A stretch of DNA of 56,049 nucleotides from Rickettsia typhi (GTDB lineage Bacteria > Pseudomonadota > Alphaproteobacteria > WRAU01 > Hepatincolaceae). Under the pieces are notes generated by a model that saw only the letters and a program-made list of their open reading frames with translations, had not been told where the DNA came from and did no database searches. This document shows, piece by piece, positions 1 to 56,049 of the stretch. A program made the position numbers and the translations under genes. Numbering within the stretch: position 1 is the first letter of the stretch; every line of letters begins with the position of its first letter. The stretch spans positions 1-56,049 of the forward strand of contig CAMCZU010000005.1 in the NCBI GenBank assembly GCA_945888065.1, given 5' to 3'.

Positions 1-1572
1 GTTGTGCCACTACCTGCAAAAAAATCTAGAATGATGTCATCTTTTAAACATACAGAATAAATAAAATGTTTAAGATATTCAACTGGCTTTGCATAATCAA
101 ATGGAATTTTAAGATTTTTTAAATCTTTATTACTATCATCATATTTAAAATCAGTTCTTTTAAGAACTGATACCAAAGAGCTATAGGCACTTTCTTCTTT
201 TTGATATTTTTTAGCTTTAGCAATAATTTCTCCTGATTTTTGTTTTTCAAATACAATTTCACCTGAATCTAATCTTTTTTGCATAGTGCTAGGTGAATTT
301 GAATACAAATAATCTCCTACATATTTTGTTTTATCTAGTGTTAATATTTCTTCTTTAGTTGCTTCCACTACTTTTAATGTTTCAGGATTAATAATATAAG
401 AATAGCTTAATTGTTTTTCGGTTTTTTTATCTAATCCTGTTAATCTATAATTACCTTTACTATCATTTAAGGGGTATTCCCTTAACATTTGTCTACCAAT
501 AAATGTGTAGTCATTAATATGAACATAATCTCTTAATATTTTTTTATAAATTGGCTTTATAGATGATTTATTTTTTCCGTAGCACAAAACATATTCGTGG
601 TCTGTAGATATTATATCAACATTAGGATTTCTACACTCCCACACTACATTTGCTACAAAATTATCTCTACCAAAAATTTCATCGCACAATATTTTTAAAT
701 TTGCTTGTTCTCTATCATCTATGCTTATAAAAATTACCCCATCTTCTTTCAATAAATTTCGTGCTAAGGTTAATCTTTTATACATAAAGGCTAACCAATT
801 TGAATGTATGTGGGAAGAATTGGTGCTTTGTGAATCTATAGTTTTACCATCTTCATTTAATATCCCTATGTCTTTGTTATGTTGCTTTGAATTACTTGCA
901 AATTTATCATCGTATATAAAATCACTACCTGTATTATATGGTGGATCTATATATATACATTTAATACTATTGAAAAGTGAGCTTTGTAATAATTTTAATG
1001 CTTGTTCGTTATCTGCACTAATTATTATATTTTCTGCATTATTAAAATTGTATGAGTTTTGTAGTTGTGGTTTAAAAACTTTATTTTCTATGGATTGTTT
1101 TAAGCTTTCTTTAGCTTGTTTTTTACCATAAAAATTAAGCTCGTAATATTCTTTTTGTGTATCTTGTAGGGTATTTTCATTGCCTAAAAATTCTTGAAGT
1201 TTTGTAAAATCTATTTTTTTGCTATCTACATTTATACTTTGGGGAATAATTTTTGCAACTTCATTTATAAAAAAATCTTGTAAAGAATCACTCTTTATAT
1301 TGGCAATTTTATAATCTACACTTAAATAATTTATAAATACATTTAGTTTAAATACATTTGTATTGTTTATTGTAGTAAAAAAATATTCTTTTAGTTGCTC
1401 TACATTATATAATAAATTTAGTAGTTGAGAGTCATAATTTTGTGCATCAAAAATAATTTTATTAATATTTAAATTATTAACTAAATGCTCCCCCCCCCCC
1501 ATTATTTGGGCTTGTGGAGTAATTTTTAGCTAATATATTATTTAAAATAGAAAAAATTGAATCTTTATACAA
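1..1572 (-). CDS. mod: Type III DNA methyltransferase (Mod), 3' end cut by window edge, phase-variable
   Basis: Translating the minus strand gives a beta-class DNA methyltransferase: the catalytic motif DPPYNTGSDF lies near base 947 and the SAM-binding motif LDFFAGSGTT runs off the window at base 1. This order and the size match type III Mod subunits, which methylate adenine and work with a Res helicase-nuclease; Res would lie to the left, outside the window. The best start is TTG at 1572 with a Shine-Dalgarno AGAGG five bases upstream. Reading from there, an 11-G tract (1490-1500) shifts frame and translation stops at 1477. With 10 G the frame joins the rest, giving an N-terminus ending NNGGGEHL, a pattern seen near the start of Mod proteins. 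With 11 G, an ATG at 1502 opens the downstream frame but has no ribosome site. The body is open from 1502 to the edge, so the gene looks switchable rather than dead. Confidence 0.85.
1490..1500 (-). repeat. Poly-G (11) phase-variation tract in mod
   Basis: Eleven consecutive C on the plus strand, read as G in the mod gene. It is by far the longest G/C homopolymer in an AT-rich window and sits about 24 codons into a coding region, where slippage by one base decides whether the TTG-initiated frame joins the methyltransferase body. This is the standard architecture of contingency loci. Confidence 0.85.
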
Positions 1573-1647
1573 AATAACCTCTATAAGTATATAAATATTA
1601 AAATATGATAATTATTATATTATTTATAAACAATTAAGCAATGATTA

Positions 1648-1677
1648 AATTTGTGAAAAAAGAATTTGTGAAAAAAG
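1648..1677. repeat. Perfect 15-bp tandem duplication beside tRNA-fMet
   Basis: The 15-base unit AATTTGTGAAAAAAG occurs twice in direct succession, ending two bases short of the encoded CCA of the initiator tRNA. On the minus strand each copy supplies a run of six T, so the pair may act as a simple U-rich transcription end for the tRNA. It also marks the junction between the tRNA and the mod gene, where integration scars are often found; that reading is inference. Confidence 0.7.
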
Positions 1678-1679
1678 TT

Positions 1680-1757
<78 letters not shown>

Positions 1758-1856
1758 ATAAATATAATCTAAATTACAAAGACTATACAACTATAATAAA
1801 CTTTAATATTAAAAAGTCAAGTTTAATAATTTTTTATTTATGTAATTTTATTAAAT

Positions 1857-2099
1857 TTATATTTTTTTATTACTTAAATATTTATCATATATTTTATCTA
1901 TATCTAAAGAGTATTGAGTTTTCAACAAGTGTAGTTCTTTTAAAGTTAATGGCTTTCTACCATTTGAGGCTTCTTGCAAGTCTCTTAAATTCCAATTAAA
2001 TAAATTTGTTATATCTGCATTATTATCTAATTTAACAGATGTTTTTATTTCATTATACATAAATTTATTAAACTCTGTATCATCTAATTTTTTTACCAT
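1857..2099 (-). CDS. Small hypothetical protein, possible HTH fragment
   Basis: An 80-residue protein, start ATG 2099 with AGGA ten bases upstream. I do not recognise a named family. Residues about 44-73 (ASNGRKPLTLKELHLLKTQY and the following Ser-Leu-Asp-Ile-Asp) resemble the recognition-helix end and last two helices of Cro/CI-type (XRE) DNA-binding domains, but the first helices are not clear. It is acidic and basic mixed, with no signal peptide or membrane segment. It stands alone between tRNA-fMet and tRNA-Asn. The direct repeats just upstream (2146-2178) are what an autoregulating DNA-binding protein would need, which is the main reason to suspect a regulator. A non-regulatory helical protein remains possible. 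Confidence 0.5.
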   Translation of the reverse strand: MVKKLDDTEFNKFMYNEIKTSVKLDNNADITNLFNWNLRDLQEASNGRKPLTLKELHLLKTQYSLDIDKIYDKYLSNKKI

Positions 2100-2145
2100 T
2101 ATAAAATTTTCCTAGCTAAACTCAAAATTTAATTACTAAGATAAT

Positions 2146-2218
2146 AATACAACATAATTATCTTAAAATACAACATAAAATTTTAAAAAAAAATAAAAAC
2201 TACTCTTTAGGTTGTATT
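2146..2218 (-). promoter_or_regulatory. Putative operator: AATACAACATAA direct repeats 21 bp apart
   Basis: The 12-mer AATACAACATAA occurs at 2146-2157 and again at 2167-2178, exactly 21 bases apart, which is two turns of B-DNA. A partial inverted copy (AATACAAC read on the minus strand) lies at 2211-2218. The repeats are 47-79 bases upstream of the small protein starting at 2099. The spacing puts both sites on one face of the helix, as expected for cooperative repressor binding; function is inferred. Confidence 0.45.
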
Positions 2219-2276
2219 TAATTTTTATAAAAAACAAAATGCAAAAATGAAATTTTTAAAAATTGATTTTTTTTAA

Positions 2277-2352
2277 TGGCTCCGGCAGCAGGACTCGAAC
2301 CTGCGACATATGGATTAACAGTCCACCGTTCTACCAACTGAACTATGCCGGA
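2277..2352 (-). tRNA. tRNA-Asn (GTT), CCA encoded
   Basis: The minus strand gives a standard 76-base cloverleaf: acceptor TCCGGCA pairing with TGCCGGA, anticodon loop CTGTTAA, T-loop TTCGAGT and an encoded GCCA end. The anticodon GTT specifies asparagine. Confidence 0.97.
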
Positions 2353-2438
2353 ATGATGTTTTTTAACACAATTATTATTTATTTAGTATATATTATAAAA
2401 ATAAAAATGTCAATTAAAAAATTACCTACACTTTTATT

Positions 2439-2512
2439 TGGAGGTACGAACCGGATTTGAACCGGTGTACGCGGTTTTGCAGACCGCTACGTAACCACTC
2501 CGCCATCGTACC
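2439..2512 (-). tRNA. tRNA-Cys (GCA), CCA encoded
   Basis: The minus strand gives a 74-base cloverleaf: acceptor GGTACGA pairing with TCGTACC, anticodon loop CTGCAAA, T-loop TTCAAAT, discriminator T and encoded CCA. Anticodon GCA and a U73 discriminator identify cysteine. Confidence 0.97.
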
Positions 2513-2602
2513 ATATTGTTTATACTAAAGCCTTATAATAAAAAATTAGCAAAATAATATAATCATATACTAAATTATTTAAAACTATATTGCAATAAAA
2601 AT

Positions 2603-3487
2603 TTATACAGATAAAGCAATATCTTTGTAATTATTTAATAAAAACTTTTTAGCTTTTGCTAATGCTATTTTTTCTATTTGCCTCACTCGCTCTCTGCTTA
2701 ATTTTAAAGATTCCCCTATAGATTCTAAAGATTCTGCCTTTTGATTTACATACCTTCTTAGTAAAATAGCCTTTTCTCTATCATCTAAAATTTCAAAAGC
2801 ACTTTTAATCATTTTATTAATATAATCTTTAGATTGCTTATTTTGATAAATTTCTTCTGGATTATCATCAAAATTTTCAATCGTATCTTCAAAAGTGATA
2901 GAATCATCTTGATCTTTATATATACTACTTTGTAAATATAAATCACGAGTTGTAAGCATACTATTAATATCTATCACATCTTTCTTTGATACATTACTTG
3001 CTTGTGCTATTTCTTGAATATTTGAATTAGTTAAATTATTATTTGTAATGCCTAATTTATTTTTTATTTTATTTAAAGAAAAAAACAATTTTTTTCTTGC
3101 TGAAATTGTTCCCATTTTAACTAAAGACCAAGAATTTAAAATATAATCACTAATGTAAGCTTTAATCCAAAAAATTGCATATGTTGATAGCCTATTTCCT
3201 TTTAGTGGATTAAATTTAGCTACTGCCCTTATTAAACCTATATTTCCTTCTGATATTATATCTAACAGAGGTAAACCATAACCCTTATAAGAATAAGCAA
3301 TTTTTACCACAAGTGGCAAATGACTAACAATTAATTTTTGTGCTGATTCTTTATTTTTATTGTTGTATACATCTAAAGATAGTTGATTTTCTTCTTCTAA
3401 GGTTAGCATTTTAATTGAAGAAATATTGTTTAAATATCTTTGTAATTCAGTATCTTGAAATAATGAAATTCTTACACTATTACTCAT
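2603..3487 (-). CDS. rpoH: RNA polymerase sigma-32 (heat-shock) factor RpoH
   Basis: A 294-residue group 3-like sigma factor that directs RNA polymerase to heat-shock promoters. Sigma region 2 is visible at residues 50-125 (SEGNIGLIRAVAKFNP, then the TYAIFWIKAYI helix that melts the -10), followed by the RpoH box (ARKKLFFSLNK, about 129-139), which separates RpoH from the housekeeping factor. Region 4 with its helix-turn-helix closes the protein (ESLKLSRERVRQIEKIAL). The length is normal for alphaproteobacterial RpoH. The start is supported by AGGAG eight bases upstream and by the promoter at 3565-3593, which leaves a leader of roughly 70 bases. The gene is monocistronic between tRNA-Cys and znuA. 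Confidence 0.95.
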   Translation of the reverse strand: MSNSVRISLFQDTELQRYLNNISSIKMLTLEEENQLSLDVYNNKNKESAQKLIVSHLPLVVKIAYSYKGYGLPLLDIISEGNIGLIRAVAKFNPLKGNRLSTYAIFWIKAYISDYILNSWSLVKMGTISARKKLFFSLNKIKNKLGITNNNLTNSNIQEIAQASNVSKKDVIDINSMLTTRDLYLQSSIYKDQDDSITFEDTIENFDDNPEEIYQNKQSKDYINKMIKSAFEILDDREKAILLRRYVNQKAESLESIGESLKLSRERVRQIEKIALAKAKKFLLNNYKDIALSV

Positions 3488-3564
3488 ATTTTATCTCCTA
3501 TTATTTATTTAAGCAAGATTAAATTTTATAACTTATAACCCTTATTTAAAGCAGTTATGTATGT

Positions 3565-3593
3565 ATAATAATACCTTTTGTGTATTTTGTCAA
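3565..3593 (-). promoter_or_regulatory. Near-consensus housekeeping promoter of rpoH
   Basis: Reading the minus strand: TTGACA (3588-3593), a 17-base spacer, then TATTAT (3565-3570), which fits a vegetative sigma promoter. Transcription would begin near 3558, some 70 bases before the rpoH start codon. I see no sequence in the leader that clearly pairs with the AGGAG ribosome site, so an RNA thermometer is not evident by eye. Confidence 0.7.
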
Positions 3594-3607
3594 CTATATA
3601 TATGTTT

Positions 3608-4513
3608 TTATATGCATTTATTTATTTCTTGAATGTTTTTTTTCATCATATTTGCATATAAATCTTTATTTATTGGCATATTTTGCCCTATTTCATCTAA
3701 AATATAATTAGATATATTCTCTTTTTTTATTAACTCTATTAATGCAGAATCTCCAAAATTATAATCACTAAAAATACACTTTACATTGTTTTTAATTATA
3801 TACTTTTGCAATTCTATTAAGGTTTTTACACTTAGCTGTGTATCTGCATTATGATGAGAGTTAGAATCTATTACTATATTTCCTTTTGATGTTAAATTAT
3901 AATACAAGATAAAATATTGCCAACCATTGTGATATGTCATAAAATGTTTAATATTTTTATTTAATAATTGTTTTAGCTCTAAATCTAATAGATCTAATTC
4001 TTTTATTGCATATGCTAAATTTTTTTCATATTTATTTTTGTTATGGGGATTTTGTTTAATTAAAATATTAGACAATTTTTGCAACATTATTTTGTTTTTT
4101 TGTATATCTAACCAAAAATGGTAATCTTTAAGCTTTGCATTTGTTTTTTTGCTGTCGCTAAAGCTAGTATAATCTGTATCGTATAAAACATCATTTAACA
4201 CTTCGTCTAATACAATAATGGTCTTGCCTTTTTTTGCTATTTTATACAAAGATGATTCCATAGATTTGCTAAGAATGATAACTATATCACTTGATTCAAT
4301 TAACTTAACTTGATTAATTGTTAAATCAATATCGTGAATAGAGGAATTATCATTAACAATTAAATTAAGATTGTCTGTATTATCAACAAGCATATATATT
4401 AAAGAATATAATGGTTTTATACTAACAGCAATATTTGATGAATTAACATTATTTAATGCTATAAAATATGCAAATACTAATAAAATAAGCTTTTTTATTT
4501 TGTTATCCTTCAT
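3608..4513 (-). CDS. znuA: Zinc ABC transporter periplasmic binding protein ZnuA
   Basis: A 301-residue cluster A-I metal-binding protein that captures zinc (less likely manganese) in the periplasm and passes it to ZnuB. It has an N-terminal signal segment (hydrophobic residues 8-24). Expected metal ligands are seen: the His in SIHDIDL (about 60), the His in YHFWLD (about 132), the His in MTYHNGW (about 193), and an acidic residue in the C-terminal lobe (FSDYNFGD, about 252). The family signature around HDIDLT is recognisable. There is no His-rich loop. Its partners znuC and znuB lie 11 kb away at 15920-17442, so the transporter genes are split. The hairpin at 4539-4571 lies just upstream and leaves little room for a separate promoter. 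Confidence 0.88.
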   Translation of the reverse strand: MKDNKIKKLILLVFAYFIALNNVNSSNIAVSIKPLYSLIYMLVDNTDNLNLIVNDNSSIHDIDLTINQVKLIESSDIVIILSKSMESSLYKIAKKGKTIIVLDEVLNDVLYDTDYTSFSDSKKTNAKLKDYHFWLDIQKNKIMLQKLSNILIKQNPHNKNKYEKNLAYAIKELDLLDLELKQLLNKNIKHFMTYHNGWQYFILYYNLTSKGNIVIDSNSHHNADTQLSVKTLIELQKYIIKNNVKCIFSDYNFGDSALIELIKKENISNYILDEIGQNMPINKDLYANMMKKNIQEINKCI

Positions 4514-4538
4514 GTATTAAGGTTTTTATAATACAAAA

Positions 4539-4571
4539 GGTGCTTAATTTGCATATTACAAATAAAGCACC
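4539..4571 (-). terminator. Rho-independent terminator or leader hairpin
   Basis: On the minus strand GGTGCTT pairs with AAGCACC and, past one T-T mismatch, ATTTG pairs with CAAAT; the stem is followed by TTTT. It lies after the MltB-like gene and only 25 bases before znuA. It could end transcription of the first gene, or act as an attenuator for znuA. Confidence 0.7.
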
Positions 4572-4594
4572 CAACTTTAAAAAATTAACAAATA

Positions 4595-5707
4595 TTATTT
4601 TAAATACTTAGAACCTTGATGTTTTTTTGACAAAGGTTTATCGTCTATTTTGTCTTTGCTTTCTTTTTTAAGAGTTATTTTTTCTACTGGCTTTACATTT
4701 TTTTCTTTGTAATCAACCAAACTAGCATATGTTTTTATTTTATCAGATAATAACCCAATAGCTAAAGCCTTAGGTAAAACATTATTTACTTTAAACAAAG
4801 AATTAAAGTTTCTGTATAAAAGCATACCATTGCTATTATCAGAAGACAAAATTAAAGTAGCAGTCAAAGAATTATCAACCCCTTTTTGATGATTAAGATA
4901 TTTTAAATTCATAGATAACCAAGAAGATATTGTAGTTGCATTTTGCAAACCTTGCTTTTTTGATAAATCTGAACCAAATGGAGTATATACATACTCTCCC
5001 CAAGGTTCATTATACACAATACCTAAATTTTGTAGTAAAAAAAATGTAGTATGTAAAATATCTTCTTTAGAGGCAAATAAATCTATTTTACCATTTTTAT
5101 CTCCATCTACACCATAATAATAATAAGTAGAAGGTAAAATTCCAATATAGCTAAAAGAACAATCTATGTTTCCTAAAACATTTATATCAAAATATTGATT
5201 ATCTACTAATTTTAAAAAATATATCAACTCTTTTTTATAAAACTCTTTATTATCGCTTTTATAAGCTAAATTAGCTAAAACATCAACTAGCTTGTAATTT
5301 CCTATATTGCCACCAAACTCACTACCTATAGCAAAAATACTAATAACATAAGATAAATCTATTTTGTATGTGTTATCATAATCTAACAACATTTTTTTAT
5401 TATTTGTGTAAAATAATTGAGATTGTAAAAGTATATCATCTGTTAAAAAATTTTTTGCAAAATCTATTGGGTTGCTTTTAGCTTCGCTATTAATATCAAT
5501 CATAAACTGCTTATTTTCTTTCACACTATTTAAAAACACATTAATTGTAGCATTTGAAATATTGTTTTCTTTTAACTCTTTTGAAAAAGATTTTAACCAA
5601 CTAGAAAATCCTGATTGAAACTTAATATTGCCACCATCAACAGTAAATGCAATAATTACTACAAAAATTACCCCTACAAAAATAAATAAACGATGAATTT
5701 TCAACAT
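4595..5707 (-). CDS. MltB-like lytic transglycosylase homologue lacking the catalytic Glu
   Basis: A 370-residue protein of the SLT_2/MltB family with an N-terminal signal or anchor segment (residues 7-22). The family cleaves peptidoglycan between MurNAc and GlcNAc in the periplasm. The overall frame is clear: FQSGFSSWLKSF at the start of the domain, the core helix around residues 121-136, PSTYYYYGVDGD and the helix after it (192-225). The catalytic Glu of the E-[ST]-x-[FW]-G motif is Gly128 (GSEFGG), and the GAMG-x-x-Q substrate loop before PSTY has become SFSYIGIL, losing the conserved Gln. E130 lies two residues on and might compensate, but the double loss suggests a non-catalytic glycan-binding protein. 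The C-terminal 30 residues are Lys-rich. It is last in the secDF run. Confidence 0.8.
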   Translation of the reverse strand: MLKIHRLFIFVGVIFVVIIAFTVDGGNIKFQSGFSSWLKSFSKELKENNISNATINVFLNSVKENKQFMIDINSEAKSNPIDFAKNFLTDDILLQSQLFYTNNKKMLLDYDNTYKIDLSYVISIFAIGSEFGGNIGNYKLVDVLANLAYKSDNKEFYKKELIYFLKLVDNQYFDINVLGNIDCSFSYIGILPSTYYYYGVDGDKNGKIDLFASKEDILHTTFFLLQNLGIVYNEPWGEYVYTPFGSDLSKKQGLQNATTISSWLSMNLKYLNHQKGVDNSLTATLILSSDNSNGMLLYRNFNSLFKVNNVLPKALAIGLLSDKIKTYASLVDYKEKNVKPVEKITLKKESKDKIDDKPLSKKHQGSKYLK

Positions 5708-5780
5708 ACTACATACCCTATAAAATAATAATTTTCTTTATATTTATAATATTATAACTAAAAAAACATATTAAGCAAAA

Positions 5781-6146
5781 TTAATTTTCATTTATAAACA
5801 AGCCTATTATACTTCTGCCATCTTCTATAAGTAAATTAAATGTATGATAAGCATTTGAAGTTGTCATCCATTCTAATGCTAAACCTTTACTTAAAATAAA
5901 ATTTTTAATTTGTGCACTTGGAATAATAAATTTATTTCCACACCCTACTATAAAGATTTCTTTATTTTTACTTATAGAATTTAAAAACATATAAGTTTCT
6001 AGCTTTAATACATCTAAAGTTGAAAAACCTATATGGCAATTATCATAAAGTGCAAAATTAAAATCTATAACCTCGTTGCTTGATAACACCACTTTATTTT
6101 TTTTATAACTTTTAATATATAATAAATCAATATTATTTGTTTGCAT
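5781..6146 (-). CDS. Mth938-like domain protein (DUF498)
   Basis: A 121-residue protein of the Mth938-like family, which in alphaproteobacteria usually follows secF. Human AAMDC belongs to this family; the biochemical function in bacteria is not known. The family pattern is visible: IFIVGCGNKFIIPSAQIKNF (residues about 64-83, the usual GTG segment reads GCG), then GLALEWMTTSNAYHTFNLL and a closing strand. It overlaps the end of secF by 14 bases, so translation is probably coupled. There is no signal peptide or membrane segment, so it should be cytoplasmic. Confidence 0.8.
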   Translation of the reverse strand: MQTNNIDLLYIKSYKKNKVVLSSNEVIDFNFALYDNCHIGFSTLDVLKLETYMFLNSISKNKEIFIVGCGNKFIIPSAQIKNFILSKGLALEWMTTSNAYHTFNLLIEDGRSIIGLFINEN

Positions 6147-7041
6147 TTAAAATTCTAGCTTTTATATTACCAATATATTTTAACAAAGGTAAAGCTATAC
6201 AAATAGAAGAATATGTTCCAAAAAAAACTCCTACTAACAAGGTAAAGCTAAAGCTTTTTAATACATTTCCACCTAAAATAAAAATACTTAACAAAACAAG
6301 CAAAACAGTTATAGAGGTAGCAATACTACGAGATAAAACCTGTGAAATGCTTGAATTTAAAATAAAATTAATATCTTTTTTTATATATTTTTTTGTATTT
6401 TCTCTAACCTGATCAAAAATAACAACAGTGTCATTAATAGAATAACCAATAATTGTTAACAATCCAGCAATTGTTGTAATATTAAATTCAAAATTAAAAA
6501 CTGATAAAAAAAATAAAGATACCACTACATCGTGAAGCAAAGTAAGCACTCCTATAGCGCCATACTGCCAATCAAACCTAAACCACAAATAAGCAAATAT
6601 ACCAACAAAAGATGCTATAATAGATATTATAGAGCTATATAAAAGCTGTTCACTAACTGAAGGTCCTATATACTGGCTTTGCAAATATATATAATCTTTG
6701 TTCATAAAATTTTTTATTGTAGTTATAGCATTATTAGTATTAACTTTAGAATCTAAAGAGATTATAATTTGTATAAAATCATTAGAAAATTCTTTAACAG
6801 AAAAATCTTTAATATTCAAATTTGTTAAATTATTTTTAATAAAGTCAATTTTATTTATATTTGATTCTTTTGACTTAAATTCTAATAATATTCCACCCTT
6901 AAAATCTATTCCAAAATTTAAACCTTTAAATATAATAAATAAGATAGAAGTAATAATAAGTAATGTAGATATAATAAAAAAAATCTTTGAATTTTTCATT
7001 AAATCTACATAAATATTGCTTTTTATAATTCCTAATTTCAT
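6133..7041 (-). CDS. secF: Protein translocase subunit SecF
   Basis: A 302-residue inner-membrane protein that with SecD uses the proton gradient to pull preproteins out through SecYEG. The SecD/SecF signature FGIDFKGGILLEF follows the first membrane helix (residues about 43-55), the periplasmic P1 domain follows, and then five more hydrophobic segments. The conserved motif GYSINDTVVIFDQVREN (about 198-214) carries the Asp used in proton movement. It starts on the last base of the secD stop codon (TAATG), so the two are translationally coupled, and it overlaps the Mth938-like gene downstream. Confidence 0.95.
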   Translation of the reverse strand: MKLGIIKSNIYVDLMKNSKIFFIISTLLIITSILFIIFKGLNFGIDFKGGILLEFKSKESNINKIDFIKNNLTNLNIKDFSVKEFSNDFIQIIISLDSKVNTNNAITTIKNFMNKDYIYLQSQYIGPSVSEQLLYSSIISIIASFVGIFAYLWFRFDWQYGAIGVLTLLHDVVVSLFFLSVFNFEFNITTIAGLLTIIGYSINDTVVIFDQVRENTKKYIKKDINFILNSSISQVLSRSIATSITVLLVLLSIFILGGNVLKSFSFTLLVGVFFGTYSSICIALPLLKYIGNIKARILNANK

Positions 7042-8567
7042 TACGCTTTCCTTATTTTTTTATGTTTTGAAAAGAAAAACATCACAACCAAAGACTTAGT
7101 AATAAACATAATAGAAAAAATAGAAGACAAAATACCTATAATTAATGTAATTGCAAAACCTCTTATTGGACCTGCTCCAAAATAAAACAAAAATAAAGCT
7201 ACAAATAATGTTGTAATATTAGAATCAAAAATTGTTAAAAATACTCTTTTAAAAGCATTAGTCATAGATAAAGAATAATTAGATGACTTAGCATTTAATG
7301 CCTCTTGATTAAACCTTTCGTATACTAAAATATTTGAATCTACAGCCATTCCTATGGTTAAAATAATACCTGCAATACCTGGTAGAGTTAGTGTTGCACC
7401 CAAAATAGACAACATAGCCAACATTAGAATAATATTAAAAATTAATGCTACATTGGCAAAAATACCTAGTTTTTTATAAAAGATAATCATAAAAAGAAAA
7501 ACAAAAATATATCCATATATACCAGCTAACAAGCCATCGTGAATTGAGTCTGAACCTAGTGTTGGACCTACGGTTTTTTCTTCTATAATACTCAGAGGTA
7601 TTGGTAAAGATCCAGATTTTAATAAAATTGCTAATTCTTGTGCTTCATTTAAAGTAAATCCACCACTAATAATACCACTACCACCTGTAATTGGAGTGTT
7701 TATTCTAGGAGCACTGATAATTTTATTATCTACAACAATAGCTAATAAGCCACCTACATTATTTGTTGTAAGCTCACTAAATTTTTTACCACCCTCTGTA
7801 TTAAAACTAAAAAATACTACGGGCTTGTTATCTTGAAATTCTAACTTAGCATTTGTTAAAGACTTTCCATAAATAGATGGTTCAATTTTAATTGCAATAG
7901 AGCTATCACTATCAACCATTTTTAAAAATTTATAACCAATTTTTAAAGGCTTGTTGTTAAAAGAAGATTCTGCATCAACCATATGAAAAGTTAGCCTAGC
8001 GGTTGTTCCCAAAAGCCTTTTTATTCTATCTGGATCTTCTATACCTGGTAATTCAACCAAAATTTTATTAACACCCTGCTTTTTTATTGTTGGCTCATTA
8101 GTTCCAATTTGATCTATACGATTCCTAATGATTTCTATAGAGTTGCTAATAATATTGTTTAATTGATTGTTATAACTTTTTGAAGATATTTCAACAATTA
8201 CTTGATTATTTTTTAAACTTACATCTAAATATTCATCATATTTTAAAATATCTAATTTTAATTTGTTATAATCTTGAGTATTAGAAATATTAAAATATAC
8301 TTTTAACCTATCTAATGAAAAATCAAAATAATTTATATTATTAGATTGCAAAATTGAAATTACAGAATCTGATAAGGATTTTGTATAATCTTGAACGTAT
8401 ACATCTTCATCTGCTTGTAAAACTAAATATGTTCCACCTTGTAAATCTAAACCTAACTTTAAGCCTTTTTGCAACTCAAAATTAGATATATCTTTAATTA
8501 ACACAAAAATAGCAACTATGATAATAAAAAAAGTTAAAAAAACTTTCCAACGAGGAAAATCAAACAT
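7041..8567 (-). CDS. secD: Protein translocase subunit SecD
   Basis: A 508-residue SecD: first membrane helix (residues 9-24), GLDLQGGTYLVLQAD (about 38-52), the large periplasmic P1 region with the head subdomain, then a five-helix membrane domain. LTIGMAVDSNILVYER (around residue 405) holds the conserved Asp of the proton pathway. The length is normal for alphaproteobacteria. It lies 23 bases downstream of yajC and is joined to secF by a shared stop/start. Together they complete late stages of protein export to the periplasm and outer membrane. Confidence 0.96.
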   Translation of the reverse strand: MFDFPRWKVFLTFFIIIVAIFVLIKDISNFELQKGLKLGLDLQGGTYLVLQADEDVYVQDYTKSLSDSVISILQSNNINYFDFSLDRLKVYFNISNTQDYNKLKLDILKYDEYLDVSLKNNQVIVEISSKSYNNQLNNIISNSIEIIRNRIDQIGTNEPTIKKQGVNKILVELPGIEDPDRIKRLLGTTARLTFHMVDAESSFNNKPLKIGYKFLKMVDSDSSIAIKIEPSIYGKSLTNAKLEFQDNKPVVFFSFNTEGGKKFSELTTNNVGGLLAIVVDNKIISAPRINTPITGGSGIISGGFTLNEAQELAILLKSGSLPIPLSIIEEKTVGPTLGSDSIHDGLLAGIYGYIFVFLFMIIFYKKLGIFANVALIFNIILMLAMLSILGATLTLPGIAGIILTIGMAVDSNILVYERFNQEALNAKSSNYSLSMTNAFKRVFLTIFDSNITTLFVALFLFYFGAGPIRGFAITLIIGILSSIFSIMFITKSLVVMFFFSKHKKIRKA

Positions 8568-8590
8568 TATAAGCCCTATACAGAAAAATA

Positions 8591-8905
8591 TTATTTATCA
8601 AATACAGAAACTATATAACTTTTTAAAATTTCAATTTCTACATTGTCTGCAATGCTAACTATTAAGTATCCATTATCTTTTACTTTAACAACTTTAGCAA
8701 CAATTCCAGAGCTTAATAAAACTTTATCACCTGATTTTAATGATTCTAATAATTGCATATGTTTTTTTTGTTTGTTTTTTTGCGGACGAATTAATAAAAA
8801 ATAAAAAATAGCAAAAATAAATACAAATGGTAATAAGTTCATTAATAAAACTTCCATTTTTGAACCTTGTTGAGCAACTTCAGCGGCATTTAACATAGAA
8901 AACAT
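8591..8905 (-). CDS. yajC: Sec translocon accessory protein YajC
   Basis: A 104-residue single-pass membrane protein that copurifies with SecDF. It has a short N-terminal leader, one membrane helix (residues about 24-43) ending in the family signature FLLIRPQKNKQKKH, and a small cytoplasmic beta domain (SLKSGDKVLLSSGIVAKVVK). The ribosome site AGGAGG lies just upstream of the start. It is the first gene of the yajC-secD-secF set. Confidence 0.95.
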   Translation of the reverse strand: MFSMLNAAEVAQQGSKMEVLLMNLLPFVFIFAIFYFLLIRPQKNKQKKHMQLLESLKSGDKVLLSSGIVAKVVKVKDNGYLIVSIADNVEIEILKSYIVSVFDK

Positions 8906-8982
8906 AACAAAAACCTCCTTAAAATTTTTTAATTATTGTTTATAAAGTATAAACTAGTTATTAAATAAATCTACACAAAAAA

Positions 8983-10104
8983 TTATCTATAGCTATTTAA
9001 ATAAACAAGAGGATCCATTGGCTTAACCTTTTGTCTTAATTCAAAATGTAGCTGTGGTTGAACAACCCCACCTGTATTGCTAACCTCTGCAATAATTTGA
9101 CCTTGTGTTATACTATCACCTTTTTTTACTTTAATATTATCTGTATGTGCATAAGCACTTACCCATCCTTGAGAATGTTGAATTAAAATAATATTACCAA
9201 AATTTTCTAAAGTATTTCCTACATATACAACTACCCCATTTTGCACAGCTTTTATTGCGGTTCCTTGTTTTGCTGAAATATTTATTCCTTCATTAATAAC
9301 ACCACCTGCCTGAGGACCAAATGGAATTAACAATCTGCCAACCACAGGCCAAATAAATACATTTTCATCTGTAGATGAAGCTTGATTTGGCGATTTTTTT
9401 GATACTGAATAGTTGCTACTTACTTTTAATATTACATCTAATGTTAACTCATAAGGCTCTTTTAAATCATTTAATGCAACTAGTTCATCTTTTGTCATAT
9501 TGTGCATTTTAGCAATTGAGTATATTGTATCACCTTTTTTTACTTTATAATGCTTATATTTAGGTAGTTCATCAATTTCTTTATCTGATGTATCTTCTGT
9601 TATAGCTTGTTTATTATTTAGAGAATCTAATTTTGGCTCTGCATTGTTTGTATTTACATTATTACCATTATTTTGCTCTGATAGATATATTTTATTACCT
9701 ACTTTTAAAGTTTTTTTAGAATCTAAAGAATTCCATTTAGTTAAATTATCAACAGATACATTGTATTGTTTAGCAATTGAGTATATTGTATCTTTTTGTT
9801 TAACTATATGAAAATTTTGATTAATATTATCTGTTGAAATAGGGTTATTAGATTTGTTAGAAGATTCTTTTTCTATATTTTTTTCATCTATTTGCCATTT
9901 TGTATTAGTTGCCTTAGCATTATCTTCAATTACATTATCAAAATTATCTTGATTATCTAACATCCATTTAGTTAAATTTTTATAATTTTTTAATTGTTCT
10001 TCTTCTGCCTCTGATATTTCTACACTAAACAAAGAGGTAGCATTTAAAACATACAAATTTAAGAGGATAAAAATAAATATATAGAGTGTTTTTTTGATAT
10101 TCAT
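8983..10104 (-). CDS. nlpD: NlpD/EnvC-like LysM protein with degenerate M23 domain
   Basis: A 373-residue exported protein with a signal segment (residues 5-22), two LysM peptidoglycan-binding domains (about 98-143 and 184-231, each with the DTIYSIAK pattern) and a C-terminal LytM/M23 fold (about 265-370). Two zinc-ligand motifs are altered: the H-x-G-x-D motif reads NEGIN, and the H-L-H-F-E motif reads QLHFE. As in E. coli NlpD and EnvC this points to an activator of cell-wall amidases at the division site rather than a peptidase. No amidase is in the window. Position between serS and yajC is the normal alphaproteobacterial order, though surE and pcm are absent here. Confidence 0.85.
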   Translation of the reverse strand: MNIKKTLYIFIFILLNLYVLNATSLFSVEISEAEEEQLKNYKNLTKWMLDNQDNFDNVIEDNAKATNTKWQIDEKNIEKESSNKSNNPISTDNINQNFHIVKQKDTIYSIAKQYNVSVDNLTKWNSLDSKKTLKVGNKIYLSEQNNGNNVNTNNAEPKLDSLNNKQAITEDTSDKEIDELPKYKHYKVKKGDTIYSIAKMHNMTKDELVALNDLKEPYELTLDVILKVSSNYSVSKKSPNQASSTDENVFIWPVVGRLLIPFGPQAGGVINEGINISAKQGTAIKAVQNGVVVYVGNTLENFGNIILIQHSQGWVSAYAHTDNIKVKKGDSITQGQIIAEVSNTGGVVQPQLHFELRQKVKPMDPLVYLNSYR

Positions 10105-10184
10105 TATAATTTTAAACCATTTTAATGTAATTACTAATTGTATAATATATATATATTATCTAACAAAATATAGTTAAAATATAG

Positions 10185-11459
10185 TTAATTTTGTTTTTTA
10201 ATTAATGTTTGCCCATTCATATATGGAATTAAAACATTTGGAACATTTATAGATCCATCTTCATTTTGATAGTTTTCTAAAATTGCAACTAATGTTCTAC
10301 CTACTGCTAAGCCTGAACCATTTAAGGTATGAACTAACACATTTGTGTTGTCAATATTTTTATATCTAGCTTTCATTCTTCTTGCTTGGAAATCTTCACA
10401 ATTTGAACAACTAGAGATTTCTCTATATGTATTTTGCCCTGGTAGCCACACTTCTATATCATAAGTTTTTGAAGATGCAAAACCCATATCACCACAACAC
10501 AACAACATAGTTCTATATGGCAATTCTAGTTGTTTTAAAATTTCTTGGGCGCTATCTGTCATATGTTCTAGCTCTTTATAAGATTCTTCAGGTTTAGCAA
10601 TACTTACAAGCTCTACTTTATAAAATTGATGTTGCCTTATCATTCCTTTTGTGTCTCTACCTGCTGAACCTGCCTCTGAACGAAAACACAAACTTAAAGC
10701 TACAGATCTTATTGGAAGCTGACTTTCAGTTAAAATTGTATTACTAACTAAGTTTGTTAAAGGAATTTCTGTAGTTGAAATTAACCATTTGTTATCTGTT
10801 GTGCAGAATAAATCTTCTTTAAACTTTGGTAATTGAGCTGTGTTATATAGCATTTCTTCATTCATTAATACTGGAACTGAATACTCTGTGTATCCATTTT
10901 TTTGAGTATGAACATCTAGCATAAATGCTCCTATAGCTCTTTCTAGCTTAGCTAAATCTCCTTTTAAAATAACAAACCTACTGCCTGAAAGCTCTGATGC
11001 TTTATCAAAATCCATTAAGCCTAAATTTATACCTAGTTCAAAATGCTCTTTTGGTTTAAAAGCAAAGCTTTTTGGTGTTAAAAACTTATTTATTTCTACA
11101 TTATCTAGTTCATTTTTACCTTTTGGAACGCTACTATGTGGTATATTTGGTATTAATAATAATAAAGAATTTATTTGTGCTTCTAGATTTTTTGTTTTAT
11201 TTACTAATATGTCTTCTTCTTGTTTATATTTACTAACTTCTGTTAATAAATCTGTTGTATCTTTTTGTTGAGACTTTAAAATCCCAATTTCTTTTGCTAG
11301 TTTGTTTCTATAAGCTGATATATCTTGGCTTTTAATTTGATATTCTTTTAATTGAGTATCTAGCTGTAAAAATTCATCTATATTTATAACTTGATTTCTA
11401 TCATTTAGCATTTCTTTAATTTGTTGAGAGTTTTTTCTAATTAATTTAATATCTATCAT
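10185..11459 (-). CDS. serS: Seryl-tRNA synthetase
   Basis: A 424-residue class II synthetase that charges tRNA-Ser. The N-terminal 100 residues form the antiparallel coiled-coil arm (KIRKNSQQ-like start, then Lys/Gln-rich heptads). The catalytic core has motif 2 in FRSEAGSAGRDTKGMIRQHQ (about residues 260-279), the ser-specific TTEIPLTNL segment, and motif 3 GSGLAVGRTLVAILENYQ. The length is standard. It lies 23 bases downstream of the Gate-domain gene, and with mnmA upstream all read in one direction. Confidence 0.97.
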   Translation of the reverse strand: MIDIKLIRKNSQQIKEMLNDRNQVINIDEFLQLDTQLKEYQIKSQDISAYRNKLAKEIGILKSQQKDTTDLLTEVSKYKQEEDILVNKTKNLEAQINSLLLLIPNIPHSSVPKGKNELDNVEINKFLTPKSFAFKPKEHFELGINLGLMDFDKASELSGSRFVILKGDLAKLERAIGAFMLDVHTQKNGYTEYSVPVLMNEEMLYNTAQLPKFKEDLFCTTDNKWLISTTEIPLTNLVSNTILTESQLPIRSVALSLCFRSEAGSAGRDTKGMIRQHQFYKVELVSIAKPEESYKELEHMTDSAQEILKQLELPYRTMLLCCGDMGFASSKTYDIEVWLPGQNTYREISSCSNCEDFQARRMKARYKNIDNTNVLVHTLNGSGLAVGRTLVAILENYQNEDGSINVPNVLIPYMNGQTLIKKQN

Positions 11460-11482
11460 TGATGTTTATAATCCTTAATTTT

Positions 11483-12487
11483 TTATAGTGAGAACAAATA
11501 TTTACTTTTAAACTTATTACTTAAAGATGGCAAAATAAATGCTGACAACAAGTATACTATTACAACTGAAGCTAGCAATCTAATTATAAACACTAACCAA
11601 AAATTTGCACCCAAAATTGTAAATATTAAGATATCTTCTATCATTGCATGTGACATTGCTAAAAAGGTAATAACTTTAAAAGACTGATCTTTTTGAAACC
11701 CATTGTTATTATCTTTTTCTTCTTTAAGCAAACCCCATCCATATGATAACCCAACTATAAAACATATAAATAATATAAAAGAATTATTTTTGTTAATTTT
11801 TAACATATGGCACAACGGGAATAATACTTTATTTAACATAGCAAATAAATTAAAATAATGAATAACCTTTACCATTGCAAAAATAATAAAAATTATTAAA
11901 AAAATAACAAACATAACCTGAATTTGTTCTAAAATCCATATGCCAATATCTTGCAACCATATAAAAAAATTATGCTTAAACATTCCAACCTTGTAATAAT
12001 CCATAAAAGTATTAATATGTGTGCTTTGAGATAAAACATAGGTATCTACTTTGCTTTGTAATAAAAAAAATTTTTTACAAACAATATGAAACAAATAAGC
12101 AGTTAAAATAGACGAAAAAAATCTAATTCCTGCAGACCAATACCAAGTTGTTCCTATTTCTTTTGATATTATAGATTCTACAATAATGCTGTGGCAAATC
12201 AAGCATAGCAAGGCTATTTCAGTGAGTTGTTCGTAGGTAATTGGATATTCATTAAATAATATAGCAATAATTGAAAATGCTGTATAATTATTGTTTAATA
12301 AAGCTCCAATCCAAGATAGAGAATATATTTGAGGTATGTCTAATAACCACATAATAGGATAAAACAGATAACTAAAATAGCTTAGCGCATTAAATTCTTG
12401 AATAACTTTAATTATAAAAATTATAGGTATCATTATTTTAAATAAATCTTTAGAATTAATAATAGTTTTTTGTAAAATTGATTTCAT
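11483..12487 (-). CDS. Nucleoside-recognition (Gate) domain membrane protein
   Basis: A 334-residue polytopic membrane protein with about seven or eight hydrophobic segments. Two halves resemble the Gate/nucleoside-recognition domain found in SpmA/SpmB, FeoB and concentrative nucleoside transporters; FIVGLSYGWGLLKEE and the FLAMSHAMIEDILIF helix late in the protein are typical. The transported substrate is not known and cannot be read from sequence. It sits 18 bases after mnmA and 23 before serS, so it is probably cotranscribed with them, although no functional link is obvious. Confidence 0.7.
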   Translation of the reverse strand: MKSILQKTIINSKDLFKIMIPIIFIIKVIQEFNALSYFSYLFYPIMWLLDIPQIYSLSWIGALLNNNYTAFSIIAILFNEYPITYEQLTEIALLCLICHSIIVESIISKEIGTTWYWSAGIRFFSSILTAYLFHIVCKKFFLLQSKVDTYVLSQSTHINTFMDYYKVGMFKHNFFIWLQDIGIWILEQIQVMFVIFLIIFIIFAMVKVIHYFNLFAMLNKVLFPLCHMLKINKNNSFILFICFIVGLSYGWGLLKEEKDNNNGFQKDQSFKVITFLAMSHAMIEDILIFTILGANFWLVFIIRLLASVVIVYLLSAFILPSLSNKFKSKYLFSL

Positions 12488-12505
12488 TATGTATCTTTAT
12501 GTTTG

Positions 12506-13600
12506 TTAAATATATCCACCACCTAGTAGCCTATCATTTTTATCATAAAAAGCACAAGTTTGCCCTTTGGCAACTCCAAAAATATCATTTTTAAAAATAA
12601 TTTTTGCTGTATTGTGAGAAGTTGGTATTAAATCAGACTCAACTAGCATTTGCGAAGATCTAACCTTAGAAAAAACCATCTTAGAGGAGCTATTAAAAAT
12701 ATCATCTCCTAGCCAGTTAATATCACTTAAATTTATTTCTTTAACTGCCAAAGCTTCTTTAGGACCAACAACTACCTCGCCTTTGTTTACATCAATGTTA
12801 ATAACAAAATAAGGTTTCTCTGTTCCACCTATACCAATTCCTTTTCTTTGACCTATAGTAAAATTGTGAACCCCTTTATGAGATCCTAAAATATTACCAT
12901 TTGTATCTACTATATTTCCAACTTTTGCTTTTTCTTCCATTTTATTAAAAATTTCAGAATAAGATGCTCCACCTGTAAAGCATAAATCAGAAGATGCTTT
13001 TTTTTGTGCTACATGAACCCCTAATCTTTGTGCTTCGCTTCTAATATAATCTTTAGAATAATTAGCAAGTGGGAATCTTAATTTTTTCAATACGCTTTTT
13101 CTTACTTGAGATAAAAAATAACTTTGATCTCTGCCTTGGGTAGCTGAACGATAAATAGCCCCTAACCCATCTGCACCTTTATCCCATTTGATATAATGAC
13201 CTGTTACCAAAATATCTGCATTAATTTTTTCACTTTCTTTTAAAAGATAGCCAAATTTAATATCTCTATTACAAGTTATACAAGGATTAACAGTAATACC
13301 AGACATATACCCAAATAAAAATGGGTTAATTACCTCTTCCATAAATTCTTCTTTTAATTCAATAAAATGATGTTCTATAGCAAAATCTTTAGCTATTCGT
13401 ATGCAATCATTTCTAATTGTAGTATCTTTGCATACAATACCTTTTGCTTCATCATTTTCATATAAAATTAATGTCATACCTACAATGTTTTTATATCCTG
13501 CTTCTTGTAGCAAAGCAACGGTAGTGCTACTATCTACTCCCCCTGACATTGCAACAACTATTTTGGCATTTTTATCTACATTTGGAAAATCAATTTTCAT
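12506..13600 (-). CDS. mnmA: tRNA-specific 2-thiouridylase MnmA
   Basis: A 364-residue enzyme that adds sulfur to U34 of tRNA-Lys, -Glu and -Gln. The ATP pyrophosphatase P-loop is AMSGGVDSSTT (residues 17-27). The two catalytic cysteines are present: NPCITC (about 105-110) and DLCFTG (about 205-210). The C-terminal HKGVHNFTIGQRKGIGIGG and beta-barrel segments match the family. The start codon follows the intergenic region shared with the divergent rquA gene. Length is normal. Confidence 0.95.
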   Translation of the reverse strand: MKIDFPNVDKNAKIVVAMSGGVDSSTTVALLQEAGYKNIVGMTLILYENDEAKGIVCKDTTIRNDCIRIAKDFAIEHHFIELKEEFMEEVINPFLFGYMSGITVNPCITCNRDIKFGYLLKESEKINADILVTGHYIKWDKGADGLGAIYRSATQGRDQSYFLSQVRKSVLKKLRFPLANYSKDYIRSEAQRLGVHVAQKKASSDLCFTGGASYSEIFNKMEEKAKVGNIVDTNGNILGSHKGVHNFTIGQRKGIGIGGTEKPYFVINIDVNKGEVVVGPKEALAVKEINLSDINWLGDDIFNSSSKMVFSKVRSSQMLVESDLIPTSHNTAKIIFKNDIFGVAKGQTCAFYDKNDRLLGGGYI

Positions 13601-13716
13601 TTTTTATAATTTATATATTATTTTATATACTTATGATATAATACTATAAGTAGCTTTATTTAGAAATAATATTTTATTATAATATAAAAATATCATAATT
13701 AACACTGGTAAATACA

Positions 13717-14478
13717 ATGTCATCTGAAGATATTAATGAAAAAAATCAAAACATTATAAATAAATCTTCTTATATTGAAATTTTAGAAGATTCTATGTTA
13801 GAAAAAATTAATACTATAAAAATACCTGCATATTTAGAAAATGTTTATAATTGGGCTTACATTAATCCTAAAAATATAAAAAAATTAGATAATTCTTTTG
13901 TATACCATACAATTTTATTTGGTCAGGGTGGGCGATTAATGAAAACCTATTTAAAAGAATTTAATGAAGGGAACAAAGTATTACAAGTAGCACATGTTTA
14001 TGGTAATTTGTTAAAACATATGGCTAAAAAACTTGGAGACAATGGTTCACTTGATATTATAGATGTTGTTCCTTATCAATTAGAAAGAGCAAAGGAAAAA
14101 CTTCAAGAATACAATAATGTAGATATGTGGGTGCAAGATGCCTCTACCCCTTATCATAGACTTTATGATGTAGTTGGAATTTACTTTTTGCTACACGAAG
14201 TTCCAGATAGCATTAAGAAAAAAATTATAGAAAACGCTTTAAAACAAATTGATGAAAATAATGCAAAAGTTGTTTTTATAGACTATCATCATCCTCATTA
14301 TTTTCATCCTGTGCGCCCTATATTATTATTAGTAAATACATTTTTAGAGCCTTTTGCTAATGCTTTATGGAATAGAGAAATTAAAGATTTTACAAACAAA
14401 TCACATTTATATAATTGGGAAAAATCTACTATTTTTGGTGGAGTTTATCAAAAAGTTGTTGTAACTAAAAAAAGTTAA
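13717..14478 (+). CDS. rquA: Rhodoquinone biosynthesis methyltransferase homologue RquA
   Basis: A 253-residue class I SAM-methyltransferase-fold protein. RquA converts ubiquinone into rhodoquinone, the low-potential quinone that feeds electrons to fumarate reductase. Recognisable RquA features: KIPAYLENVYNWAYINP (residues 35-51), LQVAHVYGN (89-97) where ordinary methyltransferases carry a GxGxG SAM loop, DVVPYQLERAKEKL, YFLLHEVPDSIKKK (156-169), IDYHHPHYFHP and FLEPFANALWNREI. The N-terminal 30 residues are variable. It is a single gene facing away from mnmA, and its 3' end lies two bases from the convergent lipoprotein gene. UbiA, UbiD and UbiG elsewhere in the window would supply the precursor. 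Identification rests on motif recall, not a search. Confidence 0.85.
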   Translation: MSSEDINEKNQNIINKSSYIEILEDSMLEKINTIKIPAYLENVYNWAYINPKNIKKLDNSFVYHTILFGQGGRLMKTYLKEFNEGNKVLQVAHVYGNLLKHMAKKLGDNGSLDIIDVVPYQLERAKEKLQEYNNVDMWVQDASTPYHRLYDVVGIYFLLHEVPDSIKKKIIENALKQIDENNAKVVFIDYHHPHYFHPVRPILLLVNTFLEPFANALWNREIKDFTNKSHLYNWEKSTIFGGVYQKVVVTKKS

Positions 14479-14480
14479 AA

Positions 14481-15812
14481 TTATCTTTCTATAATTTCAA
14501 CAACTTCTCTACCACCAAATTTTTGTTCTTTTTTAATTATTATAGCACTTCTTATATTTTGTGATTTTATTACATCTTCTAAAAATTCTTCTCCAAAATA
14601 GGTAGTTTTTTTCATTCTTACATCTAATATTTTGTATGTAGTATTATTTTTTTTCTTGCTTGTAATGTATTCATCAAAATATCCTGCATAAATACCTAAA
14701 TTACTTTGATTATCAGCTCTCATTTTTACTAATCCTAAAGGACTTTGAAAAGTTGCATTTTGCAATTGTTGTGCTATTTTAATTCTATTTTCAACATCAT
14801 TGCTTGTGATATCAGCTTTTTTTATAGCATCTGCCATTAAATAAACACTTATGTAGCCTAAATAAGATGCAAATCGTGGCTTAAAATTATATTCTTTTTT
14901 GTATTTATTAATAAATTCTTTATTTGATTCACTATCAATTGCATACCAAGGGAATCCGCTAACATACCAATTTTTAGGGTTATCTTTTATTAATGCTTCA
15001 AACCACTCTGGTTCACCTATATATAACATATAGATATTTTTACCAATAGTAGACTTGTTATTTTGTAAATTAACTACTAATTTTTGTATGTCTTCATTAT
15101 CTATTGCTAAAATTATATTCTTTGAATAAGAATTATATATTGCTTCTGCTATATTTTTATTATCAACATCTGCTTTGTTTATTCTAATATCTGGAATAAT
15201 TTTTATATCTTTTCTTTTATTTAAAATAGTCTGTTTTACTAAATCTGAATAATAATCTCCCTGAGAATTAGTATAAGTAATAATATTTACATTTTTAATA
15301 CTAGAATCATCTATGATTTTTTGACTTAAGGCAATAATATGCATTGTATCTGAGGGTTTTAATTTAAAAACATAATTTGATGCTACATAACTATAAATTA
15401 AATCATTATGAGAAACACCTGTAGAGAAAAAAGGTATTTTATTATCATCAGCATACTTTGCTAAACCTAATGCAGGTTGCAATAAATAGGTTCCACTTAA
15501 AATTAATCCCCCCCTTTTTTTTACAGCTTTTTCTGCTACCATATATGCATCCATTTGATTACCATAATCATTTTCAATTACTAGCTTTATTGGTAATGAT
15601 AACACCCCTCCGCTTTTATTAATTTCTTTAATAGCTAAATACATTCCTGCATAGTAATGCTGTGTATATTCTTTTGATTTATCAATGCTATTAAAATCAA
15701 TAATTACTATTTCTTTTAATTTCATAACAGGTTTGCTTACTTTTTTAGAACAAGAAAATAAAAAAATCAAAACAAACAATACTAACCCATACAAAGCTGG
15801 TTTTTTTAACAT
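14481..15812 (-). CDS. Orphan branched-chain-amino-acid-type substrate-binding lipoprotein
   Basis: A 443-residue type 1 periplasmic binding protein (Peripla_BP_6, LivJ-like). A lipobox ends at Cys21 (IFLFSC), so the protein should be lipid-anchored. The fold signature is clear: AGMYLAIKEINKSGGV (about 62-77), KLVIENDYGNQMDA, LSGTYLLQPALGLAKYADD and the later FASYLGYISVYLMADAI. These proteins bind amino acids, amides or similar ligands. No permease or ATPase is nearby, so it is an orphan: it might pair with a distant transporter or act as a sensor or envelope factor. Around codons 92-97 the coding strand carries A8 followed by G7, a slippery run that could frameshift. Confidence 0.82.
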   Translation of the reverse strand: MLKKPALYGLVLFVLIFLFSCSKKVSKPVMKLKEIVIIDFNSIDKSKEYTQHYYAGMYLAIKEINKSGGVLSLPIKLVIENDYGNQMDAYMVAEKAVKKRGGLILSGTYLLQPALGLAKYADDNKIPFFSTGVSHNDLIYSYVASNYVFKLKPSDTMHIIALSQKIIDDSSIKNVNIITYTNSQGDYYSDLVKQTILNKRKDIKIIPDIRINKADVDNKNIAEAIYNSYSKNIILAIDNEDIQKLVVNLQNNKSTIGKNIYMLYIGEPEWFEALIKDNPKNWYVSGFPWYAIDSESNKEFINKYKKEYNFKPRFASYLGYISVYLMADAIKKADITSNDVENRIKIAQQLQNATFQSPLGLVKMRADNQSNLGIYAGYFDEYITSKKKNNTTYKILDVRMKKTTYFGEEFLEDVIKSQNIRSAIIIKKEQKFGGREVVEIIER

Positions 15813-15857
15813 CTTAACAACCCTAACATAATTTATATTTATTTACTTAAACTTTAT

Positions 15858-15891
15858 AATATAATATACTCTTATAGAAGTATATTATATT
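15858..15891. promoter_or_regulatory. 13-bp inverted repeat upstream of znuCB, possible operator
   Basis: AATATAATATACT (15858-15870) and AGTATATTATATT (15879-15891) are perfect inverted copies around an 8-base spacer, between the divergent lipoprotein gene and znuC. A zinc-dependent repressor site (Zur) is the natural guess for a zinc operon. The sequence is not a clear match to published Zur boxes and does not recur in front of znuA, so the assignment is weak; a hairpin in the znuC leader is the alternative. Confidence 0.4.
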
Positions 15892-15919
15892 TTTATCTAA
15901 TCAATTATTAAAAAAATCT

Positions 15920-16627
15920 ATGAAGCAATATTTGTTAACACTTAATAATGTAAATTATTTTCAAAAATCTAAATATATCTTAAAAAATATAAATTTTAAT
16001 ATAAAACAAAATGAATTAGTTTGCATAGTTGGTAAAAACGGCTCTGGTAAAACAACTTTATGCGAATTATTAACAAACAACCTTAAGCCATCTAGTGGGT
16101 CTATTGTAAAAACACCTAACCTTAAAATTTCTTATATACCACAAATAAAAAATTATAATTTTATTATGCCTATTTCAGTAAGTAATTTTTTACTTTTAAA
16201 TAATCCTAATAAAAATATTCTCTCTGAAAATGCTAACCTATTAACTTTATTTAATCTTAATCACTGCTTAAACAAAACATTTAAAGATTTATCAGGAGGC
16301 GAACAACAAAAAGCTATTATTTTACGATCTTTGTTGCTTAAACCAAATTTGTTAATAATGGATGAACCTGAATCTTTTATTGATTTTCAATCTAAAACTC
16401 AAATATATTCTATTATTAATGATATAAGAAAAACTTTTGGTATTTCTGTTGTTATTGTATCTCACGATGTAAATTTAGTTCTTAAAGATACAAATTGGGT
16501 CTTGTGCCTAAATAATGGAGAAATAGGATGCCAAGGTATGCCTTCTAATATAACTAAAGAAGATAGTTTTAACAAAATTTTTTCTAATCAATGGTCTTAT
16601 TATGAACATAAAGATTTAAGGAGGTAA
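15920..16627 (+). CDS. znuC: Zinc ABC transporter ATP-binding protein ZnuC
   Basis: A 235-residue ABC ATPase that powers zinc uptake. Walker A is GKNGSGKTTL (residues about 38-47), the signature is LSGGEQQKAIILRSLLL, Walker B is LLIMDEPESFID, and the switch His is in VVIVSHDVNL. The order and the adjoining membrane gene place it in the metal-uptake (ZnuC/MntB) group. Its last codons contain the strong AAGGAGG ribosome site of znuB, two bases before its stop, so the pair is tightly coupled. Confidence 0.92.
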   Translation: MKQYLLTLNNVNYFQKSKYILKNINFNIKQNELVCIVGKNGSGKTTLCELLTNNLKPSSGSIVKTPNLKISYIPQIKNYNFIMPISVSNFLLLNNPNKNILSENANLLTLFNLNHCLNKTFKDLSGGEQQKAIILRSLLLKPNLLIMDEPESFIDFQSKTQIYSIINDIRKTFGISVVIVSHDVNLVLKDTNWVLCLNNGEIGCQGMPSNITKEDSFNKIFSNQWSYYEHKDLRR

Positions 16628-16629
16628 AA

Positions 16630-17442
16630 GTGGATTTAATATTAAGTGCAACCATAGGAGCTTTATTATTAAGCACTTGCCTGTGTATTTTAGGAAGCTT
16701 TATTGTGTGGCAAAAAATAAGTTATATAGGCGATTCTATAGCACACTCTAGCTTATTAGGATTAATATTAGCAGAACTGCTTCATACTTCTGTAAATATT
16801 ATAACAATAATTATTTGCTTTTTATTTTCAATTTTGTTTGTTAATTTGAATAAAAAATTTAAAATAACAAAAGATTCTTTACTTATTTTTAATACTCAAT
16901 TTTCTTTATCTTTAGGATTTATACTACTTAGTGTTTTTTCTGGTGGTCGCCTATTAAATAATTATTTTTTTGGTAGCATTTTGGCATTAAATATAACAGA
17001 TATTTATATAATCTTTAGTATTTTAATGGTAATTATATTATTAACCTATATTTATTGGGAAAAATTATTATTAATAACTTTAAATAATACTATTGCCAAT
17101 GCCGAGGGAATAAATTCTAAAAGTTTTAATATAATCTTTATATTCTTTTTGTCTTTGGTTATTGCATTTTCTATAAAATTTATAGGAATTTTATTAGTGC
17201 CATCTTTGCTTATTTTACCCGCTTTAATTAGCTTAAATGTATTCAATAGTCCTGTAAAATCTATTTTGTTTTCTATATTGTTGGCATATGTATCTGTTTT
17301 ATTTGGGATTGTATTATCTTATTTAACAAATATACAACCTTCTCCTATTATTAGCTTTATGTTAATAATAATTATTATCCTAAAAATAGCATTTATATAT
17401 CTTTATAATAGAATTAAACTATCTAAATCTATTGTTAGATGA
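16630..17442 (+). CDS. znuB: Zinc ABC transporter permease ZnuB
   Basis: A 270-residue inner-membrane protein of the ABC-3 family with about eight membrane segments. GTG at 16630 is the right start because AGGAGG stands six bases before it. Family marks include FIVWQKISYIGDSIAHSSLL (about residues 24-43) and the KFIGILLVPSLLILPAL helix. It pairs with ZnuC and the distant ZnuA. The 3' end overlaps the convergent repeat-protein gene by 24 bases. Confidence 0.92.
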   Translation: MDLILSATIGALLLSTCLCILGSFIVWQKISYIGDSIAHSSLLGLILAELLHTSVNIITIIICFLFSILFVNLNKKFKITKDSLLIFNTQFSLSLGFILLSVFSGGRLLNNYFFGSILALNITDIYIIFSILMVIILLTYIYWEKLLLITLNNTIANAEGINSKSFNIIFIFFLSLVIAFSIKFIGILLVPSLLILPALISLNVFNSPVKSILFSILLAYVSVLFGIVLSYLTNIQPSPIISFMLIIIIILKIAFIYLYNRIKLSKSIVR

Positions 17443-18303
17443 TGGTCTTTGTGCTGAACCTTGCCTTTGCATTCCTCCACCCATTGATGGTCTTTGCGCT
17501 GAACCTTGTCTTTGCATTCCTCCACCCATTGATGGTCTTTGCGCTGAACCTTGTCTTTGCATTGTTGCATTACCAAAAGATTTTGCTGATTGCCCACCAG
17601 AATAACTTGGATTTTTTTTAATCATCATAGAATTAATAATTTGAGATTTATTCATATTATTTTGAGAATTGTTTTTACCAGATGAAGAACCACCTTCTTT
17701 AGATTTCTTGTTTAAATATTTAACAGAATTATTAGAACTATTTTGTTCTGCATTATTTTTATTATTTGAAAAATCATCATCCGTATTGTTAGAATCTAAT
17801 GATGATTTTTTTAAATTCATACTACTATAACCAGAAGAACCACCATAACTTTTTCCTAAAGTAGATGGCTTGTAATAATTGCTACCCCCAGAAGTGCTAG
17901 ATGGGGTATAGCTTTTATAAGATGAAGAATTATAGTTAACACCTGTGTCTTGATAATACTTTGATTTATAATCATCATCATCAAAAATACTGCTTGATTT
18001 AGGTTTAGATAAGGCATTTACTTTTGATTCATTGCTATCATAAGAATTAATTTTTTGTAAAGATTTTTTTTCTATGTAGTTAACCATTCTTTTAGATACT
18101 TGCTTTGAATGATAATCATTGATTTCAAAAAAAGACCACATAACCATTACAACATACAAAATAGAAAATATTAATGCAGAAGGATAGATAGCTAAACTTA
18201 AGATACTAATTAAAAATAATAATAAACATAAATATCCATAAATAGCTTTTTTAATATAAAAAAAACCCATAAATGGCAAAAAAGCAGACACAAAATATTT
18301 CAT
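17419..18303 (-). CDS. Two-helix membrane protein with Ser/Asn-rich linker and C-terminal 15-residue tandem repeats
   Basis: A 294-residue protein of unknown function. I chose ATG 18303 over the upstream TTG because AAGG lies five bases before it. Residues 1-60 hold two or three hydrophobic segments (FLPFMGFFYIKKAIYGY, then two long helices), resembling small TM2-like anchors. Residues about 85-240 are low-complexity, rich in Ser, Asn, Gly, Tyr and Lys. The C-terminus carries three copies of MQRQGSAQRPSMGGG, the last ending SSNNRFR. The tail is basic and disordered, and should be cytoplasmic if the anchor is a hairpin. I see no enzymatic motif. A role in binding nucleic acid, membrane-tethered assembly or a surface display is possible but unsupported. 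Confidence 0.75.
   Translation of the reverse strand: MKYFVSAFLPFMGFFYIKKAIYGYLCLLLFLISILSLAIYPSALIFSILYVVMVMWSFFEINDYHSKQVSKRMVNYIEKKSLQKINSYDSNESKVNALSKPKSSSIFDDDDYKSKYYQDTGVNYNSSSYKSYTPSSTSGGSNYYKPSTLGKSYGGSSGYSSMNLKKSSLDSNNTDDDFSNNKNNAEQNSSNNSVKYLNKKSKEGGSSSGKNNSQNNMNKSQIINSMMIKKNPSYSGGQSAKSFGNATMQRQGSAQRPSMGGGMQRQGSAQRPSMGGGMQRQGSAQRPSSNNRFR
17441..17566 (-). repeat. Tandem 45-bp coding repeat, nearly three copies
   Basis: Units begin at 17441, 17486 and 17531; each 45-base unit encodes 15 residues, so copy-number change keeps the frame. The second and third units are identical over most of their length while the first differs at two positions (third-base C/T changes), indicating recent expansion. 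Confidence 0.9.
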
Positions 18304-18390
18304 TTTAACCTTACACAATTTATATATTCATACTACAAAAAACATTGTAAAGCATTATTTAGTTTTTGTCTATATTTAATTTATCAATAA

Positions 18391-18421
18391 AAAAAAGGAA
18401 GTAAATATTTACTTCCTTTTT
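18391..18421 (-). terminator. Rho-independent terminator after rpsI
   Basis: AAAAAGGAAGTAAA and TTTACTTCCTTTTT are perfect inverted arms around a two-base loop centre. It lies 23 bases after the rpsI stop and works in the minus direction with A-tract and U-tract arms; by symmetry it could act both ways. Confidence 0.85.
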
Positions 18422-18443
18422 ATGTATAAACAATAAAAATATA

Positions 18444-18917
18444 CTATCTTTTAGAAAACTGAAAGCTTCTTCTTGCTTTTGCATGACCATATTTTTTACG
18501 TTCAACTACTCTTGAGTCTCTTGTTAAAAAACCTGCTTTTTTTAGCAATGATCTTACATTTGGATCAAAATTTACTAAAGCTTTAGAAATTCCGTGCTTT
18601 ATAGCACCTGCTTGACCAGATAATCCACCACCTAAAACAGATACCACAACATCATACTTGTTATTCATATCTATTACTTCAAATGGTTGATTTACTATCA
18701 TTCTTAATACTGGACGTGCTAAATATGTGTTTAAATCTTTTTTATTAACAACAATTTTACCACTACCTGGTTTTAGCCATACTTTTGCTATAGAGTTTTT
18801 TCTTTTCCCTGTAGCATATGCTCTACCTTTTGAATCTATCTTTTTTGTATAAATTGGAGCAACTGTTTCTACTTCTGAAACTTTTAAATCTTGAAGAGAA
18901 TCTAATTTTTGACTCAT
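18444..18917 (-). CDS. rpsI: 30S ribosomal protein S9
   Basis: A 157-residue S9. The N-terminal 25 residues are an extension common in alphaproteobacteria; the core begins at [21 protein letters not shown]. The C-terminal tail that reaches the P-site tRNA is intact ([17 protein letters not shown]). It follows rplM by eight bases in the conserved rplM-rpsI operon. Confidence 0.97.
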
Positions 18918-18925
18918 TATTTTAA

Positions 18926-19384
18926 CTACCTTTTATTTTTACTATTAAAACTAGCAACATCTAAAATTTGTGGTGCTTGTGCTTCGTGTGGATGAGTTGA
19001 TGATGCATAAATATGCAATCTTCTCATTTGCGATCTTCTTAGTGGACCTTTTGATATCATTCTTTCAACTGCTTTTTCTATTAATCTTTCAGGAAACTTC
19101 CCTTGAATAATATCTTTCCAAGTTTTTTCTTTTAAACCACCTGGATGATTTGTATGCCAAACAAAAGTATTTTGTTTTAATTTGTTTCCTGTAACTTTTA
19201 CTTTATCAGCATTAATAACTATAATGTTATCTCCACAATCCATATGAGGAGCATAAGATGCTTTGTGTTTACCACGAATTCTATTAGCAATAACAACGGC
19301 TAATCTACCTAAAATTAGGTCTTTAGCATCTATTATAAACCATTCATTATTAATTTCTGCTAATTTAGGGGAATATGTTTTCAT
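18926..19384 (-). CDS. rplM: 50S ribosomal protein L13
   Basis: A 152-residue L13, first gene of rplM-rpsI. Family features: [20 protein letters not shown] (residues 15-34), [18 protein letters not shown], and [19 protein letters not shown]. In E. coli L13 represses its own operon through the leader; here the leader is about 95 bases and contains a tandem repeat (see 19484-19512). Confidence 0.97.
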
Positions 19385-19483
19385 TTTTTTTTAATCTTAT
19401 TTTTAAATATTTAAACTAATTTTATAATTTTTTTTATTTATTTAATGTAATATTTATTTAATGTAATAAATAACACTATAGCA

Positions 19484-19512
19484 ATTATTAACATATTTTT
19501 TGTTGTTGTCAA
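19484..19512 (-). promoter_or_regulatory. Promoter of rplM-rpsI
   Basis: On the minus strand TTGACA (19507-19512), 17 bases, then AATAAT (19484-19489). The leader to the rplM start is about 95 bases and contains two direct copies of a 16-base AT-rich element (ATTACATTAAATAAAT, around 19435-19467). The rest of the 231-base gap to the divergent gene at 19616 shows nothing else I can support. Confidence 0.6.
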
Positions 19513-19615
19513 ATATTATTTTATAAAAAATATTACAAAATTATAAATATAATTGTAAATAATTACAATATTACTTATAATAGATATTATTATTTATTAT
19601 AAGTCAGAGAAACAT

Positions 19616-20287
19616 ATGTTAGCAATTCAAACAGAATTTAGAAACTTTGGAAGTGAAGAAAGAAAATTAGCAAACTTACAATGGTTTAAAGAAAATGATG
19701 CTAATAAACCTAATTTTTTAGGTGTTATGCATAATGTTATTAATGATATGGTAAAAAAATACCATCTTGATTTTAATATAAATGATTTACATATACTATT
19801 TTCTTCAGAATATCACGAAGAAAGAATGCTTGGAATTAAATTAGCAATAAAAATTTTTGATAAATCAAAAAAAGATGAATCTAAAAGATTAGAAATTTTT
19901 AATATATCTTTTGCTAATAAAAATTATTTTAATCAATGGGATTTAATTGATACTATTTCTGTTAATATTTTTGGATATTATTTAAATGAAAATTCTAAAG
20001 AATTTATAGAATTATCTTTATCTACACACTGGAGAGATATTAGAATATTATTAGTATCACAACTAAAAACCATTAGAAAAGATAATCAAGTAGATTTTGC
20101 TTTAAAATTAACACAAAAATATTTTGACAATACAGAAGATTTAATTCAAAAAGCCGTTGGCTGGGTGTTAAAAGAGTGTTATGAATATGCTTTAGATAAT
20201 AAAAGTGTTTATCAATTTATTAGATCGCATCAAATTCATATGTCTAAATTAAGCTATAGAATTGCATCAGAAAAATTTAACAAATAA
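19616..20287 (+). CDS. DNA alkylation repair protein (AlkD-like)
   Basis: A 223-residue all-helical HEAT-like-repeat protein of the AlkD family, DNA glycosylases that remove positively charged alkylated bases such as 3-methyladenine and 7-methylguanine. The marks are NQWDLIDT (residues about 106-113, the Trp-Asp active-site region) and IQKAVGWVLKECYEY (about 182-196), which contacts the lesion. Length is normal. It is divergent from rplM and is followed three bases later by the PAP2 phosphatase gene. Confidence 0.88.
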   Translation: MLAIQTEFRNFGSEERKLANLQWFKENDANKPNFLGVMHNVINDMVKKYHLDFNINDLHILFSSEYHEERMLGIKLAIKIFDKSKKDESKRLEIFNISFANKNYFNQWDLIDTISVNIFGYYLNENSKEFIELSLSTHWRDIRILLVSQLKTIRKDNQVDFALKLTQKYFDNTEDLIQKAVGWVLKECYEYALDNKSVYQFIRSHQIHMSKLSYRIASEKFNK

Positions 20288-20290
20288 AAA

Positions 20291-20884
20291 ATGAAAATAA
20301 AAGTTTTTTATATAATAATTGCAATTAGTTTTTCTAAAATTGCATTAGCAAGTTTTGATTCACCTAGTTTTATGGTTAATCAATCTGAAAAATCTATAAA
20401 AATCCAACAAAAAGCTGGAGACATACTAGCATTTGCAATTAATGGGGTTGCTATTACAAAAGCTATTTATGAAAAAGATTGGGAAGGATTAAAACAATAC
20501 TCTTATGCTACAGGAACTACAGAAATTGCAACCTTTGGATTAAAATACTCTATCAATAGGCAACGCCCTAATGGTGATCCTTATTCTTTTCCATCTGGGC
20601 ATACATCTTTTTCGTTTGCTGGAGCAACTTTTTTACAAATTAGATACGGCTATACCTGGGGAATACCAGCTTTAGCTTTAGCATCTTTTGTTGGATACTC
20701 AAGAATTGCATCACAAAAACATTATACATCTGATGTTTTAGCAGGTGCATTCATTGGAGTGTTAACAAATTTATACTTTACAAAGCCTTTAGAGGTTAAA
20801 ATCAATCAACATAGCTATAATATATATGTATCACCTTATGTTGATAGCACACAAGCAAAACTGATGTTTAATATAGCTTTATAA
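20291..20884 (+). CDS. PAP2-family membrane/periplasmic phosphatase
   Basis: A 197-residue phosphatidic-acid phosphatase type 2 protein with a signal segment (residues 3-21). All three catalytic motifs are visible: K-x6-RP as KYSINRQRP (about 86-94), PSGHTSFS (about 101-108), and SR-x5-H-x3-D as SRIASQKHYTSD (about 139-150). These enzymes dephosphorylate lipid phosphates such as phosphatidate or undecaprenyl pyrophosphate, or lipid A. The substrate cannot be told from sequence. It probably shares an mRNA with the alkylation repair gene. Confidence 0.87.
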   Translation: MKIKVFYIIIAISFSKIALASFDSPSFMVNQSEKSIKIQQKAGDILAFAINGVAITKAIYEKDWEGLKQYSYATGTTEIATFGLKYSINRQRPNGDPYSFPSGHTSFSFAGATFLQIRYGYTWGIPALALASFVGYSRIASQKHYTSDVLAGAFIGVLTNLYFTKPLEVKINQHSYNIYVSPYVDSTQAKLMFNIAL

Positions 20885-20921
20885 TAAAAATAATTTAATA
20901 TACCATACTTATAATATTTTA

Positions 20922-21767
20922 TCAATTGTGTATAAAAGCTAAGCTTCTGTTGATACCTTGGTTATCTTTTGTAATTGATATTAGCTTATAGTTATAACTA
21001 TGTGCTATTTTTTCTACATCTTTTTGTTGCTCAAAGCCTACTTCTACAATAATTATTCCATCTTTTTTTAAAATAAGATGAGCTTGTGAGAAAATTTTAG
21101 TGTAAAAGTATAAACCATTGTGTGAAGCAAATAATGCTCTTTTGGGTTCGTATTTTTTTACATCATTTGCTATATTTGTATCATTATAAGAAATATATGG
21201 TGGATTGCTTATAATTGCATCAAATTTAGGATAAATTGTTTTATTTATTCCATTGAGCATATTATTGCAAATTAGTTGGCATTTATTTTTTAGGTTAAAT
21301 TTTTTAAGATTTTTTTTTGCTACAAATAAAGTATTAAAATTAATATCAATCCCTACACCACTTGCATTTTGATAGTTTTGTAAAAGTGTAATTATTAAAC
21401 AACCACTACCTACTCCTAAGTCTAAAATTTTTAGCTCTTGATTTGAGTTTGTAAAATTATGAAAAAAATTTTCAACTAATGTCATTGAATCTTCCCTTGG
21501 GATAAGGGTATGAGAATTTACATAAAAAGTATTTTTTCCAAAATCTTGCTCTTTAAATAAATAAGCTAGTGGATAATTTTTATTTGCTTTTTGAATAAAC
21601 TTAAATAATTTTTTAATATCACAAGATTTAAGTTTTATATTAACAGAATTTAATACAATATCTGAAGAAGTTATTTTTAAAATTTTTTTAACATAATGCT
21701 TAAAAGCTACAAAATTATTTGATGATAATTTTTTTTGTGCAATAGATAAAATATTTTGTAAATACAT
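20922..21767 (-). CDS. prmC: Peptide chain release factor glutamine methyltransferase PrmC
   Basis: A 281-residue HemK/PrmC enzyme that methylates the Gln of the GGQ motif of release factors. The helical N-domain is followed by a Rossmann domain with LDLGVGSGCLIITLL (about 117-131) and the amide-methylating motif SNPPYIS (about 188-194). It follows prfA by seven bases, so enzyme and substrate are cotranscribed. Confidence 0.95.
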   Translation of the reverse strand: MYLQNILSIAQKKLSSNNFVAFKHYVKKILKITSSDIVLNSVNIKLKSCDIKKLFKFIQKANKNYPLAYLFKEQDFGKNTFYVNSHTLIPREDSMTLVENFFHNFTNSNQELKILDLGVGSGCLIITLLQNYQNASGVGIDINFNTLFVAKKNLKKFNLKNKCQLICNNMLNGINKTIYPKFDAIISNPPYISYNDTNIANDVKKYEPKRALFASHNGLYFYTKIFSQAHLILKKDGIIIVEVGFEQQKDVEKIAHSYNYKLISITKDNQGINRSLAFIHN

Positions 21768-21774
21768 AAAAAAA

Positions 21775-22851
21775 TTAATCTTCTACTTGTGAGAGTTTTT
21801 CTGCCTGATCATTTGCTATTAGTGCTTGTAATACTTCTTCTATATCTCCTTCCATAAATCTATCTAATTTATATAGGGTTAAATTTATTCTATGATCTGT
21901 AATACGACCTTGTGGAAAATTGTAAGTTCTAATTTTTTCACTTCTATCTCCGCTTCCTACCTGCACCTTTCTTTCTGCTGAACGTTTTTCATCTAGCTCT
22001 CTTTTTTGATGTTCATACAAACGAGAGGCAAGAATTTTCATAGCTTTTGCTTTGTTTTTGTGTTGTGATCTTTCATCTTGCTGAGCTACCACAATTCCTG
22101 TGGGAATATGGGTAATTCTTACTGCACTTTCTGTTGTGTTTACATGTTGCCCTCCTGCTCCTGAGGCTCTGTAAATATCTATTCTTAAATCTTTATCTTC
22201 TATATTCATATCTACTTCTTCTACCTCTGGCAAAACTGCTACAGATACTGCCGAGGTATGAACTCTGCCTTTTGCTTCTGTATCTGGAACTCTCTGCACC
22301 CTATGAATACCAGACTCAAACTTCATTTTAGCAAAAACACCTTTACCATTAATTAAAGCTATTACCTCTTTGTATCCACCTATTCCTATTTCATTCATAG
22401 ACATTATTTCTAGCTTCCATTTATGATTTTCTACATATCTGCAATACATTCTAAATAAATCACCTACAAATAAAGCGGCTTCGTCTCCTCCTGTTCCTGC
22501 CCTAATTTCTATAATTGCACTTTTATCATCATCTGCATCTTTTGGTAATAAAGCTATTTTAATATCATTAGTATATTTTTCTATATTTTCTTTGAGTTGT
22601 GGATATTCATCTTTTGCCATTTGTTTAAAATCTAAATCTGCATCTTTTGAATTAATAATTTCTTCTAATTCGCTTAATTGCTTTTGTGAATCCCATAATT
22701 TATTAATTAATTCTACAATTGGAGTTAAATAGGCATATTCTTTTGAAATATGTGTAAATTCTGCACCTAAATTGTTTGCTCCTGTTGCTAATTTTTCACC
22801 TAAAGCATCGTATTTTTGGGTTAAAGATTTTAACCTATCTTCAAAACTCAT
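21775..22851 (-). CDS. prfA: Peptide chain release factor 1
   Basis: A 358-residue RF1 that reads UAA and UAG. The recognition loop carries the P-x-T motif (RVPDTEA), and the catalytic GGQ lies in GAGGQHVN (about residue 233). Length is standard. Its presence with prmC shows an ordinary termination apparatus. It is 12 bases downstream of hisS in the rodZ-ispG-hisS-prfA-prmC run. Confidence 0.97.
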
Positions 22852-22863
22852 TTTATGTTAACC

Positions 22864-24123
22864 TTAATTTATTTTATAGTTGATATAATTGTTGTTTAAA
22901 AAATCTTTTAGCTGTGATAATTCTATTTTATATTGATTAGATGTATGCAAATCTTTAATGCTTAATATGTTATCTTTTATTTCATTTTCACCAATAATAA
23001 TAGCTAAAAAATAATCTTGTGGGGAAGTTTTTTTTAATTTTGTAGAAAAATCTTTGCCTAACATATAAGATGCATTAAAATTATATTCTGTGCGAAGCTT
23101 GTTAGCTAAATTCAAAGTATACGCATCACAATTTTCATCTTTTGTAATTAAAGCAATAGCTTTATTTTGAATTTCTATGTCATTTAGCAGTAGGGATAGC
23201 CTTTCAATACCACAGGCAAAACCACAAGCTCCAACATCAACCCCGCCCATATTTTTAATTAAATTATTATAGCGCCCCCCTGCTAAGATTGTGCTTTGTG
23301 CTCCTAAATTGTTGCTTACAAATTCAAAAACACTATGAGTATAATAATCTAATCCTCTTACTAAAGTTGGGGCTAATTCGTATTTTATACCTAAATAATC
23401 TAAGCTTTCTTTTAATGATGCAAAAAATTCTTTATCTTGAGTAGAGAAAAAATCATAAATAATAGGAATATTTTTTAATATTTCTTTATCTTGTTCTTCT
23501 TTTGAATCTAAAATTCTAAGAGGATTTTTTTGTAATCTTACTTGGCTATCTTGAGATAATTTATTTTTATAATTTATAAAATAATCTACTAAACTTTTTT
23601 TGTAATTGTTTAAAGTATCTATGCTTCCTAATGAATTAAGTAAAATTTTATAATCATTTATATTAAGATTTTGTAAAAAATCTGTAGCTAAATTTATTAC
23701 TTCTACATCTGATGTGTAAGAATTTGTGCCTAAATATTCAAATCCTATTTGATGAAATTGCCTTTGCCTACCTTTTTGTGGTCTTTCATATCTAAACATT
23801 GGACCATAATAAAAAAATTTTAAAGGTAATAAATGGGTTAATCCGTTGCTAATTAATGATCTTACTACCGCAGCTGTGCCTTCTGGTCTTAAAACTAACT
23901 TTTCACCATTTTTATCTTCAAAAACATACATTTCTTTGTTAATAATATCTGTTTGTTCCCCTAAATTTTTTTCAAAAACATTTAAGTATTCAAAAATAGG
24001 AGTCCTAATTTCTTTAAAAGAATATTTTTTTGCAATGCTACAAGCTTTAGATTCAATATATTGAAATTTATCAACCGCACCAAAATATAAATCGTGGGTT
24101 CCTTTAATATTTTTATAAGACAT
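22864..24123 (-). CDS. hisS: Histidyl-tRNA synthetase
   Basis: A 419-residue class II synthetase. Motif 1 starts near SFKEIRTPIFE, motif 2 is FRYERPQKGRQRQFHQIGFE (about 111-130), and the histidine-specific segment is LVRGLDYYTHSVFEF (about 255-269). The C-terminal anticodon-binding domain is present. It lies 10 bases after ispG and 12 before prfA. Confidence 0.97.
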   Translation of the reverse strand: MSYKNIKGTHDLYFGAVDKFQYIESKACSIAKKYSFKEIRTPIFEYLNVFEKNLGEQTDIINKEMYVFEDKNGEKLVLRPEGTAAVVRSLISNGLTHLLPLKFFYYGPMFRYERPQKGRQRQFHQIGFEYLGTNSYTSDVEVINLATDFLQNLNINDYKILLNSLGSIDTLNNYKKSLVDYFINYKNKLSQDSQVRLQKNPLRILDSKEEQDKEILKNIPIIYDFFSTQDKEFFASLKESLDYLGIKYELAPTLVRGLDYYTHSVFEFVSNNLGAQSTILAGGRYNNLIKNMGGVDVGACGFACGIERLSLLLNDIEIQNKAIALITKDENCDAYTLNLANKLRTEYNFNASYMLGKDFSTKLKKTSPQDYFLAIIIGENEIKDNILSIKDLHTSNQYKIELSQLKDFLNNNYINYKIN

Positions 24124-24133
24124 TATAATCTAC

Positions 24134-25249
24134 TTAATTAATTTTTTGTAATTGTTTTTTTAAAGCTAAAGCTTCTACTAATTCTATAATATGAGGGATT
24201 AAATTTTCATTTGACACACTATGATCTTTCTTGCCATTGAGATAAATATGATTTTGTTTATTCATATCATCAAAACCTCCAATTCCTACAATTCCTATAT
24301 CGCTATTTTGGGCTTCACCAATTCCATTTACTACACATCCTAAAATTGAAATTGTAATTGGTTCTTTTATATGAGATAACCTATTTTCAATTTCTGCTAC
24401 TACTTTTACAACATCAAATCCTTGCCTAGAACAAGAAGGACAAGAAATAAATTTTACACCCTTGTTTCTTAAATTTAATGATTTTAAAATATCAAAACCA
24501 ACTTTAACTTCTTCAACAGGATCTGCAGATAAAGATACACGAATTGTGTCTCCTATTCCATTGCTTAATAAGTTTCCAATTCCAATAGAAGATGCCACAG
24601 TTCCACTGCGCAAAGTTCCTGATTCTGTAATGCCTAAATGTAAAGGATAATAACAAGATTGAGACAATAATTGATATGCTTGAGTAGCTAAAAATACATT
24701 TGAGGCTTTAACACTAATTTTAAAATTTGTAAAATCACAATCTTCTAATATTTTAATATGATTCATAGCACTTTCTAACATTGCCTGAGGGGTTGGGCTT
24801 TTATATTTATCAATTAAATATGGCTCTAAAGATCCTGCATTTACTCCTATTCTAATAGAACAATTATAATCTTTGGCTACTTTTACAACTTCCATAACTT
24901 TTTCTTTTGATCCAATATTTCCTGGATTTATTCTTAAACAACTGGCTCCTGCACGGGCAGATTCAATTGCCCTACGATAATGAAAATGAATATCTGCAAT
25001 AATTGGAACACTAACAGAATCTATAATTTTTTTCAACACAGAGGTTGATTCTTCATCTGGGCAAGATACCCTTACTATATCTGCGCCTGCTTCTTCTAAT
25101 TGCTTAATTTGATTAATAGTAGCTTTATAATCATAGGTTTTAGTGTTTGTCATACTTTGCACACTAATTGGATTATCTCCTCCTACTGCAACTTTACCAA
25201 CATAAACTACTTTTGTTTTTTTTCTTGGAATTTTATAATCGTATAACAT
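24134..25249 (-). CDS. ispG: 4-hydroxy-3-methylbut-2-enyl diphosphate synthase IspG (GcpE)
   Basis: A 371-residue iron-sulfur enzyme for the penultimate step of the MEP isoprenoid pathway. The TIM barrel begins with [14 protein letters not shown]; the [4Fe-4S] ligands are the two Cys of [10 protein letters not shown] (about 266-275) and the Cys of [10 protein letters not shown] (about 307), with the catalytic Glu in NGIGE. Its presence implies that ubiquinone side chains come from MEP-derived precursors. Confidence 0.96.
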
Positions 25250-25279
25250 AATTTTAGCATCTTATTTAATGTTATTTGA

Positions 25280-26320
25280 TTAGTTATTACCATATAGATT
25301 TAATAAATTTCTTTTATCTAAAGATATATTATTTAATACTACGGTATTTTTTTTATTACTTGTTAAGGGATAAGAAATTCCATCTATTTTTAAATCTAAA
25401 GCTTTATAATTACCAATTCTCATTGAAATATTTTCTACCCCTGGAATGTTATATACATCTTGAGGTTCAAAAATTTTATCTAAATACACTATAGTTGGAT
25501 TATCGGAATTATAAATTTGTATCCATACTTTTTCTTTAATAATTAAACTTATGCTTCTTGGAATAGTTTCTTGAGGGAATCTTTGTATAACAATATCTGT
25601 TTGTTCAGAATTTTCAGTAAAAACATTTTTTGCTTCGTTTTCTTTGTTTTTATCTTGCTGATTTTGTTGTGTATTTATATTTTGGTCTATTTGTTGTTGA
25701 TCTTGCATATTTTCTTTATCAACTTTTGTAAAATTATTGCTATCTGCAACATTAATATTTTGATTGTTTGTTGAAATTTGCTGATTTACATTATCTGCAA
25801 CTTCTTCTTCACTTTTACTAAAAAAAGATACAAATATGAAAATTGCAATAAAACATACAAACAAAATACTACCTAAAAAATAATATTTACTATATTGCAA
25901 CGTGTTTGTTTTTAAATTTTGTTGCTTGTTTTGTAATGAATCACTTTGTGCAATTTTTACTTTTTTATTTTTAACATCAGATTGAGATTGTGGTTGATTA
26001 CCATAAAAATCATCTTCTGAATAAACAGGATCATTAAAATGATAAGTTTTATCTAAATATTGCACTAATTTTTCTACATTTGGTAATTCTAAAAAATTAG
26101 CATATGACCTTAAATACCCTAAGGCATAAGTTCTTTCTGGTAGGAGATCATACTGATTGTTTTCTAAGGCTTCAATAAAATTTTCTCTTATTCTAATAGT
26201 ATTAAACACATCACTAAGAGTTGCTTTTTTTAACAACCTAGATTCTTTTAAATACTCACCTAAAGTTTCGTAGCTTACATTTATATTAAAATCAGATAAT
26301 TTATATTTTTTTTCAGACAT
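25280..26320 (-). CDS. RodZ-like helix-turn-helix membrane protein
   Basis: A 346-residue protein with the RodZ architecture: an N-terminal HTH_25 domain (residues about 16-90, LGEYLKESRLLKKATLSDV and the RTYALGYLRSYANFL helix), a membrane helix at about 146-168, a Gln/Asn-rich periplasmic linker, and a C-terminal DUF4115 beta domain (about 255-340). RodZ links the MreB cytoskeleton to the cell-wall elongation machinery. In alphaproteobacteria this gene typically precedes ispG, as here. No mreB is in the window. Confidence 0.85.
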   Translation of the reverse strand: MSEKKYKLSDFNINVSYETLGEYLKESRLLKKATLSDVFNTIRIRENFIEALENNQYDLLPERTYALGYLRSYANFLELPNVEKLVQYLDKTYHFNDPVYSEDDFYGNQPQSQSDVKNKKVKIAQSDSLQNKQQNLKTNTLQYSKYYFLGSILFVCFIAIFIFVSFFSKSEEEVADNVNQQISTNNQNINVADSNNFTKVDKENMQDQQQIDQNINTQQNQQDKNKENEAKNVFTENSEQTDIVIQRFPQETIPRSISLIIKEKVWIQIYNSDNPTIVYLDKIFEPQDVYNIPGVENISMRIGNYKALDLKIDGISYPLTSNKKNTVVLNNISLDKRNLLNLYGNN

Positions 26321-26343
26321 TCTTACCTTATACTCACTCCATT

Positions 26344-27342
26344 TTAATTTGATTGCAAAAATTGTTCCGCTTGATTAATTAACTTATTTAAAATTTCACA
26401 AATAGGCTCTACTTTATCAATTAATCCTACACTTTGTCCTGCCATTAACGACCCATTTTGCACATCACCATTTACCACGGCTTTTCTTAATGCACCTGCC
26501 CAAAAATGTTCTATTTTTAATTGTGCTTCTTGCTTTGATAAAGTATTGCTTTTAAACTCATTAATAACTTCTTGTTGATATACCAAAAAATCTTTAGATG
26601 CTTGATTTATTATGGCTCTTACAGGGATTACAGGAAATTGAGGATCTATTTGCACACTTGGCTGAGCATCTTTTGCTGATGCTGAAATAAAGGCATCTTT
26701 AAAATTTTGATGTGCAACACACTCTGTAGAACACACAAAAGCTGTTCCTATTTGAACCCCAGAAGCACCTAGTTTTAAATAATTTGCAATTACCTCTCCT
26801 CTACCTATTCCACCTGCTACAAACACAGGAACTTCGGTAATGTTTGGTAAAATTTCTTGAACTAATACAGAGGTTGATACAGGACCTATATGCCCGCCTG
26901 CTTCTGACCCTTCTATTATTAAGGCATCTATACCATTTTTTATCATTCTTTTTGCTAAAGATAAGTTTGGAGCAAAAGCAACAACCTTAATATTATGAGA
27001 TTTTAATTTTTCAATAATAGAAGAATTAATTAACCCTGCTGCAAAAATTACATGTGTTATTTTTTCTTCTATACATACATCCATAAGCTCTTGTAGTTTA
27101 GGATGCATAACTATTAAATTTACACCAAAAGGATTATTAGTTTTTGATTTTATTTTTTTAATTTCTTCTTTTAAAAGCTCTGGAGACATAGGACCTGTAG
27201 CTAACACACCAAACATACCATTATTTGACATAGCACTAACCAAATTGCTTTCAGATATCCAAGACATAGCACCACCAATAATAGAATATTTTGTTCCTAA
27301 AAATTGTTGCCCTCTTGACCAAAGTTTATTTAACTCACTCAT
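26344..27342 (-). CDS. Nitronate monooxygenase / FabK-like FMN enzyme
   Basis: A 332-residue TIM-barrel flavoprotein of the 2-nitropropane dioxygenase family. Visible features: PIIGGAMSW-like N-terminal segment (IIGGAMSWIS), GVNLIVMHP, the EGSEAGGHIGP loop (about 144-154) holding the catalytic His of nitronate monooxygenases, and VFVAGGIGRGE with GASGVQIGTAF for FMN phosphate binding. FabK, an enoyl-ACP reductase, shares these motifs, so the two roles cannot be separated by eye. It is 23 bases upstream of rodZ and may lead that operon. Confidence 0.8.
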   Translation of the reverse strand: MSELNKLWSRGQQFLGTKYSIIGGAMSWISESNLVSAMSNNGMFGVLATGPMSPELLKEEIKKIKSKTNNPFGVNLIVMHPKLQELMDVCIEEKITHVIFAAGLINSSIIEKLKSHNIKVVAFAPNLSLAKRMIKNGIDALIIEGSEAGGHIGPVSTSVLVQEILPNITEVPVFVAGGIGRGEVIANYLKLGASGVQIGTAFVCSTECVAHQNFKDAFISASAKDAQPSVQIDPQFPVIPVRAIINQASKDFLVYQQEVINEFKSNTLSKQEAQLKIEHFWAGALRKAVVNGDVQNGSLMAGQSVGLIDKVEPICEILNKLINQAEQFLQSN

Positions 27343-27505
27343 TAAATTGCTAACCTTATAAATTAAAATATTTTTACTATAAAAATTTATCTTAGCATAA
27401 TAATATAATATATTGCAAATTAATTATTTTTATAAACTTGTATTATACTTAATACACATTTATACTTATTAAAATAATACTTATAAAATTAAATATTTAA
27501 AAAAA

Positions 27506-28228
27506 ATGACTTCTAAAATAGACTCAGAAATTAAAAAATTTTCTTTAATTGCAAAAGATTGGTGGAAAAAAGATGGTAAATTTAAAATTTTACATCAATT
27601 TAATAAAGCTAGGATTGATTTTATAGATAACTCAATTAAACAATATAATGAAGATAATAATATAAAAAATCAAACAATTTTAGATATAGGCTGTGGAGGT
27701 GGACTACTAAGTGAACCTTTTTATAAAAAAGGATTTAGTGTTGTAGGAATTGATGCATCTGAAGAATCAATTTATCAAGCTACTCAACACTCAAAAATTG
27801 ATAATCTTAATATCAAATATATAACTACCACGGCTGAAGAATTACTAGCTAGTGATAAACATCAATATGATATAATTTTTGCAATGGAAATTATAGAACA
27901 TATTGCTAATCCAAATACCTTTATTGATACAATATCACAATTGTTAAAACCAAATGGGCTAATTTTTATTTCTACAATCAATAGAAATATAAAATCATTA
28001 TTATTAGCTAAATTTAGTGCTGAATATATTTTAAATTGGCTTCCTAAGGGAACACACTCTTACAATAAATTTATTACCCCAGCTGAAGTAAGCACATTAC
28101 TTAACACACATCATTTATTTATACAAGATATAAAAGGTATTGATTTTAATATTTTTAATAATACTTGGAATTTACAAAATAAACCACAAGTAAACTATAT
28201 TCTTTGTGCTAAAAAATTAACTAAGTAA
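27506..28228 (+). CDS. ubiG: Ubiquinone biosynthesis O-methyltransferase UbiG
   Basis: A 240-residue SAM methyltransferase that performs both O-methylations of ubiquinone synthesis. The UbiG N-terminus is plain (EIKKFSLIAKDWW, then FKILHQFNKARIDFI), followed by LDIGCGGGLLSEP (about 57-69) and MEIIEHIANP. The 3' end overlaps the convergent grxC by 12 bases. It belongs with ubiA, ubiD and rquA in the quinone set. Confidence 0.95.
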   Translation: MTSKIDSEIKKFSLIAKDWWKKDGKFKILHQFNKARIDFIDNSIKQYNEDNNIKNQTILDIGCGGGLLSEPFYKKGFSVVGIDASEESIYQATQHSKIDNLNIKYITTTAEELLASDKHQYDIIFAMEIIEHIANPNTFIDTISQLLKPNGLIFISTINRNIKSLLLAKFSAEYILNWLPKGTHSYNKFITPAEVSTLLNTHHLFIQDIKGIDFNIFNNTWNLQNKPQVNYILCAKKLTK

Positions 28229-28468
28229 TTTATCTAGCTCTCCTTTTTGCATAAAAACTATTAAATCATCGCATCCGCCTATGTGTGCATCGTTAATAAA
28301 AATTTGTGGAACTGTTTTTCTACCATTACTTCTTTGTAGCATTTCATTTAATTTATTAGGATCTTTTTGAATATTATATTCAATAACTTGCAAATTTTTT
28401 GACTCTAATAAATGTTTTGCCTTTACACAATACGGGCAAATAATTTTTGTATACATTTCTATTTTCAT
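28217..28468 (-). CDS. grxC: Glutaredoxin 3 (dithiol)
   Basis: An 83-residue class I glutaredoxin with the CPYC active site (residues 12-15), the TVPQIFI segment with its cis-Pro, and GGCDDL for glutathione binding. It reduces protein disulfides and mixed disulfides with glutathione. Probably cotranscribed with comF upstream (gap 19 bases). Confidence 0.95.
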   Translation of the reverse strand: MKIEMYTKIICPYCVKAKHLLESKNLQVIEYNIQKDPNKLNEMLQRSNGRKTVPQIFINDAHIGGCDDLIVFMQKGELDKLLS

Positions 28469-28487
28469 TTTATTTACCTATGTTTAA

Positions 28488-29219
28488 TTATATTTTTAAT
28501 ATACCATCTACTCTTGCTAAAGACAATACTGCAACCTCTTTTGCATTATATTTTTTTAAAACTTTTGAACACTCATAAATTGTAGATCCTGTGGTAATTA
28601 TATCATCTAATAAAATAATTTTTTTACCTTTAATTAAATCTTTGTATTTATTGCTAACATCAAAAGATCCCTTAACATTTTTTAATCTTTCTGTTTGTGA
28701 TAAAAATTTTTGATTTTTTGTATTTTTAATTTTTTTTAAGATAAACATATTACTTGGAATTCCAACATTTTTAGATATCTGCTTAGCTAAAATTGCAATG
28801 TGGTTGTATTTACGTTTCATAAGCTTAAAAAAATGCATTGGTGTAGGAATAATAATATCATAACCTAATAGTTGATTGTTGTGTAAAATAATGTCAGACA
28901 AAGTTTTGCTAATGTATTTAGATAAATACATTGCATCGTTATCTTTAAATTTATTTACTAAAGTAAAAATTTGTGGACTATATGAATACTTATAATAGAC
29001 ATAATTAAAAAAATAATCTTTATTAACACAACTACCACATTGTTTATGCAAAGCATCTTTAGGCAAAATAAAACCACAACTTATACAATATTTTATTGGT
29101 GCTTTTAGAGAATTAAAACAAACAGAACATAATCCTTTTGTCATTACTAATTTATCACAAATAAAACATTGGGGTGGATAAATAAAATTAATAATTTTTT
29201 GTATCTTAACAAACAACAT
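28488..29219 (-). CDS. comF: ComF-family phosphoribosyltransferase-like protein
   Basis: A 243-residue ComF homologue: an N-terminal zinc-finger-like double-Cys region (CFICDKLV, CSVCFNSL, CISCGFIL, CGSC) and a C-terminal PRTase-like fold with IILLDDIITTGSTIYEC (about 206-222). In competent bacteria ComF helps single-stranded DNA handling during transformation; it is also kept in many non-competent species. No other competence gene is in the window. In alphaproteobacteria comF commonly sits beside the divergent methyltransferase and the grxC gene, as here. Confidence 0.9.
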   Translation of the reverse strand: MLFVKIQKIINFIYPPQCFICDKLVMTKGLCSVCFNSLKAPIKYCISCGFILPKDALHKQCGSCVNKDYFFNYVYYKYSYSPQIFTLVNKFKDNDAMYLSKYISKTLSDIILHNNQLLGYDIIIPTPMHFFKLMKRKYNHIAILAKQISKNVGIPSNMFILKKIKNTKNQKFLSQTERLKNVKGSFDVSNKYKDLIKGKKIILLDDIITTGSTIYECSKVLKKYNAKEVAVLSLARVDGILKI

Positions 29220-29271
29220 AAATAGTGCTATAAATATGAAATAATAAATAATTTAGCTTAAAGTATATCAA

Positions 29272-30069
29272 ATGATGGAAATTTTTAATAGAAAATTATT
29301 AAATATTAAACAAAATAATCTAGCTTTTAACTATGCAAATTATAATTTTGTTAAAAAAGAGGTTGTTTCAAATGTTTTAGATAGATTATACGATGTAAAA
29401 ATTGATTTTAAAAATGCTTTAGATATAGGTTGTTCTATTGGCGAAGTAGCAGATTATTTGAAAAACACCTCAAAAATACAATCTTTAACTCAAATAGATG
29501 AATGTCAAGCAATGTTAGATCAAAATATCTATCCAAATAAAATATTGTCAGATTTACAAAACATCTCATTGCCTGAAAATAGTTTTGATTTGATAATTAG
29601 TATATTTGCTTTACATAATATTAATGATTTATCTAAAATGTTTACAAAAATTTATAATCTTTTAACATATGGTGGGCTTTTTGTGTGTTCTTTACCTATT
29701 GTTGGAACCTTAGCAGAGCTAGAACAAGCACTTATGCAGTCTGAAATTGAATTATATAGCGGATTTTCTCCTAGAATTCATCCTTTTTCAGATTTAACAA
29801 CTTTAGGCAATTTACTTCAATCTACAAAATTTAAAAATATTATTGCAGATAAAGATTCTCTTTCTATTATGTATAAAAATCCATATAACATTTTTAAGGA
29901 TTTAAAACATTCTCTTCAAGGAAATATTTTAAACAATAAGAATAACAACATTGTATCTAAAGCATTTTTTCCTAAGGTAATAAGTAATTTATCTTCTTTT
30001 ATAGATGAAGAATCACAGCATTATAAAATATCTATTGTGTATTGCAATTTAATTGCTTGGAAAGAATAA
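29272..30069 (+). CDS. NDUFAF5/BioC-like SAM-dependent methyltransferase
   Basis: A 265-residue protein of the alphaproteobacterial family related to BioC and to mitochondrial complex I assembly factor NDUFAF5. It begins IFNRKLL, has the SAM loop ALDIGCSIGEVADYL (about 49-63), and the family segments SLPENSFDLIISIFALHNINDL and SGFSPRIHPFSDLTTLGNLL. The NDUFAF5 group hydroxylates an Arg in a complex I subunit; whether bacterial members do this is not settled. Start could be either of two adjacent ATG codons. It opens a plus-strand run to 33670. Confidence 0.8.
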   Translation: MMEIFNRKLLNIKQNNLAFNYANYNFVKKEVVSNVLDRLYDVKIDFKNALDIGCSIGEVADYLKNTSKIQSLTQIDECQAMLDQNIYPNKILSDLQNISLPENSFDLIISIFALHNINDLSKMFTKIYNLLTYGGLFVCSLPIVGTLAELEQALMQSEIELYSGFSPRIHPFSDLTTLGNLLQSTKFKNIIADKDSLSIMYKNPYNIFKDLKHSLQGNILNNKNNNIVSKAFFPKVISNLSSFIDEESQHYKISIVYCNLIAWKE

Positions 30070-30072
30070 ATT

Positions 30073-30771
30073 ATGAAATTACCAAAGCTTTACAAAGGAA
30101 AATTAATAAAAAGATACAAAAGATTTTTAGCAGAGGTATATTTACAAGACTTAAATCAAACAATTATAGCACATTGCCCTAATTCTGGATCAATGATGAC
30201 CCTAAATGAAGAAAATTTAGAAGTATATGTAAGTAAAAACACTAACCCCTTAAACAAATTAGCTTACAAACTAGAATTAGTAAAAAATAAAAATAATGTT
30301 TTAGTTGGTATTAATACATCTATAACAAATAAAATTGTGCTAGATGGATTAGAAAATCAACTTTTTAGTGAATTTAAAGAATTTACAAACATAAAACCTG
30401 AAGCTACTTTTAACAAATCTCGCTTTGATTTTTATTTAACAAATAAGCAAGAGAAAATTTTTTTAGAAGTTAAAAATGTAAGCCTAGTAAGGCAAAACTT
30501 ATTAGCTGAATTTCCAGATTGCAAAACTACTCGCGGAGAAAAACATTTACAAGATTTAATCCTTGCAAAACAACACAATTTTAGATGCATAAGCTTATAC
30601 ATTATACAAAGAGAAGATGCAAATAAATTTTCTATTGCAAAAGATCTAGATGCTAAGTATTATTCTACAATAACACAAGCTAAAATTTTTGGTGTAGAAT
30701 TATTATGTTATAATTGTATTGTTAATACAAATGAAATTAAAATTAATAAAAATATACCTATTGTAATATAA
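30073..30771 (+). CDS. sfsA: SfsA DNA/RNA nuclease-family protein
   Basis: A 232-residue SfsA. Family marks: HCPNSGSMMTL (residues about 34-44), SRFDFYLT followed by EKIFLEVKNVSLV (PD-(D/E)XK-like core), and AEFPDCKTTRGEKHLQDL. First described as a sugar-fermentation stimulator in E. coli and later as a nuclease-fold protein; in vivo role unclear. It starts three bases after the preceding gene. Confidence 0.93.
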   Translation: MKLPKLYKGKLIKRYKRFLAEVYLQDLNQTIIAHCPNSGSMMTLNEENLEVYVSKNTNPLNKLAYKLELVKNKNNVLVGINTSITNKIVLDGLENQLFSEFKEFTNIKPEATFNKSRFDFYLTNKQEKIFLEVKNVSLVRQNLLAEFPDCKTTRGEKHLQDLILAKQHNFRCISLYIIQREDANKFSIAKDLDAKYYSTITQAKIFGVELLCYNCIVNTNEIKINKNIPIVI

Positions 30772-30786
30772 CTAAAAGCTTACTAA

Positions 30787-31572
30787 ATGGAAAAATTATA
30801 CTCGTATAAAAATATTAATGGCTTACAAATACCTATTTATAATAATGAAGCATTTAAAAAATTACAAATTGCAGGAAAACTTGCCTATGATACCCTTGAA
30901 TATATAGCTCCATTTGTAAAAGTTGGGGTATCAACTGAAGAGTTAGATGACTTATGCCATAATTTTATTGTCAAAAACAATGGGATACCTGCAACCCTAG
31001 GCTATAACGGGTATCCTAAATCTAGTTGTATTTCTTTAAATTATGAAATTTGCCACGGGATTCCAAATAACAAAAAATTAATTGAAGGTGATATCTTAAA
31101 TATAGATATTACAACTATTGTAGATGGATATTATGGTGATATTAGTAAAATGTTTTCTGTAGGTAAAATATCTCCTAAAGCACAAAAATTAATCAATATT
31201 ACAAAAGAATGCTTAGATGCATCTATTAATATTTTAAAACCAGGGATATCATTGTTGCAAATTGGTGAAACAATTGAAAAAATTGCACATAAAAATAATT
31301 TTTCTGTAGTAGAAGATTTTTGTGGACACGGCATTGGGCATCAATTTCATCAAGAACCAAATATCCTACATTATGCTAACTCAAACTATAATCTAATTTT
31401 AGAAGAAGGTATGGTGTTTACAATTGAACCTATGATTAATGCTGGTAAAAAAGATACCAAAATGCTAAGCAATGGCTGGACAGCAATTACAAAAGATTTT
31501 TCTCTATCTGCTCAATTTGAACATACAATTGGTATAACAAAAAATGGATGTGTAATTTTTACACAAAAATAA
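30787..31572 (+). CDS. map: Methionine aminopeptidase type I
   Basis: A 261-residue type I enzyme that removes the initiator Met. The five metal ligands are visible: Asp in NIDITTIVDG, Asp in YYGDISKM, His in GHGIGHQFHQ (about residue 182), Glu in FTIEPMI, and Glu in FEHTIGI. Length is standard. radC begins three bases after the stop. Confidence 0.97.
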   Translation: MEKLYSYKNINGLQIPIYNNEAFKKLQIAGKLAYDTLEYIAPFVKVGVSTEELDDLCHNFIVKNNGIPATLGYNGYPKSSCISLNYEICHGIPNNKKLIEGDILNIDITTIVDGYYGDISKMFSVGKISPKAQKLINITKECLDASINILKPGISLLQIGETIEKIAHKNNFSVVEDFCGHGIGHQFHQEPNILHYANSNYNLILEEGMVFTIEPMINAGKKDTKMLSNGWTAITKDFSLSAQFEHTIGITKNGCVIFTQK

Positions 31573-31574
31573 TA

Positions 31575-32249
31575 ATGACAAATGAAATAAATCAAGGACA
31601 TAGAAAAAGATTAAAGGATAAATTTTTAGAACATCCTGATTCTATGCTAGAATACGAACTCCTAGAACTAATACTATTTTATGCTATTCCAAGAAAAGAT
31701 GTAAAAACCTTAGCAAAAACTTTATTAAATGATTTTGGATCTTTAACAAAGTTATTTAATGCTAACAAATTAGAATTATTAAAATATGATAACATTACAG
31801 AAAATACCTATACTTTATTAAAATTAATAAAAAAAAGTCATTCCTTTTTACTTTTAAAAGAAATAAAAAACAAGCATATTATTACAAACTGGTCTGATGT
31901 ATTAGATTACTGCTATTCTGAACTAGCTTTTGAAAAAAATGAATTTATTAAAATTTTGTATCTTAACTCTAAAAATTATGTAATTAAAGAAGAAACCCTG
32001 CAAGAAGGAACTATAAATTATGTAAATATAAATTTAAGAGAAATTATAAAAAAAAATTTAGAAATTGGGGCAATGTCTTTTATTTTAATTCATAATCATC
32101 CATCTGGAGATTTTAACCCCTCTCGTGAAGATATAGAAATAACATTAAAATTAGCAAAAATTGGTGCTAACTTAAATATAACACTCCACGATCATATAAT
32201 TATTAGTAAACAAGGTGCTTTTTCTTTTAAAAATTCAAATTTATTATAA
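31575..32249 (+). CDS. radC: RadC-family (MPN+/JAMM) protein
   Basis: A 224-residue RadC. I take ATG 31575, directly after the map stop, rather than an in-frame start inside map; it gives the family N-terminus GHRKRLKDKFLEHP. A helix-hairpin-helix region precedes the JAMM metal site HNHPSGDFNPSREDI (about residues 174-188). Despite its name, RadC is not firmly tied to recombination repair; it may act on DNA or protein conjugates. Confidence 0.93.
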   Translation: MTNEINQGHRKRLKDKFLEHPDSMLEYELLELILFYAIPRKDVKTLAKTLLNDFGSLTKLFNANKLELLKYDNITENTYTLLKLIKKSHSFLLLKEIKNKHIITNWSDVLDYCYSELAFEKNEFIKILYLNSKNYVIKEETLQEGTINYVNINLREIIKKNLEIGAMSFILIHNHPSGDFNPSREDIEITLKLAKIGANLNITLHDHIIISKQGAFSFKNSNLL

Positions 32250-32326
32250 AAATTAAAAAGTTGAAAAAAATTATAAATCATACTATTATGATAGGTATTA
32301 TATAAATAACAAAATTGTGGTGTAAA

Positions 32327-32992
32327 ATGTCTGTAAATTTAATAGCTATCAAAGAATTATTATTAAAAGAACTACCAGATGCTGATATAAACATTTATGA
32401 TTCTGTGGGCGATGGTAATCACTTTGAGGCAACTATAATTTCTGATAAATTTGTAAATAAAACCGATATTCAAAGACACAAAATGGTTTATGATGCCTTA
32501 GGTAGCATTGTAGGAAACGAAATGCACGCATTATCACTTGATACAAAAACTTTTAGTGAAAATACAAGCAATAATCCAAATACAAAAAATGACACATTAA
32601 ACACTATAGATAAAATAGTTGATGATTCTAATTTTATACATAACTACAATAACTCTACAAATAACACAAGTAATGATGTATTAAAAAAAATAGATGAAGT
32701 TGTAAAAAATTATCCTGTAGTATTGTTTATGAAAGGAGCAAAAACTGCTCCTATGTGTGGTTTTTCTTCTGTTGTGTGCCAAATTTTATTATCTTTAGGT
32801 GTAGAGTTTGAAGATATTAATGTGTTATCATCAGAAGAAATTAGAGAAAATATTAAAGTATATTCTCAATGGCCTACCATACCTCAATTATATATAAAAG
32901 GTGAATTTATTGGTGGATGTGATATTGTAAGAGGGATGTTTGAAGATAATTCCTTGCAAAACTTGTTTAAAAAACATAATTTATTAACATAA
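32327..32992 (+). CDS. BolA-monothiol glutaredoxin (Grx4) fusion protein
   Basis: A 221-residue protein joining two partners that are normally separate. Residues 1-74 are BolA: RHKMVYDALGSIVGNEMHAL (50-69) with the invariant His67 that helps hold a shared [2Fe-2S] cluster. Residues about 75-115 are an Asn/Thr-rich linker. Residues 116-221 are a monothiol glutaredoxin: LFMKGAKTAPMCGFSS with CGFS at 144-147, WPTIPQLYIKGEFIGGCDI (182-200). The linker segment NDTLNTIDKIVDD resembles the first helix of the Grx domain (NDVLKKIDEVVK), as if that helix was duplicated. BolA and Grx4 form heterodimers in iron regulation and Fe-S delivery, so the fusion should make the complex obligatory. The start is ATG 32327; a TTG four codons earlier is possible. 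Confidence 0.93.
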   Translation: MSVNLIAIKELLLKELPDADINIYDSVGDGNHFEATIISDKFVNKTDIQRHKMVYDALGSIVGNEMHALSLDTKTFSENTSNNPNTKNDTLNTIDKIVDDSNFIHNYNNSTNNTSNDVLKKIDEVVKNYPVVLFMKGAKTAPMCGFSSVVCQILLSLGVEFEDINVLSSEEIRENIKVYSQWPTIPQLYIKGEFIGGCDIVRGMFEDNSLQNLFKKHNLLT

Positions 32993-33013
32993 AAGCAATC
33001 ATAAGGTAAATAA

Positions 33014-33670
33014 ATGTTGGCATTAGATTATGAATTCATTCATTCTAAAGAAAAACAAGATAATATTCTAGTAATATTACACGGATATGGCTCTAACTCA
33101 TCTAATTTTCAATCTATGTTGCCATCTTTATATAAATTAAAAAACACTAGCTTTGTAATTCCTAATGCTCCTTTTATATGCGATTTACATACCAGTGGGT
33201 ATCAATGGTTTCCTTTAACTATAAAAAACGATCATTATACAATTTCAAGTGTTAGAGATGTGTTAAAAGCTAATTTTATCTTAAATTCTTTTATAAAATA
33301 TATCAAAAAAACACATAACATAGATAATAATAAAATTTCACTTTTTGGTTTTTCTCAAGGTGGAATTTTAAGTCTTTGCAATGGGTTGTATCATCGTAAA
33401 GAATATAATTGTGTAATTTGTCATAGTGGATCTTTTTATGCTCCAAATGCAATTAAATTAATTGAAAAATTTAATTATAATCAAAATATTTTATTAATAC
33501 ACGGCAAAGCAGATAAAGTTGTGCCATTTTCTCATATTGAAAAAACTCAACAATATCTTGTAAAAAACAACATAAAATATGAAACTTTTTTTAAAGATAA
33601 TCTAGAACACAATGTAGATGAAGAAACCATAAGTGCTACCCAAAATTTTATTTTAAAAAATTTGCATTAA
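33014..33670 (+). CDS. Alpha/beta hydrolase, phospholipase/carboxylesterase family
   Basis: A 218-residue esterase like E. coli YpfH and the acyl-protein thioesterase group. The nucleophile elbow is GFSQGG (about 115-120), the oxyanion region is HGYGSNSSNF (23-32), the Asp is in IHGKADKVVP (about 173) and the His in LEHNVD (about 203). No signal peptide, so cytoplasmic. Natural substrate unknown. It ends the plus-strand run. Confidence 0.87.
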   Translation: MLALDYEFIHSKEKQDNILVILHGYGSNSSNFQSMLPSLYKLKNTSFVIPNAPFICDLHTSGYQWFPLTIKNDHYTISSVRDVLKANFILNSFIKYIKKTHNIDNNKISLFGFSQGGILSLCNGLYHRKEYNCVICHSGSFYAPNAIKLIEKFNYNQNILLIHGKADKVVPFSHIEKTQQYLVKNNIKYETFFKDNLEHNVDEETISATQNFILKNLH

Positions 33671-33826
33671 ATTAATTGACTTTTGATACAAAATCAAGAA
33701 TAATAAATGTATTCTTGAGAATGCTGATTATAAAATTTTTTAGTTATATAATCCATTTTATTTATCAATATACATAAATAAAAAATATCAGGACAAATAA
33801 AAAAGTAAAAAATAAAGGAACTTATT

Positions 33827-34441
33827 ATGAGTAAAAGGCTTAATGCTAAGCATAAAATTGATAGAAGATTAGGTGTAAACCTATGGGGAAGAACAAAATC
33901 TCCATATAACAAAAGAACAACTCGCCCAGGTCAACACGGCGCACAACCTAAAAAACCTAGTGATTATGGTATTCAGTTGTTAGCAAAACAAAAATTAAAA
34001 GGCTATTATGCAAATATTGGAGAAAGACAATTTAGAAAATATTTTGATGAAGCTATTAGAAGACAAGGTGATACTTCTCAAAACTTAATTGGATTGCTAG
34101 AAACTCGTCTAGATGCTGTTGTTTATAGAATGAAATTTGTTGCAACTATGTTTGCTGCTCGTCAGTTTGTAAACCACGGGCATATTTTAGTAAATGGAAA
34201 AAAAGTTAATATTCCATCTTACAATGTAAAACCAAATGATGAAATTGAAATTAAAGCAAAATCAAAAGACTTAGCTGTAGTTCTTATGGCAATTGAAAGT
34301 GCAGAAAGAGAAGTTCCTGCATATATGGAAGTTGATCATAAAATTAAAAAAGGTAAATTTTTACATGTTCCAAAATTAGAAGATGTTCCTTATCCTGTTA
34401 AAATGGAACCAAATATTATTATAGAGTTATACTCTAGATAG
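33827..34441 (+). CDS. rpsD: 30S ribosomal protein S4
   Basis: A 204-residue S4, a primary 16S rRNA binder. The N-terminal [15 protein letters not shown] and TRPGQHGAQ segments and the S4 RNA-binding domain ([14 protein letters not shown], then [20 protein letters not shown]) are intact. AGGAAC lies ten bases before ATG. It is monocistronic: upstream on the plus strand TTGACT-17-AATAAT (from 33676) is a plausible promoter, and an 8-bp hairpin (33694-33718) overlaps its -10. A terminator follows directly. Confidence 0.97.
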
Positions 34442-34444
34442 TTT

Positions 34445-34488
34445 AAAAAAGGGGGAAAATATTTGATGTTATATTTCCCCTTTTTTTT
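34445..34488 (+). terminator. Rho-independent terminator of rpsD
   Basis: GGGGAAA and TTTCCCC form the stem (with a further A-tract/T-tract extension and one bulged G and A), ending in eight T on the plus strand. It starts four bases after the rpsD stop. The A-tract would also let it serve the convergent bigR gene. Confidence 0.9.
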
Positions 34489-34522
34489 ATTTAATGTATT
34501 ATCAAAAAATATATTTAACTAA

Positions 34523-34840
34523 TTATTGTAATTTTGTGTTTTCACAAAACACTTGTAGTTGTGCAATAAGATTAGCAATCTCTTGATTTTTAATTTCATA
34601 AAATATTTTTTGAGCCTTATTTTGAGATGTTAATATCCCCTCTTCTTTCATTTTTAATAACATTTGAGACACGGCAGGTTGAGAAATTTGTAAAAAATCT
34701 GTAATTTCTCCAACACTTTTTTTACCTTCTAACAAAAAGCATATAGTCATTAATCTATTATCATTACTAATAATTTTTAAAATACTTGCCATATATTGTG
34801 CTTTTTTTCTTAAATCTTCTTTGTTTTTTGTATTTATCAT
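34523..34840 (-). CDS. bigR: ArsR-family repressor, BigR/SqrR-like sulfide sensor
   Basis: A 105-residue winged-helix regulator. The recognition helix is in ISQPAVSQMLLKMKEEGIL (residues about 61-79). Two cysteines stand where BigR and SqrR keep their persulfide-sensing pair: one in LMTICFLLEGKK (about residue 34) and one near the C-terminus in QVFCEN (about 99). In BigR these form a di- or tetrasulfide link that releases DNA. The gene is divergent from the rhodanese/persulfide dioxygenase/TauE operon, which fits control of sulfide detoxification. Confidence 0.88.
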   Translation of the reverse strand: MINTKNKEDLRKKAQYMASILKIISNDNRLMTICFLLEGKKSVGEITDFLQISQPAVSQMLLKMKEEGILTSQNKAQKIFYEIKNQEIANLIAQLQVFCENTKLQ

Positions 34841-34875
34841 TTTTTTAATTATTTTATGATTGACAATAAAATAAG

Positions 34876-34915
34876 TATATAATAATATTACAATATAAGC
34901 AAATTATTATATAAT
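34876..34915 (+). promoter_or_regulatory. Promoter of the sulfide operon overlapped by an 11-bp inverted repeat
   Basis: TTACAA (34888-34893), 16 bases, TATAAT (34910-34915) precede the rhodanese gene, which has GGAG eight bases before its ATG. TATATAATAAT (34876-34886) and ATTATTATATA (34903-34913) are perfect inverted copies that bracket the -35 and cover the -10. BigR-type repressors bind AT-rich palindromes in this position. In AT-rich DNA such repeats also occur by chance. Confidence 0.5.
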
Positions 34916-34944
34916 TCAACACTTATACAAACGGAGAAAAAACA

Positions 34945-35466
34945 ATGAATCAAGTAAAGCATATATCTTATGAAGAATTAAAAAATTTATTAAAACAAGA
35001 TACTATTTTAATTGATATTAGAGAACCCTCTGAGCATAAATCTTCTCATATACCTGGTTCTATTAATATTCCTAAAGATATTTTTACACAAAGCTTATTA
35101 AATAACCTATCTAATGATAATATTGTAATTTATTGTAAATCTGGAAATAGATGTTCTATGTTATTGCAAAATTTACAATTAAATGACAAACAACAAGTGT
35201 ATCATTTAACTGGTGGCACTAATGCTTTACCTAATGATGCTTTATCAAATAGCTCATCTAAAAAAGTTTTACCTTTAATGCAACAAGTTCAAGTTGCTAT
35301 TGGAATACTTATTATTGCATCTTATTTATTAGCATTTTTTGTAAATTACAATTTTATTTATGTTCCTGCTATTTTAGCTTGTGGATTAATATTTGCAGGG
35401 CTTAGTGGATTTTGTGGATTAGCAAAATTATTATCTAAAATGCCTTGGAATAAAATAAAAAATTAA
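34945..35466 (+). CDS. Rhodanese-like sulfurtransferase with C-terminal membrane domain
   Basis: A 173-residue protein: rhodanese domain (residues 1-90) with LIDIREPSEHKSSHIPGSINIP and the active-site loop YCKSGNRCS (Cys about 72), then two membrane helices of the DUF2892 type (about 113-160), the layout of E. coli YgaP. It should move sulfane sulfur at the inner membrane. First gene of the operon under the BigR-like repressor. Confidence 0.9.
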   Translation: MNQVKHISYEELKNLLKQDTILIDIREPSEHKSSHIPGSINIPKDIFTQSLLNNLSNDNIVIYCKSGNRCSMLLQNLQLNDKQQVYHLTGGTNALPNDALSNSSSKKVLPLMQQVQVAIGILIIASYLLAFFVNYNFIYVPAILACGLIFAGLSGFCGLAKLLSKMPWNKIKN

Positions 35467-35485
35467 CAAATAGGGTTTTAAAAAA

Positions 35486-36661
35486 ATGAAAGTAGAAAAA
35501 TTTTTTGATGAAAATACAGCAACATTTAGTTATATAGTAATAGATGAACTAACAAATAAATGTGCAATTATTGACTCCATTATGGATTATGATCACTATA
35601 GTGGTTCTGTATGTTATAAATCTGCCGATGCAATTATTGCTTATATTAAAAATAATAATTTACAAAATGAGTGGATTTTAGAAACACACATTCACGCCGA
35701 TCATATTAGTGCCGCTTATTATTTGCAAAGTAGTGTTGGTGGAAAAACAGGAATTGGCAAACATATTGGTGAGGTATTAAAATTTTGGGTTGGAGTTTTT
35801 GAAACTCAAAATGATACCCCTTTAACGGGCGAACAATTTGATGTATTATTTAATGATGGGGATAGTTTTAAAATTGGCAATTTAGATGTTAAGGTTATGC
35901 ATACTCCAGGTCATACTCCTGCTTGTGTGTGCTATTTAATAGAAACTGCTATTTTTGTGGGAGACACTATTTTTTCTCCATATGTAGGAACAGCAAGGTG
36001 TGATTTTCCAGGGGGAAGTGCAGAACAAATGTATGATTCAATCCAAAAAATTTATGCTTTGCCACCTAGCACTATGATTTATTTGTGTCATGATTATCCA
36101 CAATCTAAAGATAAATTATTATATAAGATATCTATTGAAGAACAAAAGCTAACAAACTCAATGATTAAAGCAAATACAACAAAAGAAGAATTTGTAGAAG
36201 CAAGAGAAACAAAAGATTACGGACGTGAAGTTCCAAAATTAATTATTCCATCTGTGCAAAGCAATATGAGAGGTGGATCTTTAGGTGAAAAATCTTCTGG
36301 TGGAGTGCAATTTATTAAAATTCCTCTAAATATTTTAAATAAAGATATTGGAGAATTTAAAAAAATAACATCAAAATATTATTATACAAATCATATTCCA
36401 ACTAAAATAGAAGATATTAAAAATAATGGCTTTACTAATATTATTTATTTTGCTAATAAAGTAGATGATAATTTTGTTAATTTAGCAAAAGCAAATGGTT
36501 TGTTTATTCATATAATTAATATAGATAACTCTAAGAATTTATCTGCTGAAAATATGGAGAGCTTTAAAAATATCTATAATAATCCAAACTTTAAAATATT
36601 AGGAGTATGTGAAGGTAATTTATTAAGCTTAACTGCTTGGAAAATATTAAAGGGTAAATAA
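35486..36661 (+). CDS. Persulfide dioxygenase (ETHE1-like) fused to a DUF442-like domain
   Basis: A 391-residue protein. Residues 1-240 are a metallo-beta-lactamase-fold persulfide dioxygenase: THIHADHISAAYYL (about 67-80), HTPGHTPACVCY, VGDTIFSPYVGTARCDFPGG and LCHDYP supply the iron ligands and substrate pocket. It oxidises glutathione persulfide to sulfite. Residues about 285-390 look like a degenerate DUF442/phosphatase-like domain: Cys in GVCEGNLLSLTAW replaces the C-x5-R loop, with the Arg lost. BigR-operon Blh proteins carry the same two domains but with DUF442 first, so the order here appears swapped. Confidence 0.88.
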   Translation: MKVEKFFDENTATFSYIVIDELTNKCAIIDSIMDYDHYSGSVCYKSADAIIAYIKNNNLQNEWILETHIHADHISAAYYLQSSVGGKTGIGKHIGEVLKFWVGVFETQNDTPLTGEQFDVLFNDGDSFKIGNLDVKVMHTPGHTPACVCYLIETAIFVGDTIFSPYVGTARCDFPGGSAEQMYDSIQKIYALPPSTMIYLCHDYPQSKDKLLYKISIEEQKLTNSMIKANTTKEEFVEARETKDYGREVPKLIIPSVQSNMRGGSLGEKSSGGVQFIKIPLNILNKDIGEFKKITSKYYYTNHIPTKIEDIKNNGFTNIIYFANKVDDNFVNLAKANGLFIHIINIDNSKNLSAENMESFKNIYNNPNFKILGVCEGNLLSLTAWKILKGK

Positions 36662-36668
36662 TAATAAA

Positions 36669-37457
36669 ATGTTATCTATAAGTTTTGCTATAGGGTATTT
36701 ATTAACACTTTTAGTTGGGTTAAGCATTGGTTTATTAGGTAGTGGTGGATCAATATTATTTTTGCCAATTTTGGTATATTTATTTAATATTAATCCCTCT
36801 AATGCGAACACATATTGTAATTTAATTGTTGGTATTACCTCTGCTATTGCATTTATTAATTATATTGTAAAGCATAAAATTAATGTTAAATATTGTGCTT
36901 TTTTTCTACTTTTTTCTACTTTTTTTACCTATATTGGTAAAAATTATATTGTTAATTTATTGCCTGAATTTATTTGGATTATTCCTAAAAGCTCTTTATT
37001 AATGTTAATATTTTCAGGCATTATGATTTTTGCATCTTTACAAATATCTAATTCAACACTCACAGAGAATATAAATAAAAAAGTATTATATATAAAATTT
37101 ATTTTTTCTGCTTGTTTTGTTGGGCTAATAACAGGAATGTTAGGTGCTGGTGCGGGTTTTTTAATTGTGCCAATATTTTTATCTGTCTTAAAGGTTCCTT
37201 TTTCTCAAGCTATTGGGTCATCTTTATTAATTATTGCTATAAATTCTCTCTCTTTTTTAATATATACTCCACTTAATAGTATTAACATTAGCAATGAAAT
37301 ACTACTATGTTTAGCTTTTGCAATTATAGGAATGCTTATTGCTATTTTTTTTATTAGCAATAAAATTTCTACAAACAATTTAAAAAAATTACTAAAAATT
37401 ATAATTTTATCTTTAGGGATTATTATTTTTATCTCTGAAATATTAAAGCTGGTTTAA
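36669..37457 (+). CDS. TauE/SafE-family sulfite exporter
   Basis: A 262-residue inner-membrane protein with about eight hydrophobic segments in two repeats. Both repeats show the family Gly-rich pattern: GLSIGLLGSGGSILFLPIL (about 17-35) and GLITGMLGAGAGFLIVPIF (about 150-168). Placed after the persulfide dioxygenase it would export the sulfite produced. Eight-base gap to the previous gene. Confidence 0.9.
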   Translation: MLSISFAIGYLLTLLVGLSIGLLGSGGSILFLPILVYLFNINPSNANTYCNLIVGITSAIAFINYIVKHKINVKYCAFFLLFSTFFTYIGKNYIVNLLPEFIWIIPKSSLLMLIFSGIMIFASLQISNSTLTENINKKVLYIKFIFSACFVGLITGMLGAGAGFLIVPIFLSVLKVPFSQAIGSSLLIIAINSLSFLIYTPLNSINISNEILLCLAFAIIGMLIAIFFISNKISTNNLKKLLKIIILSLGIIIFISEILKLV

Positions 37458-37628
37458 GGTTAATAATAAAAAATTTATTCTTGCTAAGGAATAAAAAGTA
37501 ATTTAAAATTGACTTGCTGTGGAAAATATTAAAAGGAAAGAAATAAATTTATTATTAAGAAATTTTTTATGTTGTAAAATATTAAAACTTTATATATATA
37601 TTATATATAAAGTAAGGATAAAATTTTT

Positions 37629-38750
37629 ATGCTTAATAAAAAAATCATCAATAATAGCAATAAAACTGAATACCTTAATGGTATTAATGATACAATATCT
37701 ACATATAATTTATTTAAAGAATTAGTAGAAACTATAGGTATAAAAAAAATAATAGATAATTTATTTATACATAAGGGTACTACTACAAGATGGTTAGCAA
37801 ATAAAAAAGTTCCTGACAATTATTTTAATGATTTAAACAGGCTTTTAAACAACAAATACCCTAGCAAATATAGCTATAGAGATCAAGATCAATTTTATAC
37901 AAATACACATACTGCTAATTATTGTTATAACAAAACTTTAAGTGTATTAAAAGAACTCAATATTGATGACAAAGATTATACTTTTATTGAACCAAGTGCT
38001 GGATGTTGTAATTTTTATAATATCTTGCCAAAAAATAGAAGAATTGGAATTGATATAGAACCTAAGGGATTTTATAGTAATGAATTAATTAAAATAAATT
38101 ATTTAGATTATAAACCAAATGATGATAAAAAATATATTGTTATTGGGAATCCTCCTTTTGGATTAAGAGGAAATTTAGCTCTTCGTTTTATTAATCATTC
38201 TTATAATTTTGCAGATGTTGTAGCATTTATTTTGCCTCCTCTTTTTAATAGCACAGGTAAGGGAGTTCCTATGAAAAGAATTCAAGGATATAAATTAGCA
38301 TATTCTGAAAAATTACCTTTAAAATCTTTTGAATATCCAAATGGTATTGCTGTTGAAATTGCTACTATCTTTCAAATTTGGGTTAAAGTAAATACTCATC
38401 TTATTAATAATGAAGTGAAAAAAACTTGTAAAACTTTTATAAAAATATATTCCTTATCAGATGGTGGCACCCCAAGTAGTACAAGAAATAAAAAGATGTT
38501 AGAAAAGTGTGATGTTTATTTACCATCTACTTGCTTTAGTGGAATGAAAGCATATAAAACATTTAATGAATTACCCAATAAAAGAGGTTATGGAATTGTA
38601 TTTTTAAAACACAATAATGAATTACATAATCTTTGCTTTAATATTATTGATTGGTCAAAAATTGCATTTTTATCTACAAATAGTGCTGTAAATTTACGCA
38701 CTGATTTAATTGAAAATGCAATTATAAAATATGGATTTTATGATGAATAA
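37629..38750 (+). CDS. Type II adenine DNA methyltransferase with N-terminal HTH-like region
   Basis: A 373-residue gamma-order methyltransferase. The SAM motif is IEPSAGCCNFYNILP (about residues 123-137), followed by GIDIEPKG and the catalytic NPPFGLRGN (about 165-173), where NPPF indicates N6-adenine or N4-cytosine methylation. The last 200 residues should recognise DNA. Residues about 30-75 (GTTTRWLANKKVPDNYFNDL) look like a helix-turn-helix of the Cro/CI type, so the enzyme may also control its own operon. AAGGAT precedes the start. The stop overlaps the partner endonuclease start region, which couples translation. The recognition sequence cannot be told. Confidence 0.82.
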   Translation: MLNKKIINNSNKTEYLNGINDTISTYNLFKELVETIGIKKIIDNLFIHKGTTTRWLANKKVPDNYFNDLNRLLNNKYPSKYSYRDQDQFYTNTHTANYCYNKTLSVLKELNIDDKDYTFIEPSAGCCNFYNILPKNRRIGIDIEPKGFYSNELIKINYLDYKPNDDKKYIVIGNPPFGLRGNLALRFINHSYNFADVVAFILPPLFNSTGKGVPMKRIQGYKLAYSEKLPLKSFEYPNGIAVEIATIFQIWVKVNTHLINNEVKKTCKTFIKIYSLSDGGTPSSTRNKKMLEKCDVYLPSTCFSGMKAYKTFNELPNKRGYGIVFLKHNNELHNLCFNIIDWSKIAFLSTNSAVNLRTDLIENAIIKYGFYDE

Positions 38751-39282
38751 TGAAATAGATGATATTGCTATACCTATTTTAAATAAAGTATTGCAAGAAG
38801 CTCAAGATGAATGGCTTGATATAAATAGTAAATATAAAGCTTATAGGAATTTACAAATTGATAAAAGAGGTAGCTTTGGAGAAAGATTTTTTGCCCAAGT
38901 ATTATCTAGTTTATATTATAGAAGATTAAAAATTGAATACAAAGATGGAGACCAAGGAGATTGGGATTTAAAATTTAATGGAATAAAATTTGAAATTAAA
39001 ACATCTTCCATAGATGTTAATAAAAAATTTCAAAATGAAGGGATTAAAAAAGATGGTAATTATGATGGTATACTTTTTTTAGGAGTAAGCCCTAATAATT
39101 TATATATTAAATTTATTCTAAAAGAAAATATACCTTTTGATACTTTGCACGATAGAAAATCTAGAGGCACTGGTTCTGGATATAAGTGGGATTTTAAAGA
39201 AAAAGATATGATAAAAATTTTGCATCTTAATGATATAAAAAATGAGTTTGAAAAACATTTTGCTTTTATGATTAATAAATAA
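38731..39282 (+). CDS. Putative type II restriction endonuclease, PD-(D/E)XK fold
   Basis: A 183-residue protein whose start overlaps the methyltransferase gene by up to 20 bases (possible ATGs at 38731, 38740, 38743). The nuclease core is readable: SFGERFFAQVLSSLYY (about 48-63) gives the Glu helix, and GDWDLKFNGIKFEIKTSS (about 81-98) gives D-x(n)-E-x-K with the catalytic Lys. I do not recognise the family by name; identification rests on the catalytic pattern plus the overlap with a modification enzyme. Gln/Asp-rich and without membrane segments. Confidence 0.78.
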   Translation: MDFMMNNEIDDIAIPILNKVLQEAQDEWLDINSKYKAYRNLQIDKRGSFGERFFAQVLSSLYYRRLKIEYKDGDQGDWDLKFNGIKFEIKTSSIDVNKKFQNEGIKKDGNYDGILFLGVSPNNLYIKFILKENIPFDTLHDRKSRGTGSGYKWDFKEKDMIKILHLNDIKNEFEKHFAFMINK

Positions 39283-39384
39283 AAATAAAAGTATGAAATA
39301 ATTTTACATCTATATTATTTTGGAGTAGCGAAAAAAACACAAAGAGTGAATTTTTTGTAAAAAACTACAACAAATATAAAAATA

Positions 39385-39432
39385 ATACCCTATACAATTT
39401 AGCACAATTTTTTGAAAAACTATATAGGGTAT
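39385..39432 (-). terminator. Inverted repeat, likely terminator of ohr
   Basis: ATACCCTATA (39385-39394) and TATAGGGTAT (39423-39432) are perfect inverted arms; the 28-base loop contains its own TTTTT/AAAAA pairing. On the minus strand the stem is followed by a T-rich stretch, which fits a terminator for ohr. The rest of the 176-base gap to the endonuclease gene holds nothing I can identify. Confidence 0.55.
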
Positions 39433-39458
39433 CAAGAAAAAAATAACAAATAAACTAT

Positions 39459-39887
39459 TTATTCAAAAGTATTAAATAGTTTTATATCTACATTGTTTTG
39501 CATTGCATAAGAATACGGACATACTTGATGTGCTTTGTTTGTTAAATCAGATGCAACCTCTTTATTCACATTTGCATCGTAATGTGCTGTGATTTCTACA
39601 CTCAAAGTAAATCCGCCTTCTCTACTTAATAGTGAAACACTAGCACTAATAGCTTTTGGCTTAAAATTAAAATTATCTCTTTTAGATACAAAAGCACAGG
39701 CTCCCTCAAAACAACTAGAATATGCTACTGCAAATAATTGCTCTGGATTTAAACCTCTATCTGCTCCTTCTCCACCTAATTCTTTTGGTAATATTAAGGT
39801 AAATTGTGTTGCATTATCGCTTAACTTTGCTTTTCCTGCTCTACCACCTGTGGAAGTTGCTTTAGTTGTATAAATAATATTACTCAT
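39459..39887 (-). CDS. ohr: Organic hydroperoxide resistance protein Ohr
   Basis: A 142-residue OsmC/Ohr-family thiol peroxidase that reduces organic and fatty-acid hydroperoxides. Both catalytic cysteines are in their usual contexts: SSCFEGACAF (about 53-62) and QVCPYSYAM (about 120-128). It lies 29 bases downstream of the barrel gene and might be read from the same message, or have its own promoter. No OhrR regulator is adjacent. Confidence 0.93.
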   Translation of the reverse strand: MSNIIYTTKATSTGGRAGKAKLSDNATQFTLILPKELGGEGADRGLNPEQLFAVAYSSCFEGACAFVSKRDNFNFKPKAISASVSLLSREGGFTLSVEITAHYDANVNKEVASDLTNKAHQVCPYSYAMQNNVDIKLFNTFE

Positions 39888-39916
39888 TTTATGAACCTTT
39901 CTTTTGTATATATTAA

Positions 39917-41143
39917 TTATAAATTATAAATTAAACTAAATATTCCTATTGTTGTTAGCTCAAAACATTCATTTGGATTACCACCTATTCCACATTGTTT
40001 ACCAAATTCATCATTTAGCTTACCAAATGGAACAGAAACACCTAGAGAAAATGTTAAGTTATCTGTTGCTGAATAACTAAGAGAGATAGAATTAAAGCTA
40101 CTATAATCATACAAATTTATAGTATTTGAATATGCAAAATTTATATGTGTGCTTAGCTCCATTGTAAAGCCTATTGCCATATAGTCTTTTCCATAAAGAT
40201 AGGTATCTTCTTCTTGAAATCTGCGAACCATTGTTGCATTCATATTATATATAGCCTTATCTGCTGGTCCATTGTATCCAAAATCATTATGAAAATACTC
40301 TACATATAATGATGATGTTTTATCAAACACATCAAATGATCTCTCAATGGATACCACATACTCTAAATAAATGTTTTCTCTGTTAAATTCAGGCAACCAA
40401 AAAGATATATCTCCCCTTAATACAGACCCAAATAAAAAGCTTGTAGACATTCCTGTTGCTAATGTATAATCTTGCAAATATTGTGCTAACATTACACTAA
40501 AATCTAATGTTTCATTACTATATAAATAACGAGTTGCAAATGTTGAATCTTTTGTTGTAACATCTAAGCTTTGATGATTCCTTTTAGGATTAGCAACAAT
40601 AGCCAAAGATCCTGCATCACCTAGATTAATATTAGCATATGCCATATCTGCACCTATTTTGTAGTCTCCATCATAAAAACCTGGATTTTGTGGATTAAAA
40701 AAATCTGTTACATGAAAAATCCTACCACGAGACCAAGTAAGTGCTGTTCTACCTAATGTAAACTCATAATTATCATTATAAATTGTTGCATTAAGCCTAT
40801 CTATTTTATTAATAATTGTATAATTACTACCTGAATATACATTTGTTAAATTAAATAGAGAGTATTTATCATCTTTTACAACCAACTGCACTGGGATATC
40901 ATAATTTGTATCTTTATAGTTTTGAGTGCTTAATAGCCAATGAAATTCTGCCTTAAAATTACTATTATTTGTATAATTTACAATAAAACGATTATCAAAC
41001 CTTATATCTGCATTTTGAGTTGTATCAAAGCCTGGAACATCCATATGGTTAGCACCGCTTAATAATATATCATCATTAAAGCTAAATTCTGCTTTTAATG
41101 GAACAGATGCTAAAAAAACAAATAATATTAAATATTTTACCAT
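39917..41143 (-). CDS. Outer-membrane beta-barrel protein (DUF1302-like) of the ABC cassette
   Basis: A 408-residue exported protein: signal peptide (residues 1-18, ending PLKAEF) and then alternating aromatic-rich strands typical of a barrel, ending in a terminal strand with a C-terminal aromatic region (FSLIYNL). The segment LGRTALTWSRGRIFHVTDFF followed by NPQNPGFYDGDYKIGADMAY resembles DUF1302 porin-like proteins. Two cysteines near the C-terminus may form a disulfide in an extracellular loop. It starts one base after the ATPase gene, so it is part of the five-gene cassette and is the likely outer-membrane exit. Confidence 0.75.
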   Translation of the reverse strand: MVKYLILFVFLASVPLKAEFSFNDDILLSGANHMDVPGFDTTQNADIRFDNRFIVNYTNNSNFKAEFHWLLSTQNYKDTNYDIPVQLVVKDDKYSLFNLTNVYSGSNYTIINKIDRLNATIYNDNYEFTLGRTALTWSRGRIFHVTDFFNPQNPGFYDGDYKIGADMAYANINLGDAGSLAIVANPKRNHQSLDVTTKDSTFATRYLYSNETLDFSVMLAQYLQDYTLATGMSTSFLFGSVLRGDISFWLPEFNRENIYLEYVVSIERSFDVFDKTSSLYVEYFHNDFGYNGPADKAIYNMNATMVRRFQEEDTYLYGKDYMAIGFTMELSTHINFAYSNTINLYDYSSFNSISLSYSATDNLTFSLGVSVPFGKLNDEFGKQCGIGGNPNECFELTTIGIFSLIYNL

Positions 41144-41144
41144 T

Positions 41145-41819
41145 TTAATTAACTATTTTACCATCTTTTAGTTTTATTACTACCTCTGCCTCAGATACCA
41201 CCATTTGATCGTGAGAAGATACAACTATTGTTGTATCATATTTGTTTTTCATATCTTTCATTAATTTTATTAAAAGCTCTGAATTTTTACTATCTAAGTT
41301 TGCTGTTGGTTCATCTGCTAAAATTAAGCTTGGTTTACCTACCAAAGCACGAGCTACGGCTACCCTTTGTTGCTGTCCGCCTGAGAGTTCTTTTGGCTTT
41401 CTTTTTGCATAATCTTGTAATCCTACATCTGTTAAAACTTGCATTGATAATTCTATTGCTTCTTTCTTAGGAATTCCTTTTAAATCTAAGCTTAAAGATA
41501 CATTTTCTAAAGCGCTTAGCACAGGAAATAAATTATAAGATTGAAAAATAAAGCCTAAATTTTGTAATCTAAAATTTGCTAAATCTGATTTAGACATTTT
41601 AGAAATATCTTTATTGTTAATAATAATTTGTCCTGATGTTGCTTGATCTAGCGTGCCTAAAATATTAAGAAGAGTTGACTTACCAGAGCCTGAGGGTCCA
41701 CTTAACACTAAAAACGATCCTTTTTCTACTTCAAAGCTAACACCATCTAATGCTGATACTTCAATTTTACCTTGCTTGTATGTTCTTTTAACATCAGTTG
41801 CTGTAATAATTTTTACCAT
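41145..41819 (-). CDS. ABC transporter ATPase, LolD/MacB type
   Basis: A 224-residue MacB/LolD-family ATPase: Walker A GPSGSGKSTLLN (residues 38-49), Q-loop in FIFQSYNLFPVLSALENV, signature ELSGGQQQRVAVARAL, Walker B LILADEPTANLD, and the switch His in VVSSHDQMV. This family drives mechanotransmission through FtsX-type permeases rather than ordinary transport. It follows the second permease by 22 bases. Confidence 0.93.
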   Translation of the reverse strand: MVKIITATDVKRTYKQGKIEVSALDGVSFEVEKGSFLVLSGPSGSGKSTLLNILGTLDQATSGQIIINNKDISKMSKSDLANFRLQNLGFIFQSYNLFPVLSALENVSLSLDLKGIPKKEAIELSMQVLTDVGLQDYAKRKPKELSGGQQQRVAVARALVGKPSLILADEPTANLDSKNSELLIKLMKDMKNKYDTTIVVSSHDQMVVSEAEVVIKLKDGKIVN

Positions 41820-41841
41820 TTTTTACCTCTTTATAATAAAA

Positions 41842-43083
41842 TTAAGTTCTTTTAGATAATGCTTCTACAACATTATAACTAGCTGCTCTAATTGCTGGAT
41901 AAATACTTACAATCATACCAAACATAAATAATACTCCTGTAATTAATAAGCTATAATACATATCTAATTTTGGATAAATATAATCTCCAAGCCCAAGACC
42001 TGCAGCACCTTTAGAAAAAGCAGAAATATTAATACCAATATCTTGTAAAAAATATGTTAAAGTTATACCAACTACAAAGCCTATTCCTAAACCAATAGAT
42101 AAAATAAAAAAAGATTCAAACAATATAAATAACATTAAATATGATTTTTTTAATCCAATTGCTTGTAATACTCCAAATTCATACATTCTCTCTAACACTG
42201 AAATTAAAAGAGTATTAGATAATGGCAAAGTTGCTGCAATGAATACTATAAAAAATACTATCACCATATTAATATACATCATATCTAGCCAACCTTTTAA
42301 AAATCCTAATAAATCGCCCCAAGTGTATAAATTAAGATTTTTTGGAGTAATAACTTTTAATTTTTCGTATACTTCACTTTCTTTATTTTGATCTTGCAAT
42401 ATTATAGAAATTTCTGAAATTGAATTGTTTAAATTATAGATAGTGTTTAAATTGTTAATATCTGTAAATACATATACTTCTTCCATTTGTGGTAATGATG
42501 TTGTAAAAGTATCTGTAATAAAAAAAGCTGTTTCTATGAGTTTTTCGTTAGCATCTTGCCCTGCTACAACCACTTTGTAGCTAACTTTTGTTTGTAGCTT
42601 TTGTAATAATTCTTCACCAATTAAAATACCATTATTTTCAAAAGCTTTTTTAAAATCACCCCTGTAAGATTTTCCTATAAAAGATAAATCTTTTTCATTT
42701 TTTGTATCAATCCCTACAATAATAATGTTTCTAATGCTTCTTTCACTTTTGATAACTGCTGGAATTTCAACCCTTTTAGTTGCCCCTTTTACATAAGCCT
42801 GAGAATTAATTTTATGTAAAAATTCATCTACATTAGGAATTTTAAAATTATTTTTTACCGCTGGTTCAATTTTGTAAGCATCTGTCATAATTTTATAATT
42901 ACCTACTAAAGAGTCTAAAGCAAAATTTTTTATTTGCACACCAAACCCTTCTGAAAGGCTCAACAAAATTTGTATCATTATTAAAGATACAGAAACAATA
43001 GATATAATTGTTTTATTTTTTGCCCAATTAGCAAAAACACTTCTAAAAGCTAATTTCCATAATATATAAATATTTTTTATCAA
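41842..43083 (-). CDS. FtsX/MacB-type ABC permease (second)
   Basis: A 413-residue permease with the four-helix FtsX layout: one helix at the N-terminus (residues about 26-48), a large periplasmic domain (about 50-265), and three C-terminal helices, with the typical MYEFGVLQAIGLKKSYLML segment (about 303-321). Paired with the permease at 43098-44339, giving a heterodimer like LolCE. Fourteen bases separate the two genes. Confidence 0.88.
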   Translation of the reverse strand: MIKNIYILWKLAFRSVFANWAKNKTIISIVSVSLIMIQILLSLSEGFGVQIKNFALDSLVGNYKIMTDAYKIEPAVKNNFKIPNVDEFLHKINSQAYVKGATKRVEIPAVIKSERSIRNIIIVGIDTKNEKDLSFIGKSYRGDFKKAFENNGILIGEELLQKLQTKVSYKVVVAGQDANEKLIETAFFITDTFTTSLPQMEEVYVFTDINNLNTIYNLNNSISEISIILQDQNKESEVYEKLKVITPKNLNLYTWGDLLGFLKGWLDMMYINMVIVFFIVFIAATLPLSNTLLISVLERMYEFGVLQAIGLKKSYLMLFILFESFFILSIGLGIGFVVGITLTYFLQDIGINISAFSKGAAGLGLGDYIYPKLDMYYSLLITGVLFMFGMIVSIYPAIRAASYNVVEALSKRT

Positions 43084-43097
43084 TTTTTTAAGCCCTT

Positions 43098-44339
43098 TTA
43101 AATAGATGTTAATGATTGAATAGGATTAGATTTATTTATTTTTAAAATTGGTGGTATAATTGATAAAGAACAACATACAAATACCAAAGCTGGTCCAAAA
43201 AGTAATAATGGGTTAGTTATATCAGGATACAACACACGAGATAACATAGTTAAAGGAGCATCTTCAGGTGCATTAGAAGGAAGCGGAACCCCAATTTCAC
43301 CCAAATAATAGACTAAATAAGCTCCTATTAAAGAACCTATAATTACTGATACTCCACAAAGTAGCAAATTTTCATAAAATAAAATGTATTTAAAATATTT
43401 GTTATCTAGCCCAATTGAACTTAAAATTCCAAATTCTGGTATTCTTTTCACCGTAGCAAGCATCATAGAATTTAAAACGGTAAAGGCAATTAATGCTACA
43501 AAAATAACATAAATTACTGCACTTGTAAGAAATTGAAAGTCAAGAGCTTGCTTAACCCCTGGCAATACTTCTTGCCAATCCATTATTTTAATATTTGCTG
43601 GAGCAACACTTTTAAGTTTTTTAAGTAAATCATTTCTTAAAGTGCTATCTTGAAGTTTAATTGTAATATTTGTAAATTGAGAATCTTCATAAAAAATATT
43701 AGAAGAAAAATAACTTCTATTAATAAAAGCTGTAGCTTTATCTAACTGCATATCCCCTATTTGATAAATTCCTTTAACAACAAAAGAGTCTATTACAAAA
43801 CTATCATAGATATCATTTGTCATCAATACAACTTCATCGCCTACTTTAAGCCTTAAAAACTCTGCTAAATCTTTACCAATTAAAATTTTATTAGTATCTT
43901 CGTTGCTTAAATATTCGCCACTTGTTATTTTTTGTGAAACAAGAGATGTATAGACTTCATCTTGTGTGTCTGTTCCTACTAATTGAAAAGAATAGTTTTT
44001 GTTATTTGCATCTGCTAAACCAAAACTAATGTCTCTTTTTGTATAATACACTTTAGTTTTATTATAAGATTTTAAAACTTCTAGGACTTTTTCTACATCT
44101 TTAAGATTTATAAATTTATCATAATTTTCTACATCTTCATACTCAACGTTTCTAATTTGAATATCACCTGTAAATACTTTTGTATAGCTATCTTCTAGTA
44201 ATTTAGAAGCTCCTGTTAAAAACCCAACATTTACAAAAAGCATTATGGTTGTAAAAATTATCATTGTGCCTAAGAGTGTTGTTTGTAGCTTTCTTCTTAA
44301 TACATTTCTTAAAGAAACTTTAAATAGGATTTTTTGCAT
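43098..44339 (-). CDS. FtsX/MacB-type ABC permease (first)
   Basis: A 413-residue permease with the same four-helix layout: N-terminal helix (residues 20-44), periplasmic domain, and a C-terminal FtsX domain with RIPEFGILSSIGLDNKYF (about 299-316). The equal length and layout of the two permeases suggest an old duplication. It lies 19 bases after the LolA-like gene. Confidence 0.88.
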   Translation of the reverse strand: MQKILFKVSLRNVLRRKLQTTLLGTMIIFTTIMLFVNVGFLTGASKLLEDSYTKVFTGDIQIRNVEYEDVENYDKFINLKDVEKVLEVLKSYNKTKVYYTKRDISFGLADANNKNYSFQLVGTDTQDEVYTSLVSQKITSGEYLSNEDTNKILIGKDLAEFLRLKVGDEVVLMTNDIYDSFVIDSFVVKGIYQIGDMQLDKATAFINRSYFSSNIFYEDSQFTNITIKLQDSTLRNDLLKKLKSVAPANIKIMDWQEVLPGVKQALDFQFLTSAVIYVIFVALIAFTVLNSMMLATVKRIPEFGILSSIGLDNKYFKYILFYENLLLCGVSVIIGSLIGAYLVYYLGEIGVPLPSNAPEDAPLTMLSRVLYPDITNPLLLFGPALVFVCCSLSIIPPILKINKSNPIQSLTSI

Positions 44340-44358
44340 CTATTTACTCTTATATAAT

Positions 44359-45105
44359 TTATTGTTTTTCTAATGTGTTTAGGGTAAAAAAATTATCCGC
44401 TATGCTTTCATTTAGCTTAATATCATTAGTAATAAACTCTGTGGTATAGCCTTCTTTTTCTAGATTATAAGCTTTCATATGCTTTATAATTGCTTGACCA
44501 TCTACAACAGATATGTCTAGGGCTTCAAACCTTTTAATTTTTTTACCACTTTGATCATAAAAATCTTTCCATACCAAAGCAAAATCTTTTCTAATAGCGG
44601 TTATTTCTTTTCCCCACACTACTGGAGCATCTTTTTTTGGGATACTTTCAATTATATATACAGCTTGACCCTTATATACATCTTCTTTAATTAATTTATA
44701 ATCATAATCATTAAGAGCAGACTTAGATTTAGAGATATCATCATAAGATAAATCTGAACCCATCCAAGACTTAGATTTTAGTGAATTAGAAATTTTGATA
44801 CTTCTTTTAGATTTTGGACTATAAGTCCACATAGAATCATTATTTACTAGCACAGCTTGACCTTTAAATTTTGCTGGAGCTAAAAATTTTGAGATTGATA
44901 AATCATCACCCTTAGTCCAAGATTTTAGTGTCATTGTGTCTACTCTATCTGGTCTTGTTATAACCATTGTCATATTTGCAACTGAAGATTTTGTTCCTCT
45001 CCACGCTTCGTAGCTTTTGTCTATAATGTCTTTAGCATCCATAGAGTGTGCTATGCTTGATATAAAAATAAATACAAATACAAAACCTAAAGCTTTATTT
45101 TTCAT
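44359..45105 (-). CDS. LolA-like periplasmic lipid/lipoprotein-binding protein
   Basis: A 248-residue exported protein (signal peptide residues 1-21, ending IAHS) of the outer-membrane lipoprotein-sorting family (COG2834, PF17131 type). The half-barrel strands begin with SVANMTMVITRPDRVDTMTL, then WTKGDDLSISKFLAPAKFKG and MWTYSPKSKRSIKIS, which are typical. Members of this group often accompany MMPL/RND or MacB-like exporters rather than acting as the housekeeping LolA. It is first in the cassette and is the likely shuttle across the periplasm. Confidence 0.85.
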   Translation of the reverse strand: MKNKALGFVFVFIFISSIAHSMDAKDIIDKSYEAWRGTKSSVANMTMVITRPDRVDTMTLKSWTKGDDLSISKFLAPAKFKGQAVLVNNDSMWTYSPKSKRSIKISNSLKSKSWMGSDLSYDDISKSKSALNDYDYKLIKEDVYKGQAVYIIESIPKKDAPVVWGKEITAIRKDFALVWKDFYDQSGKKIKRFEALDISVVDGQAIIKHMKAYNLEKEGYTTEFITNDIKLNESIADNFFTLNTLEKQ

Positions 45106-45186
45106 TTGTGCCTCTGTTATAATTTTATTAAATTATCATTTATATAATAAATATATAGCATTATGTTATTAATATAGCAATATATT

Positions 45187-45723
45187 TTATATTTCTTCTT
45201 CTGATTGTTTATCTTGTAGTGGAAAATCTTCTTCTTCTATATCTTCTTCTGTGAATGTTTCTAGGTTAGTTTTTCTAACTTGTTTTTTAGGAGCTAAATA
45301 TGCAATATCTAAATGTTCTTTACAATAAGAACTTTTTTCTACTTTTAAATCACCACAAAATGTAATTTCATTTTTAGAATCATCCCCACCAAATGGCCAA
45401 ACACACATATTAGATTCTAGCTCTTCTAGAGTATATTCGCCTTTCTTTTTTTTAGTTTTAACTGAATTTTTAGGATTTTGAACTACAGATTTTTTAGCTT
45501 TAAGGCTTTCAGTAGGCTTAGGCTTTAGTGATTTAGGCTTTGAATTTTCTGCTAAAGATGTATTATCTTCATCTTTTATTAATCCTAGACGATGTATTTT
45601 CCCTATAATAGCATTTTTAGTAAAACCAAGCTTTTTACCAATTTCTAAAGTAGTTAAATTATGTTGTAAGTATAAGCTTTTTAGTTGATCAACTAATTTA
45701 TCGTCCCATCTTGATATTTTCAT
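45187..45723 (-). CDS. gcrA: Cell cycle transcriptional regulator GcrA
   Basis: A 178-residue GcrA. The N-terminal DNA-binding domain is clear: WDDKLVDQLKSLYLQHN and IGKKLGFTKNAIIGKIHRLGL (residues 5-48). A Lys/Pro-rich linker follows, then the C-terminal sigma-70-binding region CVWPFGGDD with FCGDLKVEKSSYCKEH. The acidic tail is longer than usual. GcrA activates promoters containing GANTC methylated by CcrM and is confined to alphaproteobacteria, so it anchors the taxonomic call. ccrM is not in the window. Confidence 0.94.
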   Translation of the reverse strand: MKISRWDDKLVDQLKSLYLQHNLTTLEIGKKLGFTKNAIIGKIHRLGLIKDEDNTSLAENSKPKSLKPKPTESLKAKKSVVQNPKNSVKTKKKKGEYTLEELESNMCVWPFGGDDSKNEITFCGDLKVEKSSYCKEHLDIAYLAPKKQVRKTNLETFTEEDIEEEDFPLQDKQSEEEI

Positions 45724-45736
45724 ATAAAAAAAATCC

Positions 45737-47314
45737 TTATCTTTTTATAGCATTATTAATTAATATTTTAGAATTTTGCAAACCATATAATGCAAAAAAT
45801 GATCCCATTCGTGGACCTTCTTTTTGCCCTAATAAAGATTCATATAGTAAGCAAAACCAATTTTTCAACTCTAAATTTAATTCTTTTCCTACACTATAGA
45901 CTATATTTTGAATATCTACTGCTGTTGCATTATTATCAAGATTATCTAATTTATTCAATAGAGTTTGTAAGAATGTTTTTTCTTGATTATCTAGCACTTT
46001 ATAATTTAGGGTTGGCTTAATAAAATCATTATAATAATTTATAGCATAAGTTAACAAATTATCAATAATATCTTTTGATTGCCCTTGTATATTTTTATAT
46101 TTTTTTATAAAACTCCACAATAAATCTTTATCTTCACTTTTTACCACTCCTACTAAATTAAGGATTAAAGCAAATGTAATATCACTATCTATTGATGAAG
46201 GATTATTATTGTGAATAAAAAAAATTGGGCTTTCTAGTTTATCTTGCTCGTTTAATTGAGGATATTTAGTTAAAGACAAAAGCCAATCATCTACAGATTT
46301 TGGAATAATATCAAAATACAATCTTTTAGCAGTTTGTGGTTTTTGATACATAAAATAAGATAAACTTTCTTTATTACCATAGCTTAACCACTCTTCTATT
46401 GATAATCCGTTGCCTTTAGATTTAGAGATTTTTTCTCCATTTTTATCTAAAAATAATTCATATGTTAAATTAAGCGGAGGAGTGCTACCTAAAATTTTGC
46501 AAATTTTAGAAGATAGTGCTACAGATGGAATTAAATCTTTACCAGACATTTCATAATCCACATTTAATGCCGCCCAGCGCATTGCCCAATCTACCTTCCA
46601 TTGCAATTTGCAATTACCATCTAAAATAGAAGTCTCTACTTCTTTATTTTCTTCATTCACATACACAATAGTGCTATTTGCAACATTATAAGATACAACT
46701 TTTGCCTGTAATACTCTGTTAAATGTTTTATCTATTGGTAAAAACGGGCTATAGGTTTCTTTTCTTTCATCTCCCAAAGAGGGAAGCATAATTTTTAAAA
46801 TTTCATCATAATGTTTTAAAATATTTTTTAAAGTATCATTAAACATTCCACTTTGATAACATTTTGTAGAGCTTTTAAATTCATAAGTAAAACCAAAATT
46901 ATCTAAAAATTCACATAATTTTGCATTATTGTGTTCTCCAAAACTTGGATATTTGCCAAATGGATCTGCTACTGATGTTAGTGGTTTTCCTAAATCTTTA
47001 ACTAGCATATCTTGATTTGGAATATTTGTTGGAACTTTTCTTAGGGCATCTAAATCATCACTAAAAGCAAACAATTTAGTAGGAATATTTGATAGTTGAG
47101 AAAATGCAAACATTACCATAGATGTTCTTGCAACTTCTCCAAAGGTTCCAATATGAGGTAAGCCTGAGGGTCCGTATCCTGTTTCAAATAATACATAACC
47201 TTTTTGTGGAGTTTTATAGTCAATTTTTTCTAAAATTTTTTTTGCCTCAATAAAGGGCCAACTTTTTGCATTTAAAGCAAATTCTTTTATAGCATTTGCA
47301 TCTAATTTTGTCAT
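45737..47314 (-). CDS. lysS: Class I lysyl-tRNA synthetase
   Basis: A 525-residue class I (archaeal-type) LysRS, kept by many alphaproteobacteria in place of the class II enzyme. The class I signatures are present: HIGTFGEVART (residues about 55-65) for HIGH, and KISKSKGNGLS (about 296-306) for KMSKS. Length is normal. It is 13 bases upstream of gcrA and probably cotranscribed. Confidence 0.96.
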   Translation of the reverse strand: MTKLDANAIKEFALNAKSWPFIEAKKILEKIDYKTPQKGYVLFETGYGPSGLPHIGTFGEVARTSMVMFAFSQLSNIPTKLFAFSDDLDALRKVPTNIPNQDMLVKDLGKPLTSVADPFGKYPSFGEHNNAKLCEFLDNFGFTYEFKSSTKCYQSGMFNDTLKNILKHYDEILKIMLPSLGDERKETYSPFLPIDKTFNRVLQAKVVSYNVANSTIVYVNEENKEVETSILDGNCKLQWKVDWAMRWAALNVDYEMSGKDLIPSVALSSKICKILGSTPPLNLTYELFLDKNGEKISKSKGNGLSIEEWLSYGNKESLSYFMYQKPQTAKRLYFDIIPKSVDDWLLSLTKYPQLNEQDKLESPIFFIHNNNPSSIDSDITFALILNLVGVVKSEDKDLLWSFIKKYKNIQGQSKDIIDNLLTYAINYYNDFIKPTLNYKVLDNQEKTFLQTLLNKLDNLDNNATAVDIQNIVYSVGKELNLELKNWFCLLYESLLGQKEGPRMGSFFALYGLQNSKILINNAIKR

Positions 47315-47399
47315 AACTAACCTTATAATTTAGTATTTAGTATTTATCAATAATTTTTAGCTACATTATAGTATATTTTTGTATTTAGTTAAAGATTTT

Positions 47400-48095
47400 T
47401 TATATAAAAGTACTTTTTAATCTTTTTTCTAAACTATTTTTAAAGATTTTTTTAAATTTTTTAAAAACTAACAATGAATGTATATATTTAGCTACATAAG
47501 TATTAAAAAATGCAACTAATTTAAATTTAAAGCTATATTTTGGAGATACAAAAAACTTTGCATAAAAATACCAATAAGTTAGCCCTTTGCTAGAAAATTT
47601 TCTAAAAGTAGACATACACCAAGGTTTTCTACCTATATAATGTATTAAAGCTAGATTTTGAAATGCCTTGTGTGTTAAATTTATATACATTTTAGATACA
47701 AAGGATAACACATTAGCATCTACAATATATTTAATATAAGATTTATAAGAACTGCCCATAAGATATTCTTCTGTAAGCTGGTATCCTCCCTGCTAATAAA
47801 TACATTGAATTATATAGTATGCTCCCCAGTGCATATTAGGAAAGCTAATATTATGATATTGTGGATTAGATGCAACATTTATTAAATCAATTTTAATATT
47901 ATGCAAATTATTTTGTTTAAAAATTTGTAAATATTTTGTTAAATCTCCCTCTACAATATCTCCATTGTGGATTATATAAATATTTAAGCTATGTTTTTAA
48001 TTATTAATAGCTAAAGAAAGTGAGGTAATCATTACATAAATTAAATGATTTTTATTTATACAAAAGGCAATATTTATATTATTATTTTGATTCAT
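47400..48095 (-). pseudogene. Decayed family 8 glycosyltransferase gene
   Basis: Reading all minus frames rebuilds a GT8 (LPS-type hexosyltransferase) gene. ATG 48095 opens NINIAFCINKNHLIYVMITS, ended by TAA at 47997-47999. The same frame continues KHSLNIYIIHNGDIVEGD and MHWGAYYIIQCIY, then a TAG; one frame over gives LLAGRIPAYRRISYG, the usual continuation. The frame then changes again into a 119-residue open stretch (47400-47759) with YIVDANVLSF and IHYIGRKPW, the GT8 C-terminal motif. The central DxD sugar-nucleotide region is missing, so there is one stop, at least one frameshift, and a deletion. No active enzyme is possible. It leaves 47760-48144 without an intact gene. Confidence 0.88.
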
Positions 48096-48144
48096 TATCT
48101 TTGTTATTTAGTAAGTATTATTAATTAATTATATTATTATTTGA

Positions 48145-49668
48145 TTATTTTTTCCATATAGATTCTACAAATTCCCCTAAATTTAGTTTATCCCATTTTT
48201 CATCTATATTTTTTATTGTATCTTCATCCATTTCAATTTTTTTGCCCCACTTTCTTGTAGTTTCGGGGTGAATTTTTGTTGTGGCATCTATCCCCATTTT
48301 TGAACCCAAACCAGCTTGAGGGGAAGCAAAATCTAAATAATCTATAGGGGTATTTTCTATTATTGTGCAATCTCTTGCAAAATCTACATTTGTGGATATC
48401 GCCCAAATTACATCGTCCATATTTCTTACATTTATATCTTCATCTAATACCACTATTAGTTTTGTATACATAAATTGCCTTAAATAGCTCCAAATTCCCA
48501 TCATTATTCGTTTTGATTGCCCTGCATACATTTTTTTTATAGATACATTAATCATTCTATAAGAACAAGCTTGTGGAACTAAATAAAAATCTACAATTTC
48601 TGGAAATTGTTGTTTTATTAGGGGAACAAACATATCATTTAAGCATTCTGCTAAAATTGATGGCTCATCATTTGGTCTACTTGTATAGGTTGTTAAATAA
48701 ACAGGTTTTTTTGTAGTTGTAATTGCTTTAATTTCAAATATTGGAAACATTTCTATCTCATTATAATATCCTGTATGATCTCCATATGGTCCCTCTGGTG
48801 CTTCTTCGTTGCATTTTATTACCCCTTCTAAGATAATTTCTGCATTTGCTGGAACTAAAATATCACAAGTAATTGCTTTTACAAGATCGGTTTTTTCTCC
48901 CCTTAACAGCCCTGCAAACTTATATTCAGATAAATTATCTGGCAGAGGCATTACAGAGGCTAAAATAAGTGCAGGGTCTGCTCCTATACATACACAAATT
49001 GGCATATCTTGATTTGGATTTTGTTTTTTCCACCTTGCAAAATGTTGGGCTCCGCCCCTGTGGGCTAACCACCTCATAATTAGTTTATTTTTAGATAATT
49101 TTTGCATTCTATAAATGCCTAAATTAAAATCATCTACATCTTCTTGAAATTTTTCCCCAAAGCTTGGACCATTGCTAATTGCTATCCCCCAAGTTATCAG
49201 CGGAGCTGGTTCATTTGGATAACACCACTGAATTGGAAGTGAGTCTAAATTTACTTCCTCGCCCTCATATATAACCTCTTGAGCATAGGCTTTTTTTACC
49301 ACATTATTGCCCATATTCATTAAAGTTTTTAGCAGTGGAAAATAGCTAAACATTTGAGATAAATTTTTAGGGGGAGTTGGGTGCCTTAAAAAAGCTAAAA
49401 GCTTAGCTAATTCTTCTACCTCAGTAGAGTTTTTTTGTAATCCCATATTAAATCTATTTTTTGTAGTAAATAAATTAAGTAGAACAGGATAGTTTAATTT
49501 TTTGCCATCTTTATCTACTACATTTTCACATAAAACAGCAGGTCCGCCTACTTTTATAAGCCTACTTTGAATTTCTGTGAATTCTAAATAGGTTGAAATT
49601 GGCTCTGAAATCCTAACTAATTGATTGTTTTTTTCTAAAACTTTAATAAAATCTTGAAGTGTTTTCAT
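48145..49668 (-). CDS. ubiD: 4-hydroxy-3-polyprenylbenzoate decarboxylase UbiD
   Basis: A 507-residue UbiD that removes the carboxyl group in ubiquinone synthesis using prenylated FMN made by UbiX. Recognised from SRLIKVGGPAVLCENV, WLAHRGGAQHFARWK, EAPEGPYGDHTGYYNE (about 290-305) and YTSRPNDEPS. Its length matches proteobacterial UbiD. ubiX is not in the window. It feeds the same pool as ubiA, ubiG and rquA. Confidence 0.95.
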   Translation of the reverse strand: MKTLQDFIKVLEKNNQLVRISEPISTYLEFTEIQSRLIKVGGPAVLCENVVDKDGKKLNYPVLLNLFTTKNRFNMGLQKNSTEVEELAKLLAFLRHPTPPKNLSQMFSYFPLLKTLMNMGNNVVKKAYAQEVIYEGEEVNLDSLPIQWCYPNEPAPLITWGIAISNGPSFGEKFQEDVDDFNLGIYRMQKLSKNKLIMRWLAHRGGAQHFARWKKQNPNQDMPICVCIGADPALILASVMPLPDNLSEYKFAGLLRGEKTDLVKAITCDILVPANAEIILEGVIKCNEEAPEGPYGDHTGYYNEIEMFPIFEIKAITTTKKPVYLTTYTSRPNDEPSILAECLNDMFVPLIKQQFPEIVDFYLVPQACSYRMINVSIKKMYAGQSKRIMMGIWSYLRQFMYTKLIVVLDEDINVRNMDDVIWAISTNVDFARDCTIIENTPIDYLDFASPQAGLGSKMGIDATTKIHPETTRKWGKKIEMDEDTIKNIDEKWDKLNLGEFVESIWKK

Positions 49669-49768
49669 TTAAATAAACTTAATTTCTTTGATATATTTTA
49701 AAAACTAGTATATCATTTTATTATTACTTTAAGAAAAAAAATTTAAAAAACACCACATATTTATACTT

Positions 49769-50755
49769 ATGAAAAAATTAAATGTTTTATATCCAAAATA
49801 TCCCTTATATAAACAAAAATTATTGAAAGAATCAGCTCAACCTTTTTCTGGGGTTGATATATCTTTTAAAAAATATTTAATGTTCCAAAACAATATAGAA
49901 GCTAAAATTGAGCAATTAAAAAATGGTTTAGATGAAAATTCTAAAAAATATATAGATTATTGCATAGATTGTATGCTTTCATTTCCATCGCATACATCTG
50001 ATATTGAAAAAATTGAAATTTTTAGGCAATCTAATTATGAACCTTTAGCTAAATGGTGGTATCCTAAATGGCTTATGGAATTATTTAAAAGTTATGAAGC
50101 AAAATCAAACCTTTATTATTTTGGGCACGGGTTAGATTTATTGCCACAAAAAGCTATAAAATATATTGAAAATAAAATAGCTTTTGATTTAGGTGCATTT
50201 GATGGAGAATCTGCAATTGTTTTAAGTAATTACAATTTTTGTGATATTTTTTCTTTTGATATTTCATTAATTAATTTACAAAGAATTAAAGATAATTTAA
50301 CTTTATTTCCACATATTAATAATGTATCTAGCTTTCATATGGCTTTATCTAATAAAAAATCTTCTATAGTTATAGCAGATTCAGCAAGAGTTGACACGAA
50401 TATTAATAATCTAAATACTTGGCAAAATAATCACTCAAATAATATAGAAGTTAAAGTAGATACCCTAGATAATTTTATGGTTAATTATAAAAACAAGCAA
50501 ATTGGTTTTATAAAAATGGATATTGAAGGCGATGAAATTAATTGTTTAGCTGGAGCAAAACAATCTATTGCAAAAGATAGACCTATTTTAGCAATTTCTA
50601 TTTATCATCACCCAGAGCAATTTTTTGAAACTAAAGCATTAATTGAGAGTTGGAATTTAAATTATAAATTTATTATTACACCACTAGATTTTGGTCAATG
50701 GAGTCCTTTTGTAGAGTGTACTTTACTTGCTTATCCATCTGAGCTACAAGATTAA
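49769..50755 (+). CDS. FkbM-family SAM methyltransferase
   Basis: A 328-residue protein. The C-terminal half is an FkbM methyltransferase: KIAFDLGAFDGESAIVLS (about 136-153) binds SAM, FSFDISLINLQRIKDNL follows, and IGFIKMDIEGDEINCLAGAK (about 250-269) is the family signature. The first 130 residues are an unassigned helical region. FkbM enzymes O-methylate sugars and small molecules, often on surface glycans. It lies one gene away from the dead GT8 gene. The 3' end overlaps rmuC by four bases. Confidence 0.85.
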   Translation: MKKLNVLYPKYPLYKQKLLKESAQPFSGVDISFKKYLMFQNNIEAKIEQLKNGLDENSKKYIDYCIDCMLSFPSHTSDIEKIEIFRQSNYEPLAKWWYPKWLMELFKSYEAKSNLYYFGHGLDLLPQKAIKYIENKIAFDLGAFDGESAIVLSNYNFCDIFSFDISLINLQRIKDNLTLFPHINNVSSFHMALSNKKSSIVIADSARVDTNINNLNTWQNNHSNNIEVKVDTLDNFMVNYKNKQIGFIKMDIEGDEINCLAGAKQSIAKDRPILAISIYHHPEQFFETKALIESWNLNYKFIITPLDFGQWSPFVECTLLAYPSELQD

Positions 50756-52062
50756 TCTTCTAATTCAATTTCTAACTCTTCTAGCAAATTAGATTCTTCT
50801 GTATGAAGCTTTTTAGCAGTTTTTGCACCTAAATCTTGTAATCTTTTTGCTCTATTTACTAAATTTCCATTGCCTAATGTAAGCATTTTATAAGCATTAT
50901 TGTAGGTATCTTGAGATTTTTGAATTTGAGCCCCTACTTTTTCTATTTCACTTACAAAGCTTACAAATTTATCATACATTTTACCAGCAAGTGATGCAAT
51001 TTCATCGGCATTTTTATTACGTTTTTCTAATGCTAACATATGTGCTATGGTTCGCAGTATTGCAATTAAATTATTGGTAGATACAAGCATAATATTTTTA
51101 GAAAGTGCATATTCGTGCAAATTAGAATTACTAGATATTGCTAACATATAAGCAGATTCAAGTGGCATAAACATAATTGTGTATTCGGCAGATATTAGTT
51201 TATCTAAGTTATGGTAAGCCTTTTGTGAGAGTGAATCTATATGGTTTTTAATTGCTCCTATAAATTCTTTTAAGTAAGTTTCTTTATTTATATTGTGGTC
51301 TTCTTCTTCATTTATTGAGGGGTTTGCACTATTATAATATTTTTCATAAGATATTAAAGATACTTTAGAATCTATTACTATATGTTTATTTTCAGGCAAA
51401 TTTATAATTACATCGGGTCTTGCAATATCATTATTATCATTCCTTAAATTTAGGGATTTTCCTTGCAGTGTGTAATCTATATCTTTAATTAATCCTGATA
51501 ATTCTAGTATTTTTTCTAGTTGGAATTCACCCCAGTTGCCCTGTAGCTTTTTATCTCCCCGCAAAGCATTTGCAAGGTTTAAAGATTGGTTAGATAGCTC
51601 TTTATTCATTAACATAATGTTTTTAATTTCACTTTGCAAACTTGCTGTCTCTTTTAGGTAATCTTTATGGTTTGTTTCTAATTTATTGATGTGTTGTTGC
51701 AAGGGCTCTAGCAAAAGTTTTAGGTTATGGCTGTTATCTACCATTAATTTTGTGCGACTTTCTTCTAATATTTTTGTGCTTAAATTTTCAAAATCTATTT
51801 GTAATTTTGCTTTTAGCTCTTGCAGGTTTTTTTCTCTCTCTTTAAGGGTAGATATTTGCTCTAGCTGGGTGTAGATTTGCTCTTGTAAATCTTCATTTAT
51901 ATTTATTTGCTTTTGCAATTGCATTTCCTGTTGTTTTGCAGTTGAATTTGCAATAGATAGCTCATTTATTAAATTTTGTTGCCTTTTTATTTGCCTTATG
52001 TATATAATTAATCCAAAAAAAATACTAGCAACAATTGCTACAAAAATAGTTTGTATAGTCAT
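50752..52062 (-). CDS. rmuC: DNA recombination protein RmuC
   Basis: A 436-residue RmuC: one N-terminal membrane helix (residues 4-22), a long coiled coil (about 30-160, Gln/Glu/Leu-rich heptads), and the RmuC nuclease-like domain with NWGEFQLEKILELSGL (about 175-190), RPDVIINLPENKHIVIDSKVSL (about 211) and MFMPLESAYMLA. It limits DNA inversions at repeats; mechanism unclear. Last gene of ubiA-unknown-rmuC. Confidence 0.94.
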   Translation of the reverse strand: MTIQTIFVAIVASIFFGLIIYIRQIKRQQNLINELSIANSTAKQQEMQLQKQININEDLQEQIYTQLEQISTLKEREKNLQELKAKLQIDFENLSTKILEESRTKLMVDNSHNLKLLLEPLQQHINKLETNHKDYLKETASLQSEIKNIMLMNKELSNQSLNLANALRGDKKLQGNWGEFQLEKILELSGLIKDIDYTLQGKSLNLRNDNNDIARPDVIINLPENKHIVIDSKVSLISYEKYYNSANPSINEEEDHNINKETYLKEFIGAIKNHIDSLSQKAYHNLDKLISAEYTIMFMPLESAYMLAISSNSNLHEYALSKNIMLVSTNNLIAILRTIAHMLALEKRNKNADEIASLAGKMYDKFVSFVSEIEKVGAQIQKSQDTYNNAYKMLTLGNGNLVNRAKRLQDLGAKTAKKLHTEESNLLEELEIELED

Positions 52063-52070
52063 TTTAGTTT

Positions 52071-53120
52071 TTAATCCTTAGTTTTTTTAATATTATTTTC
52101 GTCTTCTTTATTTAGAGTATTTAATTGTGGAATTTTATTACCAAAATATCGCTTTTTAATTGCAATTACAGCTAACCAACCAAAATATAGAGTTGCTAAT
52201 TTTACTATAAAATTTGTAAACATCCAAATTGACCTATAAAATCTGTTATCAATATGGTAAAAACAATTAATAAATCTATCTAATACATTTTGATTACACA
52301 TAATTTTATTTGCTAAAACATCTCCAAATGGAACACTAAATGGTAAAATATTATTATCTTTAAATATAGATACACTACCCCAAAAATAAGATCCCACAGC
52401 ATCTAAAATAATACAAATTAACATTAAACACAAAGAAATAGCTATAGCCCAATGCCCCCTGTGAATCCAAAATAATAATTTTTTAAACCAATGATTGCGA
52501 CTTTCAAAAAATTCTAAATATCTTTTTATAGTGTCTTTTTGTAAAGTGTTTTGTAGAGTATTGTAGTGTTCTTTGTATTTTTGATATTTAGTATCCATAG
52601 TAATATAATCATCATTTTTTATTGATTCTACCATATATTTAAAATCAAATTCTAAAATAAAACTTAGTTTTTTTGCGTTAGATGATATGTTATTTAAATT
52701 TTTAATTTTGCAATTGAAAAGCTTGTAATCCCATATTGAAAAGTTGTTTACTTTATATTTACTATTACGATCACCCCATTTATAAATACACACATACCGA
52801 TCAACTTCTTCAGCTACAGGTTCACCAAATTCATCATTGTATGTATCTGCAATAGTGCGATATATATATAACTTTAATCCACAAGAAAAGCTTAATATAT
52901 CTAAAAAGTCGTATCTACTATCATCTGATTTTCCACTTTTGTATTCATTAACTTTCATATTAACAAAAATAATTATTGTATCTTTATATTTATCTAATTC
53001 TTGAGGATTTAGAGTTTTTATAAAATCATTTAAACTTAAACTTATAGAGTTATTATTTGATTTATCACTTAATTTAACATAGCCTTCATTGGTGTTTTTT
53101 TTAAACATATAACGCTCCAA
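52071..53120 (-). CDS. Hypothetical protein with two C-terminal membrane helices
   Basis: A 349-residue protein I do not recognise. Residues 1-215 are soluble, with a mixed alpha/beta look (KDTIIIFVNMKVNEY, DILSFSCGLKLYIYR, FILEFDFKYMV) and a charged helix before the membrane. Two membrane segments follow (about 222-243 and 302-325), separated by a loop with two cysteines (IMCNQ, INCFYH). The tail is charged. Start may be ATG 53120 or ATG 53108 (MFKKNT); both overlap the end of ubiA. It is eight bases upstream of rmuC, so ubiA, this gene and rmuC form an operon. No homology-based function can be offered. Confidence 0.7.
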   Translation of the reverse strand: MERYMFKKNTNEGYVKLSDKSNNNSISLSLNDFIKTLNPQELDKYKDTIIIFVNMKVNEYKSGKSDDSRYDFLDILSFSCGLKLYIYRTIADTYNDEFGEPVAEEVDRYVCIYKWGDRNSKYKVNNFSIWDYKLFNCKIKNLNNISSNAKKLSFILEFDFKYMVESIKNDDYITMDTKYQKYKEHYNTLQNTLQKDTIKRYLEFFESRNHWFKKLLFWIHRGHWAIAISLCLMLICIILDAVGSYFWGSVSIFKDNNILPFSVPFGDVLANKIMCNQNVLDRFINCFYHIDNRFYRSIWMFTNFIVKLATLYFGWLAVIAIKKRYFGNKIPQLNTLNKEDENNIKKTKD

Positions 53121-53973
53121 AGCTTAGTAGTATAATTATTGCAAAATATACATTTTGCTTAAAAAATTTAAAACACATTTGTGTATTTTTATAATCTAGC
53201 TTAAAAAAGTTTATTAATATATACATATATGCAAAAAATTGCATTATGTAATAAAACTCATTAAAATTTTTATACAACCCTAAAAATATTGTTAATAACC
53301 CCATTGCTATATAGCATAATCCTAATATTATTTTTGCTCTCTCTTGCATCAAGATTGCTATAGAATTAAGCCCTAATTTTTTATCATCTATATAATCTTG
53401 GTAAGCATATATTCCATCATAACATAAAGTCCACAAAATTGATGCAACATATAAAATTATAGACTCTGTATTAATATATCCAAAAATAATTGCAGAAGAT
53501 AACACTATCCCCCAGTTAAATGCTAAGCCTAATATTAGTTGAGGAATTTTAAAAAATCTTTTGCTTAGTGGATAAATTATTACAATTGGCAAAACTCCTA
53601 AAGCTATGATTTTAGCATAATTAGGTAAACTTAATAAAATTATTATAGGAATTATAGATAACACAATCAAAAATATTAAAGCATCGCTTTTTGTTAATAA
53701 TTTAGATGCTAGGGGTCTGTTTTTTGTTCTGCCTACTTTTGCATCTATGTTAGAGTCAAATACATCATTTATTACACATCCCCAAGCCCTCATAATTATT
53801 GATCCCACTGCAAAAATTGCATATAAATATATAATATAAAGTATGCTAAATTTTTGAGGTGATAAATATAAATTAAGTGTTAACCCCCATAGTGATGGTA
53901 GCATTAGTAGCATATATCCAAAGGGGCTGTTAAACCTACCTAAATAATAAAATAATTTAATTTTTGTTAGCAT
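53101..53973 (-). CDS. ubiA: 4-hydroxybenzoate polyprenyltransferase UbiA
   Basis: A 290-residue membrane prenyltransferase that attaches the isoprenoid tail to 4-hydroxybenzoate. The two Asp-rich motifs are intact: NDVFDSNIDAKVGRTKNRPL (residues about 68-87) and YAYQDYIDDKKLG (about 189-201). About eight hydrophobic helices. First gene of the operon that runs to rmuC. Confidence 0.95.
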   Translation of the reverse strand: MLTKIKLFYYLGRFNSPFGYMLLMLPSLWGLTLNLYLSPQKFSILYIIYLYAIFAVGSIIMRAWGCVINDVFDSNIDAKVGRTKNRPLASKLLTKSDALIFLIVLSIIPIIILLSLPNYAKIIALGVLPIVIIYPLSKRFFKIPQLILGLAFNWGIVLSSAIIFGYINTESIILYVASILWTLCYDGIYAYQDYIDDKKLGLNSIAILMQERAKIILGLCYIAMGLLTIFLGLYKNFNEFYYIMQFFAYMYILINFFKLDYKNTQMCFKFFKQNVYFAIIILLSFGALYV

Positions 53974-54046
53974 TTAAAATCTTTTTGTTTATCTTATTTA
54001 TATTAGTATATTTACAAAATTTAAAAATTACAATATTATATAATTT

Positions 54047-54769
54047 ATGTCTTACAAAATTAAAACTCGTATTTATTACAATTTAGATATTATTGCAAAA
54101 TCTAACATTACTTTAGACAACTTTAATTCTCATCATCTTGCTAATGTGCTAAAAATACAAACTGGTGAATTTGTGTCTGTTTTTAATGAAATCTCAGGTG
54201 AATTTGTATGCAAAGTGCTTAATTGCCACAAAAAAAATACCACCCTTGAGGTGCTTGAAAAAATTAAAGATTTTACTCCTCCTAAATATTTGCTCCATTT
54301 AGCTTATGCTCCCCTAAAAAAAGATGCTAATGATTTTGTTATTGAAAAATCTTGTGAACTGGGAGTTTCCGCATTAAGTAATATTATTACAAATAGATGT
54401 GTAAATAAACCTCTTGAAGTTGATAAAATTAAAATAAAGCTACAAGGTGCATCTTCTCAGTGTGGTAGGCTAGATATTCCACAAGTTTTACTTGGCAAAA
54501 AGCTTGTTGATTTTGTGCAAGAACACAAAAAAGATAACAATATTTTTTGGTTAAATGAATTTTTTTTAGGTGATGTATTTTCTAATGTTTTACAAAATAC
54601 TCCCCCTAAAAACTCTATCATTTTAATTGGTCCTGAGGGTGGATTTGATATGCAAGAGAAAAGCTTTTTATCTGAAAATACAATTCCTTGCTATATTAAA
54701 GGAAACATTTTAAGGGCAGAAACAGCAAGTATTGTAGCACTTGTAAATTTTAATTTATTTTGCAATTAA
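54047..54769 (+). CDS. rsmE: 16S rRNA m3U1498 methyltransferase RsmE
   Basis: A 240-residue SPOUT-fold enzyme. The PUA-like N-terminal domain is followed by the knot: NDFVIEKSCELGV (about 86-98), ILIGPEGGFDMQEKSFL (about 196-212) and ILRAETASIVAL. Length is standard. Divergent from ubiA; gshA follows on the same strand 86 bases on. Confidence 0.95.
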   Translation: MSYKIKTRIYYNLDIIAKSNITLDNFNSHHLANVLKIQTGEFVSVFNEISGEFVCKVLNCHKKNTTLEVLEKIKDFTPPKYLLHLAYAPLKKDANDFVIEKSCELGVSALSNIITNRCVNKPLEVDKIKIKLQGASSQCGRLDIPQVLLGKKLVDFVQEHKKDNNIFWLNEFFLGDVFSNVLQNTPPKNSIILIGPEGGFDMQEKSFLSENTIPCYIKGNILRAETASIVALVNFNLFCN

Positions 54770-54855
54770 TTACTTTGTAATTAAATGTTTTGCAATTTAT
54801 ACAATATCATACTAAATACATATAATATCTAAATTAGAGAAAGGAAAAACAAACT

Positions 54856-56049
54856 TTGACAACATCTACTCCAAAAAATAATACTCCTATAACTTCTAAA
54901 AACCAATTAATGCAATATATACAAGATGGATTTAAACCAACCCAAAATTCTGGTGTGGGGATAGAATTTGAAAGCTTTTTGTATCAAAAAAAAGATATAT
55001 CCCCTGTGCTTTATCATTCAAATAATGATTATTATGGAATTTCTGATATTTTATATAATTTTAACCCTCAATCTTGGGCTCCTATTTTAGAAAACTCTAA
55101 TATTATTGGGCTTGAAAGTATTACATCTGAGAGAGTTGGAAATATATCTCTAGAACCTGCTGGGCAATTTGAGTTTTCTTCCAACATAGCACAAAATTTA
55201 ATTGAATTAAATGATTGGTGCAATATTTATTGGAGTGATGCTTTAAGGGTATTTGAAAAATGCAATATAGGTGTTTACAATTTAGGTTATAATCCAAAAT
55301 TTAGCATAAATGATTTACCCCTAATGCCAAAGCAACGCTACAATATTATGTATGATTATATGCCAAAAGTTGGCTCTCAAGGTAGGTATATGATGAAGGG
55401 GACTGCAACTGTGCAAACTAACCTAGATTATGCTTCTGAGATTGATTTAGCAAAAAAATTTAGGCTATCAATGGCAATAGCTCCCCTAATTACTGCCCTT
55501 TTTGCAAACTCTCCTATATTTGAGAGTAAATTAAGCAATAATTTAAGCAAAAGAATGGAAATTTGGCAAGATACAGATAACAGGCGATCAGGTTTATTAT
55601 CTTTTGCATTTGATGAAAACTTTTCAATAGAAAAATATGTAGATTATGCACTAAAAGTTCCTATGTATTTTATTTATAGAGATAACAAGTATGTAGATTT
55701 ATCTAAAATTACCTTTATAGATTACCTAAATGGAGTTTACAAATTTATGGATAATACTCCTTTGATGGAAGATTTTATATTACATTTATCTACCCTTTTT
55801 CCTGATGTTCGCATAAAAAATTATTTAGAAATCCGCACCGCAGATTGTGTAGATAAAAGCTATTTAATGTCTTTATCTACCCTATTTGTTGGATTATTTT
55901 ATAATGAAAGTGCATTAAATGAGGCATTATCATTAATAAATAAATGGAAATATGTAGATGTATTAAAACTAAAGGCAGATGTTATTGTTGAGGGCTTAAA
56001 TGCAAAAATTTATGAACAACCAGTCCATTTAATTTTAGAGCAACTTTTA
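54856..56049 (+). CDS. gshA: Glutamate-cysteine ligase (plant/alpha type), 3' end cut by window edge
   Basis: The first 398 codons of a GCS2-family ligase, the first enzyme of glutathione synthesis. I place the start at TTG 54856, because the reading frame opens only after a TAG at 54835, an AAGGA lies about ten bases upstream, and the family N-terminus PITSKNQLMQYIQDGFKP comes before the next ATG (54910). GVGIEFESFLY, ISLEPAGQFEFSS (the Glu-rich active site) and LEIRTADCVDKSYL (near the end) identify it. Glutathione made here would serve the glutaredoxins and the persulfide dioxygenase in this window. Confidence 0.9.
   Translation, partial: MTTSTPKNNTPITSKNQLMQYIQDGFKPTQNSGVGIEFESFLYQKKDISPVLYHSNNDYYGISDILYNFNPQSWAPILENSNIIGLESITSERVGNISLEPAGQFEFSSNIAQNLIELNDWCNIYWSDALRVFEKCNIGVYNLGYNPKFSINDLPLMPKQRYNIMYDYMPKVGSQGRYMMKGTATVQTNLDYASEIDLAKKFRLSMAIAPLITALFANSPIFESKLSNNLSKRMEIWQDTDNRRSGLLSFAFDENFSIEKYVDYALKVPMYFIYRDNKYVDLSKITFIDYLNGVYKFMDNTPLMEDFILHLSTLFPDVRIKNYLEIRTADCVDKSYLMSLSTLFVGLFYNESALNEALSLINKWKYVDVLKLKADVIVEGLNAKIYEQPVHLILEQLL

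Follow-up and report, generated by a model that had tools for sequence, protein, structure and literature searches.

Phasevarions are known mainly from vertebrate pathogens. The phasevarion mod genes described for Haemophilus, Neisseria, Helicobacter, Moraxella and Streptococcus suis encode type III Mod proteins and contain a frame-shifting simple repeat near the 5′ end. PMC7394358 gives a share of 17.4% for type III mod genes with simple repeats (SSRs). Poly-G tracts are also found in R-M genes of other types. The type IIG gene Cj0031 of Campylobacter jejuni, whose genome makes use of poly-G switches, contains a G9/G10 tract (PMC4889913), and in the type I system NgoAV of Neisseria gonorrhoeae a poly-G run in the specificity gene determines whether a full-length or a truncated subunit is made (PMC7394358; PMC9577141). 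The locus analyzed here lies at the end of a window of 56,049 nucleotides (the whole stretch of DNA under study). Judged from its sequence, it very probably comprises a phase-variable type III mod gene, in which slippage in a G tract would lead to a mixture of Mod-ON and Mod-OFF cells and which would belong to a set of poly-G-switched R-M systems.

In the window, a single G/C run of at least eight nucleotides was detected, a tract of 11 G on the minus strand (1500..1490). The second-longest run comprises 7 nucleotides (position 15508), and only 0.01 G8 matches are expected in the shuffled window. The predicted start codon of mod, TTG (1570..1572, minus strand), follows an AGAGG ribosome-binding site (1578..1582, minus strand) at a spacing of 5 nt. 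Codons 1 to 24 (1501..1572, minus strand) are located ahead of the tract, and the 24 residues encoded by them were aligned with helix 1 of other Mod proteins. To follow the frame beyond the tract, it was recomputed from TTG 1572 for tract lengths of 8 to 13 G. At 11 G, it comprises 31 codons and is closed by a TAA (1477..1479, minus strand). At 10 or 13 G, it is open up to the contig edge and joins a Mod body of 500 codons, whereas at 8, 9 and 12 G it halts within at most 30 codons. As assembled (11 G), mod is in its predicted OFF state, bearing in mind that a homopolymer length in a metagenome assembly may be wrong by one. These data bear out the preliminary description, which had noted the sole long G/C homopolymer of the window 24 codons into a frame starting at TTG 1572 with a good ribosome site, a frame end at 1477 for 11 G and a junction with the methyltransferase body at 10 or 13 G. 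An ATG overlapping the tract (1500..1502, minus strand), whose G is part of the tract, has the frame of the Mod body at 11 G. It is a possible weak alternative start from which an N-truncated Mod might be produced at this tract length, but the sequence ahead of it contains no ribosome site.

The Mod body (3..1502, minus strand) consists of 500 stop-free codons, and the contig ends directly after motif I (FFAGSGT). Its translation matched PF01555 (N6_N4_Mtase; E = 1.7e-30), the PADLOC model MTase_III for type III methyltransferases (1.8e-102) and two solved proteins, Mod 6k0w (3e-54) and EcoP15I Mod 4zcf (4e-45). IYIDPPYNTG and FFAGSGT represent the DPPY and FxGxG motifs, whose order is circularly permuted. 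The N-terminal domain TypeIII_RM_meth (PF12564; 1320..1433, minus strand) was recovered partially, with 24.6 bits (cut-off 25) or, as a genome match, 28.7 bits, covering only positions 1-38 of the 56 in the profile. Since an open frame of about 500 codons is improbable by chance (5e-20 at the given base composition), the gene does not appear to be decayed. Its codon-position composition is similar to that of neighbouring housekeeping genes. A frameshift or stop elsewhere in mod, which the preliminary description had named as speaking against a switch, did not emerge, as the 500 codons read contain no second lesion. Among 385 alphaproteobacterial genomes, PF12564 was found in one, the source genome itself, and in a sample of the phylum in three of 399. 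Due to this rarity of PF12564-detectable Mod proteins in the class and in the phylum sample, a horizontal origin of mod is likely. A search of genome contigs for related mod genes yielded only distant ones of Firmicutes, and a search of viral contigs gave just two matches, both distant.

The source genome (867,558 bases in 26 contigs, 86% complete) was inspected for further tracts. Over 867,020 bases with a G+C content of 25.4%, 132 G/C runs of length 5, 15 of length 6 and five of length 7 were counted, none of length 8 or 9, one of length 10 and two of length 11. Extrapolation from the shorter runs predicts 0.03-0.3 runs of at least 10, compared to three observed. All three runs of at least eight nucleotides are positioned in or just ahead of R-M genes, namely the window mod and genes on contigs C21 and C17. 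Other SSR classes are nearly absent. An ATAA x8 repeat directly ahead of the ATG of a cytidylyltransferase-like gene (C1:76165-76196; L076 16165-16196) is another possible SSR switch. The window also contains a type II R-M pair (37629-39282; PADLOC MTase_II 2e-50, REase_II 2e-6; no Pfam match) without a long tract, and therefore switching is not common to all R-M genes of this bacterium. MutS, which reduces slippage rates, was found in the source genome and in all three relatives discussed below (G001, G002 and G003).

The preliminary description had regarded a phase-variable mod gene as unexpected in an AT-rich alphaproteobacterium. For the tract alone this does not hold, since 201 of 289 alphaproteobacterial genomes possess tracts of at least 10 G; it is the link to R-M genes that is unusual. 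As a control, 40 tracts of at least 10 G from other alphaproteobacteria were chosen and ORFs of at least 120 codons touching them or lying up to 60 bases away (at most three per tract) were collected, 61 of which were scanned with PADLOC. These 61 ORFs gave no match to type I, II or III methyltransferases or specificity subunits at 1e-5; one ORF hit mad2, a model for a relative of methyltransferases. Thus, R-M-adjacent tracts amount to 3/3 in the source genome versus at most 1/40 in the control (Fisher P 3e-4 or less), which is a rough one, as its genomes were taken from the top of the list and many of these are rich in G+C.

On C21 (L002 6379-7049), a second mod-like gene, cut by the contig end, was identified (PF01555 4e-11; PADLOC MTase_III 8e-31). 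Its tract of 10 G (6658-6667) is situated inside the gene, just ahead of the DPPF motif. The frame is open at 10 and 13 G and is intact as assembled; hence, this gene is assembled in its predicted ON state. C17 harbors a BcgI-type R-M operon identified by PADLOC (L001 8125-11046). Its tract of 11 G (8161-8171) belongs to a leader ORF of 44 codons starting at ATG 8125. At 8, 11 and 14 G the leader comprises 43-45 codons and its TGA overlaps the ATG of the enzyme gene (ATGA), while other tract lengths lead to a stop within at most 18 codons. The enzyme is BcgI/type IIG-like (PADLOC REase_MTase_IIG 3e-111); its start at ATG 8256 is likely the true one because the alignment begins at residue 3. 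The next gene encodes a specificity subunit (2e-49). From this arrangement, the leader tract could switch the enzyme by translational coupling. The operon is located downstream of a tRNA-like sequence recognized by eye (L001 about 7420-7495), a possible island site.

Related genomes were compared. In G003, which belongs to another genus of the same family, the only G9 match of the genome is located 65 bases into its own mod gene. With 9 G the frame of this gene is closed; with 10 G it is open. When the N-termini of the two Mod proteins were aligned with those of two homologues that have no tract and were identified by means of PF12564, both tracts coincided with an extra loop of about 8-10 residues, which lies between N-terminal helices 1 and 2 (helices assigned by eye). 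The tract-free homologues do not have this loop. For this reason, the GGGEHL motif restored at 10 G, which had initially been taken for a typical Mod N-terminus, cannot be regarded as such. G001 (one contig, 1,340,442 bases) contains five tracts. A fused type I M-S protein (L055, C1, 627-3542) has two specificity domains, and one of the tracts, with 10 G, is positioned between them; at tract lengths other than 10 G the second specificity domain is lost. The other four tracts are outside predicted ORFs of at least 80 codons; thus, poly-G runs in the family also occur away from R-M genes. Of the four tracts of G002, none is at an R-M gene; they include those of an acyltransferase and a glycosyltransferase-like gene. 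These two (L061 and L063) have G9 in the acyltransferase gene and at the 5′ end of the glycosyltransferase-like gene, respectively, and resemble phase-variable surface loci. In a further genome (G024; L067-L069 and L071-L073), G9 runs on the opposite strand occur near the N-terminus of paralogous pilin-like ORFs (...ITVEVIVMLGLIAALTPILYKHV...). The sites often read CTAGCGGGGGGGGGTAGAGACTTTCATTTT, and phase variation or a conserved signal-peptide feature are both conceivable.

The preliminary description had suggested to extend the sequence to the left in order to find the end of mod and a res gene. This was not successful: contig C5 ends at window base 1, where the 3′ end of mod is cut off, and the left end of C5 has no 16-31-mer in common with any other contig of the assembly. 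No type III Res was found among the five ORFs read of six PF04851 helicase matches; the sixth (on C3) is below the cut-off and outside this set. By sequence, one of the five is UvrB-like, and the others are PriA-, DEAD-box-, DinG- and phage-type helicases. Type III Res requires Mod. If a Res is present, a Mod in the OFF state would therefore silence restriction, too; if it is absent, mod would be a stand-alone methylation switch. Both mod genes of the source genome and that of G003 run into contig ends, which may be caused by variation of mod genes within the populations. On the other side of the gene, three tRNA genes (Met, Asn, Cys; window 1680-2512) precede mod, and this could be an island site.

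It is unlikely that the OFF state is an artifact of assembly or base calling, with a true tract of 10 G and an intact, constantly expressed mod. Homopolymer lengths are error-prone, the assembly originates from uncultured material and is 86% complete, and two of the three tract genes are located at contig ends. However, a miscount by one base leaves unexplained why a genome with 25% GC has a run of at least 10 G at all, why all three runs are at R-M genes and why G003 has a tract at the same place. Moreover, a tract of 10 G is also prone to slippage. According to a second idea, the tract exists but exerts no control over the output, Mod being made from ATG 1502 at 11 G or by slippage of the ribosome or RNA polymerase. 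This ATG shares the frame of the body at 11 G, but it lacks a ribosome site while TTG 1572 is preceded by AGAGG, and the 24 residues upstream of the tract match the first helix of other Mods. At 10 G the ATG is out of frame, so that the tract would still matter. Such an uncontrolled output is quite improbable.

A third explanation, a pseudogene at the beginning of decay with the frameshift as its first fixed lesion, would be in line with the reduced genome, the OFF state and the Res not found in the assembly. It is very improbable in view of 500 codons free of other lesions, the housekeeping-like codon-position composition and the companion mod gene on C21 that is in frame.

The reading as a phase-variable type III mod gene, already put forward in the preliminary description, is supported by the identity of Mod, the frames, the position of all three tracts at R-M genes and the same-place tract of G003. 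In living cells, slipped-strand mispairing at replication would result in the gain or loss of one G. Translation initiated at TTG 1572 would enter the methyltransferase body with a tract of 10 or 13 G (ON) and would end within about 31 codons with one of 8, 9, 11 or 12 G (OFF). The C21 gene would be switched by the 10-G tract ahead of its catalytic motif, and translation of the C17 enzyme by a leader that reaches the start codon only at 8, 11 and 14 G, provided that both are coupled. The likely benefit would be a population mixed in methylation and restriction states, which might serve phage defence and possibly gene regulation through a putative regulon. Altogether, the data suggest that this bacterium randomly switches phage-defence and DNA-marking enzymes.

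The host probably represents a further genus of the Hepatincolaceae, a family of symbionts that live extracellularly in the gut of arthropods and other ecdysozoans. A wider proposal is tentative and has somewhat less than an even chance of being right: members of this probable family would have put R-M systems of several types under poly-G phase variation, with long G/C tracts restricted to R-M genes in a reduced genome, a loop common to the mod genes of two genera and one enzyme controlled via leader-ORF coupling. Since few other loci in the genome look switchable, a symbiont with a reduced genome, probably from the arthropod gut, would offer a simple test in nature of which function maintains such switching, phage defence or gene regulation. 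The locus is also a warning that tract-switched genes will be mistaken for broken ones when metagenomes are assembled.

In the literature consulted, no report on an SSR-switched mod gene in the host lineage was found, though a full REBASE survey may list an alphaproteobacterial example. A word search of the main texts of the reports on 'Candidatus Hepatincola porcellionum' (PMC9992710) and 'Candidatus Tardigradibacter' (PMC11724238) yielded no mention of restriction systems. The window Mod shares its catalytic family and motif order with EcoP15I Mod (4zcf) and Mod 6k0w. The phasevarion mods have in common with the window gene the type III Mod and the repeat near the 5′ end. What separates them is the host, here an alphaproteobacterial symbiont, the position of the tract in a loop after the first helix, and the putative nature of tract variation and of a regulon in the new system, for which no Res was found in the assembly. 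EcoP15I Mod and Mod 6k0w are not known to contain a G tract. Cj0031 is, unlike the window mod, an enzyme of another type, a fused R-M protein with a central tract. In class, it is more similar to the BcgI-type gene of C17, which has its tract in a leader ORF. The NgoAV arrangement resembles the fused M-S gene of G001 and is absent from the source genome. SSR-switched mod genes as such are already known; what is new is the host lineage, the occurrence of long G/C tracts at R-M genes only and the C17 arrangement with its leader ORF.

What the first reader, a model, noticed from the sequence alone, without database searches (positions are those of the whole stretch)
39917..45105. Five-gene LolA-ABC-barrel cassette: candidate undescribed envelope export system
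One tight operon (gaps of 1-22 bases) encodes a LolA-like shuttle, two equal-length FtsX-type permeases, a LolD/MacB ATPase, and a DUF1302-like outer-membrane barrel. That covers inner membrane, periplasm and outer membrane, without a MacA-type adaptor or TolC. It resembles LolCDE with a dedicated exit pore. A lipid, lipoprotein or lipophilic compound moved to or through the outer membrane is the likely cargo, but no cargo gene is adjacent; ohr follows after 29 bases.
Basis: partly seen in the sequence, partly recalled or inferred. Interest (0 to 1): 0.65.

Follow-up and report, generated by a model that had tools for sequence, protein, structure and literature searches.

The report
Widespread LolA–ABC–porin lipid exporter operon
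Five adjacent genes, kept together in the same order in bacteria of at least nine phyla, encode what looks like an ATP-powered pump, a fat-carrying shuttle and an outer-membrane pore that together probably move an unidentified greasy molecule to or through the bacterial outer membrane.

Summary
On the minus strand, five genes (LolA-like PF17131, two LolC/E-type permeases, a LolD/MacB-type ATPase, an outer-membrane barrel) lie 1-22 bases apart at the stated coordinates. The genome also has canonical lolA, one lolC/E-type permease gene and a neighbouring ATPase, so this is not the housekeeping Lol system. The barrel is predicted as an 18-strand OprD/AlgE-type porin, most conserved around its third loop. 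Homologous LolA-like/barrel pairs also occur with RND-MMPL pumps instead of the ABC engine, which favours a lipid or lipophilic small molecule over a lipoprotein. Both permeases have the LolC Hook hairpin shortened by five residues (44/44 and 38/40), so the hand-off to the shuttle probably differs from LolC-LolA. Cargo and direction are unproven. Nearest described relatives: AmeABCD (RND version) and Borrelia BBJ23-29 (Omp85 version). No description of this exact cassette was found in the library searched. New variant of a known kind.

The parts
44359..45105 (-). LolA-like periplasmic carrier (PF17131), 248 aa, signal peptide, no lipobox; first gene of the operon, preceded by an AGAGG ribosome-binding site
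   Evidence: PF17131 164 bits; solved relatives 3bk5, 4z48, 3buu, 9tp6; a lipobox-like motif in 1 of 56 homologues; upstream sequence
43098..44339 (-). Permease A, LolC/E-type (type VII ABC), 413 aa, shortened Hook hairpin
   Evidence: FtsX + MacB_PCD; TIGR02212 lolCE 73 bits, below cutoff 362; AF2 pLDDT 92, best fold LolE/LolC Z 27-29; hairpin 21 aa in 44/44 homologues against 26 in LolE/LolF and the host's own LolC/E
41842..43083 (-). Permease B, LolC/E-type, 413 aa (TTG start), paralogue of A
   Evidence: FtsX; TIGR02212 105 bits, below cutoff; separate clade from A across phyla
41145..41819 (-). ABC ATPase of LolD/MacB type, 224 aa, Walker A, signature and Walker B motifs intact by eye
   Evidence: PF00005 119 bits; best NCBIfam LolD 233 bits, below cutoff 308
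39917..41143 (-). Outer-membrane beta-barrel, 408 aa, signal peptide, about 18 strands, conserved third loop (residues ~134-164); distant DUF1302 relative
   Evidence: AF2 pLDDT 90.1, pTM 0.86; OprD/Occ, BenF-like, AlgE porins at Z ~22-23; 8/51 homologues hit DUF1302

Best explanation
It is a dedicated, chaperone-bridged exporter of a lipophilic non-protein molecule (a lipid, or a toxic or secreted hydrophobic compound). [quoted passage not shown] The soluble LolA-like protein takes it into its hydrophobic half-barrel and carries it across the periplasm (inferred from the fold). The 18-strand porin-like barrel receives it and releases it into or through the outer membrane past its third loop (inferred from the model). 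Shown here: the composition, order, predicted folds, cross-phylum co-inheritance and independence from the housekeeping Lol genes. Not shown: cargo, direction, and physical contact between the parts.
For: Five-gene order conserved in about 60/65 distant loci in at least nine phyla and in all 6 further alphaproteobacterial genomes read. Subunit distance matrices correlate r 0.83-0.93, shuffled maximum 0.10; the two permease clades largely mirror each other. Canonical lolA, lolC/E and an adjacent ATPase lie elsewhere, so the function is additional. The barrel is porin-like. Homologous LolA-like/barrel pairs are driven by MMPL pumps with sterol-sensing-type domains in other class members, and that pump class includes the hopanoid transporter HpnN and the monoterpene efflux pump AmeD (PMC6394551). 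TetR-family regulators precede 22 of 60 cassettes.
Against: No cargo gene recurs beside the cassette. A porin-like barrel is a usual route for water-soluble molecules and has no demonstrated path for lipids. The permeases' best structural match is LolE, a lipoprotein extractor. A Thalassolituus MMPL-LolA fusion with a porin gene was induced by growth on long alkanes (PMC6304351), which would also fit uptake.
Confidence: 0.58

Rival explanations
1. A second lipoprotein-sorting (Lol) pathway for a special lipoprotein class, with the barrel as insertase or surface-exposure pore instead of LolB.
For: Permeases and ATPase are closest to LolC/E/F and LolD; the carrier is of the LolA fold; Borrelia BBJ23-29 was read this way as one option (PMC13078400).
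Against: All three Lol-like transporter proteins score far below the Lol equivalog cutoffs. The Hook hairpin, the essential LolA recruiter in E. coli LolC (PMC10865981), is five residues shorter in both permeases. Homologous LolA-like/barrel pairs also occur with MMPL pumps, a class not known to me to move lipoproteins. No lipoprotein gene is linked.
Confidence: 0.18
2. Uptake or retrograde transport: the barrel takes in a hydrophobic nutrient or returns mislocalised lipid, the LolA-like protein carries it inward, and the ABC complex places it in the inner membrane.
For: Thalassolituus MMPL-LolA/porin proteins are induced on n-C28 alkane (PMC6304351); Bacteroidetes MMPL/LolA-like operons are among the strongest iron- or hemin-limitation-induced genes (PMC10470040, PMC10434189); the barrel is porin-like.
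Against: Characterised type VII ABC proteins extract or push outward and no importer is known to me; deletion of ameABCD lowered monoterpene tolerance and raised net dye influx, which fits efflux (PMC6394551); the genome has a separate mlaE gene.
Confidence: 0.15
3. A MacAB-like efflux system in which the parts form a fixed conduit and the LolA-like protein acts as adaptor.
For: FtsX/MacB_PCD domains; AmeB and AmeC were proposed as adaptors for the RND version (PMC6394551).
Against: The LolA-like protein is a small soluble protein with no lipobox (1/56 homologues) and no HlyD/MacA-type domain; the barrel model has no TolC-like periplasmic helical tunnel.
Confidence: 0.09

Closest known systems
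LolA-LolCDE lipoprotein sorting pathway
   Same: Heteromeric type VII permease pair, LolD-type ATPase and soluble LolA-fold carrier; permease model closest to LolE/LolC (Z 27-29)
   Different: Scores below all Lol equivalog cutoffs; carrier is PF17131, not PF03548; shortened Hook hairpin; own barrel instead of LolB; coexists with canonical lolA and lolC/E genes
AmeABCD of Castellaniella defragrans (PMC6394551) and the MMPL/LolA_like/barrel operons
   Same: LolA-superfamily periplasmic protein plus DUF1302-type barrel plus inner-membrane pump
   Different: Engine is an RND/MMPL pump instead of an ATP-driven ABC; Ame carrier is DUF1329; extra protein AmeC
Borrelia BBJ23-29 (PMC13078400)
   Same: LolA-like carrier, LolE/MacB-like type VII ABC and outer-membrane barrel in one cluster; same proposed logic
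   Different: Omp85-type barrel, homodimeric permease, extra TPR proteins; the cluster is reported only in Borrelia
MacAB-TolC
   Same: Type VII ABC engine with MacB-type periplasmic domain
   Different: No MacA, no TolC; permease and ATPase are separate genes, with two different permeases

Membership tests
Type VII (LolCDE/MacB) ABC transporters | FtsX-type permease with large periplasmic domain after TM1, separate or fused ATPase | tested here: met
   Pfam FtsX/MacB_PCD; AF2 model best matched by LolC/LolE at Z 27-29
LolCDE proper | Scores above the LolC/E and LolD equivalog cutoffs | tested here: not met
   105 and 73 bits against 362; 233 against 308; the genome's own LolC/E scores 413
LolCDE proper | LolC Hook hairpin that enters LolA | tested here: inconclusive
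   Hairpin 21 aa in 44/44 permA and, in register, 38/40 permB, against 26 in the host's LolC/E, LolF and LolE; LolE is also 26 aa yet does not bind LolA in vitro, so length alone does not decide
LolCDE proper | Transports triacylated lipoproteins | not testable with these tools
   Needs experiment
PF17131 LolA_like | Profile match over the curated cutoff | tested here: met
   164 bits against 30, full length of the profile
PF03548 LolA | Profile match in the cassette carrier | tested here: not met
   The only PF03548 match in the genome is on contig C3, outside this locus
DUF1302 (PF06980) barrels | Profile match | tested here: inconclusive
   No hit for the window protein; 8 of 51 homologues hit, best 6e-5
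OprD/AlgE-type 18-strand porins (fold only) | 18-strand barrel fold | tested here: met
   AF2 model with about 18 strands; Z 22-23 to OprD/Occ and AlgE; sequence identity only about 8%, so a shared fold, not shown family membership
MacAB-TolC | MacA adaptor and TolC in the operon | tested here: not met
   Absent from the window cassette and from the recurring gene set of the relatives; a HlyD-type gene is the next gene in 3 of 54 loci only
Ame-type HAE3 RND cassettes | RND/MMPL pump in the operon | tested here: not met
   No MMPL gene at the locus; the genome's only MMPL-profile matches (two stretches) lie on contig C10
Borrelia BBJ23-29-type cluster | Omp85-type barrel and TPR proteins | tested here: not met
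   Barrel model matches OprD/AlgE-type porins best; no TPR gene recurs next to the cassette in the neighbour tallies

The most novel reading that the evidence does not exclude
The LolA-like/porin-barrel pair is a general periplasm-to-outer-membrane lipid delivery module that bacteria couple to interchangeable engines (heterodimeric ABC, single-permease ABC, or RND-MMPL, sometimes perhaps fused). That would be a third route across the envelope beside conduits (TolC) and bridges (Lpt/AsmA-like), with a Hook-independent hand-off from a LolC/E-type transporter.
Probability: 0.4. Interest if true: 0.78.

Novelty: new variant of a known kind. Interest (0 to 1): 0.5.

Why it matters
How lipids and other greasy molecules other than LPS and lipoproteins reach the outer membrane and cell surface is a long-standing open question. 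A self-contained operon of five proteins, present across many phyla including culturable Shewanella and Photobacterium, makes a shuttle-and-pore route directly testable, and would give a function to several families now annotated only as 'outer membrane lipoprotein-sorting protein' or 'hypothetical protein'.

Tried and rejected
(1) Housekeeping Lol: rejected, canonical genes found elsewhere. (2) Ohr/OsmC or GcrA as parts: OsmC is not conserved downstream; GcrA precedes the cassette only in this family, as a conserved chromosomal position. (3) Hopanoid cargo in this lineage: no squalene-hopene cyclase profile match in four family genomes. (4) A linked cargo gene: neighbour tallies gave only TetR upstream and nothing recurrent downstream. 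(5) The first genome scan with the single permease found no relatives; the alignment was needed. (6) Solved structures by sequence for the barrel: none. (7) The plasmid collection gave 3 distant hits: one record without annotation, one with none at the match, and a Bdellovibrio plasmid naming only an ATPase and a permease. (8) Promoter and terminator scan at chance level. (10) Papers: no description of this exact five-gene cassette in nine library searches; subscription papers and preprints are not held, so this is weak evidence of absence.
Full report
Observation. Domain searches give PF17131 LolA_like at 164 bits, FtsX for both permeases and ABC_tran for the ATPase; the window barrel has no Pfam or NCBIfam match.

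Not the housekeeping system. The window's genome (867,558 bases, 26 contigs, 86% complete) has one canonical PF03548 lolA on contig C3 and one true lolC/E-type permease on C9 (413 bits, over the cutoff), followed by an ATPase of the same transporter type. The cassette permeases score 105 and 73 bits on the same profile (cutoff 362). LpxC and MlaE genes are present too, so the organism has the makings of an LPS-type outer membrane and a separate Mla-type gene.

Conservation. All three other genomes of the same family carry the same five genes in the same order; a GcrA-related gene lies one to three genes upstream in each, but the other flanks differ. A genome-contig scan with an alignment of permease A found 204 relatives, 80 kept. 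Iterated profiles built in the box then found LolA-like, permease, ATPase and barrel genes in nearly all. After removing duplicates, 53 loci show the exact order. By room on the contig, 57 of 80 are complete, 15 are cut by contig ends and 8 are other; three of those eight (L066, L109, L131) are complete when overlapping start calls are read by hand, giving about 60 of 65. The true exceptions include single-permease loci in Omnitrophota (L069, L117) and a Chloroflexota-labelled bin without LolA or barrel (L070). Complete sets occur in records labelled Pseudomonadota, Bacteroidota, Myxococcota, Thermodesulfobacteriota, Campylobacterota, Deferribacterota, Calditrichota, Rhodothermota and Poribacteria; most are metagenome bins, so individual labels may be wrong. 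Within the class the barrel is patchy: about 10 of 385 genomes have a strong match, and the six of these newly read all have the full cassette. Across the phylum sample 55 of 398 genomes match, most of them from one family code; in the loci read, an ATPase or permease gene lies directly beside the barrel in 26 of 29, and the other three have the barrel near a contig end or show no partner in the short stretch held.

Co-inheritance. Pairwise distance matrices of the five proteins in 56 loci correlate at r 0.83-0.93; shuffling locus labels gives at most 0.10. This shows that the genes travel together, not that they touch. Permeases A and B form two clades that largely mirror each other, with few misplaced rows (quick tree, LG+G4, no bootstrap), consistent with an old duplication before the spread across phyla.

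The barrel. AlphaFold2 with 51 sequences gives pLDDT 90.1 and a barrel of about 18 strands. The closest solved folds are OprD/Occ porins, BenF-like porin and AlgE (Z 22-23, rmsd 3.1-4.3 A, about 300 aligned residues, identity about 8%). Homologues end in Phe in 41 of 56 cases, as expected for a BAM substrate. Eight of 51 homologues touch DUF1302.

The permeases and the Hook. Permease A models well (pLDDT 92.1) and is closest to LolE and LolC (Z 27-29), ahead of HrtB, MacB, YbbP and FtsX. In E. coli the LolC Hook (aa 167-179) is the essential recruiter of LolA and is predicted to enter LolA in all species modelled (PMC10865981). The corresponding hairpin, counted between two conserved anchor positions, is 26 aa in LolF, LolE and the window genome's own LolC/E, but 21 aa in 44 of 44 permease A and, in register, in 38 of 40 permease B sequences. 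LolE also has 26 and does not bind LolA in vitro, so the short hairpin is a prediction of a different hand-off, not proof.

Interchangeable engines. In other class members homologous LolA-like and barrel genes (barrel scores 39-85 bits on the iterated profile) lie beside MMPL/RND pumps carrying sterol-sensing/Patched-type domains, beside a single ABC permease plus ATPase (L046, L047, L165), or with a 1044-aa protein that contains the LolA-like match (L164; its pump part was not tested). The published AmeABCD system has this logic with an RND pump, and its deletion lowers tolerance to monoterpenes (PMC6394551). MMPL/LolA-like/hypothetical-protein operons with a TetR gene are among the most strongly induced genes of Porphyromonas and Prevotella under hemin or iron limitation (PMC10470040, PMC10434189). 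A Thalassolituus MMPL-LolA fusion and its neighbouring porin are induced on long alkanes (PMC6304351). Borrelia BBJ23-29 joins a LolE-like ABC, a LolA-like protein and an Omp85 barrel (PMC13078400). These make a lipophilic small molecule or lipid the most economical cargo class, and make lipoproteins less likely.

Mechanism and limits. Proposed: ATP-driven extraction from the inner membrane, transfer to the LolA-like carrier, diffusion across the periplasm, docking on the barrel and release into or through the outer membrane. Composition, order, predicted folds and co-inheritance are shown; every transport step, the direction and the cargo are inferred. TetR-family genes before 22 of 60 cassettes suggest inducible use in many hosts; in the window's lineage the upstream gene is gcrA instead, and no TetR gene is adjacent.

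Verdict. A real, ancient and widely shared system; the exact cassette was not found in the literature library, but close mechanistic cousins are described. New variant of a known kind, interest 0.5.

Noticed in passing
37629-39282 (+): Compact restriction-modification pair next to the cassette: a type II methyltransferase (PADLOC MTase_II, 2e-50) overlapping a small type II restriction enzyme-like gene (2e-6). Neither has a Pfam hit.
   Followed up: partly
35486-37457 (+): Metallo-beta-lactamase-fold protein, which by eye ends in a rhodanese-like stretch, followed by a TauE/SafE permease: resembles a persulfide dioxygenase/sulfite export pair.
   Followed up: no
L037:7819-10919 (G003 contig C8): A family relative carries, besides the ABC cassette, a second LolA-like gene beside an MMPL pump: both engine types in one small genome.
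   Followed up: partly
L164:3992-7126: A 1044-aa protein whose sequence contains a LolA-like match, followed by a barrel gene; by length possibly a pump-carrier fusion like Thalassolituus TOL_3187.
   Followed up: no
upstream neighbours of loci L052-L131: Two cassettes have an FeeM-type N-acyl amino acid synthase (GNAT) gene directly upstream: a possible cargo clue.
   Followed up: no
47400-47759 (-): 119-aa ORF between lysK and ubiD without Pfam match.
   Followed up: no
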